Shown here: in pieces, positions 1 through 64,000 of the stretch
How the letters are laid out: each line of letters starts with the position of its first letter
Position numbering within the stretch: position 1 is the stretch's first letter
DNA from: Pseudanabaena sp. UWO311
GTDB lineage: Bacteria; Cyanobacteriota; Cyanobacteriia; Pseudanabaenales; Pseudanabaenaceae
Length of the DNA: 64,000 bases
Reading direction: 5' to 3'
Assembly (NCBI RefSeq): GCF_006937785.1
Contig: NZ_SJEE01000023.1
Coordinates: 1-64,000, forward strand
Program-made: the position numbers and the translations under genes
Notes under the pieces: generated by a model
Database searches by the model: none
What the model was told of the DNA's origin: nothing
The model's input: only the letters and a program-made list of their open reading frames with translations

Positions 1-1267
1 TAGCATCTTCGAGAGTTTGCTTGCGAATAGCCGCCAAATCATCAAGTACAGGGCTGCCCAAAGGCGGAGCCGTAATCCGAATACCCAGATTTCGACAATA
101 GGCGCGATTGCTGCGAGTGCGGTAGATCTGGTCAACGTAAACCGCTTCAGGATAATGTCCAAAGCGAGATTTAAACCATTCTACTTGCTGCGGCAAATCC
201 CCCGATTCATTGAAGTTATGCCAACTGAGATGGTCAAGAAATGCATGACCATCCACACAACTAACCGAGAGTTTAGCGCCAAACTCTACGGGTGTTCCTG
301 ACTTACCTCTGACAATCGGACGTACATGAGGTTGAGTAATACTGACGATGCGGTCGTCTATGCGATGACAACCTTGCTCGTACATCAATTGTTGTTGCCG
401 ATATACTTCACTAACGACCAGCAAGTTCCGATAGAGATTCTTCTTCAATTCCGATAGCTTTGCCCCTGCGGCAATTAGAGTATCAATATGGGCAAGATTG
501 CGACGGACATATCCCAACTGTTGGCGTAATGCTTTGCGAATCTTTTTAGAATTGGGTTTGCGTTGTTTTGCAATTTGTAGATAAGCTGTCCTCGCTTCAC
601 GGCGATAGGTGCGTGGTTTCTTCGGTAATTGTTCTTTCACTTGTTTGTAAAGAGCATCTATCACAATTTCCGTTTGTTCCCTTGCTTCGTTCAACAGTTT
701 GATGTCAGTGGGATAACGGATGTCAGATGGCGCGACTGTTGCATCTAGCAGCAATTTTCCTTGGTTTGCTGGTTCTGTTTCTTTCTGTTCCTTTTCTACA
801 TTCTTTTCTTCTAACTTCTCTTCTTTCTTTTGCTGCTTTTCTTCTATCTCTTTTTGTCCCGATTCTTTGGAAGGCTTCACAATCCGTTCGTTGATTCCGC
901 AAACGATCTCTAGATTCAATCGTTTGCGGAAATGTACCATCATGCTTGCTTCAAATGGTGCTTTGTCGCTGTACTCTGATAAGCCTAGGAAGTATTGTAA
1001 ATATGGGTTCTCGCGAATCTGTTCCACTGTCTCTTCGTCGCTTGTTCCTAGCTTCTCTTTGATTATCAGTGCCCCAAGTGCCATCCGAAATGGCTTTGCT
1101 GGCGCTCCTTGTCCTTCGCTAAATTGTTCTGCATATTCACTTTCAAATTGTTCCCACGGTACTAGTTCCGCTAATCTTACCCATCGATTTTCTCCTGACA
1201 ATTTCCCACCAAATGGTAAGTAGAAATTCTCGAATGATAGCTGTCCCGTGGGAGATTGTCGGTACAT
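1..1267 (-). mobile_element. IS5/IS1182-like DDE transposase, 3' end cut by window edge
   Basis: The minus-strand frame starts at ATG 1265-1267 (MYRQSPTGQLSFENF) and stays open to the left edge, giving about 422 residues without a stop or frameshift. The N-terminal part resembles the DUF772 domain that precedes the DDE domain in IS5/IS1182-type transposases. LLLDATVAPSDIRYPTD, near residue 180, contains the first catalytic Asp and is typical of the group. A Lys/Glu-rich stretch (about residues 138-170) precedes it, and a Lys/Arg-rich helical insert follows. The last visible residues read AIRKQTLEDA, so the final catalytic Glu region lies largely outside the window. Terminal inverted repeats could not be located. 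Activity cannot be judged. Confidence 0.85.
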
Positions 1268-1593
1268 GAAATTTTATTTGTGCAAGGGTTTTACTTGCTT
1301 TTCCTGCTTTTTCTTGCATTTTATCAGTTTTCGATCTCCTTGGAAACCATTGCTTGTATGCTTTTCTTGCTTTTTCAGTAAGCCCTAAGTAGTTAAAACG
1401 AGATGAGGCGATCGCAGTAATTTTGTCATGATTGCGCCTGTGGTCAATTCCAAAGCAGAGGGACTGCGATCGCAATTTTTTATTTACTCGCATACATGCG
1501 ATCGCCTAACTAATCAGCCAAAATTTAATCGTCATGCTAATTTAGATTAATAAATGTCTCAAGATTTTGCTCGATACTAAGAGGATTCAAATC
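1268..1593. other. Intergenic flank of the insertion sequence
   Basis: This 326-base stretch holds several HIP1 octamers and no convincing gene. An open frame on the minus strand at 1143-1493 runs into the transposase in another frame and is rejected. The right end of the IS should lie here, but no inverted-repeat partner is visible in the window. AGAGGA at 1580-1585 is the ribosome binding site of the next gene. Confidence 0.4.
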
Positions 1594-1851
1594 ATGACGA
1601 TTTTAGAAAAGGCTGTGAGTACGATGCAGCAGTTGCCAATTGAGAAGCAGCAAGAAATCTTAAGTTTCATTGAGTTTATTGCTTTTAAGATGGGCGATCG
1701 CCAAATTAAAAAAGTGGCTCAAATTCCATTAGTAGATGATAAGCCTGTTGTATCTTGCTATGACCTTACAAAAAAATGGATTGGTATTGCTGATGATTTA
1801 CCTGACGATCTGTCTGTGAATCAGAAGTATATGGAGGGTTATGGAGCGTGA
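1594..1851 (+). CDS. DUF2281-like antitoxin partner of a PIN toxin
   Basis: An 85-residue acidic protein (MTILEKAVSTMQQLPIEKQQ) resembling the small DUF2281/VapB-like proteins found next to PIN genes in cyanobacteria. The N-terminal half has the QLPIEKQQEILSFIEF pattern of that group; the C-terminal half would be the toxin-binding tail. I chose ATG 1594 because AGAGGA lies about 8 bases upstream; a TTG at 1567 is also in frame. The stop overlaps the PIN start by four bases (GTGA), indicating translational coupling. Inferred role: neutralises the PIN protein and represses the operon. Confidence 0.6.
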   Translation: MTILEKAVSTMQQLPIEKQQEILSFIEFIAFKMGDRQIKKVAQIPLVDDKPVVSCYDLTKKWIGIADDLPDDLSVNQKYMEGYGA

Positions 1852-2210
1852 TTGAGCAGCGTGTGATTTTGGATACGAGTGTGTTGGTTTCCTTATTTCG
1901 CAAAAGCGATCGCAATCATCTTTGGGCTGTCGGGCAATGGGCGCAAGTCAATCCACCTGCACTAACTTGTGATGCGGTGATTTCTGAAACTTGTTTTTTT
2001 CTGAAAAGGGGATATTTGATTGAGGCTGTTTTTGAGATGATCGAGGTGGGGGCGATCGCGATCGCATTCAATCTGCAAGAGGAGGCGAGTAATGTGCGGG
2101 TGCTGATGAATCGTTATGAGTCTGTGCCGATGTCGTTTGCGGATGCTTGTTTGGTGAGGATGGCTGAGCAAAGCGGCGTAGCAACTTTAGCGTTGATGAA
2201 ATTCTTGTGA
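1848..2210 (+). CDS. PIN-domain RNase toxin, C-terminus probably altered
   Basis: A 120-residue PIN-domain protein with GTG start overlapping the antitoxin stop. Asp9 in VILDTSVLVSLF, the Glu of ISETCFFL and the Asp of SFADACLVRMAE match the conserved acidic residues that bind Mg2+/Mn2+. PIN proteins of this type usually continue after that helix with a strand carrying a last Asp (T-x-D-x-D-F). Here it reads VATLALMKFL and stops, so the end looks replaced or frameshifted. The last 97 bases are antisense to the 3' end of the MBL gene, suggesting that the operon to the right joined here and clipped this gene. Toxicity is therefore uncertain. Confidence 0.7.
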   Translation: MIEQRVILDTSVLVSLFRKSDRNHLWAVGQWAQVNPPALTCDAVISETCFFLKRGYLIEAVFEMIEVGAIAIAFNLQEEASNVRVLMNRYESVPMSFADACLVRMAEQSGVATLALMKFL

Positions 2211-3154
2211 ATTTTTGCTCCAGGTGTATAAGTTGTTTTTTTACCATTTATCTCTACAGCTAAAGTACCTCCACAACAAGTTTTTGTGGCTTTCCCTTTT
2301 GCTGGAAGGCTATGCAAATGATCGGATACATCTGTTAAATCAGTCTGTGAGCAGCTTCTAGATAACTGTGTACATAAAATATGCACATTGGGAATAGTTT
2401 TAATTACTGTATCTACTATTTCTTTAAATGGATGACCATAATGCCCTCTCCCATTTGAAAATATTACTAGTTTTGGTTTTACTAAGTTACATAACCTTTC
2501 TGTAAACTCACTTCCATTATTCTTTCTGCTTGGGTTGCCTCCATGATGCGGAAAAATGAGAATATCAGCCTCCAAATTAGTATTTTCTTGCAGAAGATTA
2601 TGTAATCCAACCTCATCTAGATCACCAGCAGCTATAGCCACTCTATGTTCATTATGAGAAAATGCCACTACAGCAGACATAGAATTAGAATTTAATCGAT
2701 TTCCAGAATTATCTACAGAACCTGCGCCACCTTTTAAGGCTAATACAGAATTTGGAGCTAAAACTGTAATTTCTACATCGCCAGTTTGAAGCAAGTCTGT
2801 CGTTGAAGTTGTTAATTGAGCAAAAATCTTTAATCCGTATCTTTCTTTAGCATCACTCAACGAACTTAGAAGATCTTCCCATGCTTTGGTTTTTCTATTA
2901 AATTCTGAATTTATGTGAACATTTTGAACTATTACCTGTTTACTACGTAATAAAGTAGAAATGCCACCAATGTGATCTTCATCAGCATGAGAAATTAGTA
3001 GATGAGAAATCTCTTGTATTTTAAGTTCTTCAATAGTCTCAATTAATGTCGTTCCTGAAGGGCAGTCAATTACTATTGTCCCTTCAGTATTTCTTAATAG
3101 TGTACAATTTCCTTGCCCTACATCTAAAATCAACAAATCAGGTGGTAAGGTCAT
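2114..3154 (-). CDS. ComEC/Rec2-like metallo-beta-lactamase hydrolase, third gene of operon
   Basis: A 346-residue soluble MBL-fold protein. It begins with LLILDVGQGNCTLL, typical of the ComEC-type branch, then has the metal motif SHADEDHIGG (His56, Asp58, Asp60, His61) and a later FPHHGG near residue 208. No signal peptide or membrane segment is seen, so it is not ComEC itself. Related soluble proteins occur as nuclease or phosphodiesterase effectors in accessory operons; substrate here is unknown. The start overlaps the receiver gene by 17 bases. The last ~30 residues (from about 317) are antisense to the PIN gene and probably read-through into foreign flank, so the ancestral C-terminus was likely near TTYTPGAK. 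Confidence 0.75.
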   Translation of the reverse strand: MTLPPDLLILDVGQGNCTLLRNTEGTIVIDCPSGTTLIETIEELKIQEISHLLISHADEDHIGGISTLLRSKQVIVQNVHINSEFNRKTKAWEDLLSSLSDAKERYGLKIFAQLTTSTTDLLQTGDVEITVLAPNSVLALKGGAGSVDNSGNRLNSNSMSAVVAFSHNEHRVAIAAGDLDEVGLHNLLQENTNLEADILIFPHHGGNPSRKNNGSEFTERLCNLVKPKLVIFSNGRGHYGHPFKEIVDTVIKTIPNVHILCTQLSRSCSQTDLTDVSDHLHSLPAKGKATKTCCGGTLAVEINGKKTTYTPGAKIHKNFINAKVATPLCSAILTKQASANDIGTDS

Positions 3155-3884
3155 CTATATCAATACCTCTTGGATCAGGCGCTATTTCAAAGTTTTTCAG
3201 ATAGATTTGATCGTATGTTTCAGCACCAATGTTGACATCAGCAAACAGACGATCACCTATTCTTAGATGTTCTTGCAAATATTCTGGGATAATCGATTTA
3301 GGGAAACGAACAACTGTGTCATAGTTCCAACTTGGAATAACTGCATCAACAACAGATTCTCCATCTTCATTACTCATTGACTCAATTCTGACTAGGGTAT
3401 TATAAGACTTCCTTGATGAAGAAAAAGCTCCGTTAATTTCAGAAAGACAGTATTCAATTCCTCTAACCACTTCGCTATCACTTATATGTTCTCTCTTAAT
3501 TAGAACAGGTATTTTATCTCTAAATTTCCGAATAGAAACATTGAAGTCCGTGGAGAAATCCTGAGCTATTAGAATAGAGGGTATACCTCTGTCATAGAGT
3601 ATAGAAACTAGTTCCGAACCATAGAATTCAGCAAAATTATAGGTTTGGAGTCGTAGATCACAGATGACACCATATACATTTTTTGAAGCAATGTAAGAAG
3701 CAAGCTTGTTAACATCAGAATAGTATTCATCACTTCTATCGATTGGTACAGGCTCAAAGCCTTTCATATCCTCAATCTGTAAAGATATAACCTCAAGAGC
3801 CTGTTCATCATCGTCTATGATCGCTATTTTTCTGGTACTACTCGGCAGAGGTTGTATTGAGCGCGGAAGTTCTATGGTTTGCAT
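3138..3884 (-). CDS. Receiver-domain protein with unknown C-terminal domain, second gene of operon
   Basis: A 248-residue protein. Residues about 18-135 look like a response-regulator receiver: acidic Asp24-Asp26 (IIDDDEQ), phosphoacceptor Asp76 in CDLRL and Lys130 in PVLIKRE. The usual Thr/Ser position reads LIAQ, a departure from consensus. The remaining ~110 residues have no DNA-binding motif I recognise; they contain strands such as YDTVVRFPKSII and DRLFADVNIGAETYDQI, compatible with a small beta-rich domain. It starts 14 bases after the GHKL gene and overlaps the MBL start. Inference: it relays or gates a signal from the kinase-like protein to the MBL enzyme. Confidence 0.7.
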   Translation of the reverse strand: MQTIELPRSIQPLPSSTRKIAIIDDDEQALEVISLQIEDMKGFEPVPIDRSDEYYSDVNKLASYIASKNVYGVICDLRLQTYNFAEFYGSELVSILYDRGIPSILIAQDFSTDFNVSIRKFRDKIPVLIKREHISDSEVVRGIEYCLSEINGAFSSSRKSYNTLVRIESMSNEDGESVVDAVIPSWNYDTVVRFPKSIIPEYLQEHLRIGDRLFADVNIGAETYDQIYLKNFEIAPDPRGIDIDDLTT

Positions 3885-3898
3885 ATTTAATTCACAAT

Positions 3899-5983
3899 TT
3901 ATATGTATTTGAGTTTCAACTGCACAATAAATTCTGCTCCGCCTAATTGACCATTAGGAATAACAGTTATTTTACCACCTAAATCTCCTACTGAGTCTTT
4001 CACAATAGTTAAACCTAAACCTGTCCCACCTGGGGTTGTACTTTTCCCTGGCAGCCATATTTCATCTAAGCCAAGCCCCTTAATGCCTGAAGCACTATCC
4101 ATTACTCTAAGAAACGCAAATCCATCAGATACCTCGGTCTTAAGTATTACCTTACGTTCTCTTAGATTTGCTCCCTGTACAGCGAAAGCATTGAGAGTAT
4201 TAGTTAACAAGTTAGTAACGATAGATTCTAAAAGAGCAATAGTTCCTTTTATGTAAATTTTATCGGGATATGCATGAAATTCAATTTCAATTTTAGCATT
4301 CTCGAAAAATGTTTTAAATAGTTCAATTAGGTTGTCAATGATTAAATTGACATCTACATTAATTGATTTGCGTTTGTCTTTTCTTAAAAGATAAATTGGA
4401 TATTTAGCAAAATTCTCTAACGAATCCGCAATTTGATACATTTTTCCGAGAGGTTTACCAAATAATTTTTGATATGTATCATTACTTGTGATTTCCTTTA
4501 TTCTCTTATCTACAACTTCAACTAATTGCCTAATCAGAGTAATCTTTTTAGAGGACTCATGAGCAAAAACTGCTGCTGTTGTTCCAGCCGTTGCTAGACT
4601 TCGATACAATTGCAAATCGTCACGTAATGTCTTTTCTTCTTGATCTTTAGCTTTTTCGTATTCCTCAACAACTTTAATAACCATGCTTTGGACAGCTGTG
4701 GGCATATTTGCAGCCGCTATAACTTGACGCACTTCTTCTTTAATTGCTATGACATCCCGTTTTGCTTCTTGTTTAGACTGCGATCTTTTACTTTCAATTA
4801 TTTTTAATCTCTCACTAGCTACCCAATCTAAAGTTTTAATTGCAAAATTCCTTAAATCTAGGTAAGCATCATTTTCCATAAATCCTAATCTATCCGTCTT
4901 TTGAACTAACTGATTATCAGGGTCTTCTGTAATTACCCTACCAATAACTGTACTGGTTGATGGTCGTGCTTCTGGATTTTTAGTGCGTTGATAATTTATT
5001 TTCAACCAGTCATCATCTCTATCTCCATAGGGAGCGACTCTCAAACCCCGATAATACATGTGTACTCCACCTACTGCATTAAGCCAATCTCTAATTTCTA
5101 CAAGATTACCTTTTCGACCTTTTGTATTAAAGCTTTGTGGATTTAGCTCAAATATCCACATCTCGAATTCTGCTGGCACTGCTTTAGCGCTTGTGTCAAA
5201 ACTATCATCTTCTTCTTTATCTTCTTGATAAATATCTATATTGTCTATGGAGTTAATCAATTCCCTTTTCCAATCCCAAAGAGAAACTTGAGCCTTGCCA
5301 TCTACATTTAAAGATGCTTTAATATGGTACTCAGCATCATCAAAAAAAGCTTCGTTGACCTGTTTTTCTAAATCATCAAATCCAGACGCAATTAATTTCG
5401 GGCGAAATGATATGGCGGTACTAAAGGGATCTGCTAATAGTAATAGCTCTCTAGCAAGTCTTTTCGTTTCTTTTCTGCCAAATTTTGCCTTTAGATTGCC
5501 AACGATAATTTCAGTTCCGTGATCTTTTAGGGTTTCACTCCTGTCAACTTCCAAAATCACGTCTTCTACGAAATCAACTCGATCAAAATCCTCCCAATTA
5601 ATTCCCAACGAGTACTCTACGTTAGGTTGATCTTTGGGTCTAGTAAATATTTTTACTTGCGTACCTTGTCTAAGTGCGGCAAGCCTTCCTAGTCCTTTGT
5701 CACCTACGGGTATTCTCTTTAAACGAGTAAGACTGCGAGATGCTTTTTTTGACTTGCCAAGCACCAACCAACTATCTCTAAGTGCTTCTATATCCATGCC
5801 ATCGCCGTTGTCAGAGATAGTGACCGAGCCGCCAGATGCTTCAGTATTGTTGAGAATTACTTCACATATTGTCGCATCAGCATCATAAGAGTTTTTGACT
5901 AGTTCTAAAATACCTTGATCGGGATTTGGAACTAGCTCTTCTCCTAATCGACTTAAAATACTGGGCGAAAATTTAAAGTGCAT
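3899..5983 (-). CDS. Two-headed GHKL protein: N-terminal MORC/Hsp90-like ATPase plus C-terminal histidine-kinase core
   Basis: A 694-residue protein. The N-terminus is a GHKL ATPase of the MORC/Hsp90 kind: Glu27 and Asn31 in ELVKNSYDAD, Asp58 in ISDNGDGM and the DKGLGRL loop near residue 95. A ~250-residue middle region follows, then a charged coiled-coil (about 395-450). Next is an H-box-like AVFAHESSKKITLIR with His475 and a second GHKL domain (about 550-690) with LLTNTLNAF, DSASGI and GGTGLGLTIVKD. No sensor or membrane segment is visible, so it should be cytoplasmic. It is first in an operon with receiver and MBL genes. The whole operon lacks HIP1 sites, a sign of recent acquisition. Anti-phage function is inference only. 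Confidence 0.75.
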   Translation of the reverse strand: MHFKFSPSILSRLGEELVPNPDQGILELVKNSYDADATICEVILNNTEASGGSVTISDNGDGMDIEALRDSWLVLGKSKKASRSLTRLKRIPVGDKGLGRLAALRQGTQVKIFTRPKDQPNVEYSLGINWEDFDRVDFVEDVILEVDRSETLKDHGTEIIVGNLKAKFGRKETKRLARELLLLADPFSTAISFRPKLIASGFDDLEKQVNEAFFDDAEYHIKASLNVDGKAQVSLWDWKRELINSIDNIDIYQEDKEEDDSFDTSAKAVPAEFEMWIFELNPQSFNTKGRKGNLVEIRDWLNAVGGVHMYYRGLRVAPYGDRDDDWLKINYQRTKNPEARPSTSTVIGRVITEDPDNQLVQKTDRLGFMENDAYLDLRNFAIKTLDWVASERLKIIESKRSQSKQEAKRDVIAIKEEVRQVIAAANMPTAVQSMVIKVVEEYEKAKDQEEKTLRDDLQLYRSLATAGTTAAVFAHESSKKITLIRQLVEVVDKRIKEITSNDTYQKLFGKPLGKMYQIADSLENFAKYPIYLLRKDKRKSINVDVNLIIDNLIELFKTFFENAKIEIEFHAYPDKIYIKGTIALLESIVTNLLTNTLNAFAVQGANLRERKVILKTEVSDGFAFLRVMDSASGIKGLGLDEIWLPGKSTTPGGTGLGLTIVKDSVGDLGGKITVIPNGQLGGAEFIVQLKLKYI

Positions 5984-6065
5984 ATCACAAAAAATATCTT
6001 TGAAGCTATTATATTCTATTTCTAAGGCTTGGCTGATACAGAAATACTCCAGTTATTCCTAGACT

Positions 6066-6908
6066 TTATTGGATTAATGTGGGAATAGGGAAAGTAGCAC
6101 CTTGCTGATAAGCGTCAAAATGTAGCTTGAAATATTGCCACGAAGTCATTTCCTCACCTTCAATCTTTTCAGATGGTGCATCTTTAAACATCGGCACACG
6201 AGTTTCGATTTCTTTTTTGAGAATCGCTGGTAGCTCATTAAAATCTTTGACTTTTTTACCAGAGGCACTGTAAATCAGATTGCCTTCGCGCTGTCCCATT
6301 TTCATCCAAGGCAGCCATGGTCCCACCCGATTCCAAGATAAAACTAATTTCGAGACAGTTGTGGCTTTAGGGTCTTCAAGATCGGCAATGGGAACCGCGA
6401 GCTTAAATAATTCTACGGAGTTGTACATTGGGCGATCGCAATATTCCGCGAACTTAGGATCATCAGCCAGAGGATTAGGATAGTGACCAAATAAATCGAA
6501 AATAAAAGTTGCCGTATCGCCCTCCACCTCGGCGGGAATATTGCGGCGAAATGTACCTTGAATAGGGCTATTCGCCACATGCACTACAGGCAACATCTCA
6601 CCAGTCCAAGGATTTTGCCAATGACGGATCATTTCGCCAGTTTCAGGATCGAGATATAGCAGCACTTCGCGAGAGGTAAAGTCCCAAGCCCCATCCCCCT
6701 TATCGATACATCGCCCCACACTCATACCGACAATTTGGAACAGTTTGCGCTTTGGCTCATTTGGCATAAATGAATAGAGATAACCACTCCAAGCCAAAAA
6801 TGACGGTGTGCCATCAGTTGTACATCTGGTTTTGACGAACTGCGTAGCCGAAAATTCCCTCGTTTCTGCAAACATTGATTTTCTCGCTATTCTAAAGTTT
6901 TTGATCAC
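6066..6908 (-). CDS. DUF1838 family protein
   Basis: A 280-residue protein of the DUF1838 type, with conserved stretches such as MSVGRCIDKGDGAWDFTSRE, YLDPETGEMIRHWQNPWTGE and VPMFKDAP. No catalytic role is established for the family, and none is evident here. It lacks a convincing signal peptide, although the first 11 residues (MIKNFRIARKS) precede a second Met (codon 6873-6875) that may be the true start, since homologous sequence seems to begin there. It is monocistronic: 81 bases separate it from the three-gene operon to its left, which it does not resemble in base composition. Aromatic and Trp-rich positions suggest a beta-barrel-like fold, which is a guess. Confidence 0.65.
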   Translation of the reverse strand: MIKNFRIARKSMFAETREFSATQFVKTRCTTDGTPSFLAWSGYLYSFMPNEPKRKLFQIVGMSVGRCIDKGDGAWDFTSREVLLYLDPETGEMIRHWQNPWTGEMLPVVHVANSPIQGTFRRNIPAEVEGDTATFIFDLFGHYPNPLADDPKFAEYCDRPMYNSVELFKLAVPIADLEDPKATTVSKLVLSWNRVGPWLPWMKMGQREGNLIYSASGKKVKDFNELPAILKKEIETRVPMFKDAPSEKIEGEEMTSWQYFKLHFDAYQQGATFPIPTLIQ

Positions 6909-6984
6909 TTATCCCTAATTTTCATTGTACAAAATTTATGTAAATTAAATAGTTTATAAGGCTAACTCTTTACTTAGAGAAAGC

Positions 6985-7075
6985 AAAATGCTGCTTAATG
7001 ACATCAATTCTTGGCTTCCAATTTAAAGAAGCATCTCAATTCATTGTCTAGTGAGTTGTAATCAGATTATCTTCT
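6985..7075 (-). pseudogene. Decayed, internally deleted copy of the DUF2358 gene
   Basis: On the plus strand, AAATGCTGCTTAATGACATC (from about 6988) matches AAATGCTGCTTGATTACGTC at 7611. The next bases (from about 7010: CTTGGCTTCCA...) match the segment from about 7723, including CATTGTC(T/C)AG(T/C)GAGTT and ATCAGATTATC. The fragment is thus two non-adjacent pieces of the DUF2358 gene joined with about 90 bases missing, on the same strand as the intact gene. Its right end overlaps the 3' codons of dgkA. It has no open frame. Confidence 0.75.
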
Positions 7076-7466
7076 GCCAGAGATGACTCACCTCAAGGAT
7101 CAGTGTTGCAGCCCATACAAAGATACTGATGCCAGCCGCTGCTGCTGCAATATCCTTAATAATACCAATTTGCATATCCTTTCGGGGTTGAACAAAATCA
7201 CACAAAATTTCGATCGCGCTATTTAATAACTCTGCAACTAGCATCATTCCTGTAGCTAGTAAAATCAAAGTAAAATCAATCCATTGCTGAAGAATAAACG
7301 ACAAGATAAAGACAGGAACTGATAAAACAAGTTTATAAGCAACACTAAAATCAGAGACTGCAAAATGAAGTCCTGAAAATATGACTTTTAATTTTTTTAT
7401 AGGATCATATTTAGATTTGGGTAGCTTATGCATAAATTTATAGATAAGGAAGCTAGAGGCAGTCAC
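7062..7466 (-). CDS. dgkA: Diacylglycerol kinase family protein
   Basis: A 134-residue integral membrane protein with the prokaryotic DgkA pattern: three hydrophobic helices (about 44-60, 63-82 and 103-125) and the signature AELLNSAIEILCD followed by IGIIKDIAAAAAG. The Glu and Asn of the first motif and the Lys-Asp of the second are the catalytic and Mg-ATP-binding residues of the family. It phosphorylates diacylglycerol or undecaprenol at the membrane; which lipid is not readable here. The start could be Met1 or Met12 (7433). The last codons lie inside a remnant of a DUF2358 gene, so the final residues (EVSHLWQKII) may be altered from the ancestral end. Confidence 0.85.
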   Translation of the reverse strand: MTASSFLIYKFMHKLPKSKYDPIKKLKVIFSGLHFAVSDFSVAYKLVLSVPVFILSFILQQWIDFTLILLATGMMLVAELLNSAIEILCDFVQPRKDMQIGIIKDIAAAAAGISIFVWAATLILEVSHLWQKII

Positions 7467-7588
7467 CCATATCTTAGTATTTAAATGATAATTAACCCTA
7501 CTTGGTAATAACTATTAAACCGACTGAAACTATTCTTCAGACTGGGCTTCAATTATCTTGTCTTAAAATGCTATCACCATTTCTCAGA

Positions 7589-7999
7589 CTAACTTCCGAA
7601 ATGAGAAAAGATGAAATGCTGCTTGATTACGTCAAATTTGGTGCATTCCCAATAGTCAATATGGGAAATAATTAATTCACCTTTATCATCAAGGGTGAGA
7701 TCACTCCAGCCAGTAACTGCAATTCTCGGCTTCCAAGGTAAAGGCGCATCCCAACTCATTGTCCAGCGAGTTTTGATCAGATTATCCGTACGATTAATTG
7801 CGTGGAGATCTAGCTTGAGATTTTTAAACCAAAAGGTAATAAAGCCAATCATCTTTTGATATTGCTTGATGCCGCGAAAGTTATAGACAGGATCTTTAAA
7901 ATAGACATCTTCGCTATAGATGCTATAGGTCTGCGCTTCAGGAAATTTTGCGTAATCAGCTTGCACAATATCGAGAATGTTGGTCATTGATGTGGTCAT
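7589..7999 (-). CDS. DUF2358 domain protein
   Basis: A protein of 136 residues when started at MTTSMTN (7999), preferred because the 26 residues upstream look non-coding and contain a HIP1 site just before the Met. The body (NILDIVQADYAKFPEAQTYSIY; VYFKDPVYNFRG; RWTMSWDAPLPWKP; ISHIDYWE) matches DUF2358, a SnoaL/NTF2-like alpha+beta barrel common in cyanobacteria and chloroplasts. The family has no proven activity. A decayed second copy lies at 6985-7075 on the other side of dgkA. It is divergent from the DUF2214 gene, with starts 127 bases apart. Confidence 0.7.
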   Translation of the reverse strand: MTTSMTNILDIVQADYAKFPEAQTYSIYSEDVYFKDPVYNFRGIKQYQKMIGFITFWFKNLKLDLHAINRTDNLIKTRWTMSWDAPLPWKPRIAVTGWSDLTLDDKGELIISHIDYWECTKFDVIKQHFIFSHFGS

Positions 8000-8126
8000 T
8001 TTGCGATCGCCTCTAACGAAATTGTGGCATTGACCTTTGATGATAACCTTGAGAACGCGCAACTCTAAGAACCTCAAGAGAGATTAGAGCGCTTTACATT
8101 AGAAATTATTAATTTAGGAGAATCTT

Positions 8127-8585
8127 ATGTGGGCTAATGCGATCGCTGCTTATTTACATTATTTGAGCTTAGGGCTTATTTTTGCGGCTTTATCTACAGA
8201 ACTATTTACCCTAAAGCAAGACCTAACCAATCGTGATGGATGGCGAATTCTGATAGCCGATACTATTTATGGAATTGCAGGAATTACAGTCTTAGTAACG
8301 GGGATTTTAAGATATTTATATTTTGAAAAAGGCGCAGATTACTATTCCCATCAACCAGTTTTCTGGATGAAAATATCTGTATTTATTGCGGTTGGCTTAT
8401 TTTCGCTATATCCCACAGTTTCGTTCTTGATGTGGATTAAAAACCTTCGTGCGGAAAAGCCTCCAGAAGTAAGCCCAGAGAAAGTCAAAACCTTAAGAAC
8501 CATCATTCACATTGAGCTTGTTGGATTTAGTCTCATTCCTCTCCTTGCTTCCATGATGGCAAGAGGAATTACGTTAGGCTTATAA
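8127..8585 (+). CDS. DUF2214 family membrane protein
   Basis: A 152-residue protein with four hydrophobic segments (about 5-25, 44-62, 80-104 and 124-148), matching DUF2214, a small predicted membrane family. The start has TTAGGAGAAT about 6 bases upstream. A conserved His in AAYLHYLSLG and Tyr/His residues in the loop (GADYYSHQPVFWMKI) recall haem- or metal-binding membrane proteins, but that is speculative. It is followed by a short hairpin at about 8588-8613 (GGGGACGCTAAGCGTCC) shared with the convergent arsR gene. No function is known to me. Confidence 0.65.
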   Translation: MWANAIAAYLHYLSLGLIFAALSTELFTLKQDLTNRDGWRILIADTIYGIAGITVLVTGILRYLYFEKGADYYSHQPVFWMKISVFIAVGLFSLYPTVSFLMWIKNLRAEKPPEVSPEKVKTLRTIIHIELVGFSLIPLLASMMARGITLGL

Positions 8586-8615
8586 AACAGAGGGGACGCT
8601 AAGCGTCCACTCTGT

Positions 8616-8975
8616 TTACGAAAGAGCATCCCTTAACATCGCTAACTTTTTAGGCAAAATGCGATAGTAAATCGAAGTTCCACGCCGTTCTTTGGTGAGT
8701 AACCCTGCCCCATAAAGAACCTTGAGATGATGGCTGACGGTTGGCTGTGATATACCCAAAGTTTCCACCAATTCACAGGCATAGACCTCTTTAGTGGGCT
8801 GAGCCGCAATCAAACTCAAAATTTGTAATCGCACAGGTTCGCCCAATACACGAAAGATACTCGCTAATAAAGCTGTGTCCTCTGGTTGCAATCGCCCAGC
8901 CATAAGTGGCGGACAACATCTCGTTGCGATCTCATCTTCCTTGGGTTGGGCAATCATCGGTTGAGAAATTTTCAT
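8616..8975 (-). CDS. arsR: ArsR/SmtB-family arsenic-responsive repressor
   Basis: A 119-residue winged-helix repressor. A short N-terminal extension carries a Cys pair (Cys20-Cys21 in RCCPP), followed by the ArsR fold: LGEPVRLQILSLI, then ACELVETLGISQPTVSHHLKVL, the recognition helix, and RRGTSIYYRI, the wing. Cys67 in YACEL sits at the usual alpha-3 metalloid site, so As(III) is probably held by Cys20/21 and Cys67; this is inferred. It is divergent from gap/arsJ, with a palindrome between them at 9032-9047 that recurs upstream of the second arsenic operon at 11467-11494. It should repress both and be released by arsenite or antimonite. Confidence 0.85.
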   Translation of the reverse strand: MKISQPMIAQPKEDEIATRCCPPLMAGRLQPEDTALLASIFRVLGEPVRLQILSLIAAQPTKEVYACELVETLGISQPTVSHHLKVLYGAGLLTKERRGTSIYYRILPKKLAMLRDALS

Positions 8976-9031
8976 AGCTTTAATCTTGACATATCCCCAT
9001 CAAAACCGCCAAAATATCGACAAATACAAAT

Positions 9032-9047
9032 ATTGATATAAATCAAT
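9032..9047. promoter_or_regulatory. Candidate ArsR operator upstream of gap/arsJ
   Basis: ATTGATATAAATCAAT is an imperfect dyad with arms ATTGAT/ATCAAT, lying 22 bases before the gap start in the arsR-gap divergent region. The same arms form the centre of the 28-base palindrome at 11467-11494. ATTGATnnnnATCAAT-type sites are typical for ArsR/SmtB proteins, whose recognition is inferred here from position and duplication. Confidence 0.75.
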
Positions 9048-9068
9048 ACTAGGGTTATAGGTTAAATC

Positions 9069-10076
9069 ATGGCAGTGCGAGTTGGTATTAACGGCTTTGG
9101 CAGAATTGGAAGATTGGTTCTACGTGCTGCTTGGGGCTTTCCCGAATTAGAATTTGTGCATATTAATGAAATCAAGGGTGGCGTGGAAGCTGCCGCGCAT
9201 TTACTTGAGTTTGACTCGGTACATGGACGCTGGCAACAGGATGTGCGATTAGAAGGCGATCGCATCCAAATTGATCGTAAATCCCTCAGTTTTAGTGAAT
9301 ATGCCAAACCCGAATTAGTTAACTGGCAAGAGTTAGGCGTAGATATTGTTCTCGAATGTTCGGGCAAATTCCGCACCCCCGAAACCCTAAATCCCTATTT
9401 CAGCAAAGGCGTAAAGAAAGTCATCGTTGCGGCTCCTGTCAAAGAAGAAGCGCTGAATATCGTGATGGGAATTAACGATTATCTTTACGATCCCGCACAG
9501 CATCATCTATTAACAGCAGCGTCTTGCACTACTAACTGCCTCGCGCCTGTGGTGAAAGTTATCCATGAAGGTTTAGGAATTAAGCATGGCGTAATTACCA
9601 CCATTCATGACAATACGAATACGCAAACCCTCGTTGATGCACCGCACAAAGATCTGCGCCGTGCAAGGGCTTCGGCTTTGTCTCTAATTCCCACAACCAC
9701 GGGATCGGCAACTGCGATCGCAATGATCTATCCCGAACTCAAGGGCAAGTTAAATGGATTAGCGGTGCGAGTACCTTTGCTGAATGCTTCGCTTACGGAT
9801 TGTGTGTTTGAAGTAGAAAGAGAAACCACCATTGAGGAAGTCAATCAATTATTAAAAACTGCCGCCGAAGGTGAACTTCAAGGGATTTTGGGCTATGAAG
9901 AACGTCCCTTAGTTTCTATTGACTATAAAGACGATCCACGATCATCCATTATTGATGCCCTCTCAACAATGGTTGTGGATGGAACTCAGGTCAAGATATT
10001 GGCTTGGTATGACAACGAATGGGGTTATTCCTGCCGCATGGCGGAATTGGCGAGAAAAGTTGCGATCGCTCTCTAA
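9069..10076 (+). CDS. gap: Glyceraldehyde-3-phosphate dehydrogenase of the ArsJ-associated type
   Basis: A 335-residue NAD(P)-dependent GAPDH with N-terminal Rossmann motif [11 protein letters not shown], active-site Cys153 in [10 protein letters not shown], and C-terminal [21 protein letters not shown] normally converts glyceraldehyde-3-phosphate to 1,3-bisphosphoglycerate. In ars operons a dedicated copy uses arsenate instead of phosphate to form 1-arseno-3-phosphoglycerate, which ArsJ exports. The partner gene arsJ follows directly, and ArsR and its operator precede, so this is very likely the arsenate-resistance copy rather than the Calvin-cycle or glycolytic one. A hairpin at 10079-10113 separates it from arsJ. 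The Asp/Asn cofactor-specificity loop was not analysed. Confidence 0.88.
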
Positions 10077-10078
10077 AA

Positions 10079-10113
10079 GCAAAATTGAGTGTGCTTCGCA
10101 CGCTCAATTTTGC
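10079..10113. terminator. Hairpin between gap and arsJ
   Basis: Fifteen-base arms starting GCAAAATTGAGTGTG pair with CACGCTCAATTTTGC around a CTTCG loop, three bases after the gap stop. One position is a G-T wobble. There is no T-run, so it may attenuate or stabilise the gap mRNA rather than stop transcription fully, lowering arsJ output relative to gap. Confidence 0.6.
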
Positions 10114-10137
10114 TGCAAATATTCTTTAAGAAAACCT

Positions 10138-11397
10138 ATGAATTCCTCTTCTGCATCTCAAGCAAACTTCAAGAACTATGTGCTTGTTACCCTCACCTAC
10201 TGGGGATTCACGATTACCGATGGTGCTCTACGGCTATTGGTATTGCTGTATTTCAATAACATTGGCTATACACCTATTCAAATCGCTTCTCTGTTTCTAT
10301 TCTACGAAGTCTTTGGAGTCGTTACCAACTTTTTAGGCGGATGGATTGGTTCACAATTAGGACTAAAAGTTACGCTCTATGCAGGGATAGGCTTACAGAT
10401 TTTCTCCTTAGTATTGTTATCGTTTCTCAATCCTGAATGGGCACAGTGGTTCGCAGTTCTCTATGTGATGATCGCGCAGGCTTTTTCAGGAATTGCGAAA
10501 GACTTGACGAAGATGAGTACCAAAAGTGCAATTCGCCTTGTCGTGCCACAAGATGCTCAATCGGCTTTGTTTAAATGGGTAGCAATTCTTACGGGTTCCA
10601 AAAATGCCTTGAAAGGAGTTGGCTTTTTTATTGGCAGTGCATTATTGGGGCTATGTGACTTTGTAAATTCCCTTTGGATTATGGCAGGATGCTTATTTCT
10701 GCTGCTGTTCACAGGTTTATTTCTGCCCAAGGGCATGGGTAAAATCAAGGCGAAAGTCAAGTTCAAGCAACTCTTTTCTAAAAGCCCTGAAATCAATCTT
10801 CTATCAGCAGCTAGATTCTTTCTATTTGGTTCCAGAGACGTGTGGTTTGTGGTGGGATTGCCTGTATTTTTGCGAAGCGTCTTAGGCTGGTCATTTTATC
10901 AAGTTGGTGGCTTCTTAGCTTGTTGGGTAATTGGCTATGGTTTGATTCAATCCCTTGCACCGACATTGATCAAGCGCTTTGGTTCGGGACAACCACCCCG
11001 ATCGCAAACCGTGCGATTTTGGACAACTTCCCTAATTGGCATTCCTGCAATTATTGCGATCGCTCTGCAATTAAATCTCACAGCAAATTTGGTAATCATC
11101 GGCGGTTTATTCGTCTTTGGTGTAGTCTTTGCCTTTAACTCATCGGTGCATTCTTACCTAGTTCTTGCCTTCACAGATGATGACAAAGTTGCTCTAAATG
11201 TCGGCTTCTACTACATGGCTAATTCAGGCGGACGCTTAGCAGGGACGGTGTTGTCGGGATTAGTTTATCAGTTTTCTGGTTTAGTGGGATGTCTCTGGGT
11301 ATCAACTGCTTTAGTTCTTGCCGCCGCAATAATTACGCGCAAGTTACCCGATCCGCAGGTCAGTAAGGCGTTCGCATGGAAATCTGATGGTGAGTAG
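10138..11397 (+). CDS. arsJ: Organoarsenical efflux MFS transporter ArsJ
   Basis: A 419-residue major-facilitator protein with about twelve hydrophobic segments. I start it at ATG 10138 (MNSSSASQANFKNYVLVTLT); the open frame extends back into gap, but that upstream part is antiphase to GAPDH coding. Features include TYWGFTITDGALRLLVLLYF in helix 1, the ATP-independent MFS loop FLGGWIGSQLGLKVTLY, and MSTKSAIRLVVPQDAQ between helices 4 and 6. The pairing with an arsenic-type GAPDH under an ArsR operator is the known ArsJ arrangement: the pair exports arsenate as 1-arseno-3-phosphoglycerate, which hydrolyses outside. It lies in the inner membrane. Confidence 0.88.
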   Translation: MNSSSASQANFKNYVLVTLTYWGFTITDGALRLLVLLYFNNIGYTPIQIASLFLFYEVFGVVTNFLGGWIGSQLGLKVTLYAGIGLQIFSLVLLSFLNPEWAQWFAVLYVMIAQAFSGIAKDLTKMSTKSAIRLVVPQDAQSALFKWVAILTGSKNALKGVGFFIGSALLGLCDFVNSLWIMAGCLFLLLFTGLFLPKGMGKIKAKVKFKQLFSKSPEINLLSAARFFLFGSRDVWFVVGLPVFLRSVLGWSFYQVGGFLACWVIGYGLIQSLAPTLIKRFGSGQPPRSQTVRFWTTSLIGIPAIIAIALQLNLTANLVIIGGLFVFGVVFAFNSSVHSYLVLAFTDDDKVALNVGFYYMANSGGRLAGTVLSGLVYQFSGLVGCLWVSTALVLAAAIITRKLPDPQVSKAFAWKSDGE

Positions 11398-11466
11398 AGG
11401 CGATCAAGATAGTCATGTGTAGAAATCATAACGAAATAGCTCTTACATATTTATTGCTTCTATAAT

Positions 11467-11494
11467 CTATATATTGATATATATCAATATATAG
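11467..11494. promoter_or_regulatory. Perfect 28-base palindrome, candidate ArsR operator
   Basis: The left half CTATATATTGATAT is the exact reverse complement of the right half ATATCAATATATAG. Its core ATTGATATATATCAAT matches the operator at 9032-9047 in 15 of 16 positions. It lies 54 bases before the thioredoxin-like gene. This makes the downstream pair part of the same ArsR regulon as gap/arsJ. Confidence 0.8.
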
Positions 11495-11547
11495 GGTTTG
11501 TCGGCAAGATTTTCAAGGTCGATGAGTCATGGAATTAGGAGCACGTT

Positions 11548-11790
11548 ATGAATACGATCAAGATTGAAATTTTGGGCACGGGTTGTAAAAAGTGCCAACA
11601 GTTAGAATCTAATGCCAAACAAGCTGTGGCAAATCTGAATCTCACTGCGGAAGTTTTGCATATTACCGATCCTGTGGAAATTGCTATGCGTGGGGTGATG
11701 TCTACTCCCGCAATGACTATCAATGGCAAGGTTGTCTGTAAAGGTCAAGTAATTAGTCCCGAACAAATCCAACCGCTATTACAGAGTTAG
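11548..11790 (+). CDS. Small thioredoxin-fold protein with CxxC, TM0996/MTH895 type
   Basis: An 80-residue thioredoxin-like protein (MNTIKIEILGTGCKKCQQLE) with the redox pair Cys13-x-x-Cys16 and the cis-Pro loop MSTPAMTING, followed by KVVCKGQVIS. The family, often called redox-active disulfide protein 2, is commonly paired with DUF318-type permeases. It starts after a good Shine-Dalgarno (TTAGGAGCACGTT) and ends 12 bases before the permease gene, so the two form an operon behind the 11467-11494 palindrome. A role in handing a reduced metalloid or methylated arsenical to the permease is plausible but inferred. The extra Cys in VVCKG could also bind metal. Confidence 0.8.
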   Translation: MNTIKIEILGTGCKKCQQLESNAKQAVANLNLTAEVLHITDPVEIAMRGVMSTPAMTINGKVVCKGQVISPEQIQPLLQS

Positions 11791-11802
11791 AGAGATAAAG
11801 CT

Positions 11803-12798
11803 ATGTTTGATCCTTTCTATCCCTTTGATTGGTTAGCGACGCAGATTGTTACAAAACTTTTGGGGTTAGAAATCGTCTCCCATTTAGGATCTAGTCTGCA
11901 CTTCTTCCTCTACGATGTGCCGAAAGTTTTAACATTGCTAATTGTGATTAGCTTTATCGTTGGCACATTTCAGAGCTTTTTAGAACCAGAGAGAGTTCGT
12001 TCTTTATTAGAAGGAAAGCGTACATTTGCAGGAAATGTCATGGCGGCGATGGTCGGCATTGTCACACCGTTTTGTTCTTGTTCAGCCGTTCCCTTGTTTA
12101 TTGGATTTTTAGAAGCAGGCGTTCCTTTAGGCGTGACTTTCTCCTATCTGATGGCTGCGCCCATGGTGAATGAAGTCGCGATAATTCTGCTGTGGGGACT
12201 ATTTGGACTGAAAGTAACTTTGTTGTATATCGGTTTTGGTGTGGGCTTAGCGATCGCATCAGGATATATCATCGGACTGCTTAAACTCGAAAAATGGGTA
12301 GAACCATTTGTATGGGAACTGCAAAGATCCCGTCAAGGTGTAGCGATCGAAGATGAAGACAGCCTCGAACTTGCCATGACTTGGAATCAAAGATTTGAGC
12401 AGGGCAGATTTCAATCTAGCGAAATTGTGAGATCGGTTTGGCTTTATGTGGTACTTGGCATTGCGATCGGTGCAGGAATTCATGGTTACGTACCGACCGA
12501 TTTTATTGTCAAATATGCAGGAGTTCATAATCCTTTAGCAGTCCCCCTTGCTGTGATCTTGGGAGTGCCACTCTATGCCAACATCGCAGGAGTGATGCCG
12601 ATTACCGAAGCCTTGGTTAATAAAGGAATGCCAATGGGTACAGTGTTAGCTTTCACGATGGCAGTTACCGCGCTCTCTCTTCCTGAAATAGTAATTCTTA
12701 AAAAAGTACTGCGCCCTCAACTGTTAGCTGTATTTGTTGGGTTGATGACGATTGGTATTATCAGCATCGGTTACATTTTCAATGCATTGTTGCTGTAG
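11803..12798 (+). CDS. DUF318/ArsP-like permease
   Basis: A 331-residue membrane protein with about eight hydrophobic helices and a cytoplasmic loop (about 165-205) rich in charged residues. The signature TPFCSCSAVPLFIGFLEAG, with adjacent cysteines, followed by YLMAAPMVNEVAI, identifies the DUF318 permease family that includes ArsP exporters of trivalent organoarsenicals. The second half repeats the pattern with GVPLYANIAGVMPITEAL. It is co-transcribed with the thioredoxin-like protein under an ArsR-type palindrome, which favours arsenic export, though related permeases move other metals. A 27-base-arm hairpin lies two bases after the stop. Confidence 0.8.
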   Translation: MFDPFYPFDWLATQIVTKLLGLEIVSHLGSSLHFFLYDVPKVLTLLIVISFIVGTFQSFLEPERVRSLLEGKRTFAGNVMAAMVGIVTPFCSCSAVPLFIGFLEAGVPLGVTFSYLMAAPMVNEVAIILLWGLFGLKVTLLYIGFGVGLAIASGYIIGLLKLEKWVEPFVWELQRSRQGVAIEDEDSLELAMTWNQRFEQGRFQSSEIVRSVWLYVVLGIAIGAGIHGYVPTDFIVKYAGVHNPLAVPLAVILGVPLYANIAGVMPITEALVNKGMPMGTVLAFTMAVTALSLPEIVILKKVLRPQLLAVFVGLMTIGIISIGYIFNALLL

Positions 12799-12799
12799 C

Positions 12800-12854
12800 A
12801 ATATTGGTTTTGATGAAAGTCAGCCATTGGCTGACTTTCATCAAAACCAATATT
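12800..12854. terminator. Long perfect hairpin after the permease gene
   Basis: Twenty-seven-base arms are perfectly complementary around a single central base (AGCCA/TGGCT apex). The left arm begins AATATTGGTTTTGATGAAAG. It lies immediately after the permease stop. It is followed by AATGAGAATTGCT (about 12858-12870), a motif also seen at the ends of the nested palindrome at 39687-39815, so it may be a mobile palindrome recruited as a terminator. Confidence 0.65.
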
Positions 12855-12942
12855 TATAATGAGAATTGCTGATCTATATAGAATTATCTAGCTGATTTTT
12901 GGCTACCTGTGGTAGCATCTCTTGTAAGTTCGCTTGATGGTA

Positions 12943-13437
12943 ATGGCAAAAGTCCTTGTACTAAATGCATCCTATGAACCGCTGAACATTACAAATTGGC
13001 AGCGAGCTATTGTGTTGGTTATAAAAGGCAAGGCTGAGCAAGTAGAACATAATGGCAAGATGATCTATCCAGGGATGCCATTGCCCACCGTGATCCGAAT
13101 GCTGCAATATATCAGCATTCCCTACAAAGAAATTCCGCTTACCCGTCGTAATATCCTGCACCGTGATGCTCATTCCTGTCAGTACTGTGGGCATACGGGC
13201 GATGATCTGACGCTTGATCATGTGTTGCCGCGATCGCGTGGTGGTGGTGATAGTTGGGACAATATTATTACCGCCTGTGTACGCTGCAACGTCAAAAAAG
13301 GTAACCGCACACCCAAAGAAGCTTCTATGCCATTAAAGAAGCAACCACGCCGCCCCCACAGTGGCTTGCATTTCGAGGTAACAAAATACTTGAGATCAGG
13401 AAATCATGACGAATGGCAGAAATATATTATTAATTAG
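12943..13437 (+). CDS. HNH endonuclease family protein
   Basis: A 164-residue protein (MAKVLVLNASYEPLNI) of the cyanobacterial HNH type. After a ~75-residue N-terminal part comes the zinc-ribbon HNH domain: CQYCGHTGDDLTLDHVLPRS, then GGDSWDNIITACVRCNVKKG, with two CxxC pairs and the catalytic DHV His. ATG 12943 is preferred because homologous sequence starts MAKVLVLN; TTG 12934 and ATG 12937 are in frame. Proteins of this type are widespread and probably housekeeping; their DNA or RNA target is not known to me. It stands alone between two hairpin-rich spacers. Confidence 0.75.
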   Translation: MAKVLVLNASYEPLNITNWQRAIVLVIKGKAEQVEHNGKMIYPGMPLPTVIRMLQYISIPYKEIPLTRRNILHRDAHSCQYCGHTGDDLTLDHVLPRSRGGGDSWDNIITACVRCNVKKGNRTPKEASMPLKKQPRRPHSGLHFEVTKYLRSGNHDEWQKYIIN

Positions 13438-13467
13438 TTTTATAAGTACTTGTACAAAATAAATTAC

Positions 13468-13516
13468 CAAGCCCCGTAAAGTTGCGCCTCGCAGGGGAGC
13501 AACTTTACGGGGCTTG
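13468..13516. terminator. Hairpin after the HNH gene
   Basis: Arms starting CAAGCCCCGTAAAGTTGC pair with GCAACTTTACGGGGCTTG around a 13-base loop containing CCTCGCAGGGG. It lies 30 bases after the HNH stop and probably terminates that transcript. Confidence 0.65.
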
Positions 13517-13541
13517 ATTTGTAATTAATTATGCCTATCAA

Positions 13542-13594
13542 AACCCCAAAAAGAGAGTTTCGGCGCTAAGCGCCGAAACTCTCTTTTTGGGGTT
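13542..13594. repeat. Perfect hairpin with CGGCGC apex upstream of fabD
   Basis: Arms starting AACCCCAAAAAGAGAGTTTC pair with GAAACTCTCTTTTTGGGGTT through an apex CGGCGCTAAGCGCCG. It is 119 bases upstream of fabD and lies just after another hairpin. The apex resembles those at 14666-14704, 47089-47113 and 57638-57684. Confidence 0.65.
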
Positions 13595-13712
13595 AATAGC
13601 TATAAAAGCTTGATTAGTATGCCTTTGGGACTAGTTTTTTGCTTTTGTTTGCAGTCCAAAGCGCTGTAAACTTTAGAAAATATAAAGTTACTTAAATAAC
13701 ATTTTATAAATA

Positions 13713-14594
13713 ATGACCAAAAATGTATGGATATTTCCTGGGCAAGGCTCTCAGGCAGTGGGTATGGGTTTAGACCTTGCGGAAATAGGCAAGGATAAGT
13801 TTGACAAGGCGGAGAAAGTTTTAGGTTGGTCGATTTTAGATAAATCGCAGACTGATGCCACAGAACTAGCCAAAACCGAGTTTACCCAGCCTTGCCTGTA
13901 TGTGATTTCAGCCATTCTTTCTGATGTATTAAAGGCTAAAGGAGCAAAGCCTGACGCGGTGACAGGGCATAGTTTGGGTGAATATAGTGCGCTTTATTGT
14001 GCTGGTGTTGTCGATTTTGCCACAGGTTTAGAACTAGTGAAGCAGCGATCGCTCTTGATGTCTGAAGCAAGTGGTGGCGCGATGACGGCTCTACTTGGAT
14101 TTGATCGGCTTCAACTAGAAGAAGCGATCGCCCAAACCGCAGATGTCATTTTGGCTAATGATAATAGCAACGATCAAGTAGTAATTTCAGGTACGGAAGC
14201 CGCAATCAAGTCGATCTGTGAACAAGTCAAGTCTAGAAAGGCTATCCCTTTGAAAGTCAGTGGAGCATTCCATTCGCCACTGATGGCTGAAGCGGCTACG
14301 CAATTTGCTATCACTTTGGGAAAGACAATTTTTAATGATGCGGAGATGCCAGTTATCTCTAATGTAGCGCCAGATGATGCTACAACATCAGGGCAAGTTA
14401 TCCGCGAGCATCTTGCTCAACAAATGACTTCTCCAGTTCGTTGGCGCGAAATCTGCCTATATTTAGCATCTCAAGGCTATGAGAAAGCGATCGAAGTTGG
14501 TTCAGGCAAAGTTTTGACTGGACTCGTTAGAAAATCAGCACCAAGTCTGACCCTCGTGAATGTTAGTACATTAGAACAGGCGATCGCTTTTTAG
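13713..14594 (+). CDS. fabD: Malonyl-CoA:ACP transacylase FabD
   Basis: A 293-residue acyltransferase with IFPGQGSQAVGMG at the N-terminus, the nucleophile Ser87 in GHSLGEY, Arg112 region QRSLLMSEAS and the catalytic His in SGAFHSPLM. It loads malonyl groups onto acyl carrier protein for fatty-acid synthesis in the cytoplasm. Length and motifs are complete. The gene is flanked by hairpins on both sides and so seems monocistronic. A polyketide-type trans-acyltransferase would look similar, but no PKS genes are nearby. Confidence 0.93.
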   Translation: MTKNVWIFPGQGSQAVGMGLDLAEIGKDKFDKAEKVLGWSILDKSQTDATELAKTEFTQPCLYVISAILSDVLKAKGAKPDAVTGHSLGEYSALYCAGVVDFATGLELVKQRSLLMSEASGGAMTALLGFDRLQLEEAIAQTADVILANDNSNDQVVISGTEAAIKSICEQVKSRKAIPLKVSGAFHSPLMAEAATQFAITLGKTIFNDAEMPVISNVAPDDATTSGQVIREHLAQQMTSPVRWREICLYLASQGYEKAIEVGSGKVLTGLVRKSAPSLTLVNVSTLEQAIAF

Positions 14595-14635
14595 ATAATT
14601 AAAGCAATTTAGAACAAATCAAAATCCAAGAATAG

Positions 14636-14660
14636 ATTGGCGGCGCTCCACGCCGCCAAT
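14636..14660. terminator. Hairpin after fabD
   Basis: ATTGGCGGCG and CGCCGCCAAT pair around CTCCA, 42 bases after the fabD stop. It probably serves as fabD's terminator, next to a second hairpin serving the convergent gene. Confidence 0.65.
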
Positions 14661-14665
14661 CAGCC

Positions 14666-14704
14666 GCAATATAGACGGAGCGCAAAGCGCCCCGTCTATA
14701 TTGC
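14666..14704. terminator. Hairpin containing the stop codon of the GGDEF-EAL gene
   Basis: GCAATATAGACGG pairs with CCGTCTATATTGC around AGCGCAAAGCGCC. The TAG stop of the minus-strand gene (14696-14698) lies inside the stem. Together with 14636-14660 it separates two convergent genes. Confidence 0.65.
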
Positions 14705-17029
14705 GATATCTGTCAGTAATGTCGCGATCTCCTCAGTTTCTAACGGCTTAAACAGATAATATCCCTGCCCTGCTTGACAATTATAATTTTTTAGTCGATC
14801 TAACTGCTCAGCAGTTTCTACACCTTCTGCAACTACATTTAAACCCAAATTTATTCCCAAAACAATAATCGCTTTCACGATTTCACCATCTTCTGGATTA
14901 TGGTCAAGCTGATTGATAAATGATTGATCTATCTTAAGCGTATGAATTGGAAATCGATGTAAATAGCTTAACGAAGAATATCCCGTCCCAAAATCATCAA
15001 TACAAGTTTGAATATTCCGTTCACTTAATTCACCTAAAATTCTTGTTGCCAAAGAAGTTTTTTCGATTAATATACTTTCAGTAATTTCTATCTTCAAATT
15101 GTGATTATTTAGATGCGTTTTTTTGAGGATATTCTCAATTTGGCTAGTCAAGTTAGGTTTAGTAAACTGTTTTGCAGATAAATTAACATTCATGGTTAGA
15201 TTCATCGCGCTCGGGAACTTCTCTTGCCATGTGCGTAGACGAGTGCAAGCCTCCTGTAACACCCAAAAGTCAATTGCTACGATTAGTCCTACATCTTCCG
15301 CTATAGCAATAAATTCTGCTGGATATATCAATCCCTGCTCAGGATGTTGCCAACGGACAAGAGCTTCAAATCCCAATATTTGGCGGGATTGCAAGCAAAC
15401 AATTGGCTGGTAATGCACTCGCAATTCGTTCCGCTCAATAGCTCGACGCAACTCATTTTCTATCCGTAGTTTCTTGAGAGCTTCTGTATGCATCGCAAAA
15501 TTAAATATTTCATAGCGATCGCGTCCCTGTTCCTTAGCTCGATACATGGCAGTATCAGCATCCCGTAGCAGCTGGTCTGGTTGAGTATAATCAGCAGAAT
15601 TTAGAGCTATTCCAATACTTGTACTAATAAATATTTCATTACCATCAAGCATGACTGGCACTTGCAAGGAATCTTTAATTCTGTGCACGACCTCAATTAC
15701 ATCATTAAGATGTTCGATTTCTTCAAGGAGCATCACAAATTCATCTCCACCTAGCCTTGCAACCGTATCGCCACCACGTATACAGCCGACCAAACGTTTT
15801 GCCACAATTTTTAATAACTGATCACCTGCTAAATGTCCGAGACTATCGTTGATAATCTTAAATCGATCTAAATCCAAAAAGAGAACCGCAAACAGCTCTG
15901 GGAGATCGGTTGGATTTAGATATAATCTCCGATTAGATAGCTGTAAAGCATGTTTGAGTCGATCTAGAAATAAAGCACGGTTTGGCAAGCCTGTTAAAGA
16001 GTCATGCAGAGCATCATGACGCAGTTGAGCCTCCATCTTTTTACGCTCTAATAGCTCTGATTGAGCATTTTGATAGAGATCTGACTGATGGATCGCGATC
16101 GCACATTGATCGGCGATCGCCTTAACTAGCGATAGTTCATTCTCAGACCATTTGCGATCGCGATCGCACTGATATAAGCTAATCCCACCTAAATAAGTTT
16201 GTTGATAAACAAGAGAGGTCATCAAAAGAGAATGGATACTATATTTCTCTGCTAATTCTCTTAGTTCTTCTGGCAAATCTTTGCTAACTCGATGGACTGA
16301 GATTTGCTTTCCTTGAACCAAATCATCATGGTAATGCTCATAAAAATCACAAGATAGACCAATTATTGATTCTCTATAATCAAAATTGTTTTTACTGGTA
16401 TAACAAACTCGCATTCTCTTCAAAGTATCTGGCTGAAAGATCAGACAATGACTAACATGTAAAGCTTCATGTAATAGATCTATAGTTGTTTGCAGTACAT
16501 CTTCTAAAACTAGAGTTTCTCTCATGGCTTGGACAATGCGATTAATAATTGTCTCTCTCCATGCTTGTTGCTCGATTTGTGCGATCGCATTTTTCTGTTG
16601 CTGACGCAATTCAAACTCTTGCAGAGCGCGTTGTAAAACACTTGGTAACCGAAATAATCGATCCTTCAATACATAATCGGTCATCCCTGCCTTGATACAT
16701 TCAACTGCGGCTTCTTCCCCTAAGCTACCTGTAATTAAAATAAACGGAATATCTTGCCCTGATTGTTTTAGAAAATTAAAAGCTTGTAACCCATTAAAAC
16801 TGGGCAGACGATAGTCTGACAAAACTACATCGTAAATATCATCTTGTAAATGTTTTTGGCATCCGATCGCTGTAGCCGTAATGTCATAGGTAAAATCTAA
16901 GCCTGCTGATTCTAGAGCTAATAGTGTCAGCTCTACATCGGCTTCAACATCTTCAATAATCAAAATATGCAGCGATCGCTGCTTCTCGGGCTTTTCGGCT
17001 TCTCTTAACTCTGACATCAAGTTTCTCAT
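14696..17029 (-). CDS. REC-GAF-GGDEF-EAL cyclic-di-GMP regulator
   Basis: A 777-residue protein. Domains in order: receiver (about 18-140; IIEDVEADVEL, phosphoacceptor Asp in VVLSDYRLPS, Lys in DYVLKDRLF), GAF (about 170-320), GGDEF (about 335-500; intact ARLGGDEFVMLL) and EAL (about 515-770; intact [36 protein letters not shown]). Both catalytic signatures look complete, so synthesis and breakdown of c-di-GMP are both possible. No membrane segment is present. It is followed to the right by a response regulator and a multi-PAS kinase on the same strand, but about 400 bases with hairpins separate them, so co-transcription is doubtful. Confidence 0.88.
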   Translation of the reverse strand: MRNLMSELREAEKPEKQRSLHILIIEDVEADVELTLLALESAGLDFTYDITATAIGCQKHLQDDIYDVVLSDYRLPSFNGLQAFNFLKQSGQDIPFILITGSLGEEAAVECIKAGMTDYVLKDRLFRLPSVLQRALQEFELRQQQKNAIAQIEQQAWRETIINRIVQAMRETLVLEDVLQTTIDLLHEALHVSHCLIFQPDTLKRMRVCYTSKNNFDYRESIIGLSCDFYEHYHDDLVQGKQISVHRVSKDLPEELRELAEKYSIHSLLMTSLVYQQTYLGGISLYQCDRDRKWSENELSLVKAIADQCAIAIHQSDLYQNAQSELLERKKMEAQLRHDALHDSLTGLPNRALFLDRLKHALQLSNRRLYLNPTDLPELFAVLFLDLDRFKIINDSLGHLAGDQLLKIVAKRLVGCIRGGDTVARLGGDEFVMLLEEIEHLNDVIEVVHRIKDSLQVPVMLDGNEIFISTSIGIALNSADYTQPDQLLRDADTAMYRAKEQGRDRYEIFNFAMHTEALKKLRIENELRRAIERNELRVHYQPIVCLQSRQILGFEALVRWQHPEQGLIYPAEFIAIAEDVGLIVAIDFWVLQEACTRLRTWQEKFPSAMNLTMNVNLSAKQFTKPNLTSQIENILKKTHLNNHNLKIEITESILIEKTSLATRILGELSERNIQTCIDDFGTGYSSLSYLHRFPIHTLKIDQSFINQLDHNPEDGEIVKAIIVLGINLGLNVVAEGVETAEQLDRLKNYNCQAGQGYYLFKPLETEEIATLLTDIAI

Positions 17030-17290
17030 GGTTTACAGATGCACAGATATAGGTTTCGAGTTTTTGCTTACAGTTATTCCCATCTGTCTGAAATTAATCA
17101 CTTGGGGCGTTAGTGCACTCTATTTACTAAAGTATATCTAAAAAAAATACATAAACTATAGCGACCGCCACTTTATCAGCAATTTTCACTATAAACATCG
17201 TTTTTTTAATGAGAATTACTGCCACTTTTTATACTAAAAACCCATTTAGAAACCATTTAAGAATTGTCTAGATACCCCCATCCTCTCTTA

Positions 17291-17333
17291 ATACCAAAGC
17301 ACAAAATGGCGTAGCCATTTTGTGCTTTGGTAT
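17291..17333. repeat. Palindrome ATACCAAAGCACAAAATGG type
   Basis: Nineteen-base arms beginning ATACCAAAGCACAAAATGG close on CGTAG. The same element with only an A/G change per arm occurs at 61533-61575, and a degenerate relative starts at about 22575. Such sequence conservation of both stem and loop argues for a dispersed repeat rather than an independent terminator. Confidence 0.75.
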
Positions 17334-17371
17334 AAAGGTGAGTGACAAGCACAAAAAATAGGCATTATTAA

Positions 17372-17422
17372 AGTGAATGTTAAGTGGTGCGCGGATTTGC
17401 CGTCCACCACTTAACATTCACT
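17372..17422. terminator. Hairpin downstream of the response regulator gene
   Basis: Eighteen-base arms (AGTGAATGTTAAGTGGTG and its complement) surround a 15-base loop. It ends 13 bases before the response-regulator stop on the minus strand and probably terminates that two-gene transcript. Confidence 0.65.
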
Positions 17423-17435
17423 GGGAAGGGAGTAA

Positions 17436-17870
17436 TTAATCAATAGCAGGTAACTGATTCAACATCATCCAGTAAAAACCGACCTGTTGCGACATCTCTA
17501 CAAACTGCTGAAAGTCTAAAGGCTTAACAATATAACTGTTGACACCTAAGTCATAACAAGCTTTTAAGTCTCGGTTTTCAGCCGAGGAAGTCATGACGAC
17601 AACAACAAGATTGCGAGTGCGAGGCGAACTACGAATCATCTCTAATACTTGAATTCCATCTATTTTGGGTAGTTTTAAGTCTAAAAGTATTAGGCGTGGG
17701 AGTGGGTGAATCGGTAGTTCACCATCTCGACCAAATAGATAATGAATTGCTTGCTCACCGTCTGATACTACGTCTATTTTATTGACAAAATTATAGCTAT
17801 CCAAAGCAATTTGGATTAACTCAACATCATTAGGATCATCTTCAATAAGTAGGATTTGGGTGGGTTCCAT
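17436..17870 (-). CDS. Single-domain response regulator, Rcp1-like
   Basis: A 144-residue protein starting MEPTQILLIEDDPND at 17870; the open frame continues upstream into the kinase gene, but homologous sequence begins at this Met. It is a stand-alone receiver with the acidic pair in LIEDDPNDVEL, phosphoacceptor Asp in ILLDLKLPKIDG, Thr/Ser in VVVMTSSAE and Lys in YIVKPLDF. The extended alpha-3/beta-4 segment (HPLPRLILLDLKLP) is typical of Rcp1-type regulators, which pair with phytochrome-like or PAS kinases and lack an output domain. It begins 55 bases after the kinase stop, so the kinase at 17926-21000 is its likely partner. Confidence 0.85.
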   Translation of the reverse strand: MEPTQILLIEDDPNDVELIQIALDSYNFVNKIDVVSDGEQAIHYLFGRDGELPIHPLPRLILLDLKLPKIDGIQVLEMIRSSPRTRNLVVVVMTSSAENRDLKACYDLGVNSYIVKPLDFQQFVEMSQQVGFYWMMLNQLPAID

Positions 17871-17925
17871 ATTGTTGAGCCTGTAGAAATTACTAGAACT
17901 AGGTGGCGCTTTGCGCTGTCTAGGT

Positions 17926-20900
17926 TTAAAGTTTGATAAAGAAAGTAGCACCTTGATCGGGATACCCTTCTGCCCAAATCGAGCCTCCGTGACGTTGGAC
18001 AATCCGTTGGACGATCGCTAAGCCAATGCCAGTACCTTCAAACTCACTGTCATTATGCAATCTTTGAAAAGCACCAAAAAGTTTGTCTGCATATTCCATT
18101 TGAAAGCCTACGCCATTATCTCTGATTCTAATGGTTTGATCTGGCAAACTATCAATTTCAATGTAGGGTTGGGGTTGGTTGCGGCTAAATTTAACGGCAT
18201 TGCCGATCAGGTTATGAAAAACTTGTTGCAAAAGGGTGCGATCGCCAACTGTAGTTGGTAAGTCGCCGATCGCAAATTCAATTAGCGGGTTATGGCTTGG
18301 GTCAGTACGAATAATCTCGATCGCCTCATCGACCAAATCTCGAATTGATATCTGTTTGGATTCTAGCGGTCTCCGCCCAAAACGAGAGAGGGTGAGCAGC
18401 CCATCGATGAGATGACCCATCTTTTGGCTACTCTTTTCAATCACCTGCAAATAGTGAGTCACTTTAGGATCTTGCAAAGCTTCATGGTTTTTCAGTCGTT
18501 GTTGTAAAGCATTCACAAAGCCATTCATGTGGCGCAATGGGGCTCGTAAATCATGGGAGACAGAATAACTAAAAGATTCTAATTCACGATTGGTATTGGC
18601 TAACTGATTTGCCGCATGTAAAATTTTGGCTTCAGCGAGTTTGCGATCAGTAATATCTATTGCAGTGCCAATGATATGAGTCAACTGACCTGAGACGTTA
18701 TAAATCATTTCTCCCCTCGCCATCACATAGATCAATGTGCCATTGGGCTGAATTATGCGATGTTCAAGATCGTAGGATTGCTCTAGGCTCATTGCAGCTT
18801 GGACGGTCTGATCAAAATTTTGCCAATCCTCTGGGTGAATATATAGTTGCAATTGATCATAGTCTGGTGGATTGCCGCTAGGTTCCAATCCGTAAATACG
18901 AAAGACTTCATCTGACCAAGTTAGTTTGCCTGTGTTTACTTCAAATTCCCAACTGCCTAGTTTACCAATTCGTTGGGCAGTTTTAAGATGAGTATCACTC
19001 TTTAATAAAAGTTCTTCGGCTAATTTGCGATCGGTAATATCAAAGTTAATACCGATCAAGCGTTGAGGTTCGCCGTCAGTATTACGTTGCACCAAAGCAT
19101 AGGCTTTAAGATAGCGAATGTTACCATCGGGTAGGACGATCCGAAATTCGGGTTCGTATTCTTTTTCGCCGTTGAGAGCTAGCTGTACTGCCGTTTCTGC
19201 AATCGCGCGATCGCTAGGATGAACACGACTTACCCAAGCTAAATAAGCATCGGAAGATTGATCGGGGTTAATGCCATAAAGCTCGTAAGTGCGCTCATCC
19301 CAGACAAGACAATTGTGAGCAATATCCCATTCCCAAATACCGATCGATGCTGATTTTATGGCTAGAGTCAGGCGATCGGTGAGATTTTGGAGTTGCTGTT
19401 CAATTTCTTTGCGATCAGAGATGTCTAACAATGTCCCCACGATTTGAATTGCATTTCCCATCAGATCGCAAATAATTTCGCCTCTTGCTAAAACATAAAT
19501 TAATGTGCCATCAGCCCAGCAAATCCGATATTCAACTTCGTAAGATTGACAAGTGGCGATCGCATTCTGGACGACTTGATCAAAATATTCCCAGTCATCG
19601 GAATGCAAAGATTTTTGTAGTTCTGGATAAGTCGGTGTCCCGAATGCGGGGGCACGTCCAAAAATGCGAAATACTTCTTCTGACCAGATCACATCTCCTG
19701 TGCGGAGATCAAATTCCCAACTTCCGAGTTTACTAATGCGCTGAGCTACTTTTAAGTGAGCATCACTCTTGATTAGCTGTTCTTCTGCCAATTTATGATT
19801 GGTGATATCACGCACAATTACTAATAGCTCATCTGCGCCGTAGGGCGTAATTCTTACCTCTTCGTATACAGTTTTACCAAACTTAGTTAGCTGATGCTCA
19901 TAGATCTGCACCTCTCCAGTAGCGATCGCAGTTTCGGCTATTTTTATCTGAACTTGCAGATCCTCAGGGGATAAAACTTCAGAAATATGATGTTTGATAG
20001 GGATGTATTTTGACTTGTCATCGGTGGAAGGGAGAATACACTGGATACAAGTACCATCAGGTTTTAAGAGTAGTAGCAGATCTGGAAGAGCCTTGATAAT
20101 AGCTAGGTTGCGGGCTTCACTCTGTTGTAAATCAGCAGTCCGCTGCTCAATTCTGATTTCTAGTTCGTCATTTAGCTTCTTGAGAGCCATTTCAGCATGT
20201 TTTATCGCTGTGACATCTCTTCCAGTAGACTGAATGCCAATTAGTTGTCCTTGATCATCAAAAACACCCTGATTAATCCACTGTGTATAACCAATCTGCC
20301 CATCTGCCCGTTTGTCTTGATTTTCTGCTAAAAAGCTAGGATTTAATGGGCTAAGTGTCGATATTTTTTGTAATGTGCTTTGCAGCTCATCGGCAGGAGC
20401 TAAGTCGATCCATTTTAGACCGATGACCTGATCGAGCGTCTTTCCCAATGCTCGACATAAGGACTCATTGGCAAAAGTGATCGTGGTGTCAGGTTGCGAT
20501 CGCAGTACAAAATCTATTTGAGTTTGCACAACTTGTCGATAGCGCTCTTCACTTTTGGCTAATGCTTGTTCGGCTTGTTTTTGTCTAGCTTCGGCAAGCT
20601 TTCGATCGCTAATATCTTGAACAGTGGCGATAAAAAAATCAATGGTGAGATCTTCTTTGCGGACACATTTGACATCAATGGAAGCATGAATGACGCTGCG
20701 ATCTTTACGAATAAACCGCTTATCCATGACATAGCCTTCAGTCTCTCCCCGCATTACCCGTTCAAATTCGACAACATCGAGTTCGAGATCGTCAGGATGA
20801 GTTATTTCTGTCCAAGTGATATGAGGTAATTCTTCGCGCGAGTAGCCTAAAATTTCGCAGAGGCGATCGTTAAACTTTACCCAACACTTAGTTTCTGGTG

Positions 20901-21000
20901 AAGTAATTGCCATGCCAATAAATGGCAAATCGTAGAACAATCTCAGAATTGCTTCGTTGAGTTTGGTTTCATCGAGATTATCCATGTTTAGACCATGCAA
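17926..21000 (-). CDS. Multi-PAS histidine kinase (six PAS domains)
   Basis: A 1024-residue cytoplasmic kinase without membrane helices. Six PAS units are visible, starting near residues 20, 150, 290, 410, 545 and 675, most closing with a PAC-type DISDRKLAE or DITDRKLAE. PAS4 and PAS6 (QRISKLGSWEFDLRTGDVIW and QRIGKLGSWEFEVNTGKLTW) are close copies, pointing to internal duplication. After a short coiled coil come HisKA (SYSVSHDLRAPLRHMNGF, phosphoacceptor His about 805) and HATPase (FHNLIGNAVKFS, DNGVGF, GTGIGLAIVQRI). The architecture is that of cyanobacterial phytochrome-like kinases, but no GAF or bilin-binding Cys is seen. Met6 (20985) is an alternative start. The Rcp1-like regulator follows. 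Confidence 0.88.
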   Translation of the reverse strand: MHGLNMDNLDETKLNEAILRLFYDLPFIGMAITSPETKCWVKFNDRLCEILGYSREELPHITWTEITHPDDLELDVVEFERVMRGETEGYVMDKRFIRKDRSVIHASIDVKCVRKEDLTIDFFIATVQDISDRKLAEARQKQAEQALAKSEERYRQVVQTQIDFVLRSQPDTTITFANESLCRALGKTLDQVIGLKWIDLAPADELQSTLQKISTLSPLNPSFLAENQDKRADGQIGYTQWINQGVFDDQGQLIGIQSTGRDVTAIKHAEMALKKLNDELEIRIEQRTADLQQSEARNLAIIKALPDLLLLLKPDGTCIQCILPSTDDKSKYIPIKHHISEVLSPEDLQVQIKIAETAIATGEVQIYEHQLTKFGKTVYEEVRITPYGADELLVIVRDITNHKLAEEQLIKSDAHLKVAQRISKLGSWEFDLRTGDVIWSEEVFRIFGRAPAFGTPTYPELQKSLHSDDWEYFDQVVQNAIATCQSYEVEYRICWADGTLIYVLARGEIICDLMGNAIQIVGTLLDISDRKEIEQQLQNLTDRLTLAIKSASIGIWEWDIAHNCLVWDERTYELYGINPDQSSDAYLAWVSRVHPSDRAIAETAVQLALNGEKEYEPEFRIVLPDGNIRYLKAYALVQRNTDGEPQRLIGINFDITDRKLAEELLLKSDTHLKTAQRIGKLGSWEFEVNTGKLTWSDEVFRIYGLEPSGNPPDYDQLQLYIHPEDWQNFDQTVQAAMSLEQSYDLEHRIIQPNGTLIYVMARGEMIYNVSGQLTHIIGTAIDITDRKLAEAKILHAANQLANTNRELESFSYSVSHDLRAPLRHMNGFVNALQQRLKNHEALQDPKVTHYLQVIEKSSQKMGHLIDGLLTLSRFGRRPLESKQISIRDLVDEAIEIIRTDPSHNPLIEFAIGDLPTTVGDRTLLQQVFHNLIGNAVKFSRNQPQPYIEIDSLPDQTIRIRDNGVGFQMEYADKLFGAFQRLHNDSEFEGTGIGLAIVQRIVQRHGGSIWAEGYPDQGATFFIKL

Positions 21001-21025
21001 GCTGGCTGAGTCATCCAGTTATACT

Positions 21026-21059
21026 AATTGACAAAAGTGTGACAACACTTTTGTCAATT
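21026..21059. repeat. Hairpin upstream of the PAS kinase
   Basis: AATTGACAAAAGTGT and its exact complement surround GACA. It lies 25 bases upstream of the kinase start, the first of three hairpins between glmM and the kinase. Confidence 0.6.
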
Positions 21060-21085
21060 GAAAACCGAACCCAGTAAGGTTTTTT

Positions 21086-21118
21086 AAATCAAGAAATGGC
21101 TATGCCATTTCTTGATTT
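21086..21118. repeat. Hairpin between glmM and the PAS kinase
   Basis: AAATCAAGAAATGGC and GCCATTTCTTGATTT pair around TAT. It lies between two other perfect hairpins. The ATGGC...GCCAT apex resembles the ATGGCGTAGCCAT apex of the 17291 and 61533 elements. Confidence 0.6.
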
Positions 21119-21133
21119 GCTATTAGCATAGCC

Positions 21134-21172
21134 AAAAAAAAGATGCAGTGCTTTGCACCGCATCTTTTTTTT
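21134..21172 (-). terminator. Rho-independent terminator of glmM
   Basis: On the minus strand a GC-rich stem (GATGCGGTGCAAAGCACTGCATC) is followed by eight T residues. It begins at the glmM stop codon (21171-21173). It is the clearest classical terminator in this part of the window. Confidence 0.8.
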
Positions 21173-22544
21173 AGTTGTTGACAAATTGTTTCTCAATTAA
21201 TCCTGTCAAACTATTAGTCCAATGTTGAGCTAAATCAAGGGTTTCTGCTTCTACCATTACCCGCATCAATGGCTCCGTACCCGATGCTCGGACTAGAATC
21301 CGCCCCCGATCGCCTAAATCCTGTTCGGCTAAAGCGATCGCCTGAACGAGAGCATCGCAGGTTTGCCAATTACGGCGAAGTTCGCGATCTTCCACCCGTA
21401 CATTTTTGAGCAACTGCGGATAAGGATGAAAGCTTTGATCCATTAATTCGGATAAAGGAGCTTTTTGCTTAGCAAGAGCAGCTAGATGTAGTGCTGCCAA
21501 TAGCCCATCACCACTCACCGCATAGTGGCGACAGAGAACATGTCCTGACTGCTCACCACCGAGCATTGCGCCCGATCGCACCATTTCGGCATGGACATAT
21601 TGATCGCCAACAGCCGTACGCACAAAATTCCCGCCCAGTTTTTGCCATGCGCGTTCAAATCCTAGATTTGCCATCACAGTTGTAACGATCGCACTGTCGG
21701 GTAGTTGATTATTTTCCATTAGCTCCTGTCCCCACAGGTACAGAATGTAATCGCCATCAACCACGCGACCATTACTATCAACAGCTAAGACTCGATCGGC
21801 ATCACCATCAAAGGCAAAGCCTATGTCTGCTTTATGTTCTTTCACGGCTGCTCGTAATGGCTCGAGATGAGTGGAGCCGCAATTGACATTAATGCGATCG
21901 CCGTCAGGCTCTTGGTGTAAACAGATTACTTCTGCGCCCAAGTTGCGAAATACTTCTAGGGATACACGGGTAGCCGAACCCCATGCGAGATCCAAAACTA
22001 CTTTTAAACCGCTTAAATCTGTAGCGATCGAGGATTGTAGGGACTCTTGGTAATCAGCAATTAAGTGTGATTTTTCGTGATATTTACCCCAATCCGTAGA
22101 GGAGTTGACTAGATCAGCATGGAGGCGCGATTCTAAAAGTTTCTCGATCTTCTGCTGAGTTTCACCACAGAGTTTGGTTCCATTTGCCCCAAAGAATTTA
22201 ATTCCGTTATCTTCAGGTGGATTATGGCTAGCGGAAATCATCACACCGCCAAAGATTTCAGAGGAATTCGCAGTCAGGTAGGCGACCGCAGGTGTAGGAC
22301 ACAACCCAATATGCCAAACATCCCAACCTGCCGCCGTCAAACCCGCAGAAATAGCTGACGAGAGCATATCTCCTGATGTCCGAGAATCTTGCCCGATCGC
22401 AATTACATTTGCTCTATTAGATCGATCAAGCTCAATCCGCTCTTTTAAAATTTTTCCTGCGCTAATCCCAACCTCTAAGGCTAGTGGGGCTGTTAAAAAA
22501 CTCCCAACATGACCCCGAATACCATCTGTACCAAACAATTTCAT
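21171..22544 (-). CDS. glmM: Phosphoglucosamine mutase GlmM
   Basis: A 457-residue alpha-D-phosphohexomutase. It starts [20 protein letters not shown], carries the phosphoserine loop [17 protein letters not shown] (Ser about 103), the metal-binding loop [14 protein letters not shown], the sugar-binding GGEQSGHVL and the phosphate-binding [14 protein letters not shown]. This combination separates GlmM from PGM/PMM-type mutases. It converts glucosamine-6-phosphate to glucosamine-1-phosphate for UDP-GlcNAc, feeding peptidoglycan and lipid A; lpxA is elsewhere in this window. Length is normal and a terminator follows directly. Confidence 0.93.
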
Positions 22545-22573
22545 AACTTAAACTCCACACACCAAAAAGTATC

Positions 22574-22688
22574 TAATACCAAAACATAAAATGGCTACAC
22601 CATTTTGTGTTTTTAAAACCCTTATAGGGTTAGTTTTTTAATTCACAGAAGTGTTGTCACCCCTTACTCCTTTGTGAATTGGTATAAA
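22574..22688. repeat. Degenerate palindromic repeat between clpP and glmM
   Basis: The left end TAATACCAAAACATAAAATGG and the inner CCATTTTGTGTTTT form an imperfect hairpin related to the 17291 and 61533 elements. The block ends with TTGGTATAAAA, complementary to the left end TACCAA, and contains ACCCTTATAGGGT. It looks like one palindrome into which further sequence has been inserted. Confidence 0.55.
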
Positions 22689-22689
22689 A

Positions 22690-22722
22690 AATAAGATGGC
22701 TCACATAGTGAGCCATCTTATT
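22690..22722 (-). terminator. Terminator of clpP
   Basis: AATAAGATGGCTCAC and GTGAGCCATCTTATT pair around ATA, eight bases after the clpP stop. On the minus strand a T-rich stretch (TTATTTTTTATACC) follows. Confidence 0.75.
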
Positions 22723-22729
22723 AGAAAAA

Positions 22730-23326
22730 TTACGCGGTGACTGCAAATTTTGGGCGTTGGGCTACAACTTCATCGATTAACCCATAATTTTTAGCTTCAT
22801 CAGGAGCCATGAAGAAATCGCGATCGGTATCCTCAGCAATGCGCTCAATTGGTTGACCCGTATGAAAAGCCATCAACTCATTCAGTCGATTTTTATGATA
22901 CAGAATCTCCTTCGCTTGGATTTCGATATCCGTCGCTTGACCTTGTGCGCCCCCAAGAGGTTGGTGAATCATGATGCGTGTATGGGGCAAAGAAAGTCTT
23001 TTACCCTTAGCGCCACCTGTGAGCAAAAAAGCACCCATACTTGCCGCTAAGCCCACACAAATGGTGGAAACATCAGGGCGAATGTGCTGCATCGTATCGT
23101 AAATTGCCATACCTGCGGTTACAGAACCACCAGGGGAATTGATATACAAGAAAATATCTTTTTCGGGGTCATCGGCTTCGAGAAAAAGCAACTGAGCAAC
23201 GATGATATTAGAAATACTGTCGTCAACTTGTTGCCCTAAAAATACGATCCGCTCCCGCAGTAGACGCGAAAAAATGTCAAAGGCTCTTTCGCCACGACCA
23301 GACTGTTCGATTACGGTGGGGATCAT
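22730..23326 (-). CDS. clpP: ATP-dependent Clp protease proteolytic subunit
   Basis: A 198-residue ClpP with catalytic Ser in [11 protein letters not shown] (about 98-101), His in [13 protein letters not shown] (about 123) and Asp in the [14 protein letters not shown] region (about 172). The N-terminus ([20 protein letters not shown]) matches cyanobacterial ClpP paralogues that keep the active site, unlike ClpR. It forms the tetradecameric chamber that works with ClpC or ClpX. The adaptor ClpS lies in the same window at 39193. Cyanobacteria carry several clpP genes; which paralogue this is cannot be settled by eye. Confidence 0.92.
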
Positions 23327-23439
23327 AGTTTATCTTTACGGTTTACTCTCAGTCTATTGTACTGATATGTAATCCCAGCTAACCTCTGTCTCTATTCGGA
23401 TTTCACCCCGTAGCTATCACACTTTGTACCCAATCAAAC

Positions 23440-23490
23440 CAATAAAGTATTTGTAAACGTTGCTTAGCAACGTTTACAAATACTTTATTG
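23440..23490. repeat. Perfect hairpin with GTTGC-TTA-GCAAC apex
   Basis: Twenty-four-base arms starting CAATAAAGTATTTGTAAACG close on TTA. It lies 29 bases before the stop side of the 23520-23837 gene and may end its transcript. ATTACAGCGCTT follows, a motif also seen just before the hairpin at 33682. Confidence 0.65.
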
Positions 23491-23519
23491 ATTCTTATTA
23501 CAGCGCTTGGCTTTGTAAT

Positions 23520-23837
23520 TTAGTCGTGCCGATCTCGATAAATTGCATTAGAGACTCGGTTTAGTTCGCTATTAAGACGTCCTTCTTCTTGACGGTTTAA
23601 ATAGCCGTCCCTGCTGAGATAATAGCGACGTTGGTCATCGATGTGAGCTTCGCGTCTTTCTAAATTCCTGAATTCGCTTGGGTTGATCGTGCCTTGCTTC
23701 ACACCATTGTAAATGCGTTGCTGTTGATTCAATTCGCGATTATAAATCGTACCTGCTGATGCAGAACTGGGATTGACTAGACTGAAGGTTCCGACAACAG
23801 AAGTAATAGCAAGAATGGGCAAAATCAAACTTTTCAT
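23520..23837 (-). CDS. Small secreted hypothetical protein
   Basis: A 105-residue protein with a clear signal peptide (MKSLILPILAITSVVGTFSL..., cleavage probably after SASA, about residue 28). The mature part is charged, with Tyr/Arg/Asp residues (RELNQQQRIYNGVKQGTINP; RRYYLSRDGYLNRQEEGRLN). The two halves resemble each other (INPSEFRNLERREAHIDDQR and LNRQEEGRLNSELNRVSNAI), like a small helical repeat protein. A calcium-binding role is conceivable from the SRDGYLNRQE loop but not demonstrable. I do not recognise a named family. Periplasmic location is expected. Confidence 0.65.
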   Translation of the reverse strand: MKSLILPILAITSVVGTFSLVNPSSASAGTIYNRELNQQQRIYNGVKQGTINPSEFRNLERREAHIDDQRRYYLSRDGYLNRQEEGRLNSELNRVSNAIYRDRHD

Positions 23838-23930
23838 AATGTTACCTTTGGTGATCGCTTAGATTAAGTGTTTAACGATTGACGCTGGTTTAGACATTTA
23901 CTCCTAGTCAAAAGGTTCAAAAAAATCAAA

Positions 23931-23979
23931 AACCCCAAGAGAGTCGTAAAGCAAAGCATCACAACTCTCTTGGGGTTTA
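23931..23979. repeat. Hairpin upstream of sufE
   Basis: AAACCCCAAGAGAGT pairs with ACTCTCTTGGGGTTT around a 19-base loop containing GTAAAGCAAAGC. It lies between divergent genes, so it is not an obvious terminator; it shares its stem style with 13542-13594. Confidence 0.6.
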
Positions 23980-24068
23980 AGGAGATTGCCCCACAAGATG
24001 TTCTAAGATCCTTTAGACTGGAATAACTGTAAAATTTTCTGTCTGTTCTTCAAATATTTTCAAAGCTA

Positions 24069-24509
24069 ATGCCAAGTTCGACCCATTTACCCGAAGCTAT
24101 TGATCGCATTGTCCAGCGATTTCAAAGGCTTACTGATCCCAAACAACGTTACGAGCAATTGATTTTGTACGGCAAGAAGCTAGCAGAGTTTCCTGAAGCG
24201 CTCAAAACACCTGAGAACAAAGTGATGGGATGTGTCTCACAGGTGTTTGTCGTCGCAGAGTTAGACGAGAATGAGCATGTTGTGTTTGCTGGTGACTCTG
24301 ATGCTTTAATTAGCAAAGGCTTTGTCGGTTTATTGTCTATCTGTATGGGTGGTTTGACTCAAAAAGAGATTGAGTTGCTCACGCCTGATTTTATCAAGGA
24401 CACTGGTTTAGTGGCGAGCCTTACACCTTCAAGGGCAAATGGTTTTTATAACGTTTTCAAGAAAATGCAACAGCAAGCAATGGAAATTGAATTGCCCAGC
24501 GTACGTTAA
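24069..24509 (+). CDS. sufE: SufE cysteine-desulfurase activator
   Basis: A 146-residue SufE with the active-site Cys55 in VMGCVSQVFVVAE and the conserved GLLSICMGGLTQKEI segment. It accepts persulfide sulphur from SufS and stimulates Fe-S cluster assembly in the cytoplasm. No other suf gene is nearby, which is usual in cyanobacteria, where sufE lies apart from sufBCDS. The length matches the stand-alone family. Three consecutive hairpins follow its stop. Confidence 0.9.
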   Translation: MPSSTHLPEAIDRIVQRFQRLTDPKQRYEQLILYGKKLAEFPEALKTPENKVMGCVSQVFVVAELDENEHVVFAGDSDALISKGFVGLLSICMGGLTQKEIELLTPDFIKDTGLVASLTPSRANGFYNVFKKMQQQAMEIELPSVR

Positions 24510-24512
24510 AAA

Positions 24513-24546
24513 TCTTGCAAAAGATAGCAAAGCTATCTTTTGCAAG
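24513..24546. terminator. Hairpin after sufE
   Basis: TCTTGCAAAAGATAGC and GCTATCTTTTGCAAGA pair around AA three bases after the sufE stop. It is the first of three adjacent hairpins between the convergent sufE and alcohol dehydrogenase genes. Confidence 0.65.
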
Positions 24547-24558
24547 AATAGACTTTAC

Positions 24559-24591
24559 TGACTTAGTACGGGCGAAGCCCCCACTAAGTCA
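24559..24591. repeat. Middle hairpin of a three-hairpin cluster
   Basis: TGACTTAGT and ACTAAGTCA surround a 15-base loop with GGGCGAAGCCC, itself able to pair. It lies between the hairpins at 24513 and 24593. Confidence 0.6.
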
Positions 24592-24592
24592 A

Positions 24593-24635
24593 TCTAAACA
24601 AAGAAGCCTCGCATCGCGAGGCTTTTTTGTTTAGA
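24593..24635 (-). terminator. Terminator spanning the alcohol dehydrogenase stop
   Basis: TCTAAACAAAGAAGCCTCGC pairs with GCGAGGCTTTTTTGTTTAGA (one mismatch) around ATC. The TAA stop of the minus-strand gene (24631-24633) lies inside the outer stem. Confidence 0.65.
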
Positions 24636-25737
24636 CTGTGGCGAGAATTGGGCTAGTTGTGGAAACCATCGCCGCGAGAACTTGACTCGGCGAGACGATA
24701 AAGGGTAAACGATGGATATCAGAATTGGGCTGACAGGCTATTTCTGCAATATGCTCTAATTCTGAGAGTGTGACTTGACTTAAACCAAGGGCGGCAAGAG
24801 AGGTCGGCAAACCAATCTCTTGATAAAACTTAAGCAATTGATGGCGTGATGAGGCAGCTAGTTGATTGCCTTGAAATTCCTCTAAACGTAGTTGGACTAG
24901 GATTCCATAAGCAACTTTCTCACCATGAAGAATGCCATGAGTGTGGTGAGAATGCGTCAGAGCATTGTGAATCGCATGAGCAGCAACGGTGCGACAATTT
25001 GCTCCACCGATACCACCGATCGCACCCGCTAGACAGACAGTGGCATCTACCACTTCACGCCATACTGGGCTGTTGGGATTTGCGATCGCTTCAGCCGATT
25101 TTTGGAACAAAATATCACGCAGGATTCTAGCCTCTTGTACCGCCGCGATGACCATCGTTTTCTCGCTGCTGCCACTGCTGACAGAGGACTCGTACCACTT
25201 GGCGATCGCATCCCCAATTCCCGAAACGAGTGTGCGTTTAGGAGCAGTGGCGATTACGTCATAGTCCACAAACATCATGTCAGGACAGCGATCGAGGGTC
25301 ACATCATAACTAAATGCGCCATCAGCATCATAGACATTGCTTAGGGCTGTCCATGCGGCACAGGTTGCGCCTGTTGTGGGGACGGTGACAATTGGGAGCT
25401 TGCTCTGATGTGCGATCAGTTTGGCAGTATCTAAAACTTTTCCGCCACCAACGCCAACGACTACGTGAGGCTTTTCTTGTTGAACGATTTGGTGCAACAT
25501 CGCCAGATTTTGATCGCTGCAATCAGCGATCGCAGGCGTGTTAATGATTTCTAGGTCAGGATTGCACAAATAACTGGCTGTGACTTGGTTTGCGGTCTTC
25601 CCAGCAATTACGAGAGCTTTATTCCCATAGCGCAATAAATATTGTGGGAGTTGCGATAAAATCCCTTTTCCCCGTAAGAGTTGTGCTGGTGCGATCGCTA
25701 AAATCGGCAATGCTTCCACTGTGAGTGTGTCTGACAT
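24631..25737 (-). CDS. Iron-containing alcohol/glycerol dehydrogenase-like protein
   Basis: A 368-residue protein of the group III (iron-containing) dehydrogenase superfamily, closest in layout to glycerol dehydrogenases. It has the NAD-binding VVGVGGGKVLDTAKLIA, VPTTGATCAAWTA, and a metal-site Asp/His pattern: GIGDAIAKWYES, VAAHAIHNALT, and HTHGILHGEKVAYG. The His residues in the last two would bind Zn2+ or Fe2+. It should oxidise a small polyol or reduce the matching ketone; the substrate is not readable. No glycerol-metabolism gene is nearby. The Ala/Ser-rich SSVSSGSSEKTM stretch lies on the surface. The stop codon sits in a terminator stem. Confidence 0.8.
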   Translation of the reverse strand: MSDTLTVEALPILAIAPAQLLRGKGILSQLPQYLLRYGNKALVIAGKTANQVTASYLCNPDLEIINTPAIADCSDQNLAMLHQIVQQEKPHVVVGVGGGKVLDTAKLIAHQSKLPIVTVPTTGATCAAWTALSNVYDADGAFSYDVTLDRCPDMMFVDYDVIATAPKRTLVSGIGDAIAKWYESSVSSGSSEKTMVIAAVQEARILRDILFQKSAEAIANPNSPVWREVVDATVCLAGAIGGIGGANCRTVAAHAIHNALTHSHHTHGILHGEKVAYGILVQLRLEEFQGNQLAASSRHQLLKFYQEIGLPTSLAALGLSQVTLSELEHIAEIACQPNSDIHRLPFIVSPSQVLAAMVSTTSPILATV

Positions 25738-25822
25738 TTAGGTTAAGACATGGTAAACATATATCCTATTCTATCTCTTCGTCCCTAAATCTGCCAGTTT
25801 TGGTATAGAAAAATCACATCAA

Positions 25823-25993
25823 ATGAGTCGCGATCGCAAATTCGATAAAACAGAAAATCTGAAGCTCAAACTTACCCGCCAACGTGAACTAATAAATAGC
25901 GATCGCATCAACATCAAACACTAGAGACAAGCTAGACTTAAACTAAACCTCAACTTAGCAAATCTACCCAATCGGGTTCGCCCCAAAACAGGT
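25823..25993 (+). pseudogene. Short broken reading frame in phase with the downstream antitoxin gene
   Basis: From ATG 25823 a Lys/Arg-rich frame (MSRDRKFDKTENLKLKLTRQ) runs 33 codons to a TAG, then continues without further stops (RQARLKLNLNLANLPNRVRP) into the antitoxin ATG at 25994 in the same phase. The two parts look like one charged helical protein interrupted by a nonsense codon. I do not recognise it. A chance open frame through HIP1 sites is the alternative. Confidence 0.35.
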
Positions 25994-26224
25994 ATGAAAT
26001 ATCTAAACGTCCAAGAAGTTAACCCTTCCCTTGCTGCTATTGTTAACGAAGTTTCAGTCAACCAATCTGAAATTGTGATCACTCGCAATGGAATCCCCTT
26101 AGCCAAAATCGTTCCCTATACTATACCTCGGATCAAACATTACCCGCTTCGAGGAATGCCGATTACAATTTCTGCTGACTTTGACGAACCAATGTCCGAC
26201 CTTTGGGAAGCGCTAAGCGAATGA
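25994..26224 (+). CDS. Phd/YefM-family antitoxin
   Basis: A 76-residue antitoxin (MKYLNVQEVNPSLAAIVNEV) with the Phd/YefM DNA-binding pattern: the strand-helix start, SEIVITRNGIPLAKIVPY in the middle and a short acidic tail (FDEPMSDLWEALSE) for toxin binding. Its stop overlaps the toxin ATG by four bases (ATGA), so translation is coupled. It should bind and neutralise the PIN protein encoded next and autoregulate the pair. It is in phase with a broken frame upstream (25823-25993). Confidence 0.82.
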   Translation: MKYLNVQEVNPSLAAIVNEVSVNQSEIVITRNGIPLAKIVPYTIPRIKHYPLRGMPITISADFDEPMSDLWEALSE

Positions 26225-26616
26225 TTTTACTCGATAGCCATGTTTGGCTATGGTTACTGCACAATCCCAGTCAACTATCAGAAAAAGCACGAGTAGCAAT
26301 TTCTACCGAAGAAGATCGGGATGGCTTATTAGTTTCAGCTATTTCTGTATGGGAAGTTGCCGTTAAAGTCAGTCTTGGAAAATTAGACATTCCCCTCCCT
26401 ATCGATGAATGGTATCAATTAGCCAAAAGCCATTCAGGTATCATCATTGAGCCTTTAGATCCGCTCGATGCGATCGCTAGTAGCCTCTTACCTGAACCAT
26501 TTCATAAAGATCCAGCAGATAGGATTTTAGTAGCGATCTCTAGACGATATCAAATTCCGCTTGTAACCTGCGATGCCAAAATCTTAAATTACCCACTTGT
26601 CGAAACAATCTGGTAG
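26221..26616 (+). CDS. PIN-domain (VapC-like) ribonuclease toxin
   Basis: A 131-residue PIN protein starting MILLDSHVWLWLLHNPSQLS at 26221, overlapping the antitoxin stop. Asp5, the Glu of SVWEVAVKVSLGKL, the Asp in HKDPADRILVAIS and the final Asp of LVTCDAKIL complete the acidic metal site. LDSHVWLWLL is characteristic of the PIN subgroup paired with Phd-type antitoxins. The expected activity is Mg2+-dependent cleavage of tRNA, rRNA or mRNA. Unlike the PIN gene at 1848, its C-terminus is intact. Confidence 0.85.
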   Translation: MILLDSHVWLWLLHNPSQLSEKARVAISTEEDRDGLLVSAISVWEVAVKVSLGKLDIPLPIDEWYQLAKSHSGIIIEPLDPLDAIASSLLPEPFHKDPADRILVAISRRYQIPLVTCDAKILNYPLVETIW

Positions 26617-26934
26617 CAATCGCCGCATCAGTAACATTAGTTAGAGACACTAAAGTTAGAGACACTAATTTGCAGCGATCGCAATTATTTCAGGGCTTAG
26701 GCAAACAAGCCATGAACTCAAGTTCATGGCTAAAAGCTAAAGTCTGCTAAAGCAGACTAAAGAGCATCTCTCCGTAACCCGTTAGAACGGGTTTGAGCTT
26801 TCAGCCCGCACTTGAGTGCAGGGCTTATATCTACCTACTTTTGTCATGACTTGTCTACAATTCAAAAATCCCCAAATAATTACAAGATAGTTACTAGTTA
26901 TACTAAATAATGGAAAGGATTATGAGTTAAAGTC
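26617..26934. other. Spacer upstream of putA
   Basis: This 318-base stretch has no supportable gene. Its main content is the four-hairpin repeat at 26708-26825. A direct repeat TTAGAGACACTAA occurs twice near 26640-26668. No clear putA promoter was recognised. Confidence 0.5.
26708..26825. repeat. Four consecutive short hairpins, multi-stem interspersed repeat
   Basis: Perfect or near-perfect stems lie at 26708-26731 (AGCCATGAACTC/...), 26741-26758 (AGTCTGC TAAA), 26776-26793 (AACCCGTT AGA) and 26803-26825 (AGCCCGCACT/...). From memory, the same text (GAACT-AGTTC, TTTAGCTTTAGTCTGC, GGGCTTTCAGCCC) recurs in many cyanobacterial genomes as a non-coding repeat. A single transcript would fold into a chain of four stems. 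Confidence 0.7.
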
Positions 26935-29900
26935 GTGGTTAGCCAAACGCAGCAAGCAAATAGCAAGTTTGAAAGTTCTCTAGATATCTCTAGGTATGAG
27001 GCGAAAACGCAGGAGATAGCCAAGAAGATTTTGAGTGGAACTGAAAAAAGTTCACTTTGGGCAAAACTATCGCAACTAAAAGATGATTTGCGCCTTGATG
27101 ACAAGCTCATGGCTTGGACGATGGAAAATGAAGGCTTGCGGGTGCAATTGTTTCGATTGATTGACTGCTTGCCAGCATTACAGAGCAAAGCTGAGATTGC
27201 AAGGCATATGCAAGAATATCTCGCCAGCGATGCCGTCGAAGTTCCCGCTTTACGCGCTTTGTTAAACTTCAGTACCGACAATCCCAACTCGATTACCGCG
27301 ATCGCTGCTGCAACTACGCTATCGACCGCTGTAGGAACTCTGGCGAAGCGCTATATTTGCGGTGAGAACTTAGGTGAAGCAACCAAATCAATTGAGAAAC
27401 TGAGGCGCGATCGCTTTGGCTTTACGATGGATTTGCTCGGTGAGGCAGTGATTAGTGAAGTAGAAGCTGAGGGCTATCTCAATCGCTACATTGGCATGAT
27501 GGAAGACTTGTCGAATAAGGCAAAGAATTGGGGCTTGATCGATCAGATTGATAAAGCTGATAAGGAAGAACTGAAGCGGGTTCAGGTTTCCGTAAAGCTT
27601 AGTGCTTTCTATTCCCAATTCGATCCGCTTGATCCGATTAAAACTACTGAGAAAGTTAGCGAACCTGCTAGAGTTCTATTGCGTAAGGCGCAGGCTTTAG
27701 GCTGTGGCATCCATTTTGATATGGAGCAGTATGAGTTCAAGTCGCTCACATTGCAAATTCTCAAACAAGTTCTAACGGAACCAGAATTTCGCGATCGCAC
27801 TGATGTTGGTATCACCATCCAAGGCTATCTCCGCGATAGTGAACAGGATTTACTCGAACTAGTCGAATGGGCAAAACAACGCGGTAAGCCTGTCACCGTG
27901 CGCTTGGTTAAAGGAGCCTATTGGGATCGCGAAACCATTCGTTCTTATCAACAGGGTTGGAGTTTGCCAGTATTCTCGGACAAGGTTTCCACTGATGCCA
28001 ACTATGAGCGCTTGATTCAGATTTTGCTCGAAAATCATCAATATCTCTATGCCGCGATCGGCAGCCATAATGCCCGTTCTTTGGCAAAGGCGATCGCGAT
28101 CGTCCAAACCCTCAATATTCCTAGTCGCGCCTTTGAAGCCCAATGTCTCTATGGCATGGGTGACAAATTTGCCAAAGCGATCGCCGATATGGGTTATCGC
28201 GTAAGAGTTTATTGTCCATTTGGTGATCTCATCCCAGGGATGTCTTATCTTATTCGCCGTCTGTTAGAGAATACGGCTAACAGTTCATTTTTGAGAATCA
28301 GTGGTGAAAGTAGCGATATCAGTAAATTGATTGCTGCTCCCATCAAAACCGATCGCGATTTGAGTTACAACGGCGCACCTGTTCAGAATGTGTTTGACAA
28401 CTTCGTGAATTCTAGCGATCGCGACTATGCGATTAATGAAGAGAGAGAAGCTGCCCAAACTGCTTTACAACAGGTTCGCCGCCAACTCGGTAAAACCTAT
28501 TTGCCGATCATCAATGGTCAAGCGGTAGAAACGGAAACCTATATCGAATCGGTTAATCCCGCCAACTCTTCGCAAGTAGTCGGCAAGATCGGTCTAGCCA
28601 GCATCGACCAAGCCGAAGTAGCCGTGAAGTCAGCAAAATCCGCCTTTGCGTCATGGAAGAAACTCAGCGCTAAGGAACGGGGTGATATTCTCCGTAAAGC
28701 TGCGGACATCATGGAAGAGAATCGCGAAGAATTGATTGCGTGGATTTGTTGGGAAGTTGCTAAACCGATCCGCGAAGGTGATGGCGAGGTTTCCGAAGCG
28801 ATCGATTTCTGCCGCTACTATGCCAAAGAAATGGAACGCCTTGAGTCGGGCGTACAGCGCAATCTCCCTGGGGAAGATAACACTTACATCTATCAACCTC
28901 GCGGCGTAGTAGTCGTGATTTCGCCTTGGAACTTTCCCTTTGCGATCGCATTAGGTATGAGTGTGGCTGCGATCGCCGCAGGTAATACGGTCATTCTCAA
29001 ACCCGCCGAACAGTCTTCCGTAATTGGCGCAAAAATCGCGGAAGTTCTCCAAGCCGCAGGCTTGCCCACAGGTGTATTTAACTTCTTACCTGCGATCGGT
29101 TCTACTGTTGGCGCACACCTCGTCAAACATCCCGATGTGCATCTGATCGCCTTCACAGGTTCCCAACAAGTCGGCTGTCAAATCGTCACCGAAGCTTCCA
29201 TTTTGCGTCCTAAACAAAAACACATGAAGCGTGTCATCGCTGAAATGGGTGGCAAAAATGGCATCATCATCGATGAGAGCGCCGACCTCGATCAAGCCGT
29301 TGTCGGCGTGATGAATTCCGCCTTTGGTTTCGCTGGTCAGAAATGTTCCGCCTGTTCCAGAGCGATCGTCCTTGCGCCTGTTTACGATAACTTCATGGAA
29401 CGCCTTGTGGAAGCAACGCGATCGCTAAAGGTCGGTGAAGCACATCTCCCTGATACCAAATTCAGCGCTGTTATCGATGAAGCCGCCCAGCAGAACATTC
29501 TCAACTATATCGTCAAAGGCAAAGAAACCGCGACTCTCGCCTTTGAAGGTGAAGTTCCCAATCATGGTTTCTATGTGCCACCGACTATCTTTGGCGATGT
29601 CGATCCTGATAGTGCGATCGCTCAAGAGGAAATCTTTGGTCCCGTACTGGCGGTAATCAAGGCGCAGAGTTTTGATGAGGCATTGGCGATCGCTAATGGC
29701 ACAAACTTCGCGCTCACAGGCGGCTTATATTCGCGCACTCCTTCCCATATCGAACGTGCCTATCGCGAGTTTGAAGTGGGCAATCTCTACATCAATCGCG
29801 GCATCACAGGCGCATTGGTAGATCGCCATCCCTTCGGTGGTTTCAAGCTAAGCGGTATCGGTTCCAAAGCTGGCGGACGCGATTATCTATTGCAGTTCCT

Positions 29901-29967
29901 AGAGCCAAGGTCAATCACCGAAAACACTCAGCGTCAAGGCTTTGCACCTCTTGATGGTATCGAGTAA
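26935..29967 (+). CDS. putA: Bifunctional proline dehydrogenase / pyrroline-5-carboxylate dehydrogenase
   Basis: A 1010-residue PutA, GTG start at 26935 (MVSQTQQANS). The FAD-dependent proline dehydrogenase barrel spans about 120-460, with VSVKLSAFYSQFDP, GITIQGYLRDSEQDL, VRLVKGAYWDRE and the C-terminal RRLLENTANSSFL. A linker leads to the aldehyde dehydrogenase (about 515-985): SPWNFPFAIA, AFTGSQQVG, the general-base Glu of IAEMGGKN and catalytic Cys804 in QKCSACSRAI. It oxidises proline to glutamate through P5C with channelling. No N-terminal ribbon-helix-helix domain is present, so it does not repress its own gene as in E. coli. Termination is at 29980-30001. Confidence 0.93.
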   Translation: MVSQTQQANSKFESSLDISRYEAKTQEIAKKILSGTEKSSLWAKLSQLKDDLRLDDKLMAWTMENEGLRVQLFRLIDCLPALQSKAEIARHMQEYLASDAVEVPALRALLNFSTDNPNSITAIAAATTLSTAVGTLAKRYICGENLGEATKSIEKLRRDRFGFTMDLLGEAVISEVEAEGYLNRYIGMMEDLSNKAKNWGLIDQIDKADKEELKRVQVSVKLSAFYSQFDPLDPIKTTEKVSEPARVLLRKAQALGCGIHFDMEQYEFKSLTLQILKQVLTEPEFRDRTDVGITIQGYLRDSEQDLLELVEWAKQRGKPVTVRLVKGAYWDRETIRSYQQGWSLPVFSDKVSTDANYERLIQILLENHQYLYAAIGSHNARSLAKAIAIVQTLNIPSRAFEAQCLYGMGDKFAKAIADMGYRVRVYCPFGDLIPGMSYLIRRLLENTANSSFLRISGESSDISKLIAAPIKTDRDLSYNGAPVQNVFDNFVNSSDRDYAINEEREAAQTALQQVRRQLGKTYLPIINGQAVETETYIESVNPANSSQVVGKIGLASIDQAEVAVKSAKSAFASWKKLSAKERGDILRKAADIMEENREELIAWICWEVAKPIREGDGEVSEAIDFCRYYAKEMERLESGVQRNLPGEDNTYIYQPRGVVVVISPWNFPFAIALGMSVAAIAAGNTVILKPAEQSSVIGAKIAEVLQAAGLPTGVFNFLPAIGSTVGAHLVKHPDVHLIAFTGSQQVGCQIVTEASILRPKQKHMKRVIAEMGGKNGIIIDESADLDQAVVGVMNSAFGFAGQKCSACSRAIVLAPVYDNFMERLVEATRSLKVGEAHLPDTKFSAVIDEAAQQNILNYIVKGKETATLAFEGEVPNHGFYVPPTIFGDVDPDSAIAQEEIFGPVLAVIKAQSFDEALAIANGTNFALTGGLYSRTPSHIERAYREFEVGNLYINRGITGALVDRHPFGGFKLSGIGSKAGGRDYLLQFLEPRSITENTQRQGFAPLDGIE

Positions 29968-29979
29968 TTAAAGTCAGAC

Positions 29980-30001
29980 AAGGGGCTTAAGCCCCTTTTT
30001 C
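29980..30001 (+). terminator. Rho-independent terminator of putA
   Basis: The palindrome AAGGGGCTTAAGCCCCTT is followed by CTTTTTC-like T-rich sequence, 13 bases after the putA stop. Confidence 0.85.
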
Positions 30002-30045
30002 TTTGGGATATACTTGATAAATGCTGTATCGCATCGCCTAAATCT

Positions 30046-30159
30046 ATGCCCCAGACTATCGACCAAAAAACTACGCTGTGCGATCGCGATCTTAATTTGT
30101 GGTTAGAAGAGGCGATCGCTAAAAAAGTATTAAACTTAAATTTTGGGACAAGGCTTTAA
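30046..30159 (+). pseudogene. DUF29 gene fragment, left flank of the restriction-modification cassette
   Basis: From ATG 30046 the frame reads MPQTIDQKTTLCDRDLNLWL then EEAIAKKVLNLNFGTRL and stops. The first 25 residues match the N-terminus of DUF29 proteins (typically ...LYDxDFxLWLExT...), which are about 150 residues long. The rest is missing. Bases 30064-30119 recur at 32606-32661 with 50 of 56 identical. The two fragments bracket the restriction-modification genes. Confidence 0.6.
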
Positions 30160-30177
30160 AAAACTATTGATATTCGC

Positions 30178-31011
30178 ATGGATAAACAACAAAGAATTGC
30201 TCAAGCTATAAAGGATGTTATATCTAAAATGATGGATCGAGTAATGGATCGAGTTCTAATTACCGATCCTTTTATCAAAGAAAATCATCGAGCAAACAAA
30301 CCACTTTATGCAGCATTAGTGCCTGATGAGATTTTTAAAGGTTCACATTTTGAGAGAAGATTTGTAACTCCATTTGGTCTTGTATGGGAAAAATTAGCTC
30401 AAGTTGTTGCCCTAGAAGCTTATGGCAATTGCCAAATGGGGCATACAATTAGTGGTACAGTTGGGCAAGAGAGTTTGAGAAGAATTCAAGAAGTATTAAA
30501 TAAACTAGAACATAGTAAAGGAAAAAACAAAGTCAAACCTAATTGGAATGAAGAACTGCACTATATTAAGGGAGGTGGTGGTAATCCAATTCCAGTAAGC
30601 GTAGTTTGTGATATTTTTATCCAGAACGAAGAAAATGGAAAGCGGTATGCATTTGAGCTTAAAGCTCCATTACCAAACAGTGATCAAACAAAAGTAAGCA
30701 AAGAGAAGCTATTTAAACTTTTAGCAATGGAACCCAAATTAGTTGATTACGCATACTATGCTTTGCCATACAACCCTTACGGGAAGAAAGAAAACTATAA
30801 ATGGGACTTTCCTATGAGGTGGTTCAATATGCACGAAGATGAATCTGTATTGATAGGCGATGAATTTTGGGATCTGATTGGAGGGCAAGGCACTTACAAC
30901 AATTTTATTCAGGAAGTCAATTCATTAGGAAAAGATTACAGAGAACGCATCTATCGTGAATTCTTAGGAATAGAGCCACCTCCAGATTTTGACGAGTATT
31001 TGTTGAAGTAG
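30178..31011 (+). CDS. Type II restriction endonuclease, possibly TdeIII-like
   Basis: A 277-residue protein directly before a C5 methyltransferase. A PD-(D/E)xK-type active site is visible: Asp145 in VVCDIFIQ, then Glu160-x-Lys162 in AFELKAPLPN, where the ELKAP turn is typical of restriction enzymes. HFERRFVTPFGLVWEKLAQV in the first third is a conserved-looking block. The whole recalls TdeIII-family enzymes (GGNCC-type sites), but I hold that family name loosely. It starts 18 bases after the DUF29 fragment and ends 23 bases before the methylase. No HIP1 site occurs in either gene, and the base composition is AT-rich, which indicates transfer. Confidence 0.65.
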   Translation: MDKQQRIAQAIKDVISKMMDRVMDRVLITDPFIKENHRANKPLYAALVPDEIFKGSHFERRFVTPFGLVWEKLAQVVALEAYGNCQMGHTISGTVGQESLRRIQEVLNKLEHSKGKNKVKPNWNEELHYIKGGGGNPIPVSVVCDIFIQNEENGKRYAFELKAPLPNSDQTKVSKEKLFKLLAMEPKLVDYAYYALPYNPYGKKENYKWDFPMRWFNMHEDESVLIGDEFWDLIGGQGTYNNFIQEVNSLGKDYRERIYREFLGIEPPPDFDEYLLK

Positions 31012-31034
31012 AAAAATGTAAGAAGAGATATCAA

Positions 31035-32579
31035 ATGAATAACGCTAAATTTACCTTTATTGATCTTTTTGCTGGAATTGGCGGCTTTAAAATGGCATTA
31101 AGTAATAATGGTGGTCATTGCCTTGGATTTAGTGAAATAGATAAAGATGCAATAAACACATATTGTGACAACTTTCAAGTTGAATCGGGATACAACTTAG
31201 GAGATATTACTCAAATCAAAGAGTTACCTGATCATGACTTGTTAACTGCTGGAGTTCCTTGTCAAAGTTGGTCTATTGCGGGTAAAAATTTAGGTTTTGA
31301 TGATGATAGGGGACAGTTATGGAACGATACAATTTATCTACTTCAACAATCTCAGCCAAAAGCCTTTATTTTTGAAAACGTGAAGGGCTTAGTCGATCCG
31401 CGCAATAAAAAAGCTTTATCGTATATTTTAGAAAGAATCCAAAAAGCGGGATATTATGCTAATTACTTTGTGATTAACTCATTTGATTATGGCGTACCAC
31501 AAAATAGAATTCGCATATACATAATTGGGTTTAAAGAAAAGAAGTACTTTCAAAGATTTATGCTGCCTCAATGTATTGATAAGAAGCTAAAACTTGGCGA
31601 CATATTAGGTATTGAAATAAAAAATTCAATAGATAAAAGAACTATCCAAATGGACTTATTTGGAGATGTTATTGAATCAAAAACAATGAGTCTTTCAAAC
31701 ACAAATGGGTTTAACGACTATTTTTTGTTTAATGATCTTAGAAATGGTCATACAACAATCCATTCATGGGATATTATTGACACCACTCAACGTCAAAAAG
31801 ATATTTGTTTGTTATTACTTAAAAACAGGCGTAAAAGTGCTTATGGAGAACTTGATGGTAATCCCTTGTCATTAGAACACTTTCAAAATCTAGACTCATC
31901 TATTAATCAAGATGAAATTGATCAACTAATTGAATTAGAAATCTTAAAGTCTGAGGATTACAGTTTTACTATAAAAGACTATAGTATTAGTAATTTAACA
32001 AAAGAAGAAGAAATACTACTTTCATTTGCAAATGACCACAAAATTATTATTGATAATTTAAATACTCAAAGGATATTTAAAACCGAGAAAATATCGATTG
32101 AAAAAACAATTGAATCCCTTAAAGAAAAAGGCATTATTGAATGTCATGAGGTTCGTTATGATTTTAAAAATACTAAGATAAGCACAGGATTATTTGGAGT
32201 GAATCGCATATTCTTACCAAGTTCGGATATTTTCCCAACTTTGGTGGCAAGTGACACAAATGATTTCATAACTTTAAAGACCATAGAAGCCTCAAATCAT
32301 GAGGAATTTAAAAATAGATTTATACAAGAAATTTATAAACCTAAAGCATTTAGAAGGATTACTAAAAGTGAAGCTTGTTTAATACAGGGATTCCCCAAAG
32401 ATTTTAAGTTGCCAGAATCAAGAGCAAAATGGATGAAGTTAATCGGTAATAGCGTTTCAGTTCCAGTAATTGATAATTTATGTAAAGCAATTATTGAAAC
32501 TGGTGTATTTGAAAACAGGCAACCCATTGATTTAGGTAATCTTGATGAAAAGAAAGCCGTTGTTTCTCTTTGTGCATAG
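31035..32579 (+). CDS. DNA (cytosine-5) methyltransferase
   Basis: A 514-residue C5 methylase: motif I FIDLFAGIGGFKMAL, motif IV AGVPCQSWSIAG with catalytic Cys76, motif VI FIFENVKGL, motif VIII PQNRIRIYIIGF, and motif X KWMKLIGNSVSVPVI near the end. Between VIII and IX lies an unusually long, Lys/Glu-rich insert (about 180-400), bigger than in Dcm or HhaI; it must hold the target-recognition region and may add a winged-helix-like part (TEKISIEKTIESLKEKGII). Motif IX-like RIFLPSSDIFPTL follows. It protects host DNA from the neighbouring endonuclease. GGAG-like RBS is weak (AAGAAGAGATATC). Confidence 0.88.
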   Translation: MNNAKFTFIDLFAGIGGFKMALSNNGGHCLGFSEIDKDAINTYCDNFQVESGYNLGDITQIKELPDHDLLTAGVPCQSWSIAGKNLGFDDDRGQLWNDTIYLLQQSQPKAFIFENVKGLVDPRNKKALSYILERIQKAGYYANYFVINSFDYGVPQNRIRIYIIGFKEKKYFQRFMLPQCIDKKLKLGDILGIEIKNSIDKRTIQMDLFGDVIESKTMSLSNTNGFNDYFLFNDLRNGHTTIHSWDIIDTTQRQKDICLLLLKNRRKSAYGELDGNPLSLEHFQNLDSSINQDEIDQLIELEILKSEDYSFTIKDYSISNLTKEEEILLSFANDHKIIIDNLNTQRIFKTEKISIEKTIESLKEKGIIECHEVRYDFKNTKISTGLFGVNRIFLPSSDIFPTLVASDTNDFITLKTIEASNHEEFKNRFIQEIYKPKAFRRITKSEACLIQGFPKDFKLPESRAKWMKLIGNSVSVPVIDNLCKAIIETGVFENRQPIDLGNLDEKKAVVSLCA

Positions 32580-32599
32580 TATTTGTGTAGATAAGAGCT

Positions 32600-32683
32600 A
32601 TTGGGCAAAAAACAACGCTGTGCGATCGCAATCTTAATTTGTGGATAGAGAATGCGATCGCAAGTATCTACGACAATTCTTAG
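32600..32683 (+). pseudogene. DUF29 gene fragment, right flank of the restriction-modification cassette
   Basis: The frame GQKTTLCDRNLNLWIENAIA, followed by SIYDNS and TAG, matches the DUF29 N-terminal piece at 30046-30159. Bases 32606-32661 align with 30064-30119 without gaps (6 mismatches). No start codon is left. It lies 21 bases after the methylase stop. Confidence 0.6.
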
Positions 32684-32710
32684 AACCGTTGTTTTAAGAT
32701 GATTGTGCAT

Positions 32711-33553
32711 CTAATCTCGATCTTCTTCGATGCGGCTTGCGCCTTTCTCATAGAGTTTACAAATACCGCGACGGCTGTTCTTAATAAAATTACAGAATAA
32801 TTGAATATCAGGATTGTTAGCAAATTCGGGATCTGACTCTAGAAATTCGATCGCCTGAGTACGATTGCGAGCGGAATTATAGATTACTTCATATGCCGAA
32901 AGAATTGTCCGTCGGCGCTCGTGTCCGAAACCATTGCGACGTAGCCCAAGACGATTTAGACCACACACCATATTTGTGTCAACAGCCATGCAATAGGGCG
33001 GCACATCCATCCCAAGGCGAGTTTGTCCGCGAATCATCGCATAGGAACCGATGCGCGTGAATTGATGCACGACTGAGTCGCCACCCATAAAGGCATGGTC
33101 ATGCACTTCTACATAGCCCGCCAACAACACATTATTTACTAAAATTACGCGATCGCCGATCGTGCAGTTGTGAGCCACATGTGCACCAGTAAACAATAGA
33201 TTATCATTACCAATTTTAGTTGCCGAGCCTTCCTTTGTGCCACGATTGACCGTTACGTACTCGCGCAATACATTGCGATCGCCAATTTCCACAAAACTAA
33301 TTGCGCCCTTGTATGAAGTATCCTGAGGCTCAGAGCCAACGATTGCCCCATAGCCAATTTGGTTGTCATTGCCAATCTTGGTATGCCCCGTGATGATGGC
33401 TCTTGCCCTAATCTCGCAGCGATCGCCGATTTCTACAAACTCGTCAACAATGACATCTGCTCCAATGGATGTGCCTTCGCCAATTTTGGCGTTGGGATGC
33501 ACGATAGCGCGAGGATGAATCGTGATATTAGTATTTGGATTGGTGTTTGGCAT
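32711..33553 (-). CDS. lpxA: Acyl-ACP--UDP-N-acetylglucosamine O-acyltransferase LpxA
   Basis: A 280-residue left-handed beta-helix protein made of hexapeptide repeats (IHPRAIVHPNAKIGEGTSIG; VIVDEFVEIGDRCEI and so on), with the LpxA catalytic His in AHVAHNCTIGD and the loop GYVEVHDHAFMGGDSVVHQF. It carries out the first step of lipid A synthesis in the cytoplasm. RLGMDVPPYCMAVDTNMVCG then LNRLGLRRNGF fits LpxA rather than LpxD. In many cyanobacteria lpxA is clustered with lpxC and fabZ; here it stands alone between the restriction cassette and a kinase. The C-terminal helical tail (IKNSRRGICKLYEKG) is normal. Confidence 0.92.
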   Translation of the reverse strand: MPNTNPNTNITIHPRAIVHPNAKIGEGTSIGADVIVDEFVEIGDRCEIRARAIITGHTKIGNDNQIGYGAIVGSEPQDTSYKGAISFVEIGDRNVLREYVTVNRGTKEGSATKIGNDNLLFTGAHVAHNCTIGDRVILVNNVLLAGYVEVHDHAFMGGDSVVHQFTRIGSYAMIRGQTRLGMDVPPYCMAVDTNMVCGLNRLGLRRNGFGHERRRTILSAYEVIYNSARNRTQAIEFLESDPEFANNPDIQLFCNFIKNSRRGICKLYEKGASRIEEDRD

Positions 33554-33681
33554 GGAAATAGCGGTCTATAGTCTCTGGGCGCTAGAAAACAACCAATAGT
33601 TTATCGCAATCATGAGTTAGCTTTTTTAGTTTTTATAGCAAAGCAAGGGTTATTTACAGCGCTTTGCGCTCAAAAACAAAC

Positions 33682-33732
33682 CAAGAAAAATTTTGAAAGC
33701 ATTGCAAAGCAACGCTTTCAAAATTTTTCTTG
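33682..33732. repeat. Hairpin with TTGCAAAGCAAC loop, copy 1
   Basis: CAAGAAAAATTTTGAAAGC and its complement surround ATTGCAAAGCAAC. It is preceded by AGCGCTTTGCGCTCAAA. The hairpin at 55519-55569 has the same loop, the same leading CAAGAAA and the same upstream AGCGCTTTGC(G/A)CTCAAA, while the middle of the stem differs. Confidence 0.75.
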
Positions 33733-33765
33733 TGGCTCGTTTGATCGACAATTGCTGTAAGAAAT

Positions 33766-33820
33766 AAATCCCACAATAAAAGTGGCGGTGCTTCGCACCG
33801 CCACTTTTATTGTGGGATTT
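33766..33820 (-). terminator. Terminator spanning the hybrid-kinase stop
   Basis: AAATCCCACAATAAAAGTGG and its complement pair, closing on CGGTGCTTCGCACCG. The kinase stop (33807-33809) lies within the stem. The inner part AAAGTGGCGG is shared with 61599-61652. Confidence 0.65.
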
Positions 33821-36749
33821 GATTGGTTGCCAAGACACCTAATTTATAGAGTCGGCGGACAATTTCTTCTAGTAGTTGCGGGTAACTATAATTTGGTTTT
33901 TGTAGAATTTTTTGTACCGAGCCACTGAGTCGGGTGCAGTCTTCATTCGTCAAATCTTTTGCTGTAATGATAATAATTGGAATTGATGGAGTATCTTGCC
34001 TCAACCTCAGCAAATGTATAAACTCAAAGCCATCGACATTAGGCATCATCAAATCGAGCAAAATTAATTGCGGAATTTTCTGCGTCATCACCTCCAAAGC
34101 ATCATGTCCGTCTTGAGCCTCAGAGACAATACAATTCTCCTTTTCTAGCATCCGTTTCAACATTGCTCTAATGTTAGAATCATCTTCGATCACCAACACT
34201 GAAAGCTCTGACTGTTGCTCAGCACGATATTTCTCAATGATCGTAACAAGGCGATCGCGATCAATTGGCTTAAATAAATAGTCATTTGCCCCAACCTCGT
34301 AGTTCTCATGCTTTTCATCATTAATAGTTAGCAAAATAATTGGAATTCCAGAAGTTAAAGGCTGTGCCTTTAATTCTTTAAGTACTTCCCATTCACTCAT
34401 TGAGGGCGTTTGCATATCTAAGATAATGGCATCGGGTAAAATTTGATAGACTAATTGCATTCCCTCTTCTGCATTTGAGGATGAGTAGATCGAAACTCCA
34501 AGATGATTGAGATAAGACTGAGTAGATTGATGGAGCATCGAATCACTAGCAATCACTAAAATAGAAGGATGTTCTTGCTGTGGATTATCTATTTGCTGTG
34601 GTGGATGTTTAGTCGATGTCGATAAACTAGGTGAAGAAGTTTGTCCTTGTTTTGGCGTGGTTTTAGACGCGCTTTCGCAGTCAATTGGTAAACAGATCGT
34701 GAAAGTTGAGCCTATTCCCAATTCACTAATTACGGTAATATCACCACTCATCATTTGGCAAAGACGATGACTAATGGCAAGCCCTAAACCCGTTCCACCA
34801 TATTGTCTCGTCGTGGAACTATCGGCTTGATTAAATGGCTGAAACAGTTTTTGCAGATTTTCTGGACTAATCCCTATGCCTGTATCGCTAATCGTGAAGC
34901 AAAAAATTTCTCCGATAGACGATTTTGTAAGGTTTACTTGAATTTTAATTACACCTGATTTCGTGAATTTACAGGCATTACTTAAAACATTTAAGAGAAC
35001 TTGTCTGACTCGCGTCATATCTGCCCGAATTCCCCCAAGTTGCTGATCGCATTCTAGCTCTAGATGATTATTGTTCTTGAGTAACAAGGGTTGAATTGTT
35101 TGACAGGCATCCCATACCAGCATTGGCACATCAAAATCATCGTAATAAATTTCTAATTTACCCGCTTCAATTTTGGTCATATCTAAAATGTCGTTAATCA
35201 AATCCAGTAGATGCTTGCCAGAGCGATAAATTTTTTGGAGATCATCTTCAAAATCATCCAATCCTAGCAAAGCTGCATCTTCTTGCAACATCTCGCTATA
35301 GCCGATAATCGCATTAAGCGGTGTACGTAATTCATGACTCATATTCGCAACAAAGGTGCTTTTAGTATGATTTGCTTCTAAGGCGCGATCGCGTGCTAGT
35401 GCTAATTCATCATTCATCAAGCGAAGGGTTTCTTCGTCTCGTTTGCGACGCATCAATATACCTAGCTGCATAGCGATCGCGCCGATTAATCCCACTAATT
35501 GCTGATCGCGATCGTTGGGAGATCTGGTGAAAAAAGCCATGATCGCCACAACATTGGTATCGGCACTGACAGGAATCGCTAACCCAGAGCGCAAACCACA
35601 TTCTAAGGCAGGATATTTGCGTAAGAAGTGTGACTCAGTTTCAAGAGAAATATCCCAAATCCATTCTGGTCGCTGATTCTCCCAAACTCTCCCTGGAAAA
35701 CCAATTCCTGCGGGGAATGAGATTCTTTCACTAAATTGACGAAACTCTTCTAATCCCTCAATGCTGCTGTACCATGCAGGGCTACATATCAAAATCTGAC
35801 CGTTCCCGGACGGTATCCATGCTTCGCCGTAGTCCCATCCTGTAAATTGACAAATCTTAGTGAGAGTTATTTCTAAAGCTGCTTGAAAATCATTGGCAGC
35901 ACTAATTTCTAAGGTCAAACATTGCAATAATTGCGATTCTGCCTCAGCTCTTTTGCGTTGGGAAATATCCTGTACAGTACCTTCAAATCCAGCTAGGGTT
36001 CCATCAATCTCACGTATTGCACGCACATTTTCCGAAATCCAGATTTTCGTGCCATCACGTCGATAGACCTGAGACTCAAAATTAGAGACCGTGTCATGGG
36101 TAAGCAAAATATTAATGAATTCTTGGCGACGTAAAGGATTGATATAAATCTGATTGGCAATATTGGTAACAGTACTAATTAGAGATTCGGCAGAAGGATA
36201 GCCATAAATCTGGGCTAGCATCGAATTGGCAATTAGATAACGCCCATCAATCGTCGTTTGAAAAATGCCCTCGATCGCATTCTCGAAAATACTTTTATAC
36301 CTAGCTTCTGCACTTTCGAGATCGTTACGAAGTTTAGAAGTTCTTAATTGTAATAGTTTATGGATTTCGGTCGCTTGTTGTACGATTTCTACGAGCTCTT
36401 CTACCTTGTAGGGTTTCGTAATGTATTTAAAAACTTGTGATTGATTAATTGCTTCCACCAAATCACGCACATCGGTATGGGCAGTCAAAATAATCCGCAA
36501 CGTGTCAGGATAACTTTCCGCTACTTGGCTCAAAAACTCAGTGCCAGACATCATCGGCATTCGCTGATCGGAGACAATCACTGCAACATCTGGCTCCGTC
36601 GCTAAAAGTGCCAATGCCTCAAATCCATTTTTAGCTCGCAGAATGTGATGACTTCGATAGAAAATACGCTGAAGTAGATCCAGATTATCTTCTTCATCAT
36701 CAACGATCAATAATTTACTTTTGAGTCTATTTTCTGGTGAGCTACGCAT
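33807..36749 (-). CDS. Hybrid histidine kinase REC-PAS-GAF-HisKA-HATPase-REC-REC
   Basis: A 980-residue cytoplasmic phosphorelay protein. Order: receiver (about 10-130; Asp in VIVSDQRMPMMSG), PAS (145-268, closing with DISQRKRAE), GAF (275-435), HisKA (about 470-535; FVANMSHELRTPLNAIIGYS), HATPase (580-700; NVLSNACKFT, DTGIGI, GGTGLGLAISHR), a second receiver (745-855; ILDMQTPSMSEWE) and a third (870-975; ILLDLMMPNVDGFE). All receivers keep the phosphoacceptor Asp. The leading receiver (SDQRMPMMSGTEFL) is typical of RpfG/NtrC-like inputs. No partner gene adjoins it; it is divergent from the SDR gene. Signal unknown. Confidence 0.9.
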   Translation of the reverse strand: MRSSPENRLKSKLLIVDDEEDNLDLLQRIFYRSHHILRAKNGFEALALLATEPDVAVIVSDQRMPMMSGTEFLSQVAESYPDTLRIILTAHTDVRDLVEAINQSQVFKYITKPYKVEELVEIVQQATEIHKLLQLRTSKLRNDLESAEARYKSIFENAIEGIFQTTIDGRYLIANSMLAQIYGYPSAESLISTVTNIANQIYINPLRRQEFINILLTHDTVSNFESQVYRRDGTKIWISENVRAIREIDGTLAGFEGTVQDISQRKRAEAESQLLQCLTLEISAANDFQAALEITLTKICQFTGWDYGEAWIPSGNGQILICSPAWYSSIEGLEEFRQFSERISFPAGIGFPGRVWENQRPEWIWDISLETESHFLRKYPALECGLRSGLAIPVSADTNVVAIMAFFTRSPNDRDQQLVGLIGAIAMQLGILMRRKRDEETLRLMNDELALARDRALEANHTKSTFVANMSHELRTPLNAIIGYSEMLQEDAALLGLDDFEDDLQKIYRSGKHLLDLINDILDMTKIEAGKLEIYYDDFDVPMLVWDACQTIQPLLLKNNNHLELECDQQLGGIRADMTRVRQVLLNVLSNACKFTKSGVIKIQVNLTKSSIGEIFCFTISDTGIGISPENLQKLFQPFNQADSSTTRQYGGTGLGLAISHRLCQMMSGDITVISELGIGSTFTICLPIDCESASKTTPKQGQTSSPSLSTSTKHPPQQIDNPQQEHPSILVIASDSMLHQSTQSYLNHLGVSIYSSSNAEEGMQLVYQILPDAIILDMQTPSMSEWEVLKELKAQPLTSGIPIILLTINDEKHENYEVGANDYLFKPIDRDRLVTIIEKYRAEQQSELSVLVIEDDSNIRAMLKRMLEKENCIVSEAQDGHDALEVMTQKIPQLILLDLMMPNVDGFEFIHLLRLRQDTPSIPIIIITAKDLTNEDCTRLSGSVQKILQKPNYSYPQLLEEIVRRLYKLGVLATNQIPQ

Positions 36750-36928
36750 GGATGTGGTTACAAATGAGTTTTCGCATTAAAATAGGCGATTAAGTAGCTT
36801 GGTCCAAACTCTCAAAACTTATACCTCCTGCGTAGCGGGCGGTATAAGTTTCGGCTCTGGTTTTCAAATATGCCAAGGTACTTATGTCTTGTCCTGATGT
36901 CTCTAGATAATTTAAGCAAAAATATATT

Positions 36929-37849
36929 ATGAAAATTGTAGTGACGGGTGCTACTGGGTTTGTTGGTGAAAAATTAGTTGAGCGATTACATGCTTTGGGC
37001 GATCGCATTGTCGTCTTAGCCCGTAATCCCCAAAAAGCAACCCGTCAATTTCCCCAAGATACTTTTCCCAATGTTGAAGTAATTGGTTATACACCTCTTG
37101 AATTAGGAGATTGGGCTAAGGCGATATCAGGTAGTGATGCGGTAATTAATCTGGCTGGTGAACCTCTTGCTGGTGTGCGCTGGACTAATAAGCGCAAGCA
37201 GGAGATCCGCGATAGTCGTATTTTAACTACAAAAGTGTTGGTTGAAGCGATCGCGAAGGCTGACGTTAAACCACAGGTCTTAATTAACGGCTCAGCGATC
37301 GGTTATTACAGCACCAGTCTTGATAAATCCTTTGATGAATATAGTAATGCGGGTGATGACTTCTTGGCTAATGTTTGCAAAGACTGGGAAGCTGCTGCTG
37401 AAGCAGTTACAAGTTTAGGTTTGCGTCTAGTCAAGTTGAGAACTGGAATTGTGTTAGGAATGGGTGGGGCGATCGGCAAAATGTTACCGATATTTCAAGT
37501 TGGCGGCGGCGGTAAAATTGGCACAGGCAAGCAATGGTTTTCTTGGATTCATCGCGATGATCTCGTGGAACTAATCATCTATGCTTTGAAAAATGATCAG
37601 ATCTCTGGTGCTCTTAATGCTACGGCTCCCCAACCTGTCACCAATGAAGATTTCACCGTTGCTTTTGCAAAAGCAATTAAACGTCCTGCTTTTTTGCCTG
37701 TACCTGCGGCGGCGTTGATTTTGATATTTGGTGAGGGTGCAACGGTATTGCTAGATGGTCAGCGAGTTTTGCCGCACAAAGCCGCAATTAATAAGTTTAC
37801 GTTCCAATATCCAGATATTGATTCAGCTCTAGCGCAAATCTTTGCTTAA
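36929..37849 (+). CDS. TIGR01777-type NAD(P)-dependent epimerase-like SDR
   Basis: A 306-residue extended short-chain dehydrogenase with the nucleotide-binding VTGATGFVGEKLVERL, then DAVINLAGEPLAGVRWTNKR, a motif typical of the TIGR01777/YfcH group, INGSAIGYY, LRTGIVLGMGGA and GGGGKIGTGKQWFSWIHRDD. YfcH-like proteins (SDR39U1 in eukaryotes) have no settled substrate; in cyanobacteria and plants they are linked to cell division or plastid biology. The start ATG 36929 follows a weak RBS. The MITE-like element begins two bases after the stop. Confidence 0.85.
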   Translation: MKIVVTGATGFVGEKLVERLHALGDRIVVLARNPQKATRQFPQDTFPNVEVIGYTPLELGDWAKAISGSDAVINLAGEPLAGVRWTNKRKQEIRDSRILTTKVLVEAIAKADVKPQVLINGSAIGYYSTSLDKSFDEYSNAGDDFLANVCKDWEAAAEAVTSLGLRLVKLRTGIVLGMGGAIGKMLPIFQVGGGGKIGTGKQWFSWIHRDDLVELIIYALKNDQISGALNATAPQPVTNEDFTVAFAKAIKRPAFLPVPAAALILIFGEGATVLLDGQRVLPHKAAINKFTFQYPDIDSALAQIFA

Positions 37850-37850
37850 T

Positions 37851-38020
37851 AACTGATGTTACGTGGAAGGAATTCCTGCAATGTTGAAGGATCTGGGCTG
37901 GCACGGGGGCACAGCCCCTACAAAAAATTTAAATTATTCAGGTAGGGGCTATCCCCCCGTGGTTGCCCTGCTGCGCTAGCAGTAAGAAATTCATGCCCTG
38001 AGTTCCACGTAACACCAGTT
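37851..38020. mobile_element. 170-bp MITE-like palindromic element
   Basis: Terminal inverted repeats of 18 bases, AACTGATGTTACGTGGAA on the left and the complement of AACTGGTGTTACGTGGAA on the right, differ at one position. Inside, GGCACGGGGGCACAGCCCCTAC faces GTAGGGGCTATCCCCCCGTG, so the whole element folds into a long hairpin. No coding potential. It sits directly behind the SDR stop and before the tRNA-side terminator. The GTTACGTGGA end resembles ends of small cyanobacterial IS derivatives, from memory. Confidence 0.75.
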
Positions 38021-38022
38021 AA

Positions 38023-38061
38023 TAAAAAAAGAGAGTGAACTTAGTTCACTCTCTTTTTTTT
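38023..38061. terminator. Bidirectional terminator between SDR gene and tRNA-Tyr
   Basis: AAAAAAAGAGAGTGAAC and GTTCACTCTCTTTTTTT pair around TTA, with A/T runs on each side, so it can act in both directions. It ends four bases from the tRNA 3' end. Confidence 0.8.
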
Positions 38062-38064
38062 AGA

Positions 38065-38146
38065 TGGGCCGAGCTGGATTTGAACCAGCGTAGGCGTAGC
38101 CAGCGGATTTACAGTCCGCCCCCATTAACCACTCGGGCATCGACCC
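38065..38146 (-). tRNA. trnY: tRNA-Tyr (anticodon GTA)
   Basis: On the minus strand GGGTCGATGCCCGAGTGG begins the tRNA. The acceptor GGGTCGA pairs with TCGGCCC (one G-T). The anticodon loop CTGTAAA carries GTA, the variable arm is long (class II, as expected for bacterial tRNA-Tyr) and the T arm contains GGTTCAAATCC. Discriminator is A and CCA is not encoded. Length 82. Confidence 0.95.
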
Positions 38147-38213
38147 TTTGCTTGGCTGTTTTCCAAGCGAATCTAATCATATACACTTATTGCACTACTT
38201 GCAATAGAAATTT

Positions 38214-38258
38214 CCATAAAAAATAAAAAGAGGCTTAGCCTCTTTTTATTTTTTATGG
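38214..38258 (-). terminator. Terminator spanning the CPBP gene stop
   Basis: CCATAAAAAATAAAAAGAGGC and its complement pair around TTA; the stop codon at 38246-38248 lies in the stem. A/T-rich arms let it act in both directions. Confidence 0.7.
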
Positions 38259-39130
38259 AAGCCGAGCGAGATCGCACTTAAAAAAATAATTCCCATCACA
38301 CCTGCGATCGGATTTCCATTAATACCTGTCACCCAGTCGGGCACAGCACCTGTTGGTTTGAGCCAATGAGTAGTATTGACGATGTAATAGCACCAAACCA
38401 AACCACTATGTAAGCCAATCGATATGCCCAATCTGCCATCACATCTACGCCTTGCCATTACTAGGGCTACACTAAGCATCACCAAACCGAGAAATTGGCT
38501 CCATGTTTCGATAATTAAATTTAGGGGTTTGATGAAATGCAAAATTGCAAATACTAAACTGCAACCTAGTAAAGCTGTTGTTTTTGAGTAATCGCGTTCT
38601 AGTTCTGAGAGTATCCAGCCGCGAAACAACATTTCCTCGGCAAATCCAACGCCAATGGAAGTTAATAGTCCTGGGAATATTGCACCTTGCCAATCGACAA
38701 AATATACACCGATTGCTGGCAATAGGTTGTCTGGTAAAGGTTGCTGCCAAGTGACCGTTTGCACAGTTAGCCAACCTAGAATCACCTGTGTGCTAAAAAA
38801 GATAAGTAGTGTTATACAGCCAAGCGCTAAACCCAATAAAAAATCGATCCCATTTTTGCGGGTAAATAATAACCCGTAATAGCGATAAGGATACGAGTAT
38901 TTAGCAATTTTGCGACCCCAGACCCAAATCAATCCCAAAAATCCGCAATACAGCAAAATTGTGAGGACAACTCCAACCTTCTCTCCCCAAATTAGATGCA
39001 TTGGTGCTGCGATCGGTAGCCATAATAACAATAAAGCTATTAAAAAAAGAATGATGCGGACTGGAGCTGGATAAGAATTTAAGCGATCGAGATTCACAAT
39101 AGAGAACAGGTAGGATTTTATTAATAACAA
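38246..39130 (-). CDS. CPBP-family intramembrane glutamic endopeptidase
   Basis: A 294-residue polytopic membrane protein with about seven hydrophobic segments and the CPBP (Abi/CAAX-protease) signatures: GVGFAEEMLFRGWILSE (the EExxxR motif), then FAILHF, and a later GISIGLHSGLVWCYY with a His. In cyanobacteria several paralogues exist with unknown substrates. The start is uncertain: TTG 39130 gives the long form, but this N-terminus lies inside an inverted repeat (39101-39145), and GTG at 39097 is an alternative start just past the repeat. Orientation is opposite to the SDR gene. Confidence 0.8.
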   Translation of the reverse strand: MLLIKSYLFSIVNLDRLNSYPAPVRIILFLIALLLLWLPIAAPMHLIWGEKVGVVLTILLYCGFLGLIWVWGRKIAKYSYPYRYYGLLFTRKNGIDFLLGLALGCITLLIFFSTQVILGWLTVQTVTWQQPLPDNLLPAIGVYFVDWQGAIFPGLLTSIGVGFAEEMLFRGWILSELERDYSKTTALLGCSLVFAILHFIKPLNLIIETWSQFLGLVMLSVALVMARRRCDGRLGISIGLHSGLVWCYYIVNTTHWLKPTGAVPDWVTGINGNPIAGVMGIIFLSAISLGFHKK

Positions 39131-39145
39131 TCCTACCTGTTCTCT
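39101..39145. repeat. Inverted repeat over the CPBP gene start
   Basis: AGAGAACAGGTAGGATT and AATCCTACCTGTTCTCT flank an 11-base loop. It could be a clpS terminator (clpS ends at 39193 on the same strand) that has been included in the reading frame of the next gene. Confidence 0.65.
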
Positions 39146-39192
39146 AGATCAAGCGCTTGGCACTGCGATCATCAAAAGCGATCACTTTTGAC

Positions 39193-39474
39193 TTATGACT
39201 CTGGCTCCATTGTGCTGGTTAAACCCTTGCTTTGGAGACCTTCACAATAAAATTCGGCATGTTCTTGCACGCAGGTAATTACCAAGGCACAGCCGCTAGC
39301 ATGAGCCGCCATCATAATATCCACTGCTTGCGGCTGCGTAAGCCCATTTACAACTTGCATTAAGGTTTCGACGACATATTCCATTGAGTTGTAATCGTCG
39401 TTATGTAACAAAACTCGATATCTTGGTGCAATTTTGCGTATGGTTTCGGGTCTTTTAATAGTTTCAGTAGACAT
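39193..39474 (-). CDS. clpS: Clp protease adaptor ClpS
   Basis: A 93-residue ClpS with the conserved core YRVLLHNDDYNSMEYVVETL followed by MQVVNGLTQPQAVDIMMAAH and the Cys-Glu-rich end VQEHAEFYCEGL. It binds ClpC/ClpA and delivers N-degron substrates. The His/Asp/Asp patch for the N-terminal residue is present. GGAGG at 39485-39489 region gives a strong RBS. The clpP gene lies 16 kb away. Confidence 0.9.
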   Translation of the reverse strand: MSTETIKRPETIRKIAPRYRVLLHNDDYNSMEYVVETLMQVVNGLTQPQAVDIMMAAHASGCALVITCVQEHAEFYCEGLQSKGLTSTMEPES

Positions 39475-39686
39475 ATATTGAGGTTTCCTCCAATAAGGGT
39501 TTGCAATAAGGGGAAAATTTAGAGAAAAATTTTATGGCGTTAGATAATGGCGGTATGAGTTTGTTGCATTAAGCAGAATTAAAGTGCTTACAGATCTGCG
39601 TCATAGATAAGACAGTAATAATACTTAAGACTCACTTACATTATAAGTATGAACTCAAAAAATGTGAAGTAGGTGGCTTTTGCCCC

Positions 39687-39815
39687 AGCAATTCTCATTT
39701 TAAAAACAGGTTTTTTGAAAGTCTGTCGTAGACAGACTTTCAAAAAACCTGTTTTGGGTTACCCAGAGCCATAGGCTCTAGATAACCCAAAACAGGTTTC
39801 ATAATGAGAATTGCT
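39687..39815. repeat. Composite nested palindrome, 129 bp
   Basis: Outer arms AGCAATTCTCATT (39687-39699) and AATGAGAATTGCT (39803-39815) are perfect complements. Within, 39703-39755 is a hairpin with 25-base arms closing on GTA. 39756-39788 is a second hairpin (GGGTTA...TAACCC with AGAGCC-ATA-GGCTCT inside). AAAACAGGTTT occurs at 39703, inverted at 39745 and again at 39789. The outer motif AATGAGAATT also appears at 12858 and 17209. Confidence 0.75.
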
Positions 39816-39825
39816 ACTTTTACAT

Positions 39826-39863
39826 AAAAAAGAGAGGGACGTACTACGTCTCTCTCTTTAATC
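39826..39863 (-). terminator. Terminator of desB
   Basis: AAAAAAGAGAGGGACGTA and TACGTCTCTCTCTTTAA-like arms pair with one mismatch. On the minus strand it follows the desB stop by about 20 bases and ends in T-rich sequence. Confidence 0.7.
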
Positions 39864-39881
39864 GTTTTTTTTTACAATGGA

Positions 39882-40952
39882 CTAATCGCGATAATAAACT
39901 TCACTGCCTGAGTCAGGGACAAATTGACAGGCTTTTTGAGAAGTAAAGAACGATTTCCAGATGGGAACTTTGGAGACTCGGTAATATGAGCCTAAAACTG
40001 GTTTGATTGCTTCAGTAGCAGTCTTGAGGTGATAGTGAGGGATACCAATAAAGATATGGTGAGCAACGTGAGTACCAATATTATGATGGATATTATTGAA
40101 GATTCCATAGTCGCGATCAATGGTAGAAAGCGCTCCCTTTAAGAAATACCAATCTTTACCACGATACCAAGGGATATCAGCTTCGGTATGGTGCAGATAG
40201 GTGACGAGATCAAGCCATACTACAAAGATTAGGTAAGGAACGATATAAAACTTAAATAGAAATAGGAAACCATAGGTAAAACCCAACCATCCTAAAAAGC
40301 CAACCATCGCTGTAAAAAGGATGCTGCTGGTGAGAATATCAGTAGTTTCCGATTCGCGAAATAGATCGTTATTGGGAACGAAATGGGAAGCGGTAGGACG
40401 AGCAGGCGATCGCTTAAACAAGTACAAAGGATAAGCAAACAACAAGGCATCAAAGCGGATGAATTTCCCAAGCCAGTCCATAGACTTGTATTGGCTTTCG
40501 GTGACAGGATACCAACTTTCATCGGTGTCAATATTTCCTGTGTTTTGGTGGTGGGTGCGGTGACTGATGCGCCAGCCGTGATATGGAACAAGAATGGGGA
40601 TATGGGTGAGATGTCCGACTAAGTTATTGAGCCATTTAATCCGTGAAAAAGACCCATGTCCGCAGTCATGACCAACTACAAAGAAAGCCCAAAACATGGT
40701 TCCTGTTGCAAACCAAAAAATTGGATAAAACCACCAAGCATCAAGGTAAGCGGCAGTGGCGTACAATCCCACAATAATCGCCGTATCGGCAAAAAAATAG
40801 GCGAGGGATCGCCATACGTTAGGAGCAAAACATTCGGTAGGAATAGCAGCTTTTACATCTTGAAAAGTAAACGGAAGCTCGGTTTGAGATGTTGAAGATG
40901 TATCGGTAAGTGGGTTGTCGAGATTGATCCGATGAATAGTCGTAGACGACAC
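39882..40952 (-). CDS. desB: Acyl-lipid omega-3 (delta-15) fatty acid desaturase
   Basis: A 356-residue membrane desaturase with three His boxes: HDCGH (95-99), HRTHH (131-135) and HVAHH (295-299), which bind the di-iron centre. Sequence such as YHGWRISHRTHHQNTGNIDT, then DESWYPV, and the last segment FNNIHHNIGTHVAHHIFIGI matches DesB rather than DesA. It inserts a double bond at the omega-3 position of membrane glycerolipids using ferredoxin; in cyanobacteria desB is typically cold-induced. Four hydrophobic stretches lie in two pairs. No regulatory motif was recognised upstream. Confidence 0.88.
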   Translation of the reverse strand: MSSTTIHRINLDNPLTDTSSTSQTELPFTFQDVKAAIPTECFAPNVWRSLAYFFADTAIIVGLYATAAYLDAWWFYPIFWFATGTMFWAFFVVGHDCGHGSFSRIKWLNNLVGHLTHIPILVPYHGWRISHRTHHQNTGNIDTDESWYPVTESQYKSMDWLGKFIRFDALLFAYPLYLFKRSPARPTASHFVPNNDLFRESETTDILTSSILFTAMVGFLGWLGFTYGFLFLFKFYIVPYLIFVVWLDLVTYLHHTEADIPWYRGKDWYFLKGALSTIDRDYGIFNNIHHNIGTHVAHHIFIGIPHYHLKTATEAIKPVLGSYYRVSKVPIWKSFFTSQKACQFVPDSGSEVYYRD

Positions 40953-41014
40953 GTATTATTTCCCTGTTGTTAAGAAAAATTAAGTTAATACTTAAATATT
41001 AGCAGGGACTTAGC

Positions 41015-42418
41015 TTATTCTTCAAAACCAAAGGTATTGAGTAAAAATTTCCAGCGATCGCCTCTCGTATTAATGAAAGCTTGCATTTGAGCGATCGCAC
41101 GCTGATCCCCAGATTGTTGTTTGAGTTGTTGTTCGGTAGGCAAGCGATGAATCTCATAAGTAAATGGCGTATGCCATGTGAGATCGCCCAAACGATGTAG
41201 TAACCCCAACGCAAGTGCTGCATCGGGATGTCTGGCAACTTCGGCGAAATTACCTTGTCGGGGGAGTTTTGGCAAAATAGCTAGAGATTGTTGTTGTAGT
41301 TTTTGTTGTTGCTGCAAGAAAAAATCTACTCTTTGGCGATCGCTATCATCAAGTAGCCCAGTCGGTTCACTGACTAACATCAAAGCCTCCGCAGGTTTGT
41401 CATCGCGTCCTGCTCGACCAATTTCTTGGATATATTCCGAGAGTGTCAAAGGCGGATGAAAATGCAATACCCAACGGGTGTCAGGTTTATTAATGCCGAG
41501 ACCAAAAGCTGAAGTGCAGATCACAAAAGGATATTGATTCGTCAGCCATTGTTGCTCGATATGGCGACGCTCTTGCGGTGGCAAGCCTGCATGATAAGCG
41601 GCGGTTTTAAAAGAATTCTCTTGTAGCCAAGTAGCAAGCACCTCAGCATCATTACGGCTGCGGACATAGATTAAGCCAGATTGCCCTTTGCGATCGCGGA
41701 TAAATTTGAGGGTGCGTGATTTACGTCCTGCGGGTGTCCATGCGATCGCCACTTTGAGACTCAGATGTGGGCGATAGGGACTAGTGCGAACAACTTGAGG
41801 ATTTTCTAGCTGTAAACAAGCTTGCAATTCAGCCGTTGTATCGCGATCGGCAGTCGCAGTAAAGGCGGCTAGAGCAATGCGTGGATGATGATCAGGCTTT
41901 TGTGCCATCAAAGCTGATCTCACTGCTCCTAATCGGCGGTAACTGGGACGGAATGAGTCGCCCCATTGCACTAGGCAATGGGCTTCATCAAGCATTAAAC
42001 CTGTGATTTTTAAGTTGCGATCGCTGAGCTTTTCCCAGACTGGCTGACTCAAGAGGGTCTCTGGAGAAACGTAAAGCAAGCGAGTGTTTGGTAAATTCCG
42101 TAAGACTTCGCGTCGTTCTATTTGCGATAAATTACTATGCAAACAAGCGGCGGGGAGATTCCGAGATTTACAATCTCGGACTTGATCTTCCATTAGCGCG
42201 AGTAAAGGAGAAACTACCAACGTTAAGCCTTCATTAAGGATTGCTGGTAACTGAAAGCAAATAGACTTCCCACCACCTGTAGCCATAATCGCTAGGCTAT
42301 CTTGCCCTTGCAACAAGCTCGTAACTACCTCTCGCTGAGATGGACGTAAATCTTTGTATCCCCAAATTTTCTGAAATGTTTGCTGAACTGCTGACCATTC
42401 CTTACATGTTTTTGACAT
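41015..42418 (-). CDS. recQ: RecQ-family ATP-dependent DNA helicase, short form
   Basis: A 467-residue superfamily 2 helicase with Walker A MATGGGKSICFQLPA, motif Ia VVSPLLALMEDQ, motif II DEAHCLVQWGDSFRPSY (DEAH box plus the RecQ aromatic loop), motif III AFTATADRDTT, motif V CTSAFGLGINKPDTRWVLHF and motif VI QEIGRAGRDDKP. The zinc-binding/RQC and HRDC domains of E. coli RecQ are missing; after about residue 345 comes a short tail (SLAILPKLPRQGNFAEVARH). Such short RecQ-like helicases are common in cyanobacteria. It unwinds 3'-5' in recombination repair, by family. Confidence 0.88.
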   Translation of the reverse strand: MSKTCKEWSAVQQTFQKIWGYKDLRPSQREVVTSLLQGQDSLAIMATGGGKSICFQLPAILNEGLTLVVSPLLALMEDQVRDCKSRNLPAACLHSNLSQIERREVLRNLPNTRLLYVSPETLLSQPVWEKLSDRNLKITGLMLDEAHCLVQWGDSFRPSYRRLGAVRSALMAQKPDHHPRIALAAFTATADRDTTAELQACLQLENPQVVRTSPYRPHLSLKVAIAWTPAGRKSRTLKFIRDRKGQSGLIYVRSRNDAEVLATWLQENSFKTAAYHAGLPPQERRHIEQQWLTNQYPFVICTSAFGLGINKPDTRWVLHFHPPLTLSEYIQEIGRAGRDDKPAEALMLVSEPTGLLDDSDRQRVDFFLQQQQKLQQQSLAILPKLPRQGNFAEVARHPDAALALGLLHRLGDLTWHTPFTYEIHRLPTEQQLKQQSGDQRAIAQMQAFINTRGDRWKFLLNTFGFEE

Positions 42419-42527
42419 TTGTTATATTAATGAGTCATTAATATAACCATTTTAGGCATTTAAGTAACTGTGCAGAAAATGCAAACCCTTAAGGGTTTGT
42501 GGTTCGCTGAATTATGACGCTCCCAAA

Positions 42528-42584
42528 CATAAATCAAAAAACTAGTGACAGTGTTTCGCCCTGTCACTAGTTTTTTGATTTATG
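42528..42584. repeat. Perfect hairpin CATAAATCAAAAAACTAGTG
   Basis: Twenty-four-base arms surround TGTTTCGCC. It lies 110 bases upstream of recQ on the recQ strand, with no gene ending nearby, so a terminator role is not obvious. Confidence 0.65.
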
Positions 42585-42812
42585 CCTAGATCCATTTGGA
42601 GATGGCGATGTGATCAAGAAAAATATTTTTTATTAAAAGTCTTATTTTGATGAGATTTTTAATGAAAATCTAATGATTCAACTAAAATCTCGAAAAAATC
42701 ACTTAAAAAGCTGCAAACTTACTAGTATTTATTTGGCAAACGCTAGATATAGTTTTATAACCGTAAGTTAGACGACTGTTTTCTCCTAATAAATTTATAT
42801 AATTAAGATTAA

Positions 42813-42903
42813 ATAGCAATCCTAATTCATCTGTGATATTAAATGATCTGTGAGAAAGTAACTCTTCGAGAGTAAGCTCTCTCAAACCATTTAGGATTGC
42901 TAT
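42813..42903. repeat. MITE-like remnant with ATAGCAATCCTAA ends
   Basis: ATAGCAATCCTAA at the left and TTAGGATTGCTAT at the right are perfect inverted repeats. Inside, AAATGATCTGTGAGAAAG faces CTCTCTCAAACCATTT. The same kind of element (TAGCAATCCTAAAT...TTGTGAGA) is, from memory, widespread in cyanobacterial genomes. Confidence 0.65.
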
Positions 42904-43096
42904 ATAGTTAAAGTAAATAATTCTCGAAAGCAAAAGAACTCTCTATACTAGAAATCAGGTGCCTACATCAGTTTTCGACCAAGGGAATCACGAACTTTTG
43001 TTAAAGCCATCGCTTAGTGCTACTTTTAACAAGGATCTAATAGTTTATATAATCGTAAAATCTTTCTAAAGCTCGTTTTAAAGGGACATTATTCAG

Positions 43097-45256
43097 GTGA
43101 GACCAGAAGAGTCATCCACTCTTGAGATCAAAGAGATGCTTCATCACGTACTTACGGTTGAAGATCCACAAGGTTTTCGTAATTTTCTCTTGAATAATAT
43201 GACTTATTCTCTAGGACGCAGTTTGGGGAATTCGATAATTCTGCGTTCTAATCTTGTATCTCGACAACACGCAACTTTGTTAGCCGTAGCTTCAAAGAAA
43301 TCTTCTTGTTTCTTCCGAATAATTGATGGCAGTGCAGAAGGTAAGCGTAGCACAAATGGAATTTTAATTAACGGCAAAAAGCGATTTTCGCATATATTGT
43401 CTCATGGTGATGAAATTCTCTTTAGCAAAGATACTAAGGCGGTCTATCAGGTGATCAGTGCGATTACCAATATACCCAAAATTAATAGCCCTCAAAATCA
43501 GATTTCTGAAAGCAGCTATCCTAAGTTCAATAATCAATCCTTTGATGAGACAAAGCCTTTTCGATTTTCTCCTTTACAGGCTATTCCCGAACAAGATTTA
43601 TCTACGCATGTCCATAAAACTATCAATCAATTCATTGCGTCACCAGAGCTAAACCCCCAACCAATTATCGAGTTAAATCTCGTTGGTAAAATCTTATATC
43701 TTAATCCTGCGGCGTTATCTCAATTCCCTAATCTTGAAGAGCTGAGAATCAATCATCCTCTACTTCAAGAGCTATTGGTTCAATTGCTGCCATTAGTCAA
43801 TCCTGTGCGCAAATTTTTTATGCGAGAGGTGTCAATCAGTGACAAGGTATTTGAAGAAATCATCCATTTCATGACTTGGAATGAAGTAATTCGGATACAT
43901 ATAGCTGATGTTACAAATCAAAAGCAAGCAGAAGCGATAATCTCCTATCAAATTCATCACGATGCATTGACAGGACTCCCAAATCGAAAATATTTACATG
44001 AGCATCTAGTTGAAGTAATCGAAAAATTAGAAGATAAAGAAAAGTTATTTGCCGTTTTATTTCTAGATATTGATCGATTTAAGTTAATTAATGATTCTCT
44101 AGGGCATAACGTTGGTGATCTATTACTAAAGGCTGTGAGCGATCGCTTAAAAAGTTTGCTCAAGCAGGGTGATGTGATGGTGCGTTGGGGTGCAGATGAG
44201 TTTGCGATCGTCGCTAAGGATATCAATTGTGCTGATGCCGTTGTCCAAATTGCTGAAGCTATGATTCAAGCTTTGACTTTACCTTTTAATTGTGATGGAC
44301 ATGAACTTCATATCACAACCTGTATTGGTGCAAGTATTTATCCATCTCATAATACTGAAGTCGATGCACTAATTCGGAATGCAGATATGGCAATGTATCG
44401 GGCTAAAGCAGAAGGGCAGAATAGCTTTCAGTTTTATATTCCGAATATGCAAGAGCAAAGTTTTCAACGATTATCCATGGAAAACAATCTGCGAAGAGCG
44501 CTAGAGAACAATGAACTGCTGACATACTACCAACCTCAAATCGATTTAATCACAGGTAAAATTGTTGGATTAGAAGTCTTGCTACGATGGAAACATGTCT
44601 CTTTAGGTTCAATTCCCCCAAGCCAATTTATTCCTTTAGCTGAGGAAACAGGACTAATCACGGCGATTGGGACTTGGGTTTTACGGCAAACCTGTTTACA
44701 GGCGATCGCATGGCTAAATATGGGATTGCCACCGATTCAGATTGGCGTGAATTTATCGATCAAACAACTTCAACAAAAAGATTTTCTATCTTGTTTACAA
44801 CAAATTCTTGAAGAAACAAATCTTGATCCTCATTTCCTAGAGTTAGAAATTACTGAAGGAATTATGATGGACAATGTTGAGGAGAAGATTGTCTTGTTAA
44901 ATGAATTCCGTCAGATGGGAATTCAGTTGTCAATTGATGATTTTGGCACTGGTTACTCAGCTCTGAGCTATCTGAAAAACTTGCCAATTGATACGCTGAA
45001 GATAGACCGTATTTTTATTGAATATATTGCTCACAATGCCCACGATCGCGCAATTGTGGCTTCGATTATTAGTTTGTCCCATAGTCTAGATCTGAATGTA
45101 ATTGCTGAAGGTGTCGAGACCCAAGAGCAAGTTGATGTGTTGCGATCGCTAGGCTGCGATCAGATTCAAGGTTATTTTTATTACAAGGCACTACCCGCAG
45201 ATGACATCGAAACTTTGTTAAGGGCTCAAGGAGTAACTAGACCAAATCATCTCTAA
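43097..45256 (+). CDS. FHA-GGDEF-EAL protein with altered GADEF and EVL motifs
   Basis: A 719-residue protein starting with GTG 43097 ([20 protein letters not shown]). An FHA domain (about 30-115) shows [20 protein letters not shown] and [18 protein letters not shown], the phosphothreonine-binding loops. A linker and a PAS-like stretch (about 190-280) follow. The GGDEF domain (about 290-450) has [13 protein letters not shown], Gly replaced by Ala in the signature. The EAL domain (about 465-710) has [10 protein letters not shown] instead of EAL, with [31 protein letters not shown] and DRIFI intact. The cyclase may be inactive or weak and the phosphodiesterase active. The FHA domain suggests control by Ser/Thr kinases. 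Confidence 0.85.
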
Positions 45257-45313
45257 CGATAAAAAAATTTAAAAGTGTTGCGAAGCAACACTTTTAAATT
45301 TTTTTATCGTTAG
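45253..45313. terminator. Bidirectional terminator between convergent genes
   Basis: CTAACGATAAAAAAATTTAA and its complement form 29-base arms closing on GAA, with the TAA stop of the FHA gene (45254-45256) inside the stem. The M61 peptidase gene converges and ends at 45328. Confidence 0.8.
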
Positions 45314-45327
45314 GATTGGCGATAGCC

Positions 45328-47067
45328 CTAGATAATGAGCCATAATCTAAGGTTTAGCTCTTGGTTTGGTGACGCATTATCAATTTGGACTAGTTCAAAT
45401 TGATTATAGATAGGCTCTTGTAAAGTCACTTCTACCGTATGTAATAAGTCCTGATGGAAGATAGTCACTGTGATCGCATCGCCAGCCGCAAAATCTCGGA
45501 GGCGCTCATTAAAGTTTTCGGCAGTAACACGAATTCCTGCGATCGCGATTACCATGTCACCTGTACTGATGCCAGCTTTTTGAGCAGGTGAGCCAAACTC
45601 GACTTTCTCAACTTCAGGAATTCCATTTTTAGATTTGAGCGTCATCCCGATAAATGGAATATCTTGCCTTGAAGTCCGTAATTCGATTCCAAAGGGTTCC
45701 AGATAGTAATTATAGTCTAGTTCTTTATTGCCATAGAGATAATCATTCCAGAATGTTGATAGGTCAAAACCTGCCACAGTCTCGATTACTTCATGCAATT
45801 CCGCTTCACTAAAGCCAACCTCATCTTTACCAAAACGTTCCCACATAATCTGCATGACTCGATCAAGCGATCGCAGATTATTGGTCTTAACTCGAATTAG
45901 TAAATCCAGCAGCATCGATACCATTTCCCCCTTGAGATAGTAGGAAATCTGGTTGTTATGGGTATTTGGATCGGGGCGATAGAGCTTGATCCATGTATCA
46001 AAGCTAGATTCATAGAGAGATTGGACATTGCGCCCAAAGGTCGTTTGCAGACGAGTAATCGCCTTACTTACTAGTTTGAGATAATGCTTTGCATCATAGA
46101 GTCCAGCCCGAAGTGGAAAGATTTGGTCATAGTAACTAGTAGTTCCTTCACTAAACCAAAGCGAACTAGTGTAGTTTTCTTGGTCATAATCAAATTTTTC
46201 CAATGCCTTGGGGCGAATTCGTTTTACATTCCAAGTATGGAAAAATTCATGGGCAACCAGATTCATAAATTGGAGATAGCTCTCTTCTTTGCGAAACCCT
46301 AAACGGTTGTAGAGAAGGACTGTACTATTTTTATGCTCTAATCCTCCAAATCCGTTACTAGCATGGAGGATAAAGTCATAGCGATCGTAAGGCAACCCGC
46401 CAAACATTTCCGCTTCCACGGCGACGATCTCCGCCGTATCTTTGACAATGCGCTGCATATCCGCATTATGCTCGCCCCACACCACAAAGCTATGGGGTTT
46501 GTCCTGAACTGTAAATTCATAGCGATTATGAATTCCAATCTCAAAAGGACTATCAACTAAAGTGTCAAAGTCCTTGGCATAGAAAAGATTATCTTCTGTA
46601 TTCGCAACTTTGGGCAAAGGCGTTGCAATTTGCCAATTCTCTTTGATTTCGCCAATCTCGACAGTATAAGGCTGCTGCTGATATTCAGGAACATACATAA
46701 ATACTGCCGCACCTGTCAAAAAGGCGTGGGTGCGATCGATATGATTGGTACGCACAGTCAGTTCATTACAGAAAATCCTATAACGAATTTTAATAATCGA
46801 ATTATTGCTTCCACATTTTATCTGCCAATGATTTTTACTGATTTTTTGCCATGACAGAGGTTGCCCCGTTTCATTTGCTGCCTCAAAGTCTTGCAGATGT
46901 TTGGCATATTCACGCACCAAATAGGAACCAGGTGTCCAGACTGGCATCTTCAGATCGATAAATTCATCTTGCCAATTAGCGATCGCTAGTTCGACCTCTA
47001 ATAGATGACTTTCTGGCTCTGGGATCGATAGGCGGTAGTTAAATTGGCTACTAGTGAGATCTTTCAT
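45328..47067 (-). CDS. M61-family (glycyl aminopeptidase-like) zinc peptidase with PDZ domain
   Basis: A 579-residue protein. An N-terminal beta domain (about 1-165) is followed by the gluzincin catalytic domain with HEFFHTW (His273, Glu274, His277) and the third ligand Glu307 in LWFSEGTTSYY. A PDZ domain (about 470-560; GIPEVEKVEFGSPAQKAGIS) ends the protein. This matches peptidase family M61, whose members remove N-terminal Gly or Ala; many cyanobacteria have one. No signal peptide is seen, so it is predicted cytoplasmic. It starts 43 bases... upstream of nothing on its strand other than a hairpin, while the deaminase gene lies 33 bases behind its start. Confidence 0.88.
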   Translation of the reverse strand: MKDLTSSQFNYRLSIPEPESHLLEVELAIANWQDEFIDLKMPVWTPGSYLVREYAKHLQDFEAANETGQPLSWQKISKNHWQIKCGSNNSIIKIRYRIFCNELTVRTNHIDRTHAFLTGAAVFMYVPEYQQQPYTVEIGEIKENWQIATPLPKVANTEDNLFYAKDFDTLVDSPFEIGIHNRYEFTVQDKPHSFVVWGEHNADMQRIVKDTAEIVAVEAEMFGGLPYDRYDFILHASNGFGGLEHKNSTVLLYNRLGFRKEESYLQFMNLVAHEFFHTWNVKRIRPKALEKFDYDQENYTSSLWFSEGTTSYYDQIFPLRAGLYDAKHYLKLVSKAITRLQTTFGRNVQSLYESSFDTWIKLYRPDPNTHNNQISYYLKGEMVSMLLDLLIRVKTNNLRSLDRVMQIMWERFGKDEVGFSEAELHEVIETVAGFDLSTFWNDYLYGNKELDYNYYLEPFGIELRTSRQDIPFIGMTLKSKNGIPEVEKVEFGSPAQKAGISTGDMVIAIAGIRVTAENFNERLRDFAAGDAITVTIFHQDLLHTVEVTLQEPIYNQFELVQIDNASPNQELNLRLWLII

Positions 47068-47088
47068 GGTTTTTAATTTATCGTTAGC

Positions 47089-47113
47089 ATAGTCGGCGCG
47101 AAGCGCCGACTAT
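47089..47113 (-). terminator. Hairpin spanning the cytosine deaminase stop
   Basis: ATAGTCGGCGC and GCGCCGACTAT pair around GAA; the stop (47110-47112) is in the stem. The apex CGGCGC-GAA-GCGCCG belongs to the family discussed for 13542 and 57638. Confidence 0.65.
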
Positions 47114-48444
47114 ATCAAATCATCAAGCTCTGCATAATCGGGCAAAGTCGTATCGATCGCCATACCATTTCTAAACACAGTGCGATCGCTTTGCGGACGA
47201 GATAGCAATTCATTATAGCTACGCGCCTTAAATAGAACTAAGTCGGCGATCTGTCCAATTCCAATTTTACCAACATCAGGTAAGCCCATCAGTTTTGCAG
47301 GTCGAGAAGTCACAGCCTCGATCCAGTTGTCATAGGGAGTATCTAAATGCGAAATCTTTGTCCCCATGCTGAAAACTTCTAATAAATCATGATCCCCAAA
47401 CCCATAGAAAGGATCGCGGCAATTGTCGCTGGATAGTGCTACACAGACATCGGCTGCATCTAGCTCACGAACTAAGGTAACACCCCGCCAGCGAGGTGTT
47501 CGCTCCGCAACCCGATCTTGTAAATACAGATTGCACATTGGTAAACTAACGATGCCAATATTTGCTTCTTTAACAAGGGCGATCGTCGTATTGGCGATAT
47601 CTTCATCTTGTACTGCCAAACTACAGCAATGACCGCAGACTACTTGCGAACTAAAATTATTTCGTAAACTGGCTTCGGCAATATAATGCAATGTGCGCGA
47701 TTGCGGATCATTATTCTCATCTGCATGGAAATCAGCACTGAGATTGCGTTCGGCAGCTAAGATGAAAATCCGATCTAAGTATTGATCTAGTCCTGTGACC
47801 ATATGGGCAATGCCGCCAATAATGCCACCTAAATCAGCGATCGCATCAGCAAATAGTTCTCCTTCGTGAGTTGAGAAATAAGGTAGCTGCACTAGTGACA
47901 CAGCTTGAAGGGTGATTTTCTCCTTCCATTTTTCCCGCAGTTCTTTAAATACTTTAAATGTAGTCTCCACTTGATGCGGTGGGCAATCTAAATGAGTCCT
48001 TATTGCTTTTGTGCCGTGGGCATAGCTGCACTTCAGTCCAAATTCCATACGGCGATAGAGGTCGTCATAGTTCCAATTGCCTTGCTCTGTGCAATCGCGA
48101 TAAATGCCTGTGAGTGCACCTTGAAATGTGCCATCTAAATTCGGATTGCGTTCCCAAATATGTCCTTTGTCAAGATGGGTATGTGAGTCAGCAAAGCAAG
48201 GAATCATGATCCCCTGTTTGCCATCGATGATTGGTAAACTTTCTGTAGGAATTTCTGCAATCCGAGAACTAGGCAAAATTTCACTTATTTGACCATTACG
48301 GATTTCGAGATGGCAAGGAAATAGGCGATCGCGCTGCAATGTCGGCGAGAGGTGAGCTTCTAGATTTTGCCCAATAATTTCACTATCGATAAAACAATTT
48401 GGTATCCGAACATTGACAATCCAATAATGCAAAGGTTCTAGCAT
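47110..48444 (-). CDS. codA: Cytosine deaminase-like amidohydrolase
   Basis: A 444-residue amidohydrolase. The metal ligands are His88 and His90 in FADSHTHLDKGH, a His in SADFHADENND, CGHCCSLAVQD and the Asp in ALSSDNCRDPFYGFGDHDLL. This last block with FYGFGDHD is typical of CodA, which converts cytosine to uracil and ammonia. The N-terminal insert (SEIIGQNLEAHLSPTLQRDR) is longer than in E. coli CodA. Related enzymes act on creatinine, isoguanine or triazines, so substrate remains open. No permease (codB) accompanies it. Next on the left is the M61 gene; to the right is the integron-like region. Confidence 0.82.
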   Translation of the reverse strand: MLEPLHYWIVNVRIPNCFIDSEIIGQNLEAHLSPTLQRDRLFPCHLEIRNGQISEILPSSRIAEIPTESLPIIDGKQGIMIPCFADSHTHLDKGHIWERNPNLDGTFQGALTGIYRDCTEQGNWNYDDLYRRMEFGLKCSYAHGTKAIRTHLDCPPHQVETTFKVFKELREKWKEKITLQAVSLVQLPYFSTHEGELFADAIADLGGIIGGIAHMVTGLDQYLDRIFILAAERNLSADFHADENNDPQSRTLHYIAEASLRNNFSSQVVCGHCCSLAVQDEDIANTTIALVKEANIGIVSLPMCNLYLQDRVAERTPRWRGVTLVRELDAADVCVALSSDNCRDPFYGFGDHDLLEVFSMGTKISHLDTPYDNWIEAVTSRPAKLMGLPDVGKIGIGQIADLVLFKARSYNELLSRPQSDRTVFRNGMAIDTTLPDYAELDDLI

Positions 48445-48790
48445 AGGACTAATGTATATTTAGCTTAATATACCGCGATGTGCAACTATTTCTAGCTGTA
48501 AGTAATTCCTTACTAAACTGCGATCGCAATGATCGCTTAATAACTATTTGTCTTCTCGTCGGGACGCATTCTGAAAGGAATCGCCGATAACTTCTCGGAA
48601 CTAAACAACGAAGCGAACCATTTTTGACTGCCTAATCTTTGCTCGAAACAGATAGCTTTAACGGGCGCATCGGTTCGGTATAACGGTCTATTTGAGCCGC
48701 CGCAAACAATTTTTGACTTTTATAGATCACTTTTGAAGGGGCGGCTCCAACGCAGTGTTAGACAGCTTTCACTGATAACTTTTTACTGAG
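48445..48790. other. Spacer holding the distal end of the integron array
   Basis: 48445-48592 contains HIP1 sites and nothing else recognisable. 48593-48763 is one copy of a 171-bp repeat whose right half is an attC-like site (48678-48763). The copy at 50166-50336 has the same length. Confidence 0.6.
48678..48763 (-). other. attC-like recombination site 1 (86 bp)
   Basis: Read on the minus strand: R'' GTCTAAC, spacer ACTGC, L'' GTTGGAGCCGCC, a central part, L' GGCGGCTCAAA, spacer, R' GTTATAC. L'' and L' pair with one unpaired base, the extrahelical base expected in attC. R'' fits the RYYYAAC consensus; R' departs from GTTRRRY at one base. It begins 27 bases beyond the stop of the aspartic-protease gene (48791), the position expected in a gene cassette. 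Confidence 0.78.
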
Positions 48791-49162
48791 TCATAGCGCT
48801 TCAACTCTCACGATACCTCCTTCAACTGCATCTATTCGCAATCCATACTTGTAGAGTAGCGACATTCCAATTAAAGGGTCAGTCTCTGATTCAGCAACAT
48901 CAATTTCACGAAACTGTCCATCCCAGATAACTGTTACTGAATACAGATCAAAGAAAGTTTCGCTACCGTCACCCAAGGTCACGATGTCGGAAGCGTTCCA
49001 CGGTAAATCAAGAGCAGTAATGATTGAGGATGGCAAAGTGAGGAACCCATTGAAACCTGTGTCAATGACAGCATCGATAACTTGCCTTTGCCCGTTCGCA
49101 TTACCCACAACCAATGGAAGTGTTGCCTCACAGCGCCGATTCACAATTCCCTGCATCATTTG
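48791..49162 (-). CDS. Retropepsin-like clan AA aspartic protease, intact copy
   Basis: A 123-residue protein starting at MMQGIVNRRCEATLPLVVGN (49162). The DTG motif in DAVIDTGFNGFLTLP holds the single catalytic Asp (about residue 33), typical of retroviral-type aspartic proteases that act as dimers. VTLGDGSETFFDLYSVTVIW and LIGMSLLYKYGLRIDAVEGG complete the clan AA fold. The start overlaps the stop of the ~90-aa gene by seven bases, showing translational coupling. The same two-gene order occurs at 49513-50018. The upstream frame up to 49225 is antisense-like filler. Biological role unknown; a toxin/antitoxin-like or processing pair is inference. Confidence 0.78.
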   Translation of the reverse strand, partial: QMMQGIVNRRCEATLPLVVGNANGQRQVIDAVIDTGFNGFLTLPSSIITALDLPWNASDIVTLGDGSETFFDLYSVTVIWDGQFREIDVAESETDPLIGMSLLYKYGLRIDAVEGGIVRVEAL

Positions 49163-49431
49163 GGCTTCACCAAACTCCGCGAGCCAAAGTGATAAACAGC
49201 ACGATGTCCAATGCGGATAACCCAAGGTTGAGCATCAGGATGTCGCTTGAACAATTGGTTAGTTGCTGGCAAAACATGATCTGCAACTTCAAAAGCTCCA
49301 GTTTCAATATCGATCGCTACTATTTTGCCTGTATTGCCAAATTCTACTTCCTGCCGAATGCTCGATTCATAGAGTTCTTGCCCACGTCGAGCTAATTCTT
49401 CTTTGCTGTAACGCCGTTGACGAACTGACAT
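49156..49431 (-). CDS. ~90-aa partner protein, downstream copy
   Basis: A 91-residue protein (MSVRQRRYSKEELARRGQEL). It is a paralogue of the product of 49746-50018: both share the RYSKEE start, GNxGKIVAIDIETG(A/D)FEV in the centre and HPDAQ(P/I)W(V/I)(I/V)R(I/V)G(H/S)R with a basic tail. The first third looks helical and the rest beta-stranded. I do not recognise a named function. It precedes, and overlaps by seven bases, the intact aspartic-protease gene. The conserved acidic IDIETGxFE segment could mimic a substrate or bind the protease; that is speculation. Confidence 0.72.
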   Translation of the reverse strand: MSVRQRRYSKEELARRGQELYESSIRQEVEFGNTGKIVAIDIETGAFEVADHVLPATNQLFKRHPDAQPWVIRIGHRAVYHFGSRSLVKPK

Positions 49432-49512
49432 AGCTTTTGTGTTGTTAGTTTATAATGTCATTATAGCTTTGAGCAACAATGAAACCCTACATTTGGCAAT
49501 AAAAAAGGTTCG

Positions 49513-49749
49513 TTACATACCATTAACGCACCCTGCAAGATCGGCGATCGCACTTCCATCGCCAAGAATAGCGCGTCCTCGTCTTTTCCATTTCAGATTT
49601 AACCGTTCAATCAGGTCTGGAGGCAATGAAAGCCAACCATTAAAACCAGTATCGACAATCGCATCTTGCGTATAAATCTTTCCTTCAGAGACACATATCG
49701 ATAGCGAGATAATTGCCTCAAAATCTGTGTTAACAATTCCTGAGATCAT
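49513..49749 (-). pseudogene. Retropepsin-like protease, truncated copy
   Basis: A 78-residue frame (MISGIVNTDFEAIISLSICV) homologous to the first two-thirds of the 48791-49162 product. It retains the catalytic DTG in DAIVDTGFNGWLSLP and ILGDGS, but then reads AIADLAGCVNGM and stops; the C-terminal GMSLLYKYGLRI half is missing. It overlaps its upstream partner gene by four bases (ATGA). The loss of the C-terminal dimerisation strand suggests an inactive or non-autonomous form. The break lies near 49555, at a HIP1 site. Confidence 0.7.
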
Positions 49750-50018
49750 ACTGCTCTTTTTGTTCGTCCACCAAATCGGCGAACGTGGCGGGAACCGACT
49801 CGAACAATCCAGATTTGAGCATCTGGGTGACGGGCTTCGAGCCTATTGCAAGCAGCTATTTCACGAGCATCAACTTCAAAGTCTCCAGTTTCAATATCAA
49901 TGGCAACTATTTTGCCCTGATTACCTGCTTCGACTTGTGGGCGTATTTGAGTCTGATAAATTAGATCGCCTCGTTGGGCAAATTCTTCTTTGCTATAGCG
50001 GGGTTGACGGACTGCCAT
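49746..50018 (-). CDS. ~90-aa partner protein, upstream copy
   Basis: A 90-residue protein (MAVRQPRYSKEEFAQRGDLI) about half identical to the 49156-49431 product, with the central GNQGKIVAIDIETGDFEV and the basic C-terminus SRHVRRFGGRTKRAV. The stop overlaps the start of the truncated protease. It is the first gene of the segment between attC2 and attC1 as read leftward. Proteins of this size with a protease partner are new to me as a named system. The basic tail might bind nucleic acid. Confidence 0.72.
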   Translation of the reverse strand: MAVRQPRYSKEEFAQRGDLIYQTQIRPQVEAGNQGKIVAIDIETGDFEVDAREIAACNRLEARHPDAQIWIVRVGSRHVRRFGGRTKRAV

Positions 50019-50452
50019 GATTGCGAATTTTCCTAGATCATTGACTTGTCTAGCATTATAGCTGACCAGAAATCGCTATGAATAGATTGCCTCTCACATA
50101 TCCAAACCAAACCGCGATCGCACCGATCGCCTATCAATTATTTGACTTTGTGATCGCAATTAATCTCTCGGAACTAAACATCGAAGTCGAAGATTTTTGC
50201 TTGCTCAATCTTGGCTAGAAGCCACTCACTTCAACGAACTTCGCGATTGTGCATAACGGTGAAGTTGTGCGGCGGTAAGTAGCCTTGAACACCCACTGAA
50301 AACCTCTATACCGTCCGCACCAACGCAGTGTTGGGCTGCTTAATTTACTCACTAAGATGCTGGATTTTCAGCACAATCGCAATAATTGAATGCAAATTGC
50401 CTAGCGTTCCGAGAGAGGTAACAACTATTTGACTCATGCTCCTACCTCTAGA
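50019..50452. other. Spacer holding the second 171-bp repeat
   Basis: 50019-50165 carries the upstream region of the ~90-aa gene; no promoter was recognised. 50166-50336 is the second 171-bp repeat, including attC2. 50337-50452 follows the Rieske gene stop on its strand and shows nothing further. Confidence 0.55.
50251..50336 (-). other. attC-like recombination site 2 (86 bp)
   Basis: On the minus strand: R'' GCCCAAC, spacer ACTGC, L'' GTTGGTGCGG, centre, L' CCGCACAAC, spacer TTCACC, R' GTTATGC. L'' and L' pair with one extra base in L'', as in genuine attC sites. It has the same length as attC1 and a shared spacer ACTGC. It lies 117 bases beyond the stop of the Rieske oxygenase gene. Confidence 0.8.
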
Positions 50453-51433
50453 TTATTCATGAGGTTGCCATTCACGATAAAGTTTCTCCACATAGAGCAT
50501 GATTTCCTCTTTGGGCAGACGAATCTTGGGCTTTTGCTGGGGATAGAGGCTTTCTAAAGTTGCTGAATCTTGTTCTACCACCATAGCTGTTGCTTTGAGC
50601 AAAGCATTTTTAGCCAGAACATTCAATCCTGGTAATTGGAACAACGGATTTTTCCATTCTCCATAGCAAAGAACGAATGTTTTGGTGCGTCGATCGGTTT
50701 CGGGATAGAGAATATAAAATTGAGGAATCTGACCGAAATCAACGTCTCCATCGAACATTGTGGTGGAGGGAAACGTATACTCCAAATTGCTGTTATAGGA
50801 TTGAGGCATACTGATAAGCCCAGGATTTGCCAGAATTTCTTTGAGGGTATTCCGCTCCCGGATAAAAGTCTGCTCTACCTTGGCGAAGTAGCCATCTGAT
50901 TCAAACCTGTGGACAGGATTATCTTTGATTTTAAAGCTTTTGCGATGACTTCCATTTTGATGGTTAAAGTCATAGTTGATTTTGATGCAGCTTAGAAAAT
51001 CTGCATGAATACTTTTTTCGCCAGCAACACCCACAAAGGTTAACCCTGCGGTTCTTCTGGGAATCAGATCGGGAATGGGCAAGCGCGGTTCAAATCCCCC
51101 ATAAGTCCAGATTAGATCGTCCTTAATATGCAACTCTAGAGGCTGTACGACTGCCTGTCCCTGCGCCAAACCATCTTTGCACAACCGACCTTCCCGATCG
51201 AATTCAAGAGCATGAAATGGGCAAGTAATCGTGTCATGAGACTCGCAAATCCATCCATTAGATAGAGGTGCTTGCATGTGAGGACAGGTGTTTTCTAATG
51301 CAAAAATATTCCTCTGGGTATTTTGCCAAAGAACATAATCCTGACAATTTAAGGTCACTTTATAAGGCTGATTTACGCCCAGCATTGAGCGATGGGCAAC
51401 GAGCCAAGGCGCACCAGGAAGAATGGGGAGCAT
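50453..51433 (-). CDS. Rieske [2Fe-2S] ring-hydroxylating oxygenase-like protein
   Basis: A 326-residue protein. The N-terminal Rieske domain (about 8-110) has CPHMQAPLSNGW and CPFHALEFD, giving the 2 Cys/2 His cluster ligands. The C-terminal part resembles the catalytic domain of short oxygenases (PaO-like), with YDFNHQNGSHRKSFKI containing possible mononuclear-iron His residues and a second Asp in FDGDVDFGQIPQFYILYPET. Its substrate is unknown. It is divergent from a TetR-family gene (starts 67 bases apart), implying local regulation. It lies within the integron array between attC3 and attC2, a large two-gene segment of about 1.8 kb. Confidence 0.78.
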   Translation of the reverse strand: MLPILPGAPWLVAHRSMLGVNQPYKVTLNCQDYVLWQNTQRNIFALENTCPHMQAPLSNGWICESHDTITCPFHALEFDREGRLCKDGLAQGQAVVQPLELHIKDDLIWTYGGFEPRLPIPDLIPRRTAGLTFVGVAGEKSIHADFLSCIKINYDFNHQNGSHRKSFKIKDNPVHRFESDGYFAKVEQTFIRERNTLKEILANPGLISMPQSYNSNLEYTFPSTTMFDGDVDFGQIPQFYILYPETDRRTKTFVLCYGEWKNPLFQLPGLNVLAKNALLKATAMVVEQDSATLESLYPQQKPKIRLPKEEIMLYVEKLYREWQPHE

Positions 51434-51500
51434 CTCAATTCTCTACTAAATCTTGATAGAGTGAAGTATATCAGAAGTAAGTTAATAGTTGTAACTAAAC

Positions 51501-52088
51501 ATGGGTCGTCCCACCAAAGAAAATTCGCTGTCGAGGCAAGATGTCGTTGCTGCGGCGATCGCCTGTATCGATCGAGAAGGAGCGTCGGCACTAAGCGTGA
51601 GTCGTGTGGCACGAGAACTTGGCATTAAGCCTCCTGCCATTTACAAGCATTTAGAGAGCGGATTAGCATTACAAAAGAGCGTAGTATGTAAGCTTTGGGG
51701 ATATTACTTACAGGAATGTCAAGAGAAGATTATTGAAACTTCTATCCCCTCAGAATCGTTAAAACAGATGGGACATTTCGCCCGTCACTTTGCCCGCACC
51801 TATCCTGCTCGCGCTCAGATCATGATGCAAACTCGACTTCAGACCAGCGATCCAGAAGCCGCAGAGATTATCCAGCAATTTATCATGTTTCTGCGTCAGA
51901 TGCTGGGTGCTTGCGACCTTGCGGACGATCGACTCATTGATGTGATGCGGATGATTAATGCCGCAATTTATGGGTTTATCACGATCGAACAAGCAGGACT
52001 AATGACGTTAGAGCGTTCTGCGGATCGGAGTTTTGAGGTCATGTTAGAGGCGTTGATGGTAGCGATCGCACATATCCAGCAGCATTGA
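51501..52088 (+). CDS. TetR-family transcriptional regulator
   Basis: A 195-residue regulator. The N-terminal helix-turn-helix reads LSRQDVVAAAIACIDREGAS then ALSVSRVARELGIKPPAIYKHLESG, the TetR signature. The C-terminal ligand domain (about 75-195) contains MGHFARHFARTYPARAQIMM. It is divergent from the Rieske oxygenase gene, so that gene is the probable target and its substrate or product the probable inducer. It runs against the usual cassette direction. Its stop is 43 bases from attC3. Confidence 0.85.
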   Translation: MGRPTKENSLSRQDVVAAAIACIDREGASALSVSRVARELGIKPPAIYKHLESGLALQKSVVCKLWGYYLQECQEKIIETSIPSESLKQMGHFARHFARTYPARAQIMMQTRLQTSDPEAAEIIQQFIMFLRQMLGACDLADDRLIDVMRMINAAIYGFITIEQAGLMTLERSADRSFEVMLEALMVAIAHIQQH

Positions 52089-52130
52089 ACTCAGAATTTG
52101 CGGATTGTGATTTCACTAATAACTCCAGCC

Positions 52131-52219
52131 GCCCAACGAGTCCGTTCACCCGCCGCGAACTACCTCTCGGACTCAACCAACCATCTTTTAACGGTCGGCG
52201 TGCAACGGAATTGTTGGGC
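52131..52219 (-). other. attC-like recombination site 3 (89 bp)
   Basis: On the minus strand: R'' GCCCAAC, AATTCC, L'' GTTGCACGCCG, centre, L' CGGCGGGTGAAC, then GGACTC and R' GTTGGGC. Both R boxes fit the consensus exactly. L pairing is imperfect, with unpaired bases on both arms. The TGA stop of the GNAT gene is separated from R'' by only three bases, the classical cassette layout. Confidence 0.82.
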
Positions 52220-52222
52220 GGC

Positions 52223-52750
52223 TCAACTGGTTCTGAGATTTCCTGTATCCACCCATCCATAAGCCACCTCGATTAGCGGCTTTCCACCAATCGTAAGCTC
52301 CTTTTCATGAACAATCTTGCCTCCAAGGGCAGCATAAAATTGACACGCAGGATTATCGACCAACACCCACACCAACATGGAATTAATACCCAATCGACCT
52401 AGCCTTTCCGCGACGACCTGTAAGAGTCCGCGTCCAATGCCTTTTCCTTGATAGCTTTGTCGGATATAGATTGCCATCAACTCACCTCTATATATCGGAT
52501 CACCTATGCGCTCTACCCCTCCATTCGCAAATCCGACAATCTCACCAGATTTATCCTCTGCAATATAAGTAAAATTGCCATCGTCCGGGGCACGGTTCAA
52601 AATCTGATACCAACCGTTTGCCCGCCGCTCATACGATAGATTTGCTAGATGTTCATCTGGCACGATGCCGCGATAGGTCGTTCTCCAAGTATCCACATGA
52701 ACCCTGGAAATGGCGGGAACGTCGCTCTGAGTTGCTTCTCTTATCATCAT
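52223..52750 (-). CDS. GNAT-family N-acetyltransferase (first integron cassette)
   Basis: A 175-residue GNAT (MMIREATQSDVPAISRVHVD). The acetyl-CoA loop is visible as RQSYQGKGIGRGLLQVVAER (R/Q-x-x-G-x-G/A), with LAVLVW-like NSMLVWVLVDNPACQFYAALGG, the motif B Asn-Pro and Tyr. The substrate is unknown; cassette GNATs include aminoglycoside and streptothricin acetyltransferases, but this one has no specific signature. The gene is bounded on the right by an attI-like core (52899-52905) and on the left by attC3, so it is the first cassette. Met2 at 52747 is an equal start candidate. Confidence 0.82.
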   Translation of the reverse strand: MMIREATQSDVPAISRVHVDTWRTTYRGIVPDEHLANLSYERRANGWYQILNRAPDDGNFTYIAEDKSGEIVGFANGGVERIGDPIYRGELMAIYIRQSYQGKGIGRGLLQVVAERLGRLGINSMLVWVLVDNPACQFYAALGGKIVHEKELTIGGKPLIEVAYGWVDTGNLRTS

Positions 52751-53043
52751 CGGAATCTTGACCCACCCAACTGTCTAGGAATCGCAGACTGACAATTCGA
52801 TCAAGTTGTTTCATTGCGCGATCGCCCAATCTAAACCATTCAGACTTCAAAATCCCAACCGATACCTTCAAAGTACTGCCTCATCGATAACTTAAGCCGC
52901 CCAACTATATATTATCTTGTAGATTACAGGATAACTACCTATACAAGATGAATATCACACAACTTGTTATATAAAGCAACCAATAGGTGTAATAACAAGA
53001 TTTTTGCAGGGTAATATACCCTAATAGAGTTTTATCGATCAAA
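52751..53043. other. Cassette leader and attI-like region upstream of intI remnant
   Basis: Between the divergent GNAT and intI genes. It contains a HIP1 site, the core at 52899-52905 and AT-rich sequence (52906-53043) with the inverted repeat TATCTTGTA/TACAAGAT (about 52914-52952), where the intI and cassette promoters would lie. Confidence 0.5.
52899..52905 (-). other. attI-like core site
   Basis: GTTGGGC on the minus strand, followed by GGCTT, repeats the R' box and flank (GTTGGGCGGCT) of attC3. No L boxes accompany it, as in attI. It sits 138 bases from the intI start, between the integrase and the first cassette. Confidence 0.7.
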
Positions 53044-53321
53044 ATGCAGCATAACATTCCTAAACCTGTGCTGAAAAATAATGCGCCTATCCCCACCACA
53101 ACCGATCAAGTTGAGCCACCGCCTAGAAAGCTGCTCGATCGCGTTAGTGATGCAGTTCGGGTCAAGCATTACTCCTATCAAGCTGAAAAGTCTTATGTGC
53201 AATGGGTTAGGCGATTTATCCTGTTTCACAATATAGCGACATCCAAGTGAAATGGGTGGTATTGCATTTACAGGACTTAGAACGTGGACATGGCGAAGTT
53301 CATCTTCCATCGCTGAACTAG
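53044..53321 (+). pseudogene. intI: Integron integrase remnant
   Basis: ATG 53044 opens a frame of 68 residues with PPRKLLDRVSDAVRVKHYSY followed by QAEKSYVQWVRRFILFHN, the N-terminal DNA-binding domain of integron tyrosine recombinases. Removing one T in AATATAGCG restores the expected HNKRHPSEMG; without it the frame ends at 53250. Further on, from about 53259, another phase reads VLHLQDLERGHGEVHLPSLN, part of the central IntI region between the catalytic boxes. About 130 residues between the two pieces and the whole C-terminal catalytic part are missing. It is therefore inactive. Its divergence from the cassettes is the canonical integron arrangement. Confidence 0.85.
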
Positions 53322-53376
53322 ATATCACCAGATCCCCGACTTTTTACATATTGACAAGAATTCAGATTATCTTGAG

Positions 53377-53556
53377 GCAGTTAAATGAGCGACTAATGCG
53401 CGTAATCCTAAACGATAGCTCTCAGCACCAAAACCACTAATTTGCCCGATCGCAATTGGTGCAATAAATGAATGATGGCGAAACTCTTCGCGTTTATATA
53501 CATTACTGAGATGTACTTCTACAGTAGGTATATTTACAGAGGCGATCGCATTATCC
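53377..53556 (-). pseudogene. aroQ: Partial copy of aroQ (3' part)
   Basis: A minus-strand frame with [20 protein letters not shown] and on to [20 protein letters not shown] matches the last ~60 residues of the intact AroQ at 54541-54990 almost perfectly. The N-terminal 85 residues, including the catalytic Tyr loop, are absent. It lies between the intI remnant and the Rpn gene, in the same orientation as aroQ. Confidence 0.85.
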
Positions 53557-53649
53557 AAAAAATATTCAGCGATCACCTTAGATAAAGGAATATGCGATCG
53601 CTCTTAGAATAACTAAAATGTTATTAGTACCACCAGATAATATAAATAT

Positions 53650-54519
53650 ATGATCTTCATCAATCCCAAAATCGACTTTGCTTTCAAAAAGATTTTTGGC
53701 TCTGAAGATAGCAAAGATATCTTGATTAGCTTCCTAAATGCTCTAATTTATGAAGCACAGCCAGTTATTTATGACTTAGAAATTCTCAATCCCTACCTTG
53801 CGCCCAAAATTCGCGGTGTTAAAGATACTTATTTCGATATCAAAGCAAAAATTACTGATAGTGAAACAGGTGAACAGCGCACCGTCATCATTGAGATGCA
53901 AGTCCTGAATATAGAAGGATTTGAAAAAAGAATTTTATACAATGCGGCAAAATCCTATTCTGTCCAACTGCCTACTGGACAGGGCTATAACCTTCTCAAT
54001 CCAGTCATTGCCTTAACAATTACTGATTTTGTGATGTTTGCGGATCTACCTAATGTCACCTCTCGTTTTGTCCTAAAAGAAAAAGATTTTCTAATTGACT
54101 ATCCTATCTATGACATTGAATTAATCTTTGTAGAATTGCCAAAGTTCAAAAAGAATTTGCCAGAACTAAAAACCATTATCGATAAATGGCTATTTTTCTT
54201 AAACAACGCTCGTAAACTGCAAAATATTCCTGCAACGATGGATACTATACCTGAAATTAAAAAAGCTTTTTATATCGCCAATCAAGCAAACCTTACTCTT
54301 GATGAGTTAGAAGATCAAGAAAAGAGCGAGATTTTCATTCAAGATCAGCGTGGGGCAATTACAAAAGCGACTAAGGAAAGCTTAGAACAAGGAAGACAAG
54401 AAGGTCAACGGCAAAAAGCCTATGAGATTGCAAAAAAAATGTTAGGTAATTTTGATGAACAAGCGATCGCCGTTATGACAGGGCTAACTCTGGAAGATCT
54501 GCGATCTTTACAAGACTAA
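53650..54519 (+). CDS. Rpn-family recombination-promoting nuclease (PD-(D/E)xK transposase-like)
   Basis: A 289-residue protein starting MIFINPKIDFAFKKIFGSED, the hallmark of the Rpn/PDDEXK transposase family. Asp in GVKDTYFDIKAKITD and Glu-x-Gln in TVIIEMQVLNI form the nuclease site (D...ExQ), as in Rpn proteins. The C-terminus ends in a charged, Gln-rich tail (ESLEQGRQEGQRQKAYEIAK) usual for the group. E. coli RpnA is a Ca2+-stimulated DNA endonuclease that promotes RecA-independent recombination; cyanobacteria carry many paralogues. It lies between the partial and intact copies of aroQ. Confidence 0.85.
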   Translation: MIFINPKIDFAFKKIFGSEDSKDILISFLNALIYEAQPVIYDLEILNPYLAPKIRGVKDTYFDIKAKITDSETGEQRTVIIEMQVLNIEGFEKRILYNAAKSYSVQLPTGQGYNLLNPVIALTITDFVMFADLPNVTSRFVLKEKDFLIDYPIYDIELIFVELPKFKKNLPELKTIIDKWLFFLNNARKLQNIPATMDTIPEIKKAFYIANQANLTLDELEDQEKSEIFIQDQRGAITKATKESLEQGRQEGQRQKAYEIAKKMLGNFDEQAIAVMTGLTLEDLRSLQD

Positions 54520-54540
54520 CCAAAAAATTGCCACTTGATC

Positions 54541-54990
54541 TCAATTTCCCTGTTGAGTTCGGAGTAAATGATTAACTAATGCACGTAAGCCTAAACGATA
54601 GCTCTCAGCGCCAAAACCGCTAATTTGCCCGATCGCAATTGGTGCAATAAACGAATGATGACGAAATTCTTCGCGTTTATACACATTACTCAGATGTACT
54701 TCTACAGTAGGTATATTTACAGAAGCGATCGCATCTCTCAGCGCCACACTGGTATGCGTAAAAGCGGCGGGATTGATCAAAATTCCTTGCTGTACCTGAA
54801 AAGCAGCATGAATCGCATCAATCAATACACCCTCATGATTTGATTGTAAAAAGCTTAATTCTGCGCCTAACTCCATTGCATCTTGAGCTAGGCGATCGTT
54901 AATTTGCGCTAATGTAGTGCTGCCATAAACCTCTGGCTCTCGTAAGCCAAGCATATTGAGGTTTGGCCCATGCAAAACCAGAATTTTCAT
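54541..54990 (-). CDS. aroQ: Type II 3-dehydroquinate dehydratase
   Basis: A 149-residue AroQ with [21 protein letters not shown] carrying the catalytic Tyr loop, [33 protein letters not shown], and [19 protein letters not shown] with the catalytic His. It dehydrates 3-dehydroquinate to 3-dehydroshikimate in the shikimate pathway. The protein works as a dodecamer. Length is normal. A partial copy of its 3' third lies at 53377-53556. The ccmK gene lies 38 bases upstream on the same strand, so the two may be co-transcribed. Confidence 0.92.
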
Positions 54991-55028
54991 TCTTTAAACT
55001 ATATTTTTCCTTTTTCCTTTTTCCTTGA

Positions 55029-55355
55029 TTAACGGAATTGTCCAAGGGCTTCACTAAATTGCATGGTCTTAGTAATCACTTCGAGATTGGCATGAGGACG
55101 AGGAATCACTGTTGCCGATAGAAATAGAGCCTTGTCCTTAGAACTCAAGACTTCAATTTTTTTAGCAGCTTCGACACCAGCGGCAACAGCTTTTTGGACA
55201 TCACCAACTGGTCCACGGATGATAATGGTTAGGCGTGCACCGCTTACTTTCTCATAGCCCACAAAAGTTACATTTGCAGCTTTGACCATTGTGTCAGCGA
55301 CGGACAGTGCAGGAGGATGCCCCAGCACCTCAACCAAACCAACTGCGATTCCCAT
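55029..55355 (-). CDS. ccmK: CcmK-family carboxysome shell protein (BMC-H)
   Basis: A 108-residue single BMC-domain protein (MGIAVGLVEVLGHPPALSVA). ADTMVKAANVTFVGYEKVSG, IIIRGPVGDVQKAVAAGVEA and VIPRPHANLEVI are diagnostic of CcmK hexamers. Compared with CcmK1/K2, about five residues (around LSSKDK) are inserted before the last strand, and the pore loop appears as KVSGAR. It stands outside any ccm operon, as do ccmK3/K4 and the newer CcmK5/K6 types, so it is a minor shell paralogue that may tune permeability. I cannot assign the exact subtype by eye. Confidence 0.85.
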   Translation of the reverse strand: MGIAVGLVEVLGHPPALSVADTMVKAANVTFVGYEKVSGARLTIIIRGPVGDVQKAVAAGVEAAKKIEVLSSKDKALFLSATVIPRPHANLEVITKTMQFSEALGQFR

Positions 55356-55518
55356 AAAATTTCCTTGAGCTTGTAAATTTAAGCTAATTAATCAAATAAC
55401 GGTTTTTTATCAAACTCAATCATAAATCTCAATGGTATCGATTGATTGATACGCATCGTTTATTTGTGTCATAAACAAATACAAAGTGTTTTAAAGCGCT
55501 TTGCACTCAAACCCGAAT

Positions 55519-55569
55519 CAAGAAATCCGTTAAAAGTTTTGCAAAGCAACACTTTTAACGGATTTCTTG
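55519..55569. repeat. Hairpin with TTGCAAAGCAAC loop, copy 2
   Basis: CAAGAAATCCGTTAAAAGT and its complement surround TTTGCAAAGCAAC. The loop, the leading CAAGAAA and the upstream AGCGCTTTGC(A)CTCAAA match the element at 33682-33732; only the inner stem differs, and does so on both arms. Confidence 0.75.
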
Positions 55570-55574
55570 GTTTT

Positions 55575-55597
55575 ATGGCGGCACTTTGCGCCGCCAT
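55575..55597 (-). terminator. Hairpin after the DUF1499 gene
   Basis: ATGGCGGC and GCCGCCAT surround ACTTTGC, eight bases after the DUF1499 stop on the minus strand. Its apex GGCGGCACTTTGCGCCGCC is shared with 61599-61652. Confidence 0.65.
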
Positions 55598-55604
55598 ACT
55601 TGAT

Positions 55605-56126
55605 TTAAGCAAGTTGAGCGCGGATGGCTTCAACGCGATCGCGGTTAACGCCGAGATCGGACTTACCTAAACGAGAAGCCGAGCGCACCTCAATGAGGCC
55701 CTTGTCCGCATTGAGATAAAACTCAACGTCATCGACATAACCCATTAGAGCGCTGGTAAACTCGGCATAGAGATAGTTGCCTTCAGCGGTAATGATTTTG
55801 GTGCGAGGCATACTAGAAATCACCGCTTTAAGATCTTCTAAGGCTTTGGCGGGATCGCCTGTATAGGTCAAAGGTGCGATTTTATGCTCAGCGTCATTGC
55901 TTTGACTAGAGACACAGTTAGGAGAATCGGGGCAATCGAGGAGCTTGCCATTGGTTACGCCGATATTAGCGGGGCGTGTGCCCGAAAAAGAAAAAAGTGC
56001 CATAGGTGTTGCGATCGCAGAATTTAGTGAATAGTTAAGGGAATGAGCAGAAGCGGCAGGAGCAAATCCGAAATAAGCAAGCGTAACAAAATATAAGCTC
56101 GCAGCGATCGCGACAAGTTTTGACAT
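55605..56126 (-). CDS. DUF1499 family exported protein
   Basis: A 173-residue protein. An N-terminal hydrophobic segment (MSKLVAIAASLYFVTLAYFG...) ending in ASAH-type sequence suggests export. The DUF1499 core is CPDSPNCVSSQSNDAEHKIA, with two conserved Cys, then TAEGNYLYAEFTSALMGYVD and VEFYLNADKGLIEVRSASRL. The family is widespread in cyanobacteria and plastids without a defined activity. The last ~10 residues (RVEAIRAQLA) are typical. It is monocistronic with a terminator behind it. Confidence 0.8.
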   Translation of the reverse strand: MSKLVAIAASLYFVTLAYFGFAPAASAHSLNYSLNSAIATPMALFSFSGTRPANIGVTNGKLLDCPDSPNCVSSQSNDAEHKIAPLTYTGDPAKALEDLKAVISSMPRTKIITAEGNYLYAEFTSALMGYVDDVEFYLNADKGLIEVRSASRLGKSDLGVNRDRVEAIRAQLA

Positions 56127-56253
56127 ATTGATATAGCTAGTTTCTCTGAGTATTTATACGCAATTGATTATGGCATTTATATTCTCTTTCCATCTATCCA
56201 TCAATGGAAGGGGCTTTCACTCCTTGTTTGATATCGCTTTTTTGATCGCAAGC

Positions 56254-56661
56254 TTAACCCGCAAAAAACAATCCACGGACTAAGTTAAAAAGTGTGCCAA
56301 ACATAAGAGCAAGAGTTGCCAAAGAAGCGATCGCATTACCTGCGGCGCGTTTACTCGCTTCGACATAATATCCCCAAGCATAGGCAATGCGCCCCACAAC
56401 CCAGGCTGAGCCTAAGATCGCGCCCACATTTGGGCTAACAAAAATACTGAACAGCCATAAGCAAGGCAAAAAGATCACGATTTGTTCAAGGGTGTTTTGA
56501 TGAGCACGAAAGACTCTCTCAAAATTTTCGTCGCCAGTGATTTGTGGTGGCATGACTTTATACTTAACACGAGCTACAGCCACACCGATACCTAAGCCAA
56601 AGTAAACAAGCAATGCGCAGATAGTGACGATCGCAGGAAATACGAGTGTTTTGATGTCCAT
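56254..56661 (-). CDS. MAPEG-family membrane protein
   Basis: A 135-residue protein with four hydrophobic helices. ERVFRAHQNTLEQIVIFLPC in the helix 1-2 region is the MAPEG signature (Arg and His-Asn-x-x-Glu), followed by GRIAYAWGYYVEASKRAAG. Members include microsomal glutathione transferase and prostaglandin E synthase; bacterial MAPEG proteins are mostly uncharacterised, with glutathione-dependent detoxification the usual guess. It is an integral membrane protein. The STRR-like heptamer repeat lies just upstream of its start. Confidence 0.82.
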   Translation of the reverse strand: MDIKTLVFPAIVTICALLVYFGLGIGVAVARVKYKVMPPQITGDENFERVFRAHQNTLEQIVIFLPCLWLFSIFVSPNVGAILGSAWVVGRIAYAWGYYVEASKRAAGNAIASLATLALMFGTLFNLVRGLFFAG

Positions 56662-56694
56662 TTGGTAACTGGTAATTGGTGATTGGATAATTAT

Positions 56695-56744
56695 GAATTA
56701 CGAATTACGAATTACGAGTTGATAATTCGTAATTCGTAATTCGT
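56695..56744. repeat. Heptamer repeat GAATTAC x3 with inverted copy
   Basis: Three perfect GAATTAC units (56695-56715) are followed after eight bases by three AATTCGT units (56724-56744), so the block also folds into a hairpin. Heptameric short tandem repeats (STRR) are known from filamentous cyanobacteria. Confidence 0.8.
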
Positions 56745-56793
56745 CCCCCTTGTTACTAAGCATTATGATGATTGCTATATCTCGTTTTATGTT

Positions 56794-57636
56794 ATGCCAA
56801 AGTTTCACACCTATATCGGAATTGCTGCGATCGCATTAGTTAGCTGTCAGCAGACTCCACCAAATAACGCCACAGCGCCAGCTAATAACCTTGCTACCGA
56901 AAAAGCAATTAGTTATTTGCGATCGCAGCTCAAGCTACCGCCAACTGTGGTGATCGTGGCGGAGTCGCAAAAGCCACAGCTAGCTAATATTCGCGACTTA
57001 TGTCAAACGACGGCTCCGACGCAAGCAGGGTTTGAAATCGCACTGGTTGCTGAAGATATGCGCTATACCTTACAAACTAATCAAGATGCTAGCAAAATCG
57101 AGATTTGTCGATCTGAGGATGCCAAGCCTGAAACTACAGGTAAGTATACGGGTGCGGGCTATATGCTGCGCTATCCTGCGGACTGGAAAGCGATCGATCT
57201 CGGTTTAGAGCCTTCGGGCGCGAGTACGGTAATTTTTACACCTAGTCGTGAGATCCCAGTGGGCGAAGATAAAAATGATCTAGTTAAAAAGCTACAACAA
57301 AGTCGACAAGTTTATACGGTGGTGTTGCGACAACCAATTGATGGCAAGGCGATCGCCTCCGATGATTCTGAAAAGGCAAAAGATCTCGTAAAAATTCCTT
57401 TCGATCCCAAGGTTAAAGGCGCAAAGTCTGGCTCGAAAGAGGAATTTACAACTGCGATCGCTGATGGTGATGCTTCTAATAAATCCACAAGCTGGAAGGT
57501 CAAAGTATTAACCTTAGAAGCCGATAAATTTATCTATACAGTTCGCTATTACCAGCCTGATTCTCAAAATGCTGCCAATAGCCCAAATTCATCAGCATTC
57601 GATCAATTTGCTAATAGCTTCGCCCTCATTCCCTAA
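56794..57636 (+). CDS. Putative lipoprotein
   Basis: A 280-residue protein with a lipoprotein signal (MPKFHTYIGIAAIALVSCQQ), lipobox LVSC with Cys18, then a Pro/Asn/Ala linker. The mature part has two regions: about 35-115 (AISYLRSQLKLPPTVVIVAE) and 125-280, which begins GAGYMLRYPADWKAIDLG, reminiscent of PsbP/DUF1795-like 'YPxxW' domains (a conserved YP-x-DW turn). A PsbP-like fold is thus possible for the C-terminal part. No partner gene is evident. A strong terminator follows at 57638-57684. Confidence 0.7.
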   Translation: MPKFHTYIGIAAIALVSCQQTPPNNATAPANNLATEKAISYLRSQLKLPPTVVIVAESQKPQLANIRDLCQTTAPTQAGFEIALVAEDMRYTLQTNQDASKIEICRSEDAKPETTGKYTGAGYMLRYPADWKAIDLGLEPSGASTVIFTPSREIPVGEDKNDLVKKLQQSRQVYTVVLRQPIDGKAIASDDSEKAKDLVKIPFDPKVKGAKSGSKEEFTTAIADGDASNKSTSWKVKVLTLEADKFIYTVRYYQPDSQNAANSPNSSAFDQFANSFALIP

Positions 57637-57637
57637 A

Positions 57638-57684
57638 ACCCAAAAGAGGTGTGCCGCGCGAAGCGCGGCACACCTCTTTTGGGT
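57638..57684 (+). terminator. Terminator after the lipoprotein gene
   Basis: ACCCAAAAGAGGTGTGCCGC and its complement close on CGCGAAGCG; it starts two bases after the stop and spans 47 bases without mismatch. Confidence 0.75.
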
Positions 57685-57732
57685 CTCGCTACAAAAGCAA
57701 TTTAGTTTATTGCGCTAATTCGGTGAGATCAA

Positions 57733-58569
57733 CTAAATTGCATATTTTGACCAAATATCTGCGTAAGGAATATTCTTGGACTTCCATGGCTTGTGATGTC
57801 CACCACTCCAATGGATAATTGAAATTTTGGATAAGTCTTTTTTTAGGAGCCAACTAATTAACTTTGTATTGCCAAAACCACAGCAGTTCCATCGACGGTC
57901 TAACTGTACATAATCTTTAAACATCAAGTTAAGCAATGTCTCATCGTTTAGCTGTAATAGTTTGTAACCGCATTGCCGATCCCATTCTAGGCAAGCATCT
58001 AATTTCTGGTAGTCTTCCTTTTTCCAAAATGACAAATCAGTAAATAGAACTCCTCCATTAAAAGTTTTCTTGATTGTACGAAGCTCATGTAGAGCTTTAA
58101 AAGGATTGGAAAAATGAAAAATAGCAGGGAAGAAATGTGGAACCGCCGCAAAGTATTGATTCTCAGAAAAATTTATTGAATCATAGAGTAGAGCGATGTC
58201 ATCGACTACCACAATATCAGTATCAAGATAGATAACCTTCTTCAGATCAGGCAAAACACTTCCTAAAAATAGCCGAGCAAATAACATGTAAAGTGCATTC
58301 GTTCTATCAATACTTGGTGGCTTATATTTTTGAACGATATAGTCTTGAACTTCTGGTGTAGGAATATATTCTTTAAATCTGAATTCAATGTCAGGATTGT
58401 GAAAATGTTTTGGTAATTCATTCTCAAAAATTTGGAGCTCATTTTTGGGGATAATTATGTTGAATCTTAGTCTTTCTGGCTGTGCAGTATTTTGAATGAT
58501 CGAATTTATGGTCGCCAATAGACCAGGTAAATATCCTGCATTTACGGAAAAGACTAGATCAATCTTCAT
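57733..58569 (-). CDS. Glycosyltransferase family 8 protein
   Basis: A 278-residue GT8 enzyme. It begins MKIDLVFSVNAGYLPGLLAT with the nucleotide-sugar binding start, has the metal-binding DxD as Asp116-Thr-Asp118 in KKVIYLDTDIVVVDDI, FNGGVLFTDLSFWK, LLQLNDETLLNLMF and the final HWSGGHHKPWK, where His and Lys contact the donor phosphates. The family transfers Glc, Gal or GalA from UDP-sugars with retention, often onto lipopolysaccharide. No other polysaccharide gene adjoins it. No membrane segment is present; a cytoplasmic-face location is expected. Confidence 0.87.
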   Translation of the reverse strand: MKIDLVFSVNAGYLPGLLATINSIIQNTAQPERLRFNIIIPKNELQIFENELPKHFHNPDIEFRFKEYIPTPEVQDYIVQKYKPPSIDRTNALYMLFARLFLGSVLPDLKKVIYLDTDIVVVDDIALLYDSINFSENQYFAAVPHFFPAIFHFSNPFKALHELRTIKKTFNGGVLFTDLSFWKKEDYQKLDACLEWDRQCGYKLLQLNDETLLNLMFKDYVQLDRRWNCCGFGNTKLISWLLKKDLSKISIIHWSGGHHKPWKSKNIPYADIWSKYAI

Positions 58570-58811
58570 TGTTATATATGGGCAAAGATTTGGGTGAGAG
58601 TGTGAATGAGAGATTGATTTTTTAGAGCCAATCCAATTTTCAAGCTTTTTTGTTCATATTGAAATGACTCATTTATTTTTTGTCTGGTTTGCCTATTTTG
58701 TCAATTTCTTACCTGAATCTTTACAAAAACCAATACAACAAAAATTTAATGGCGATGGCGATAAAGTGCGAAACTAATCGTTGGTGAATTGCAAACATTT
58801 GAGCTACGAGT

Positions 58812-60572
58812 TTGGAAATAAAATCTTCAGGGAAATCTTCAAAGCGCTCTTCCTACTGGCAGATACGAGATTACGTCTACCCCCAGCGTTTTCTGATTGG
58901 CAAAGCATTTTTATGTACCTTAGTCTTTATCGGCACAATGCCCCTCCTTGCCGAGTTACTAGGACGGGTTGCCCAAGCACTTGGCAAGGGTGATGTCACC
59001 GCCATCTTGCAGATCGCTGCTTTCACCGTAGTCATGTTTGTGTTTCGGGGATTGGGGCAGTATGGGCAGGACTCGATGATGTCGCAAGCCGCCCTATATG
59101 CCGCCAGAGATTTGCGCGTGGATGTGTACTCACATTTGCAAACCCTTGATCTTGACTATTTCGCTGAGTCCCGCACGGGTGACTTGTCCTATCGATTGAC
59201 AGAAGATATCGATCGCATTGGTGAGGTGATCGGCAAATTTTTTCATCAATTCATTCCATCAGTACTGCAATTGATTTTCGTACTGGCGTACATGATTTAT
59301 CTGAATTGGATCTTGACGCTGACGACTCTAGCCGTTGCGCCTTTGATTGCCATATTAATCGCTTGGTTTGGCGATCGCATGTTGAAGCTCAGTCGCCGTA
59401 GCCAAGATCAAGTTTCTAATTTAGCCGCGTTACTATCCGAGATTTTTAGTGGTATTAGGTTGGTTCGCGCCTTTGCCACAGAATCCTATGAAATCGAGCG
59501 CTTTAAGCAAGAATCCGAACAAAATAGCCGCCGTAAATATGCCGCAGATCGCGTTAGAGCCATTCAATATCCTGTAATTGGCTTTTTGGAAGCCGCAGGG
59601 ATTTGTTTTCTGTTTCTACTTGGGGGTTGGCTGATTTCTAATAAATGGTTGCTTCCTGAGCAGTTTGTTGCCTTTGGCGCAGGGGTTGCACTATTGATTG
59701 ACCCGATCGCCAACACCACTGGTAGCTATAACGAAATCAAGCAAGCTGAAGCTTCAATCGATCGCATCTTTGAGATTTTTGAGATTAAACCTTTAGTGCT
59801 GGAAAAGCCTAATGCGATCGCGCTTCCTGAGGTCACAGGCAAAGTCGAATACATAAATGTTGGCTTCCACTATCAAGGCGATCGCCCAGTTCTCACCGAT
59901 ATTAATCTTGTCGCAAATAAAGGCGAATCGATTGCCCTTGTCGGCATGTCGGGAGCAGGAAAATCCACCTTGATGAATCTACTGATGCGTTTCCATGATG
60001 TTAAGTCTGGCAAAATTCTCATCGATGGCTATGACATTCGTGATGTCCAAATCAAAAGCCTCCGTCAACAACTAGCTCTCGTTCCCCAAGAGAACATTCT
60101 TTTCTCTGGAACCGTTGCTTCTAATATTGCCTTTGGTCAGAAAGATTACGATACTAAAGCAGTTGAAAATGCCGCACGAATTGCTAATGCCCATGATTTT
60201 ATTATGGAACTTCCCCAAGGTTATGATACGTGGGTAGGTGAGCGTGGTGTTAATCTATCGGGTGGTCAGCGTCAACGCATTTCCATTGCTCGTGCTGTCC
60301 TGCATAATCCCAAAATCCTGATCCTTGATGAAGCAACTTCAGCACTTGACACCGAATCGGAAAGCCTTGTCCAAGAAGCTCTACAGCGCCTCATGCAAGG
60401 ACGCACGACATTTATTATCGCGCACCGCTTAGCGACCATTAGAAATAGCGATCGCATTATCGTTTTGGAGCAAGGTCAAATTGTCGAATCGGGAACTCAC
60501 GACGAACTACTCCAAAAAGCAGGTCGTTACTCTCAATTACATTCTCGTCAGTTTGATACTAATGGGTTTTAA
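58812..60572 (+). CDS. ABC exporter, fused permease and ATPase (MsbA/LipA-type)
   Basis: A 586-residue half-transporter with TTG start at 58812, chosen because it includes the whole first helix (FLIGKAFLCTLVFIGTMPLL). The six-helix permease part spans about 25-320 with the ABC_membrane pattern LDLDYFAESRTGDLSYRLTE. The ATPase part (about 340-580) has Walker A GMSGAGKSTLM, Q-loop LVPQENILFSG, signature NLSGGQRQRISIARA, Walker B ILILDEATSALD and H-loop IAHRLATIR. It probably acts as a homodimer exporting a lipid or hydrophobic compound. An exporter of the MsbA group could serve LPS, but nothing nearby proves that. natD follows 43 bases later. Confidence 0.87.
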   Translation: MEIKSSGKSSKRSSYWQIRDYVYPQRFLIGKAFLCTLVFIGTMPLLAELLGRVAQALGKGDVTAILQIAAFTVVMFVFRGLGQYGQDSMMSQAALYAARDLRVDVYSHLQTLDLDYFAESRTGDLSYRLTEDIDRIGEVIGKFFHQFIPSVLQLIFVLAYMIYLNWILTLTTLAVAPLIAILIAWFGDRMLKLSRRSQDQVSNLAALLSEIFSGIRLVRAFATESYEIERFKQESEQNSRRKYAADRVRAIQYPVIGFLEAAGICFLFLLGGWLISNKWLLPEQFVAFGAGVALLIDPIANTTGSYNEIKQAEASIDRIFEIFEIKPLVLEKPNAIALPEVTGKVEYINVGFHYQGDRPVLTDINLVANKGESIALVGMSGAGKSTLMNLLMRFHDVKSGKILIDGYDIRDVQIKSLRQQLALVPQENILFSGTVASNIAFGQKDYDTKAVENAARIANAHDFIMELPQGYDTWVGERGVNLSGGQRQRISIARAVLHNPKILILDEATSALDTESESLVQEALQRLMQGRTTFIIAHRLATIRNSDRIIVLEQGQIVESGTHDELLQKAGRYSQLHSRQFDTNGF

Positions 60573-60615
60573 AACGATACTATAAATAGCAATCAAGCTC
60601 TATTAAATTCTCTCA

Positions 60616-61533
60616 ATGCCTGAAGTTCTGCAATCAGTCCTGCAATCAACCATTGATGGTATCGCTGTCGGCAGCATTATTGCGCTCGCCGCAGTCGGTT
60701 TAACGCTTACCTATGGCATCTTACGCCTTGCTAACTTTGCCCATGGCGATATTCTCACCTTAGGTGCATACCTTGCCTTTCTTGCCAATACCACGCTCAA
60801 GCTGAATATTGTGGTATCGATCGCCTTTGGTAGTCTTATCTCCATCGGCTTAGTCTTAATTTGCGAAAAAATACTCTGGCAACCGTTACGCGCCAAAAAA
60901 GCCACCTCAACGACGATGATGATCGTTTCGATTGGGTTAGCTTTGGTGATTCGTAATGCGATCGTGCTGGTTTGGGGTGCAAAACCACAGAAATATGATT
61001 TGCCAACTTTTCCTGCGATCAAGATTTTTGACTTAGCAATCACCCAAAACAAAATGGTGGTGATCGCTGCCGCGATCGCAGTAATTGCTGGGCTTTACTA
61101 TTTATTACAAAATACCAAAATAGGCAAAGCAATGCGAGCAGTAGCTGACAATCCAGAACTCGCTAAAGTCGCGGGGATCAACGTCAATGCTGTAATCATC
61201 TCAACATGGGTAATTGCAGGAGGTATGACTGCCTTTGGGGGCAGTATGTATGGCTTAATTACCAATCTCCGTCCGAATATGGGTTGGTTCTTGATTTTGC
61301 CAATGTTTGCGGCAGTGATTTTGGGCGGAATTGGGAATCCCTATGGCGCGATCGCGGGAGCACTTATTGTGGGGATTTCCCAAGAAGTCGCCACTACATG
61401 TCCTGTTGCATTGGGCGAATTACAGAAATACTGCATTGGCACTGAATATAAACTGGGCGTGGGTTTGGTGATTATGGTTTTGGTATTGCTCTTTAAACCG
61501 CAAGGCTTATTTAAAGGCACGATATCGCCATAA
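60616..61533 (+). CDS. natD: Branched-chain/neutral amino acid ABC transporter permease (LivH/NatD type)
   Basis: A 305-residue permease with about eight hydrophobic helices. The LivH signature is strong: GIAVGSIIALAAVGLTLTYG, ILRLANFAHGDILTLGAYLA, TKIGKAMRAVADNPELAKVA and PMFAAVILGGIGNPYGAIAGA. From memory its closest well-studied relative is NatD, a membrane subunit of the cyanobacterial N-I neutral amino acid transporter (NatABCDE). The other nat genes are not in the window; in Synechocystis they are also scattered. The ABC exporter upstream is a different type and may only share the transcript. Its stop touches the palindrome at 61533-61575. Confidence 0.85.
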   Translation: MPEVLQSVLQSTIDGIAVGSIIALAAVGLTLTYGILRLANFAHGDILTLGAYLAFLANTTLKLNIVVSIAFGSLISIGLVLICEKILWQPLRAKKATSTTMMIVSIGLALVIRNAIVLVWGAKPQKYDLPTFPAIKIFDLAITQNKMVVIAAAIAVIAGLYYLLQNTKIGKAMRAVADNPELAKVAGINVNAVIISTWVIAGGMTAFGGSMYGLITNLRPNMGWFLILPMFAAVILGGIGNPYGAIAGALIVGISQEVATTCPVALGELQKYCIGTEYKLGVGLVIMVLVLLFKPQGLFKGTISP

Positions 61534-61575
61534 TACCAAAACACAAAATGGCGTAGCCATTTTGTGTTTTGGTAT
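61533..61575. repeat. Palindrome ATACCAAAACACAAAATGG type, at natD stop
   Basis: Nineteen-base arms ATACCAAAACACAAAATGG close on CGTAG. The element at 17291-17333 is identical but for one compensated base pair. It begins at the last base of the natD stop codon. Confidence 0.75.
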
Positions 61576-61598
61576 AAAAGGTTTGCTTAGGACATAAA

Positions 61599-61652
61599 AA
61601 GCCTCAAATAAAAGTGGCGGCACTTTGCGCCGCCACTTTTATTTGGGGCTTT
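61599..61652. terminator. Hairpin between natD and the CheA-like gene
   Basis: AAGCCTCAAATAAAAGTGGC and GCCACTTTTATTTGGGGCTT pair (one mismatch) through GGCAC-TTT-GCGCC. It ends 12 bases before the stop of the convergent CheA-like gene. Confidence 0.7.
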
Positions 61653-61663
61653 GTGCTTTGGGA

Positions 61664-64000
61664 TTATCCCGAAATAACTTGGTGCAATTTTTCAACTAGT
61701 TCTTGTTCTCGATATGGTTTACAAAGATATGCTTTTGCGCCCAAATCTAAAGCTAACTTCCGATCATTTTCGTTGTTCTTCTCGGTGAGTACAATGATTG
61801 GTAAATTTTGCAGATCATCATCAACAAGAACACTCGATAAGAGTTTGAATCCATCCATATGAGGCATCTCTAAATCGGTAATTACCACGTCAACTTTTGT
61901 CTTTATCTCTAAGCAGTTTTTGAGAAACGCGATCGCCTCTTTTCCATCTTGAACTTGCTCAGTCAAAAAACCAGACTTGGTAAGCATCATTGCTAGATAG
62001 CGCCGCACATTAGCCGAAGACTCCACAATTAATACTCTAGGCTGCTGGGGCTTCACAGGAGGTTTCACGAGCTCATTAGTAAATAGTCCCGAACTTTCCA
62101 AATTTTCGGGCTCAGGAGATCGAACCAAGTCACGGGCTGAGTTACTATCTGCTGATGCGCTGGAAAAAGATGGTGTATCACCTGCACTAAAAAAGTCTGA
62201 TAGACTACTCAGGTTTTCAAAATTTGAATACATCTCTTGAGAGCCCGAAACATGAGCATCAGAGCGCAAACATTGGCTGACTAACTCAGCAGGATTAAGC
62301 AAAGCCACAGCCTGATTACTTCCCAAGACAACTGTGCCGAGAAAAATATGTGGAAGGGAAATATTGCCTTCAATTTGATGAAAGGTGGCTTCCTGATCAT
62401 GCCAGCAACCATCTGTTTGCAGAGCAAACAGATCATTTTCGTAATGGATAACTAAAAGTGAAGGTATGGCTTGAGAGGGTTTTTGACTTTCAGGAGAATT
62501 TGTTGATTGTAGAGATTGGTTGCTTGATTGCAAACTGGATTGGCTCAAGCTATGGCGGCAATTTAGCTTTAGCAAGGAATTTAGGCGAATTACAGGCAGT
62601 ATGCGATCGCGCCATAGTAAAGTTTCTTTCTCCTCAGAATCAAGAATAGGCGAGTTACTGTGAACCACTTCTAAGATCATTTTACTGGGAATGGCTAGGC
62701 ACATTTGATTAACATCAATTAGTAGTACGCGAATTACAGAGTTCACATTCGGTAAAACCAGAGTAAATTGAGTGCCTTTTCCCTTTTGAGACTTCACCGA
62801 AATATTCCCACCAAGCTCTCGCAACTTCTTTTTTACATCACTTAATTTAGTCCCAGTTTCTGAATTATTAGGTGCGAGATTAAAGCTGGGTTCAAAAATT
62901 AAATTGATTAATTGCTCATCACTCATATCCATTGTTGAGAAACCTGACATACCTGCAATTGCTGCCGACTGCTCAACCTGATGGCGGATCTTTTCAATGT
63001 CAATTCCACAACCATCATCACTAACTTTGATGATCGTACTTTCATCGGTTTGAGTTGCTATAAATTCAATTTTCCCTTGCGGTGCTTTCCCCTGTAGTTG
63101 GCGATCATGGGGAGACTCAATTCCATGTTTAAAGGCATTCCTTAGTAAGATCTCAAGTGGCTTAGCGATTGTTTCAGAAATTAATCTCTCAACTTCTACT
63201 CCAGCACCTTGGACAACTAGCTCTACTTGCTTGCCGTACTGTGGAGACAAATCGCGCAATATACGTGGAAACCTTGTCACGAGACTAGAAATTGGGTGTT
63301 TAAGGAGTTGCTTCAGATTTCTTCTTAAATGATTAACATCCTGACTCATTGCATAGGTTTGCTGCTCAGTTAGTGAAAGCATATTCACAATCTGATCAAC
63401 TGCATTTTGCAAACCCGTGATCGCAGTTTGGCTCTGTCTGCTATCTGCGTTATATTCTAGTGATTGCAAATGATTTTGAGCTTGGCTCGATAGCGTTTTA
63501 ATTTCAGCTAAATAAATATCTAAACTTCCCTTACGTACTAATAATTCTTCTGACAAATCCCCCAACATTTCTAAATGATTTAAAGGAATGCGAATAGTCG
63601 CATCATTTCCCTTCGTGTCAAGCTGAATGTCACCTTGGCTGTTATTATGAGAACTCATATCTAAATCTATATCAGTTTTTGTGTCTGGAGATAAGGCTGC
63701 AAAATCTGCATAAGAAATTTCTGTATCTCCAAAATTCATAAGTGATAAGTCATGCCAAGAAGAACTGATATCTTCAGCATTATTCTGGTAAATTGGAGAT
63801 TCTTCTATGGCTGTGTCAATGTCTGAAGTAGGGAAATCTTCTTTGAGCATCTCCGCTAGCATTGTGCTGCTGTCTATATCCGATGGACTTGTAGATGTCT
63901 TGGGGTGAAGATAATCCTCAGAATCTAGGCTAGCTGTACTGGAATCTGATGACTCAAAAAAATTGTTGGGAGTCATATCTTCAGAGATGTCATTATTAGG
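61664..64000 (-). CDS. CheA-like hybrid histidine kinase with C-terminal receiver, 5' end beyond window
   Basis: The frame is open to the right edge; MTPNNFF at 63976 is internal-looking and upstream codons continue (PNNDISED). Visible are an acidic Ser-rich linker, the CheA dimerisation region (about 130-250 from that Met; HLEMLGDLSEELLVRKGSLD), the HATPase (LRNAFKHGIESPHDRQLQGK, DDGCGIDIEKI, then LGGNISVKSQKGKGTQFTL), a CheW-like domain (about 415-560) and a receiver (about 650-765; VVITDLEMPHMDGFKLL). The HPt domain, expected at the N-terminus, must lie outside. This is the layout of PixL/PilL-type kinases that control twitching or phototaxis in cyanobacteria. Partner genes are outside the window. 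Confidence 0.85.
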   Translation of the reverse strand, partial: PNNDISEDMTPNNFFESSDSSTASLDSEDYLHPKTSTSPSDIDSSTMLAEMLKEDFPTSDIDTAIEESPIYQNNAEDISSSWHDLSLMNFGDTEISYADFAALSPDTKTDIDLDMSSHNNSQGDIQLDTKGNDATIRIPLNHLEMLGDLSEELLVRKGSLDIYLAEIKTLSSQAQNHLQSLEYNADSRQSQTAITGLQNAVDQIVNMLSLTEQQTYAMSQDVNHLRRNLKQLLKHPISSLVTRFPRILRDLSPQYGKQVELVVQGAGVEVERLISETIAKPLEILLRNAFKHGIESPHDRQLQGKAPQGKIEFIATQTDESTIIKVSDDGCGIDIEKIRHQVEQSAAIAGMSGFSTMDMSDEQLINLIFEPSFNLAPNNSETGTKLSDVKKKLRELGGNISVKSQKGKGTQFTLVLPNVNSVIRVLLIDVNQMCLAIPSKMILEVVHSNSPILDSEEKETLLWRDRILPVIRLNSLLKLNCRHSLSQSSLQSSNQSLQSTNSPESQKPSQAIPSLLVIHYENDLFALQTDGCWHDQEATFHQIEGNISLPHIFLGTVVLGSNQAVALLNPAELVSQCLRSDAHVSGSQEMYSNFENLSSLSDFFSAGDTPSFSSASADSNSARDLVRSPEPENLESSGLFTNELVKPPVKPQQPRVLIVESSANVRRYLAMMLTKSGFLTEQVQDGKEAIAFLKNCLEIKTKVDVVITDLEMPHMDGFKLLSSVLVDDDLQNLPIIVLTEKNNENDRKLALDLGAKAYLCKPYREQELVEKLHQVISG

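Follow-up and report, generated by a model that had tools for sequence, protein, structure and literature searches.

The window analysed here, a stretch of 64,000 nucleotides from Pseudanabaena sp. UWO311, carries between codA and aroQ an integron integrase (intI) pseudogene, an attI site and a leftward array of cassettes with three attC sites. R1, cited in the following list, is a covariance model trained on 24 attC sites from relatives, without any site of the UWO311 genome.

47110-48444, minus strand: codA, cytosine deaminase-like, the native left neighbour (NF005759, 613 bits for a cut-off of 403)
48508-48677, minus strand: body of the last cassette, gene-less, own attC not found; resembles the repeated gene-less units of L072 and the tail of G027
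48678-48763, plus strand (predicted bottom, recombining strand): attC 3 (R1 77.3 bits, E 1.3e-19)
48791-49431, minus strand: cassette in which a small ORF (49156-49431) accompanies a clan AA aspartic protease (48791-49225; TIGR03698)
49513-50018, minus strand: second protease cassette, a small ORF (49746-50018) paired with a truncated protease (49513-49749; TIGR03698, L074/L065/L227)
50094-50250, minus strand: gene-less cassette body, aligning with gene-less units of L072, of UWO311's own contig C13 (L238) and of G026 (L230)
50251-50336, plus strand: attC 2 (R1 73.3 bits, E 1.9e-18)
50453-51433, minus strand: Rieske oxygenase-like gene of cassette 2 (PF00355, E 1.3e-16)
51501-52088, plus strand: TetR-family regulator (PF13305, E 1.5e-15; PF00440, E 9.9e-7)
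52131-52219, plus strand: attC 1, a divergent subtype (R1 52.0 bits, E 2.6e-12)
52223-52750, minus strand: GNAT acetyltransferase of the first cassette (PF00583, E 8.8e-14)
52899-52905, minus strand: attI crossover core GTTGGGC (GCCCAAC on the plus strand), where the similarity to the sister genomes starts
52903-53043, plus strand: attI and intI leader, 83% identical to G018 and 79-80% to G014/G013, where it lies upstream of an intact intI
53044-53305, plus strand: intI pseudogene (PRK15417, TIGR02249, PF13495, collinear IntI pieces, comparison of the deletion)
54541-54990, minus strand: aroQ, which we take to encode a type II 3-dehydroquinate dehydratase, the native right neighbour, kept beside codA in relatives

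The intI pseudogene combines an N-terminus (53044-53232), a frameshift, the segment RHPSEMGG (53237-53260) and an internal deletion of 416 bp; its 3' part retains some of the IntI patch up to about 53305 and the catalytic C-terminus is gone, so that no functional integrase is encoded. The region 53044-53250 matches the integron integrase model PRK15417 (E 9e-8), TIGR02249 (E 7e-7) and PF13495 (E 1e-8), the N-terminus scoring far under the whole-protein cut-offs of TIGR02249 and PRK15417, and two more pieces collinear with IntI, each in another frame, lie at 53237-53260 and 53259-53309. The stretch VLHLQDLERGHGEVHLP of the remnant, presumably part of the IntI-specific patch, aligns with positions 228-244 of the IntI of an intact relative, whose integrase gives 308 bits with the IntI of PDB 2A3V; the 23 residues of 53249-53317, searched alone, gave no family match. 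The remnant is an intI with part of the integron-specific patch, present as a pseudogene. The attI site lies between intI and the first cassette: its core was read directly, the junctions of three genomes meet there, and 52903-53044 aligns at 79-83% with the attI of three relatives having an intact intI. The first-pass annotation had proposed both a broken intI and an attI-like GTTGGGC core, and both are confirmed, the IntI homology expected over 53044-53321 reaching only about 53305.

The three attC sites lie within 3.6 kb, have R and L boxes that pair, and are all found by R1 on the plus strand, scoring 77, 73 and 52 bits versus at most 14 on the reverse strand. They are the three sites already suggested by the first-pass annotation, and our model from relatives recovers every one of them at the very same coordinates, with E values from 1e-19 to 3e-12. 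When both strands of the 64 kb were searched with the filters off, the next matches were the reverse strands of two of the attC (14.4 and 13.3 bits), and the best remaining one reached 11.8 bits (E 1.1). The R1 training set contains not a single letter of the window and 89.7% of its cells are paired; its sites were selected by pattern filters written after the window's sites were known, and their choice was therefore not blind. The model was built because Rfam, at its gathering thresholds, gave no attC in the window, a tRNA being its sole match, and a home-made attC scanner, which put two perfect hairpins ahead of the true sites, served for the collection of candidates only. The attC 1 stretch alone gave matches of 74-85% identity in 12 of the 37 other genomes of the family. 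DNA folding of the predicted bottom (plus) strand gave z values of -2.3, -1.6 and -3.6 and that of the minus strand -2.0, -0.9 and -2.1, folding by itself being weak evidence for attC.

The GNAT gene of the first cassette has its stop codon three bases away from attC 1, which ends at 52219, exactly as first read. It was matched in one of the 37 other family genomes only (G032, 67%); its recent arrival from a sampled relative was rejected, since none of them holds a near-identical copy. In cassette 2, the TetR-family gene is divergent from the Rieske gene. The gene-less body at 50094-50250 appears to have lost its attC, and the second protease cassette, whose truncated protease covers positions 15-56 of the 107 of TIGR03698 only, would have lost its 3' end and its attC and been joined to the next cassette near 49553-49561. 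The stretch 49553-50093 is 88% identical to L074, 87% to L065 and 93% to L227, and 48675-49561 is 88% identical to an attC-bearing stretch in L078; the protease at 48791-49225 reaches 56.3 bits with TIGR03698, slightly below the cut-off of 57.35. Three cassette boundaries thus seem to lack their attC, which implies that the original cassettes numbered more than three. The gene-less bodies were also considered as hidden genes, and this was rejected as their alignment shows no conserved start or frame. Between 48.4 and 53.4 kb, promoter-like matches number 10 (8.9 by chance, sd 3.2) and terminator-like matches 7 (3.8 by chance, sd 1.9). On the left, the similarity of the codA flank stops at 48484-48507 in G021, G025, G012, G026 and G017 and at 48545 in G019; on the right, the bases match the aroQ side from 53306 on. 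The element, first delimited as 48593-53321, hence extends from about 48508 to 53305. A gene of the PDDEXK_2 family adjoins the integron.

The aroQ-codA gap, in which the integron sits here, is an empty site of at most 200 bp in 14 of the 24 genus genomes having both genes, and an intI or its remnant lies beside aroQ in at least six of 26 genus genomes: UWO311 (G000), G027, G021, G019, G017 and G026. The element is accordingly a sedentary chromosomal integron, whose place in the chromosome is fixed and passed on within a clade. All 26 genus genomes contain attC; in each genome the first look gave about 600-1,130 candidates, of which 150 were scored, and the attC counts are therefore lower bounds. 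Five genomes are presumably present twice, as their match places coincide (G027=G042, G021=G039, G026=G038, G017=G040, G025=G041). The rest of the UWO311 genome, in which the first-pass annotation proposed to search for an intact intI and more attC, contains at least seven further attC, but nothing in its 61 contigs (99.98% complete) exceeds the TIGR02249 cut-off, so that an intact intI was not found. A cluster of attC lacking an integrase (CALIN) is recognized by at least two attC close together in the absence of a functional intI, and the UWO311 element, with three attC and no intact intI found, belongs there.

The comparison with two sister genomes, G027 and G021, both MAGs, is the core of our argument. 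The deletion junction is identical in UWO311, G027 and G021, and amounts to 416 bp relative to both G018 and G014. From the attI core to this junction, UWO311 and G027 are 96.6% identical, with aroQ and ccmK at 96-98%; in the case of G021, 52939 to the junction is 90% identical, with aroQ, ccmK and the next ORF at 92-95%. The identity of the attI-intI stretch is near that of the flanking genes, which indicates that the remnant was inherited with its neighbourhood. Furthermore, the three remnants cluster in the IntI tree (97/90), which included G026, G027, G019 and the remnants and left out G005b and G037 (long branches) and G013a (identical to G014a). The first cassettes are different: that of UWO311 encodes GNAT, that of G027 a protein matching DUF4275 (E 1.7e-10), and that of G021 holds an ORF without Pfam match. 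To the right of the attI core, 43 of 46 aligned columns agree with G027 and 37 of 40 ungapped bases with G021; to the left, the similarity to both is lost, 7 of 25 ungapped bases agreeing with G021. G021 carries an insertion in the region of the core, whose position was therefore checked directly. The left-hand similarity to G027 ends at 48700, inside the last attC. The G027 array shows two attC by eye, one of which was found by the model, and in G021 no attC was detected between the first and second cassettes at E 0.01.

Taken together, the IntI remnant, the attI, the attC sites and the shared deletion bear out the decayed chromosomal integron and the leftward array in a cyanobacterial host, here Pseudanabaena, that had been proposed for this DNA. 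The shared 416-bp deletion and the different first cassettes at the same attI point imply cassette exchange after the death of the integrase, and a decayed integron whose intI was killed by the shared deletion and whose cassettes were exchanged afterwards at attI is a reading that we hold with high confidence. Against it count the status of both sister genomes as MAGs and the absence, in the search of G021, of an attC between its first two cassettes. The integron would have settled in the aroQ-codA gap of an ancestor from which part of Pseudanabaena descends; intI would have been read toward aroQ, while cassettes entered at the attI core and were moved on in the direction of codA. The deletion, which removes the central part of intI and puts the remainder out of frame, would date from the ancestor common to UWO311, G027 and G021, the C-terminus being additionally lost in UWO311 and G027. 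The platform would have retained a usable attI at which separate lineages kept exchanging cassettes, most simply through an integrase supplied from another locus of the cell, while the UWO311 array would have been partly eroded by attC losses fusing cassettes. The step in trans is somewhat favoured. Further points against are that the present integrases, a single intact one in G021 and two in G027 that are truncated at contig ends, fall into IntI clades other than that of the remnant, which makes any use of this attI by them hypothetical, and that a cognate intact intI was found in none of the three lesion carriers. The first-pass annotation regarded the cassettes as frozen by the loss of the integrase, unless a second one acts in trans: such freezing is at odds with the sisters, which have the lesion in common and not the array, but the UWO311 array may now be fixed, as no intact intI was found in its genome.

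An unlikely alternative is that homologous recombination with other strains swapped the attI-codA stretch, without any integrase action after the deletion. Donors exist, since attC are present in all 26 genus genomes searched, the flanks are homologous between strains, and the tail 48445-48683 is only 85.6% identical to G027 while codA reaches 95.6%; yet the non-coding stretch 53306-53640 is likewise low (86.9%). Moreover, the similarity to both sisters is undiminished up to the attI core and then gives way to different sequence, whereas a swap by homologous recombination would be expected to leave its break anywhere within the shared attI-intI stretch, in which the identity nearly equals that of the flanking genes. 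It is less probable still that a single long array was present when intI died and that the lineages retained different subsets of it by deletion. The recurrence of the protease cassette 49553-50093 near the dead intI of G021, at 93%, and the apparent attC losses and cassette fusions, which reveal deletion at work, speak in its favour, but at most one of the three first cassettes can be the ancestral first one, and the remaining ones would have to result from deletions with one end precisely at the attI core, for which an integrase would be required even so. Chance look-alikes of R and L boxes next to an unrelated phage-type integrase fragment are practically out of the question: the RYYYAAC and GTTRRRY boxes are short and the loose core pattern is near its control genome-wide (47 matches vs 40 in the reversed control), but the model trained on the attC of other genomes refutes them with E values between 1e-12 and 1e-19, as do the IntI models, the IntI patch, the attI homology and the empty sites.

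Exchange after the death of intI thus being our preferred reading, could the dead platform still be working, its attI fed in separate Pseudanabaena lineages by integrases from other loci, which may belong to other IntI clades, and the aroQ-codA gap be a shared docking station for at least three IntI lineages in close relatives? We consider the arguments for and against to be evenly balanced. With the combination of a shared deletion and differing arrays, the exchange of cassettes after inactivation can be put to the test in free-living cyanobacteria, in a genus now shown to carry attC in every genome searched.

Cyanobacterial integrons, described at first as sparsely documented, were already on record: a survey that lists Cyanobacteria is cited in a 2008 paper (PMC2426708), and an attC model for Cyanobacteria has been available since 2021 (PMC8352920). 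The integron type itself is known, and what our analysis adds is a lesion common to sister genomes whose first cassettes are different. According to the 2008 paper, integrase inactivation is common, affecting nearly a third of the intI genes in one survey, and class 2 integrons with their intI2 pseudogene share the dead integrase, but are typically mobile and owe their inactivation to an internal stop codon instead of a deletion (PMC2426708). The sedentary chromosomal integrons of Vibrio, as described in PMC11014356, contain gene-less cassettes resembling the units of this Pseudanabaena clade, but belong to another phylum, have arrays of hundreds of cassettes and include gene-less cassettes of demonstrated promoter activity. 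CALIN, said to be mobilisable in trans, likewise group several attC with their cassettes in a genome where a functional integrase was not found (PMC12444791); unlike them, UWO311 keeps an attI and an intI pseudogene attached, and its origin as a complete integron is therefore visible. A further likeness is the Xanthomonas integron at ilvD, described as ancestral, at a fixed locus, with an intI often dead by shared lesions and arrays that persist, integrase inactivation being linked there to more stable cassette arrays (PMC12444791). In an earlier study of 32 Xanthomonas strains, as reported in the same source, the same intI lesion usually went with identical arrays (PMC12444791). In Pseudanabaena, on the contrary, three genomes with the same deletion carry different arrays.

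The integron, an intI pseudogene with attI and a cassette array, lies between aroQ (right) and codA (left). Its features, with scores against R1, a covariance model of attC sites, are the following:

48678-48763, plus strand: attC 3 (77.3 bits)
50251-50336, plus strand: attC 2 (73.3 bits)
52131-52219, plus strand: attC 1 (52.0 bits)
52899-52905: attI core
Cassette 1: GNAT
Cassette 2: Rieske-type gene, with a TetR gene divergent from it

The IntI homology of the broken intI, proposed by the first-pass annotation, is real: 53044-53250 matches the N-terminus of integron integrase models (E 9e-8 and 7e-7) and PF13495 (E 1e-8). The stretch 53005-53232 is 70% identical to the intact IntI of the relative G014, a protein that matches a solved IntI (PDB 2A3V) over residues 4-314 of 314. 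Downstream of 53232, RHPSEMGG follows in a different frame and then VLHLQDLERGHGEVHLP, corresponding to residues 228-244, after which similarity to the G014 IntI ceases. Relative to the intact genes of G018 and G014, the remnant carries an internal deletion of 416 bp, and its C-terminus is missing beyond about 53305. Of 16 attI regions compared with the one here, those of G018, G014 and G013 show 79-83% identity; two others match partially, at about 70%, and the rest show no match beyond 16 bases.

The deletion junction is identical in two sister genomes, Pseudanabaena sp. M085S1SP2A07QC (G027, locus L093) and ULC068bin1 (G021, locus L227). From attI to the junction the identity is 96.6% to G027 and 90% to G021, close to the values for aroQ and ccmK, so that the deletion was inherited with its surroundings. 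To the right of the attI core, G021 shares 37 of 40 bases and G027 matches in 43 of 46 columns; to the left, the similarity to both is lost. The first cassette is GNAT here, a DUF4275 protein in G027 (E 1.7e-10) and a 151-aa ORF without Pfam match in G021. A shared, inherited deletion with different sequence beyond the attI core implies that attI underwent two or more precise changes after the deletion. The attI of G021 also holds an insertion of about 150 bases with inverted ends, MITE-like as judged by eye (L227, about 7977-8130).

The likeliest agent of these changes is an integrase acting in trans, since both sisters encode intI elsewhere, one intact gene in G021 and two in G027, both cut by contig ends. 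These integrases fall in other IntI clades than the remnant, which counts against trans action, and the main rival is that the arrays were changed by homologous replacement instead. The genome search proposed by the first-pass annotation found no IntI over the TIGR02249 cut-off in the window genome; the three weak matches at E 0.01 comprise the remnant plus two further ORFs, of which one (524 aa) has counterparts of similar length in many genomes of the genus. Seven attC lie outside the window, R1 finding ten at E 0.001 (window 3, contigs C11 1, C12 2, C8 1 and C13 3) from 150 scored among about 1,000 candidates. Across the genus, attC are present in 26 of 26 genomes (2 to 70 matches each) and IntI above cut-off in 13, including G016 (internal stop) and G027 (contig ends). 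The 70 belong to G014, whose large array (L072; C1 3489069-3533556), with many attC matches, is approaching superintegron scale.

R1 was trained on 24 attC from regions fetched around intI genes of other genomes, one of these genes being broken (G016), and the window genome contributed none. It matches the three attC at the coordinates first annotated, and every remaining match in the 64 kb (both strands, filters off) scores at most 14.4 bits. The training alignment supports the attC helices: paired cells reach 89.7%, against 81.5% when shuffled, and sliding the partners leaves no more than 43%. Double-change pairs show a modest excess (7 versus 5.4, reached in 33 of 500 shuffles); further pair types do not rise above shuffles (15 versus 14.6). 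The side of the asymmetric arm of an attC indicates the recombining strand and the array direction; since all three sites carry this arm on the same strand, the plus strand is the bottom strand that recombines, and the array runs leftward, in agreement with the initial annotation.

After cassette 2, we infer the following order: a gene-less body, a protease cassette that has lost its 3' end and attC, another protease cassette, to which attC 3 belongs, and a final gene-less body lacking an attC. Fusions are suggested because 48675-49561 and 49553-50093 match separate loci (88% each, to L078 and L074), the first protease is reduced to 42 of 107 model positions, and L072 repeats gene-less bodies in units of about 215 bases with one attC each. 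These bodies, of about 130-170 bases, form a family (50094-50250, 48508-48677, L072, L238:190-345 and L230) conserved across several Pseudanabaena genomes, with many copies in one G014 array. The pair of a small ORF and a clan AA aspartic protease (48791-50018; L080:7576-8460) has similar DNA in contig C12 of the same genome and in G016, G018, G020 and G021. Near-perfect long-armed hairpins at 45251-45315 and 39701-39757, unrelated to attC, are probably intergenic palindromic repeats.

The three named codA loci closest in identity are all Pseudanabaena (lw0831 97%, M085S1SP2A07QC 96%, ULC068bin1 92%). Among the 24 genus genomes holding both genes, aroQ is within 200 bp of codA in 14, so the integron is an insertion between otherwise adjacent genes; in five the two share a contig but are more widely spaced (G000, the window genome, with G027, G017, G025 and G011), and in five the genes are distant or on separate contigs (G019, G026, G021, G010 and G012). 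An intI or remnant adjoins aroQ in at least 6 of 26 genomes. The clades beside aroQ differ between close relatives (L230, L226, window), which may reflect a hot spot or replacement of the platform: G000, G027 and G021 have that of the remnant, G019 has another, seen in a short fragment loosely placed in the tree, and G026 has a third, intact; the 13 attC matches of G026 all lie off the contig of that intI. Beside the intact aroQ (54541-54990) its 3' end occurs a second time as a fragment (53367-53576), and a PDDEXK_2 family gene (53650-54519) separates the two; the arrangement is the same in G027, G017 seems to retain only the ends of the PDDEXK_2 gene, and the region 53367-54990 has the look of an insertion with duplication of the aroQ end.

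Cyanobacterial integrons, sparsely described according to the first-pass annotation, are already recorded in PMC2426708 and PMC8352920. Among the papers retrieved for Pseudanabaena together with integrons, none has either term in its title or abstract. Judged by a light search of the literature on cassettes exchanged once a chromosomal integron has lost its integrase, the history of this integron appears unusual. In Xanthomonas, according to PMC12444791, identical intI lesions usually accompany identical arrays, whereas here one lesion is shared by genomes whose arrays differ.

What the first reader, a model, noticed from the sequence alone, without database searches (positions are those of the whole stretch)
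48791..50018. Tandem duplicated pair: ~90-aa protein overlapping a retropepsin-like aspartic protease
Two copies of the same two-gene unit lie back to back on the minus strand (49746-50018 with 49513-49749; 49156-49431 with 48791-49162). In both the small gene overlaps the protease gene (4 and 7 bases), so they are translated together. The small proteins share GNxGKIVAIDIETG and HPDAQ. The proteases keep the DTG site. A tightly coupled small-protein/protease pair carried in an integron resembles a toxin-antitoxin or processing system, and I know no named system of this form.
Basis: partly seen in the sequence, partly recalled or inferred. Interest (0 to 1): 0.8.

Follow-up and report, generated by a model that had tools for sequence, protein, structure and literature searches.

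The report
Mobile protease-with-partner pair in cyanobacterial integrons
A tiny uncharacterised protein and an HIV-protease-like enzyme travel as one tightly linked gene pair through cyanobacterial gene-capture arrays and plasmids, and the enzyme gene is almost never found intact without its partner, so the pair probably behaves like a toxin with its antidote, although nobody has tested this.

Summary
Both small/protease pairs exist, but both overlaps are 4 nt (ATGA; second protease starts at 49159, not 49162), and the first protease is a truncated remnant. Only 49156-49431 + 48791-49159 is an intact pair.

In cyanobacteria 77 of 103 pairs overlap by exactly 4 nt. In two genome samples intact small genes lacking an intact protease number 60/173, and intact proteases lacking an intact partner only 9/122; nearly all of the nine are explainable, one having lost its catalytic DTG. 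A diverged clade pairs 57/59 times and sits on 22 plasmids.

The pairs are integron cassettes. attC sites flank them in the window (50249-50339, 48676-48766), an intI remnant lies at 53122-53247, and 17/52 relatives have attC 3-30 nt after the protease stop (1 expected).

Best explanation: a mobile retropepsin-like protease held in check by a co-translated partner, behaving like a toxin-antitoxin cassette. Toxicity, inhibition and binding are untested; AlphaFold gave no interface. I found no published system of this form. It is not filed as a type II TA: no DNA-binding domain or conserved operator was found.

The parts
49156..49431 (-). small partner gene of the intact pair, 91 aa; no Pfam, NCBIfam or PADLOC family
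   Evidence: predicted helix 10-29, strands 37-41 and 47-50, helix 53-63, strand 69-73, low-confidence conserved tail 74-91
48791..49159 (-). intact clan AA (retropepsin-like) aspartic protease, 122 aa, D33-T-G and C-terminal LIGM; ATG overlaps the small gene's stop by 4 nt
   Evidence: TIGR03698 E 2.1e-15
49746..50018 (-). small partner gene of the first unit, 90 aa, intact
49513..49749 (-). truncated protease remnant of the first unit (profile positions 1-68 of 122)
49527..49551 (-). GCGATCGCCGATCTTGCAGGGTGCG: sequence at which the first protease is cut off; near-identical copies flank the protease-less small gene of Pseudanabaena cinerea (L042)
48676..48766 (-). attC recombination site, about 25 nt after the intact protease
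   Evidence: 8.1e-19
50249..50339 (-). attC site upstream of the two units (end of the previous cassette)
   Evidence: 2e-17
52129..52222 (-). third attC site, after a GNAT acetyltransferase gene (52223-52750)
   Evidence: (5.5e-9)
53122..53247 (+). remnant of an integron integrase N-terminus, oriented away from the cassettes
   Evidence: NF011946 9e-8, TIGR02249 7.4e-7; no complete intI in the genome
50055..50082 (-). promoter-like site TTCATA-16-TATAAT, -10 box 36 nt before the first small gene
   Evidence: scan count is not above chance, but TATAAT lies in the same place in relatives
49460..49465 (-). TATAAT 28 nt before the second small gene, kept in some relatives

Best explanation
The unit is a mobile two-gene module: a retropepsin-like aspartic protease with a dedicated small partner made just before it by translational coupling. 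Most likely the partner is an antidote-like regulator. Its folded core (helix-strand-strand-helix-strand) carries a conserved C-terminal tail that is unstructured alone and would fold on the protease, blocking its active site or dimer interface. Free protease would cleave cellular protein and harm the cell, so the module stabilises the integron array or plasmid that carries it, like a toxin-antitoxin cassette. Shown here: pairing, overlap, conserved catalytic motif, purifying selection on both genes, one-sided loss, integron and plasmid carriage. Inferred: binding, inhibition, toxicity, addiction. In the window the 49156-49431/48791-49159 pair is intact; the first unit keeps only its small gene.
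For: Coupling: 77/103 pairs overlap by 4 nt and 17 by 1 nt; 57/59 proteases of a diverged clade also have a related small gene directly upstream (the small families are homologous, hhalign E 1.4e-8); distance matrices correlate, r 0.85. One-sided loss: intact small without intact protease 22/71 and 38/102; intact protease without intact small 4/53 and 5/69; combined Fisher p 1e-8, length-corrected binomial p 1e-7, ignoring relatedness. Protease remnants lie behind many lone small genes. One really lone protease has NTT in place of DTG (L278). Lone small genes keep dN/dS about 0.11. Mobility: attC 3-30 nt after the protease in 17/52 pairs against 1.0 expected; up to 12 copies per genome and patchy presence; diverged pairs on 22 plasmids, some of 34-43 kb, several beside parA or integrase genes. 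In P. cinerea the same cassette holds a small gene without protease followed by a HigBA-type TA pair. TA cassettes are known to stabilise integron arrays (PMC11551772).
Against: No toxicity or interaction data. The AlphaFold fusion model gives no confident interface (pTM 0.49), though only three rows were paired. The small protein has no HTH, RHH or AbrB domain and upstream palindromes are no longer than in shuffles. Genes next to the pairs are not visibly rich in TA or defence families (no control scan made). One-sided loss would also follow if the small protein were needed to fold the protease and had another use. A related arrangement, DUF5678 fused to the protease in one chain, suits a regulatory domain better than a labile antidote.
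Confidence: 0.5

Rival explanations
1. A processing or regulatory protease with a dedicated assembly factor: the small protein is a trans-acting prodomain or specificity subunit needed to fold, dimerise or aim the retropepsin, which does a housekeeping or stress-response cleavage. No poison-antidote logic.
For: Gene order small-then-protease with coupling; DUF5678, with the same order of secondary structures (colinear hhalign p 0.01), is fused N-terminally to a clan AA protease in 18 of 31 cyanobacterial cases; bacterial retropepsin-like proteases with physiological roles are published (PMC12239564, PMC11957791); both genes under purifying selection.
Against: Patchy multi-copy distribution, integron and plasmid carriage and frequent decay fit a selfish module better than housekeeping; homology to DUF5678 is not established; it does not by itself explain why lone small genes stay conserved.
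Confidence: 0.28
2. An anti-phage module: the protease is kept inactive by the partner and released on infection.
For: Integron cassettes and plasmids; one diverged pair sits between pglZ and pglX of a BREX locus; another lies near ParDE and a nuclease gene with its inhibitor.
Against: No PADLOC match; neighbours of 71 loci show no clear enrichment in defence genes; no relatives in phage records or viral contigs.
Confidence: 0.14
3. Two unrelated neighbours hitch-hiking as a cassette without functional interaction.
For: Lone small genes are common.
Against: Coupling kept across divergence, 57/59 and 113/122 intact proteases with an intact partner, correlated divergence.
Confidence: 0.08

Closest known systems
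TIGR03698 / COG5550 clan AA aspartic proteases (pSNCAPs, single-domain prokaryotic relatives of retropepsin)
   Same: Length, DTGF active site, C-terminal hydrophobic-Gly motif; E 2.1e-15. COG5550 described as about 120-residue ORFs of little-known function (PMC2642776).
   Different: The family description names no partner; here a specific small protein precedes nearly every copy. The window copy scores 57.0 bits against a cut-off of 57.35.
DUF5678 (PF18929) fused to, or directly before, DSGA-type clan AA proteases in cyanobacteria
   Same: Small alpha/beta domain before a retropepsin-like protease; colinear GKIVA(I/V) region.
   Different: Profile similarity not significant (p 0.01-0.03); fused in 18/31 cases; DSGA rather than DTGF protease.
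Type II toxin-antitoxin cassettes of chromosomal integrons (Vibrio superintegron, PMC11551772)
   Same: Two coupled small genes as an attC-bounded cassette, a promoter-like site just upstream, many copies, one-sided survival of one gene.
   Different: Protease instead of RNase or gyrase poison; no DNA-binding antitoxin domain; toxicity unproven.
COG2856 Zn-protease/Xre pairs (PMC2701414)
   Same: A predicted protease coupled to a small partner and classed near TA systems.
   Different: Metalloprotease and HTH repressor; a different protease class and a different kind of partner.
Characterised bacterial retropepsin-like proteases (Rickettsia APRc, Pseudomonas enzymes; PMC4140852, PMC12239564, PMC11957791)
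   Same: Retropepsin-like aspartic proteases in bacteria.
   Different: Described in those abstracts as physiological enzymes, not as a mobile pair; no sequence comparison was made here.

Membership tests
Clan AA aspartic protease, TIGR03698 | Catalytic D-T/S-G and C-terminal hydrophobic-hydrophobic-Gly | tested here: met
   D33-T34-G35 and L96/G98 invariant in 39 sequences
Clan AA aspartic protease, TIGR03698 | Score over the curated cut-off | tested here: inconclusive
   Window copy 57.0 against 57.35 bits; a relative scores 70.6; plasmid relatives are annotated as this family
Clan AA aspartic protease, TIGR03698 | Proteolytic activity | not testable with these tools
   -
Type II toxin-antitoxin system | Two small overlapping genes kept together | tested here: met
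Type II toxin-antitoxin system | Putative toxin not kept without antitoxin, antitoxin can persist alone | tested here: met
   9/122 against 60/173; indirect and phylogenetically uncorrected
Type II toxin-antitoxin system | Toxicity neutralised by the partner | not testable with these tools
   -
Type II toxin-antitoxin system | Direct toxin-antitoxin complex | tested here: inconclusive
   read-through fusion model pTM 0.49
Type II toxin-antitoxin system | DNA-binding antitoxin with operator (usual, not universal) | tested here: not met
   no such domain; palindromes as in shuffles
Integron gene cassette | attC at the 3' end in gene orientation | tested here: met
   bottom strand folds into the attC-like imperfect hairpin
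Integron gene cassette | Functional integrase in cis (defines a complete integron, not a cassette) | tested here: not met
   only an N-terminal intI remnant in the window and no complete one in the genome
DUF5678 (PF18929) | Pfam model match | tested here: not met
   hhalign only p 0.01

The most novel reading that the evidence does not exclude
A toxin-antitoxin class, widespread in cyanobacteria, whose toxin is a retropepsin-like aspartic protease and whose antidote is a pseudo-prodomain of unassigned fold supplied in trans, with DUF5678-protease fusions as the single-chain form of the same system.
Probability: 0.3. Interest if true: 0.85.

Novelty: new variant of a known kind. Interest (0 to 1): 0.6.

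Why it matters
Integron cassettes outside the antibiotic-resistance world are mostly of unknown function. Here is one that recurs across many cyanobacterial families, on chromosomes and on plasmids, with a clear genetic signature of a poison-antidote or protease-inhibitor pair. If the protease is the toxin it would be an unusual toxin chemistry for these systems and would give an experimental handle on the roughly 120-residue bacterial relatives of retroviral protease, whose roles are largely unknown. It also gives a concrete hypothesis for DUF5678.

Tried and rejected
Pfam, NCBIfam and PADLOC for the small proteins: nothing significant. PDB by sequence: no significant match. Foldseek and VIA-align on the small-protein model: no convincing match, best Z 2.7; this does not show that the fold is new.

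Complex by AlphaFold: only one in-frame read-through pair (L086) was usable as query; mixed alignments of small proteins and proteases were mis-registered by MAFFT, so a shallow alignment was used and gave no interface.

Autoregulatory operator: palindromes upstream are not longer than in shuffles. Neighbour scan for TA or defence enrichment: not striking, no control scan made. Viral contigs and phages: nothing. The apparent Chloroflexota locus L103 lies among cyanobacterial genomes in the search, so no pair outside cyanobacteria was shown. The resemblance of DIETG in the small protein to DTG was considered and dropped: the first D is replaced in relatives (INVETG, VEPDSG).

Full report
WHAT IS IN THE WINDOW. 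The host is a Pseudanabaena-type cyanobacterium: loci closest to the small protein are Pseudanabaena. On the minus strand lie two small/protease units. The intact one is 49156-49431 (91 aa) followed by 48791-49159 (122 aa); the ATG of the protease overlaps the TGA of the small gene (ATGA). The other is 49746-50018 (90 aa) followed by 49513-49749, a protease that stops after about 68 of 122 profile positions. Aligned with an intact relative (L081) it breaks off just after GDGS, at GCGATCGCCGATCTTGCAGGGTGCG. Near-identical sequence flanks the small gene of Pseudanabaena cinerea, where the protease is gone altogether. The finding therefore holds one intact pair, not two. A third copy, an intact pair, lies on another contig.

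THE INTEGRON. A covariance model built from repeats behind cassettes in the genus finds three sites in the window, all on the minus strand: 48676-48766, 50249-50339 and 52129-52222. They have the R and L boxes of attC (TAAC...GTTA) and the bottom strand folds into the expected imperfect hairpin. A remnant of an integron integrase reads away from them at 53122-53247; no complete intI was found in the genome. The cassettes are thus a GNAT acetyltransferase, a Rieske/TetR segment, and the two units. Among 52 complete pairs from the genome collection, 17 have an attC 3-30 nt after the protease stop against 1.0 expected from the density of attC in the same loci, and 25 have one on either side; apart from two weak antisense echoes of strong sites, every site is in gene orientation. 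The model was trained on Pseudanabaena-like sites, so these counts are lower bounds. In the 40 diverged (mostly Nostocales) loci searched, only 2 show attC.

CO-OCCURRENCE. 103 small genes with a protease behind them were collected: 77 overlap it by 4 nt, 17 by 1 nt. In 58 relatives, 49 of 53 intact proteases have an intact small gene directly upstream, while 22 of 71 intact small genes lack an intact protease. In a second, non-overlapping sample drawn from the phylum the numbers are 64 of 69 and 38 of 102. Together 60/173 against 9/122 (Fisher p 1e-8; binomial with gene length taken into account p 1e-7). These tests treat loci as independent, which they are not.

The nine apparent lone proteases were inspected. 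Three have an intact small gene in place with an insertion between. One small gene is cut by a contig end. One pair (G054:C512) is probably intact, the profile match of the protease starting late. One has a very diverged small gene upstream, later confirmed by profile. One small gene is frame-shifted into the protease. One has lost the first 17 residues of the small protein. One, L278, is really alone and has NTT in place of DTG. Behind many lone small genes lie recognisable remnants of the protease, so loss is of the protease.

A DIVERGED CLADE. In Nostocales and others, 120-127-aa proteases at about 40 bits are preceded by about 105-aa proteins in 57 of 59 cases. The two small families are homologous (hhalign E 1.4e-8). 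Tandem triplets occur (L271). Twenty-two plasmid records carry this form, some of only 34-43 kb, next to parA or integrase genes. The middle group occurs on further plasmids, once between pglZ and pglX of a BREX locus.

SELECTION AND STRUCTURE. Median dN/dS is 0.11 for the small gene and 0.10 for the protease; lone small genes show the same ratio against their nearest paired relative, although part of that branch predates the loss. AlphaFold gives the small protein a confident core, helix-strand-strand-helix-strand, and a tail, residues 74-91, of low confidence (pLDDT about 55) although it holds invariant G75, V79 and G83. A conserved but unstructured tail is what one expects of a segment that folds on a partner; that is inference. 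No PDB match of note. A read-through fusion of a naturally in-frame pair gave no confident inter-domain placement.

DUF5678. A search prompted by memory found that cyanobacterial DUF5678 domains lie at the N-terminus of a DSGA-type clan AA protease in 18 of 31 cases and directly before one in two more. The small family here aligns to DUF5678 in a colinear way but only at p 0.01 (diverged clade p 0.03). It serves as a parallel, not as proof of membership.

MECHANISM. Shown: coupled genes, catalytic motif, purifying selection on both, one-sided loss, integron and plasmid carriage. Inferred: the protease is harmful alone, the small protein binds and restrains it through its tail, and the module thereby stabilises the DNA that carries it, as TA cassettes do in Vibrio (PMC11551772). 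The strongest rival is a protease with an assembly or specificity subunit; it explains the dependency of the protease on its partner equally well, and mobility less well.

NOVELTY. Searches of open papers for retropepsin or aspartic protease with toxin-antitoxin, cyanobacteria, COG5550 or DUF5678 gave no such system. A large TA survey (PMC2701414) lists Zn-protease/Xre pairs, and a term search of it found no aspartic protease. Subscription papers and preprints were not searchable. I rate it a new variant of a known kind (mobile two-gene protease module that behaves like TA), with a real chance of being a new TA class.

Noticed in passing
L310, L312, L318, L319, L323, L326, L327, L331, L333-L336, L338, L339, L341-L344: Cyanobacterial DUF5678 (PF18929, function unknown) is fused N-terminally to a DSGA-type clan AA aspartic protease in 18 of 31 cases, which suggests a function for DUF5678.
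   Followed up: partly
L163:3983-4620 (Nostoc sp. MS1 plasmid pNSMS101): A diverged small/protease pair sits in opposite orientation between pglZ and pglX of a BREX locus.
   Followed up: no
L042:4001-5070 (Pseudanabaena cinerea): One cassette before attC holds the small gene without protease followed by a HigBA-type toxin-antitoxin pair (TIGR02683/TIGR02684); a dispersed repeat GCGATCGCC(G/T)ATCTTGTAGGGTGCG lies on both sides of the small gene.
   Followed up: partly
L054:355-8133 (Myxacorys californica) and L281 (Pseudanabaena, G023:C1:3486000-3504000): Long attC arrays: cassette arrays in cyanobacteria, integrase not looked for there.
   Followed up: partly
window 52223-52750 (-), 51501-52088 (+), 50453-51433 (-): Other cassette contents: GNAT acetyltransferase, TetR-type regulator and Rieske-type oxygenase.
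   Followed up: no
window 53650-54519 (+): Rpn family recombination-promoting nuclease/putative transposase next to the integron remnant (TIGR01784).
   Followed up: no
L278:1139-1492 (+): A lone relative of the protease with NTT instead of the catalytic DTG: possible pseudo-protease.
   Followed up: partly
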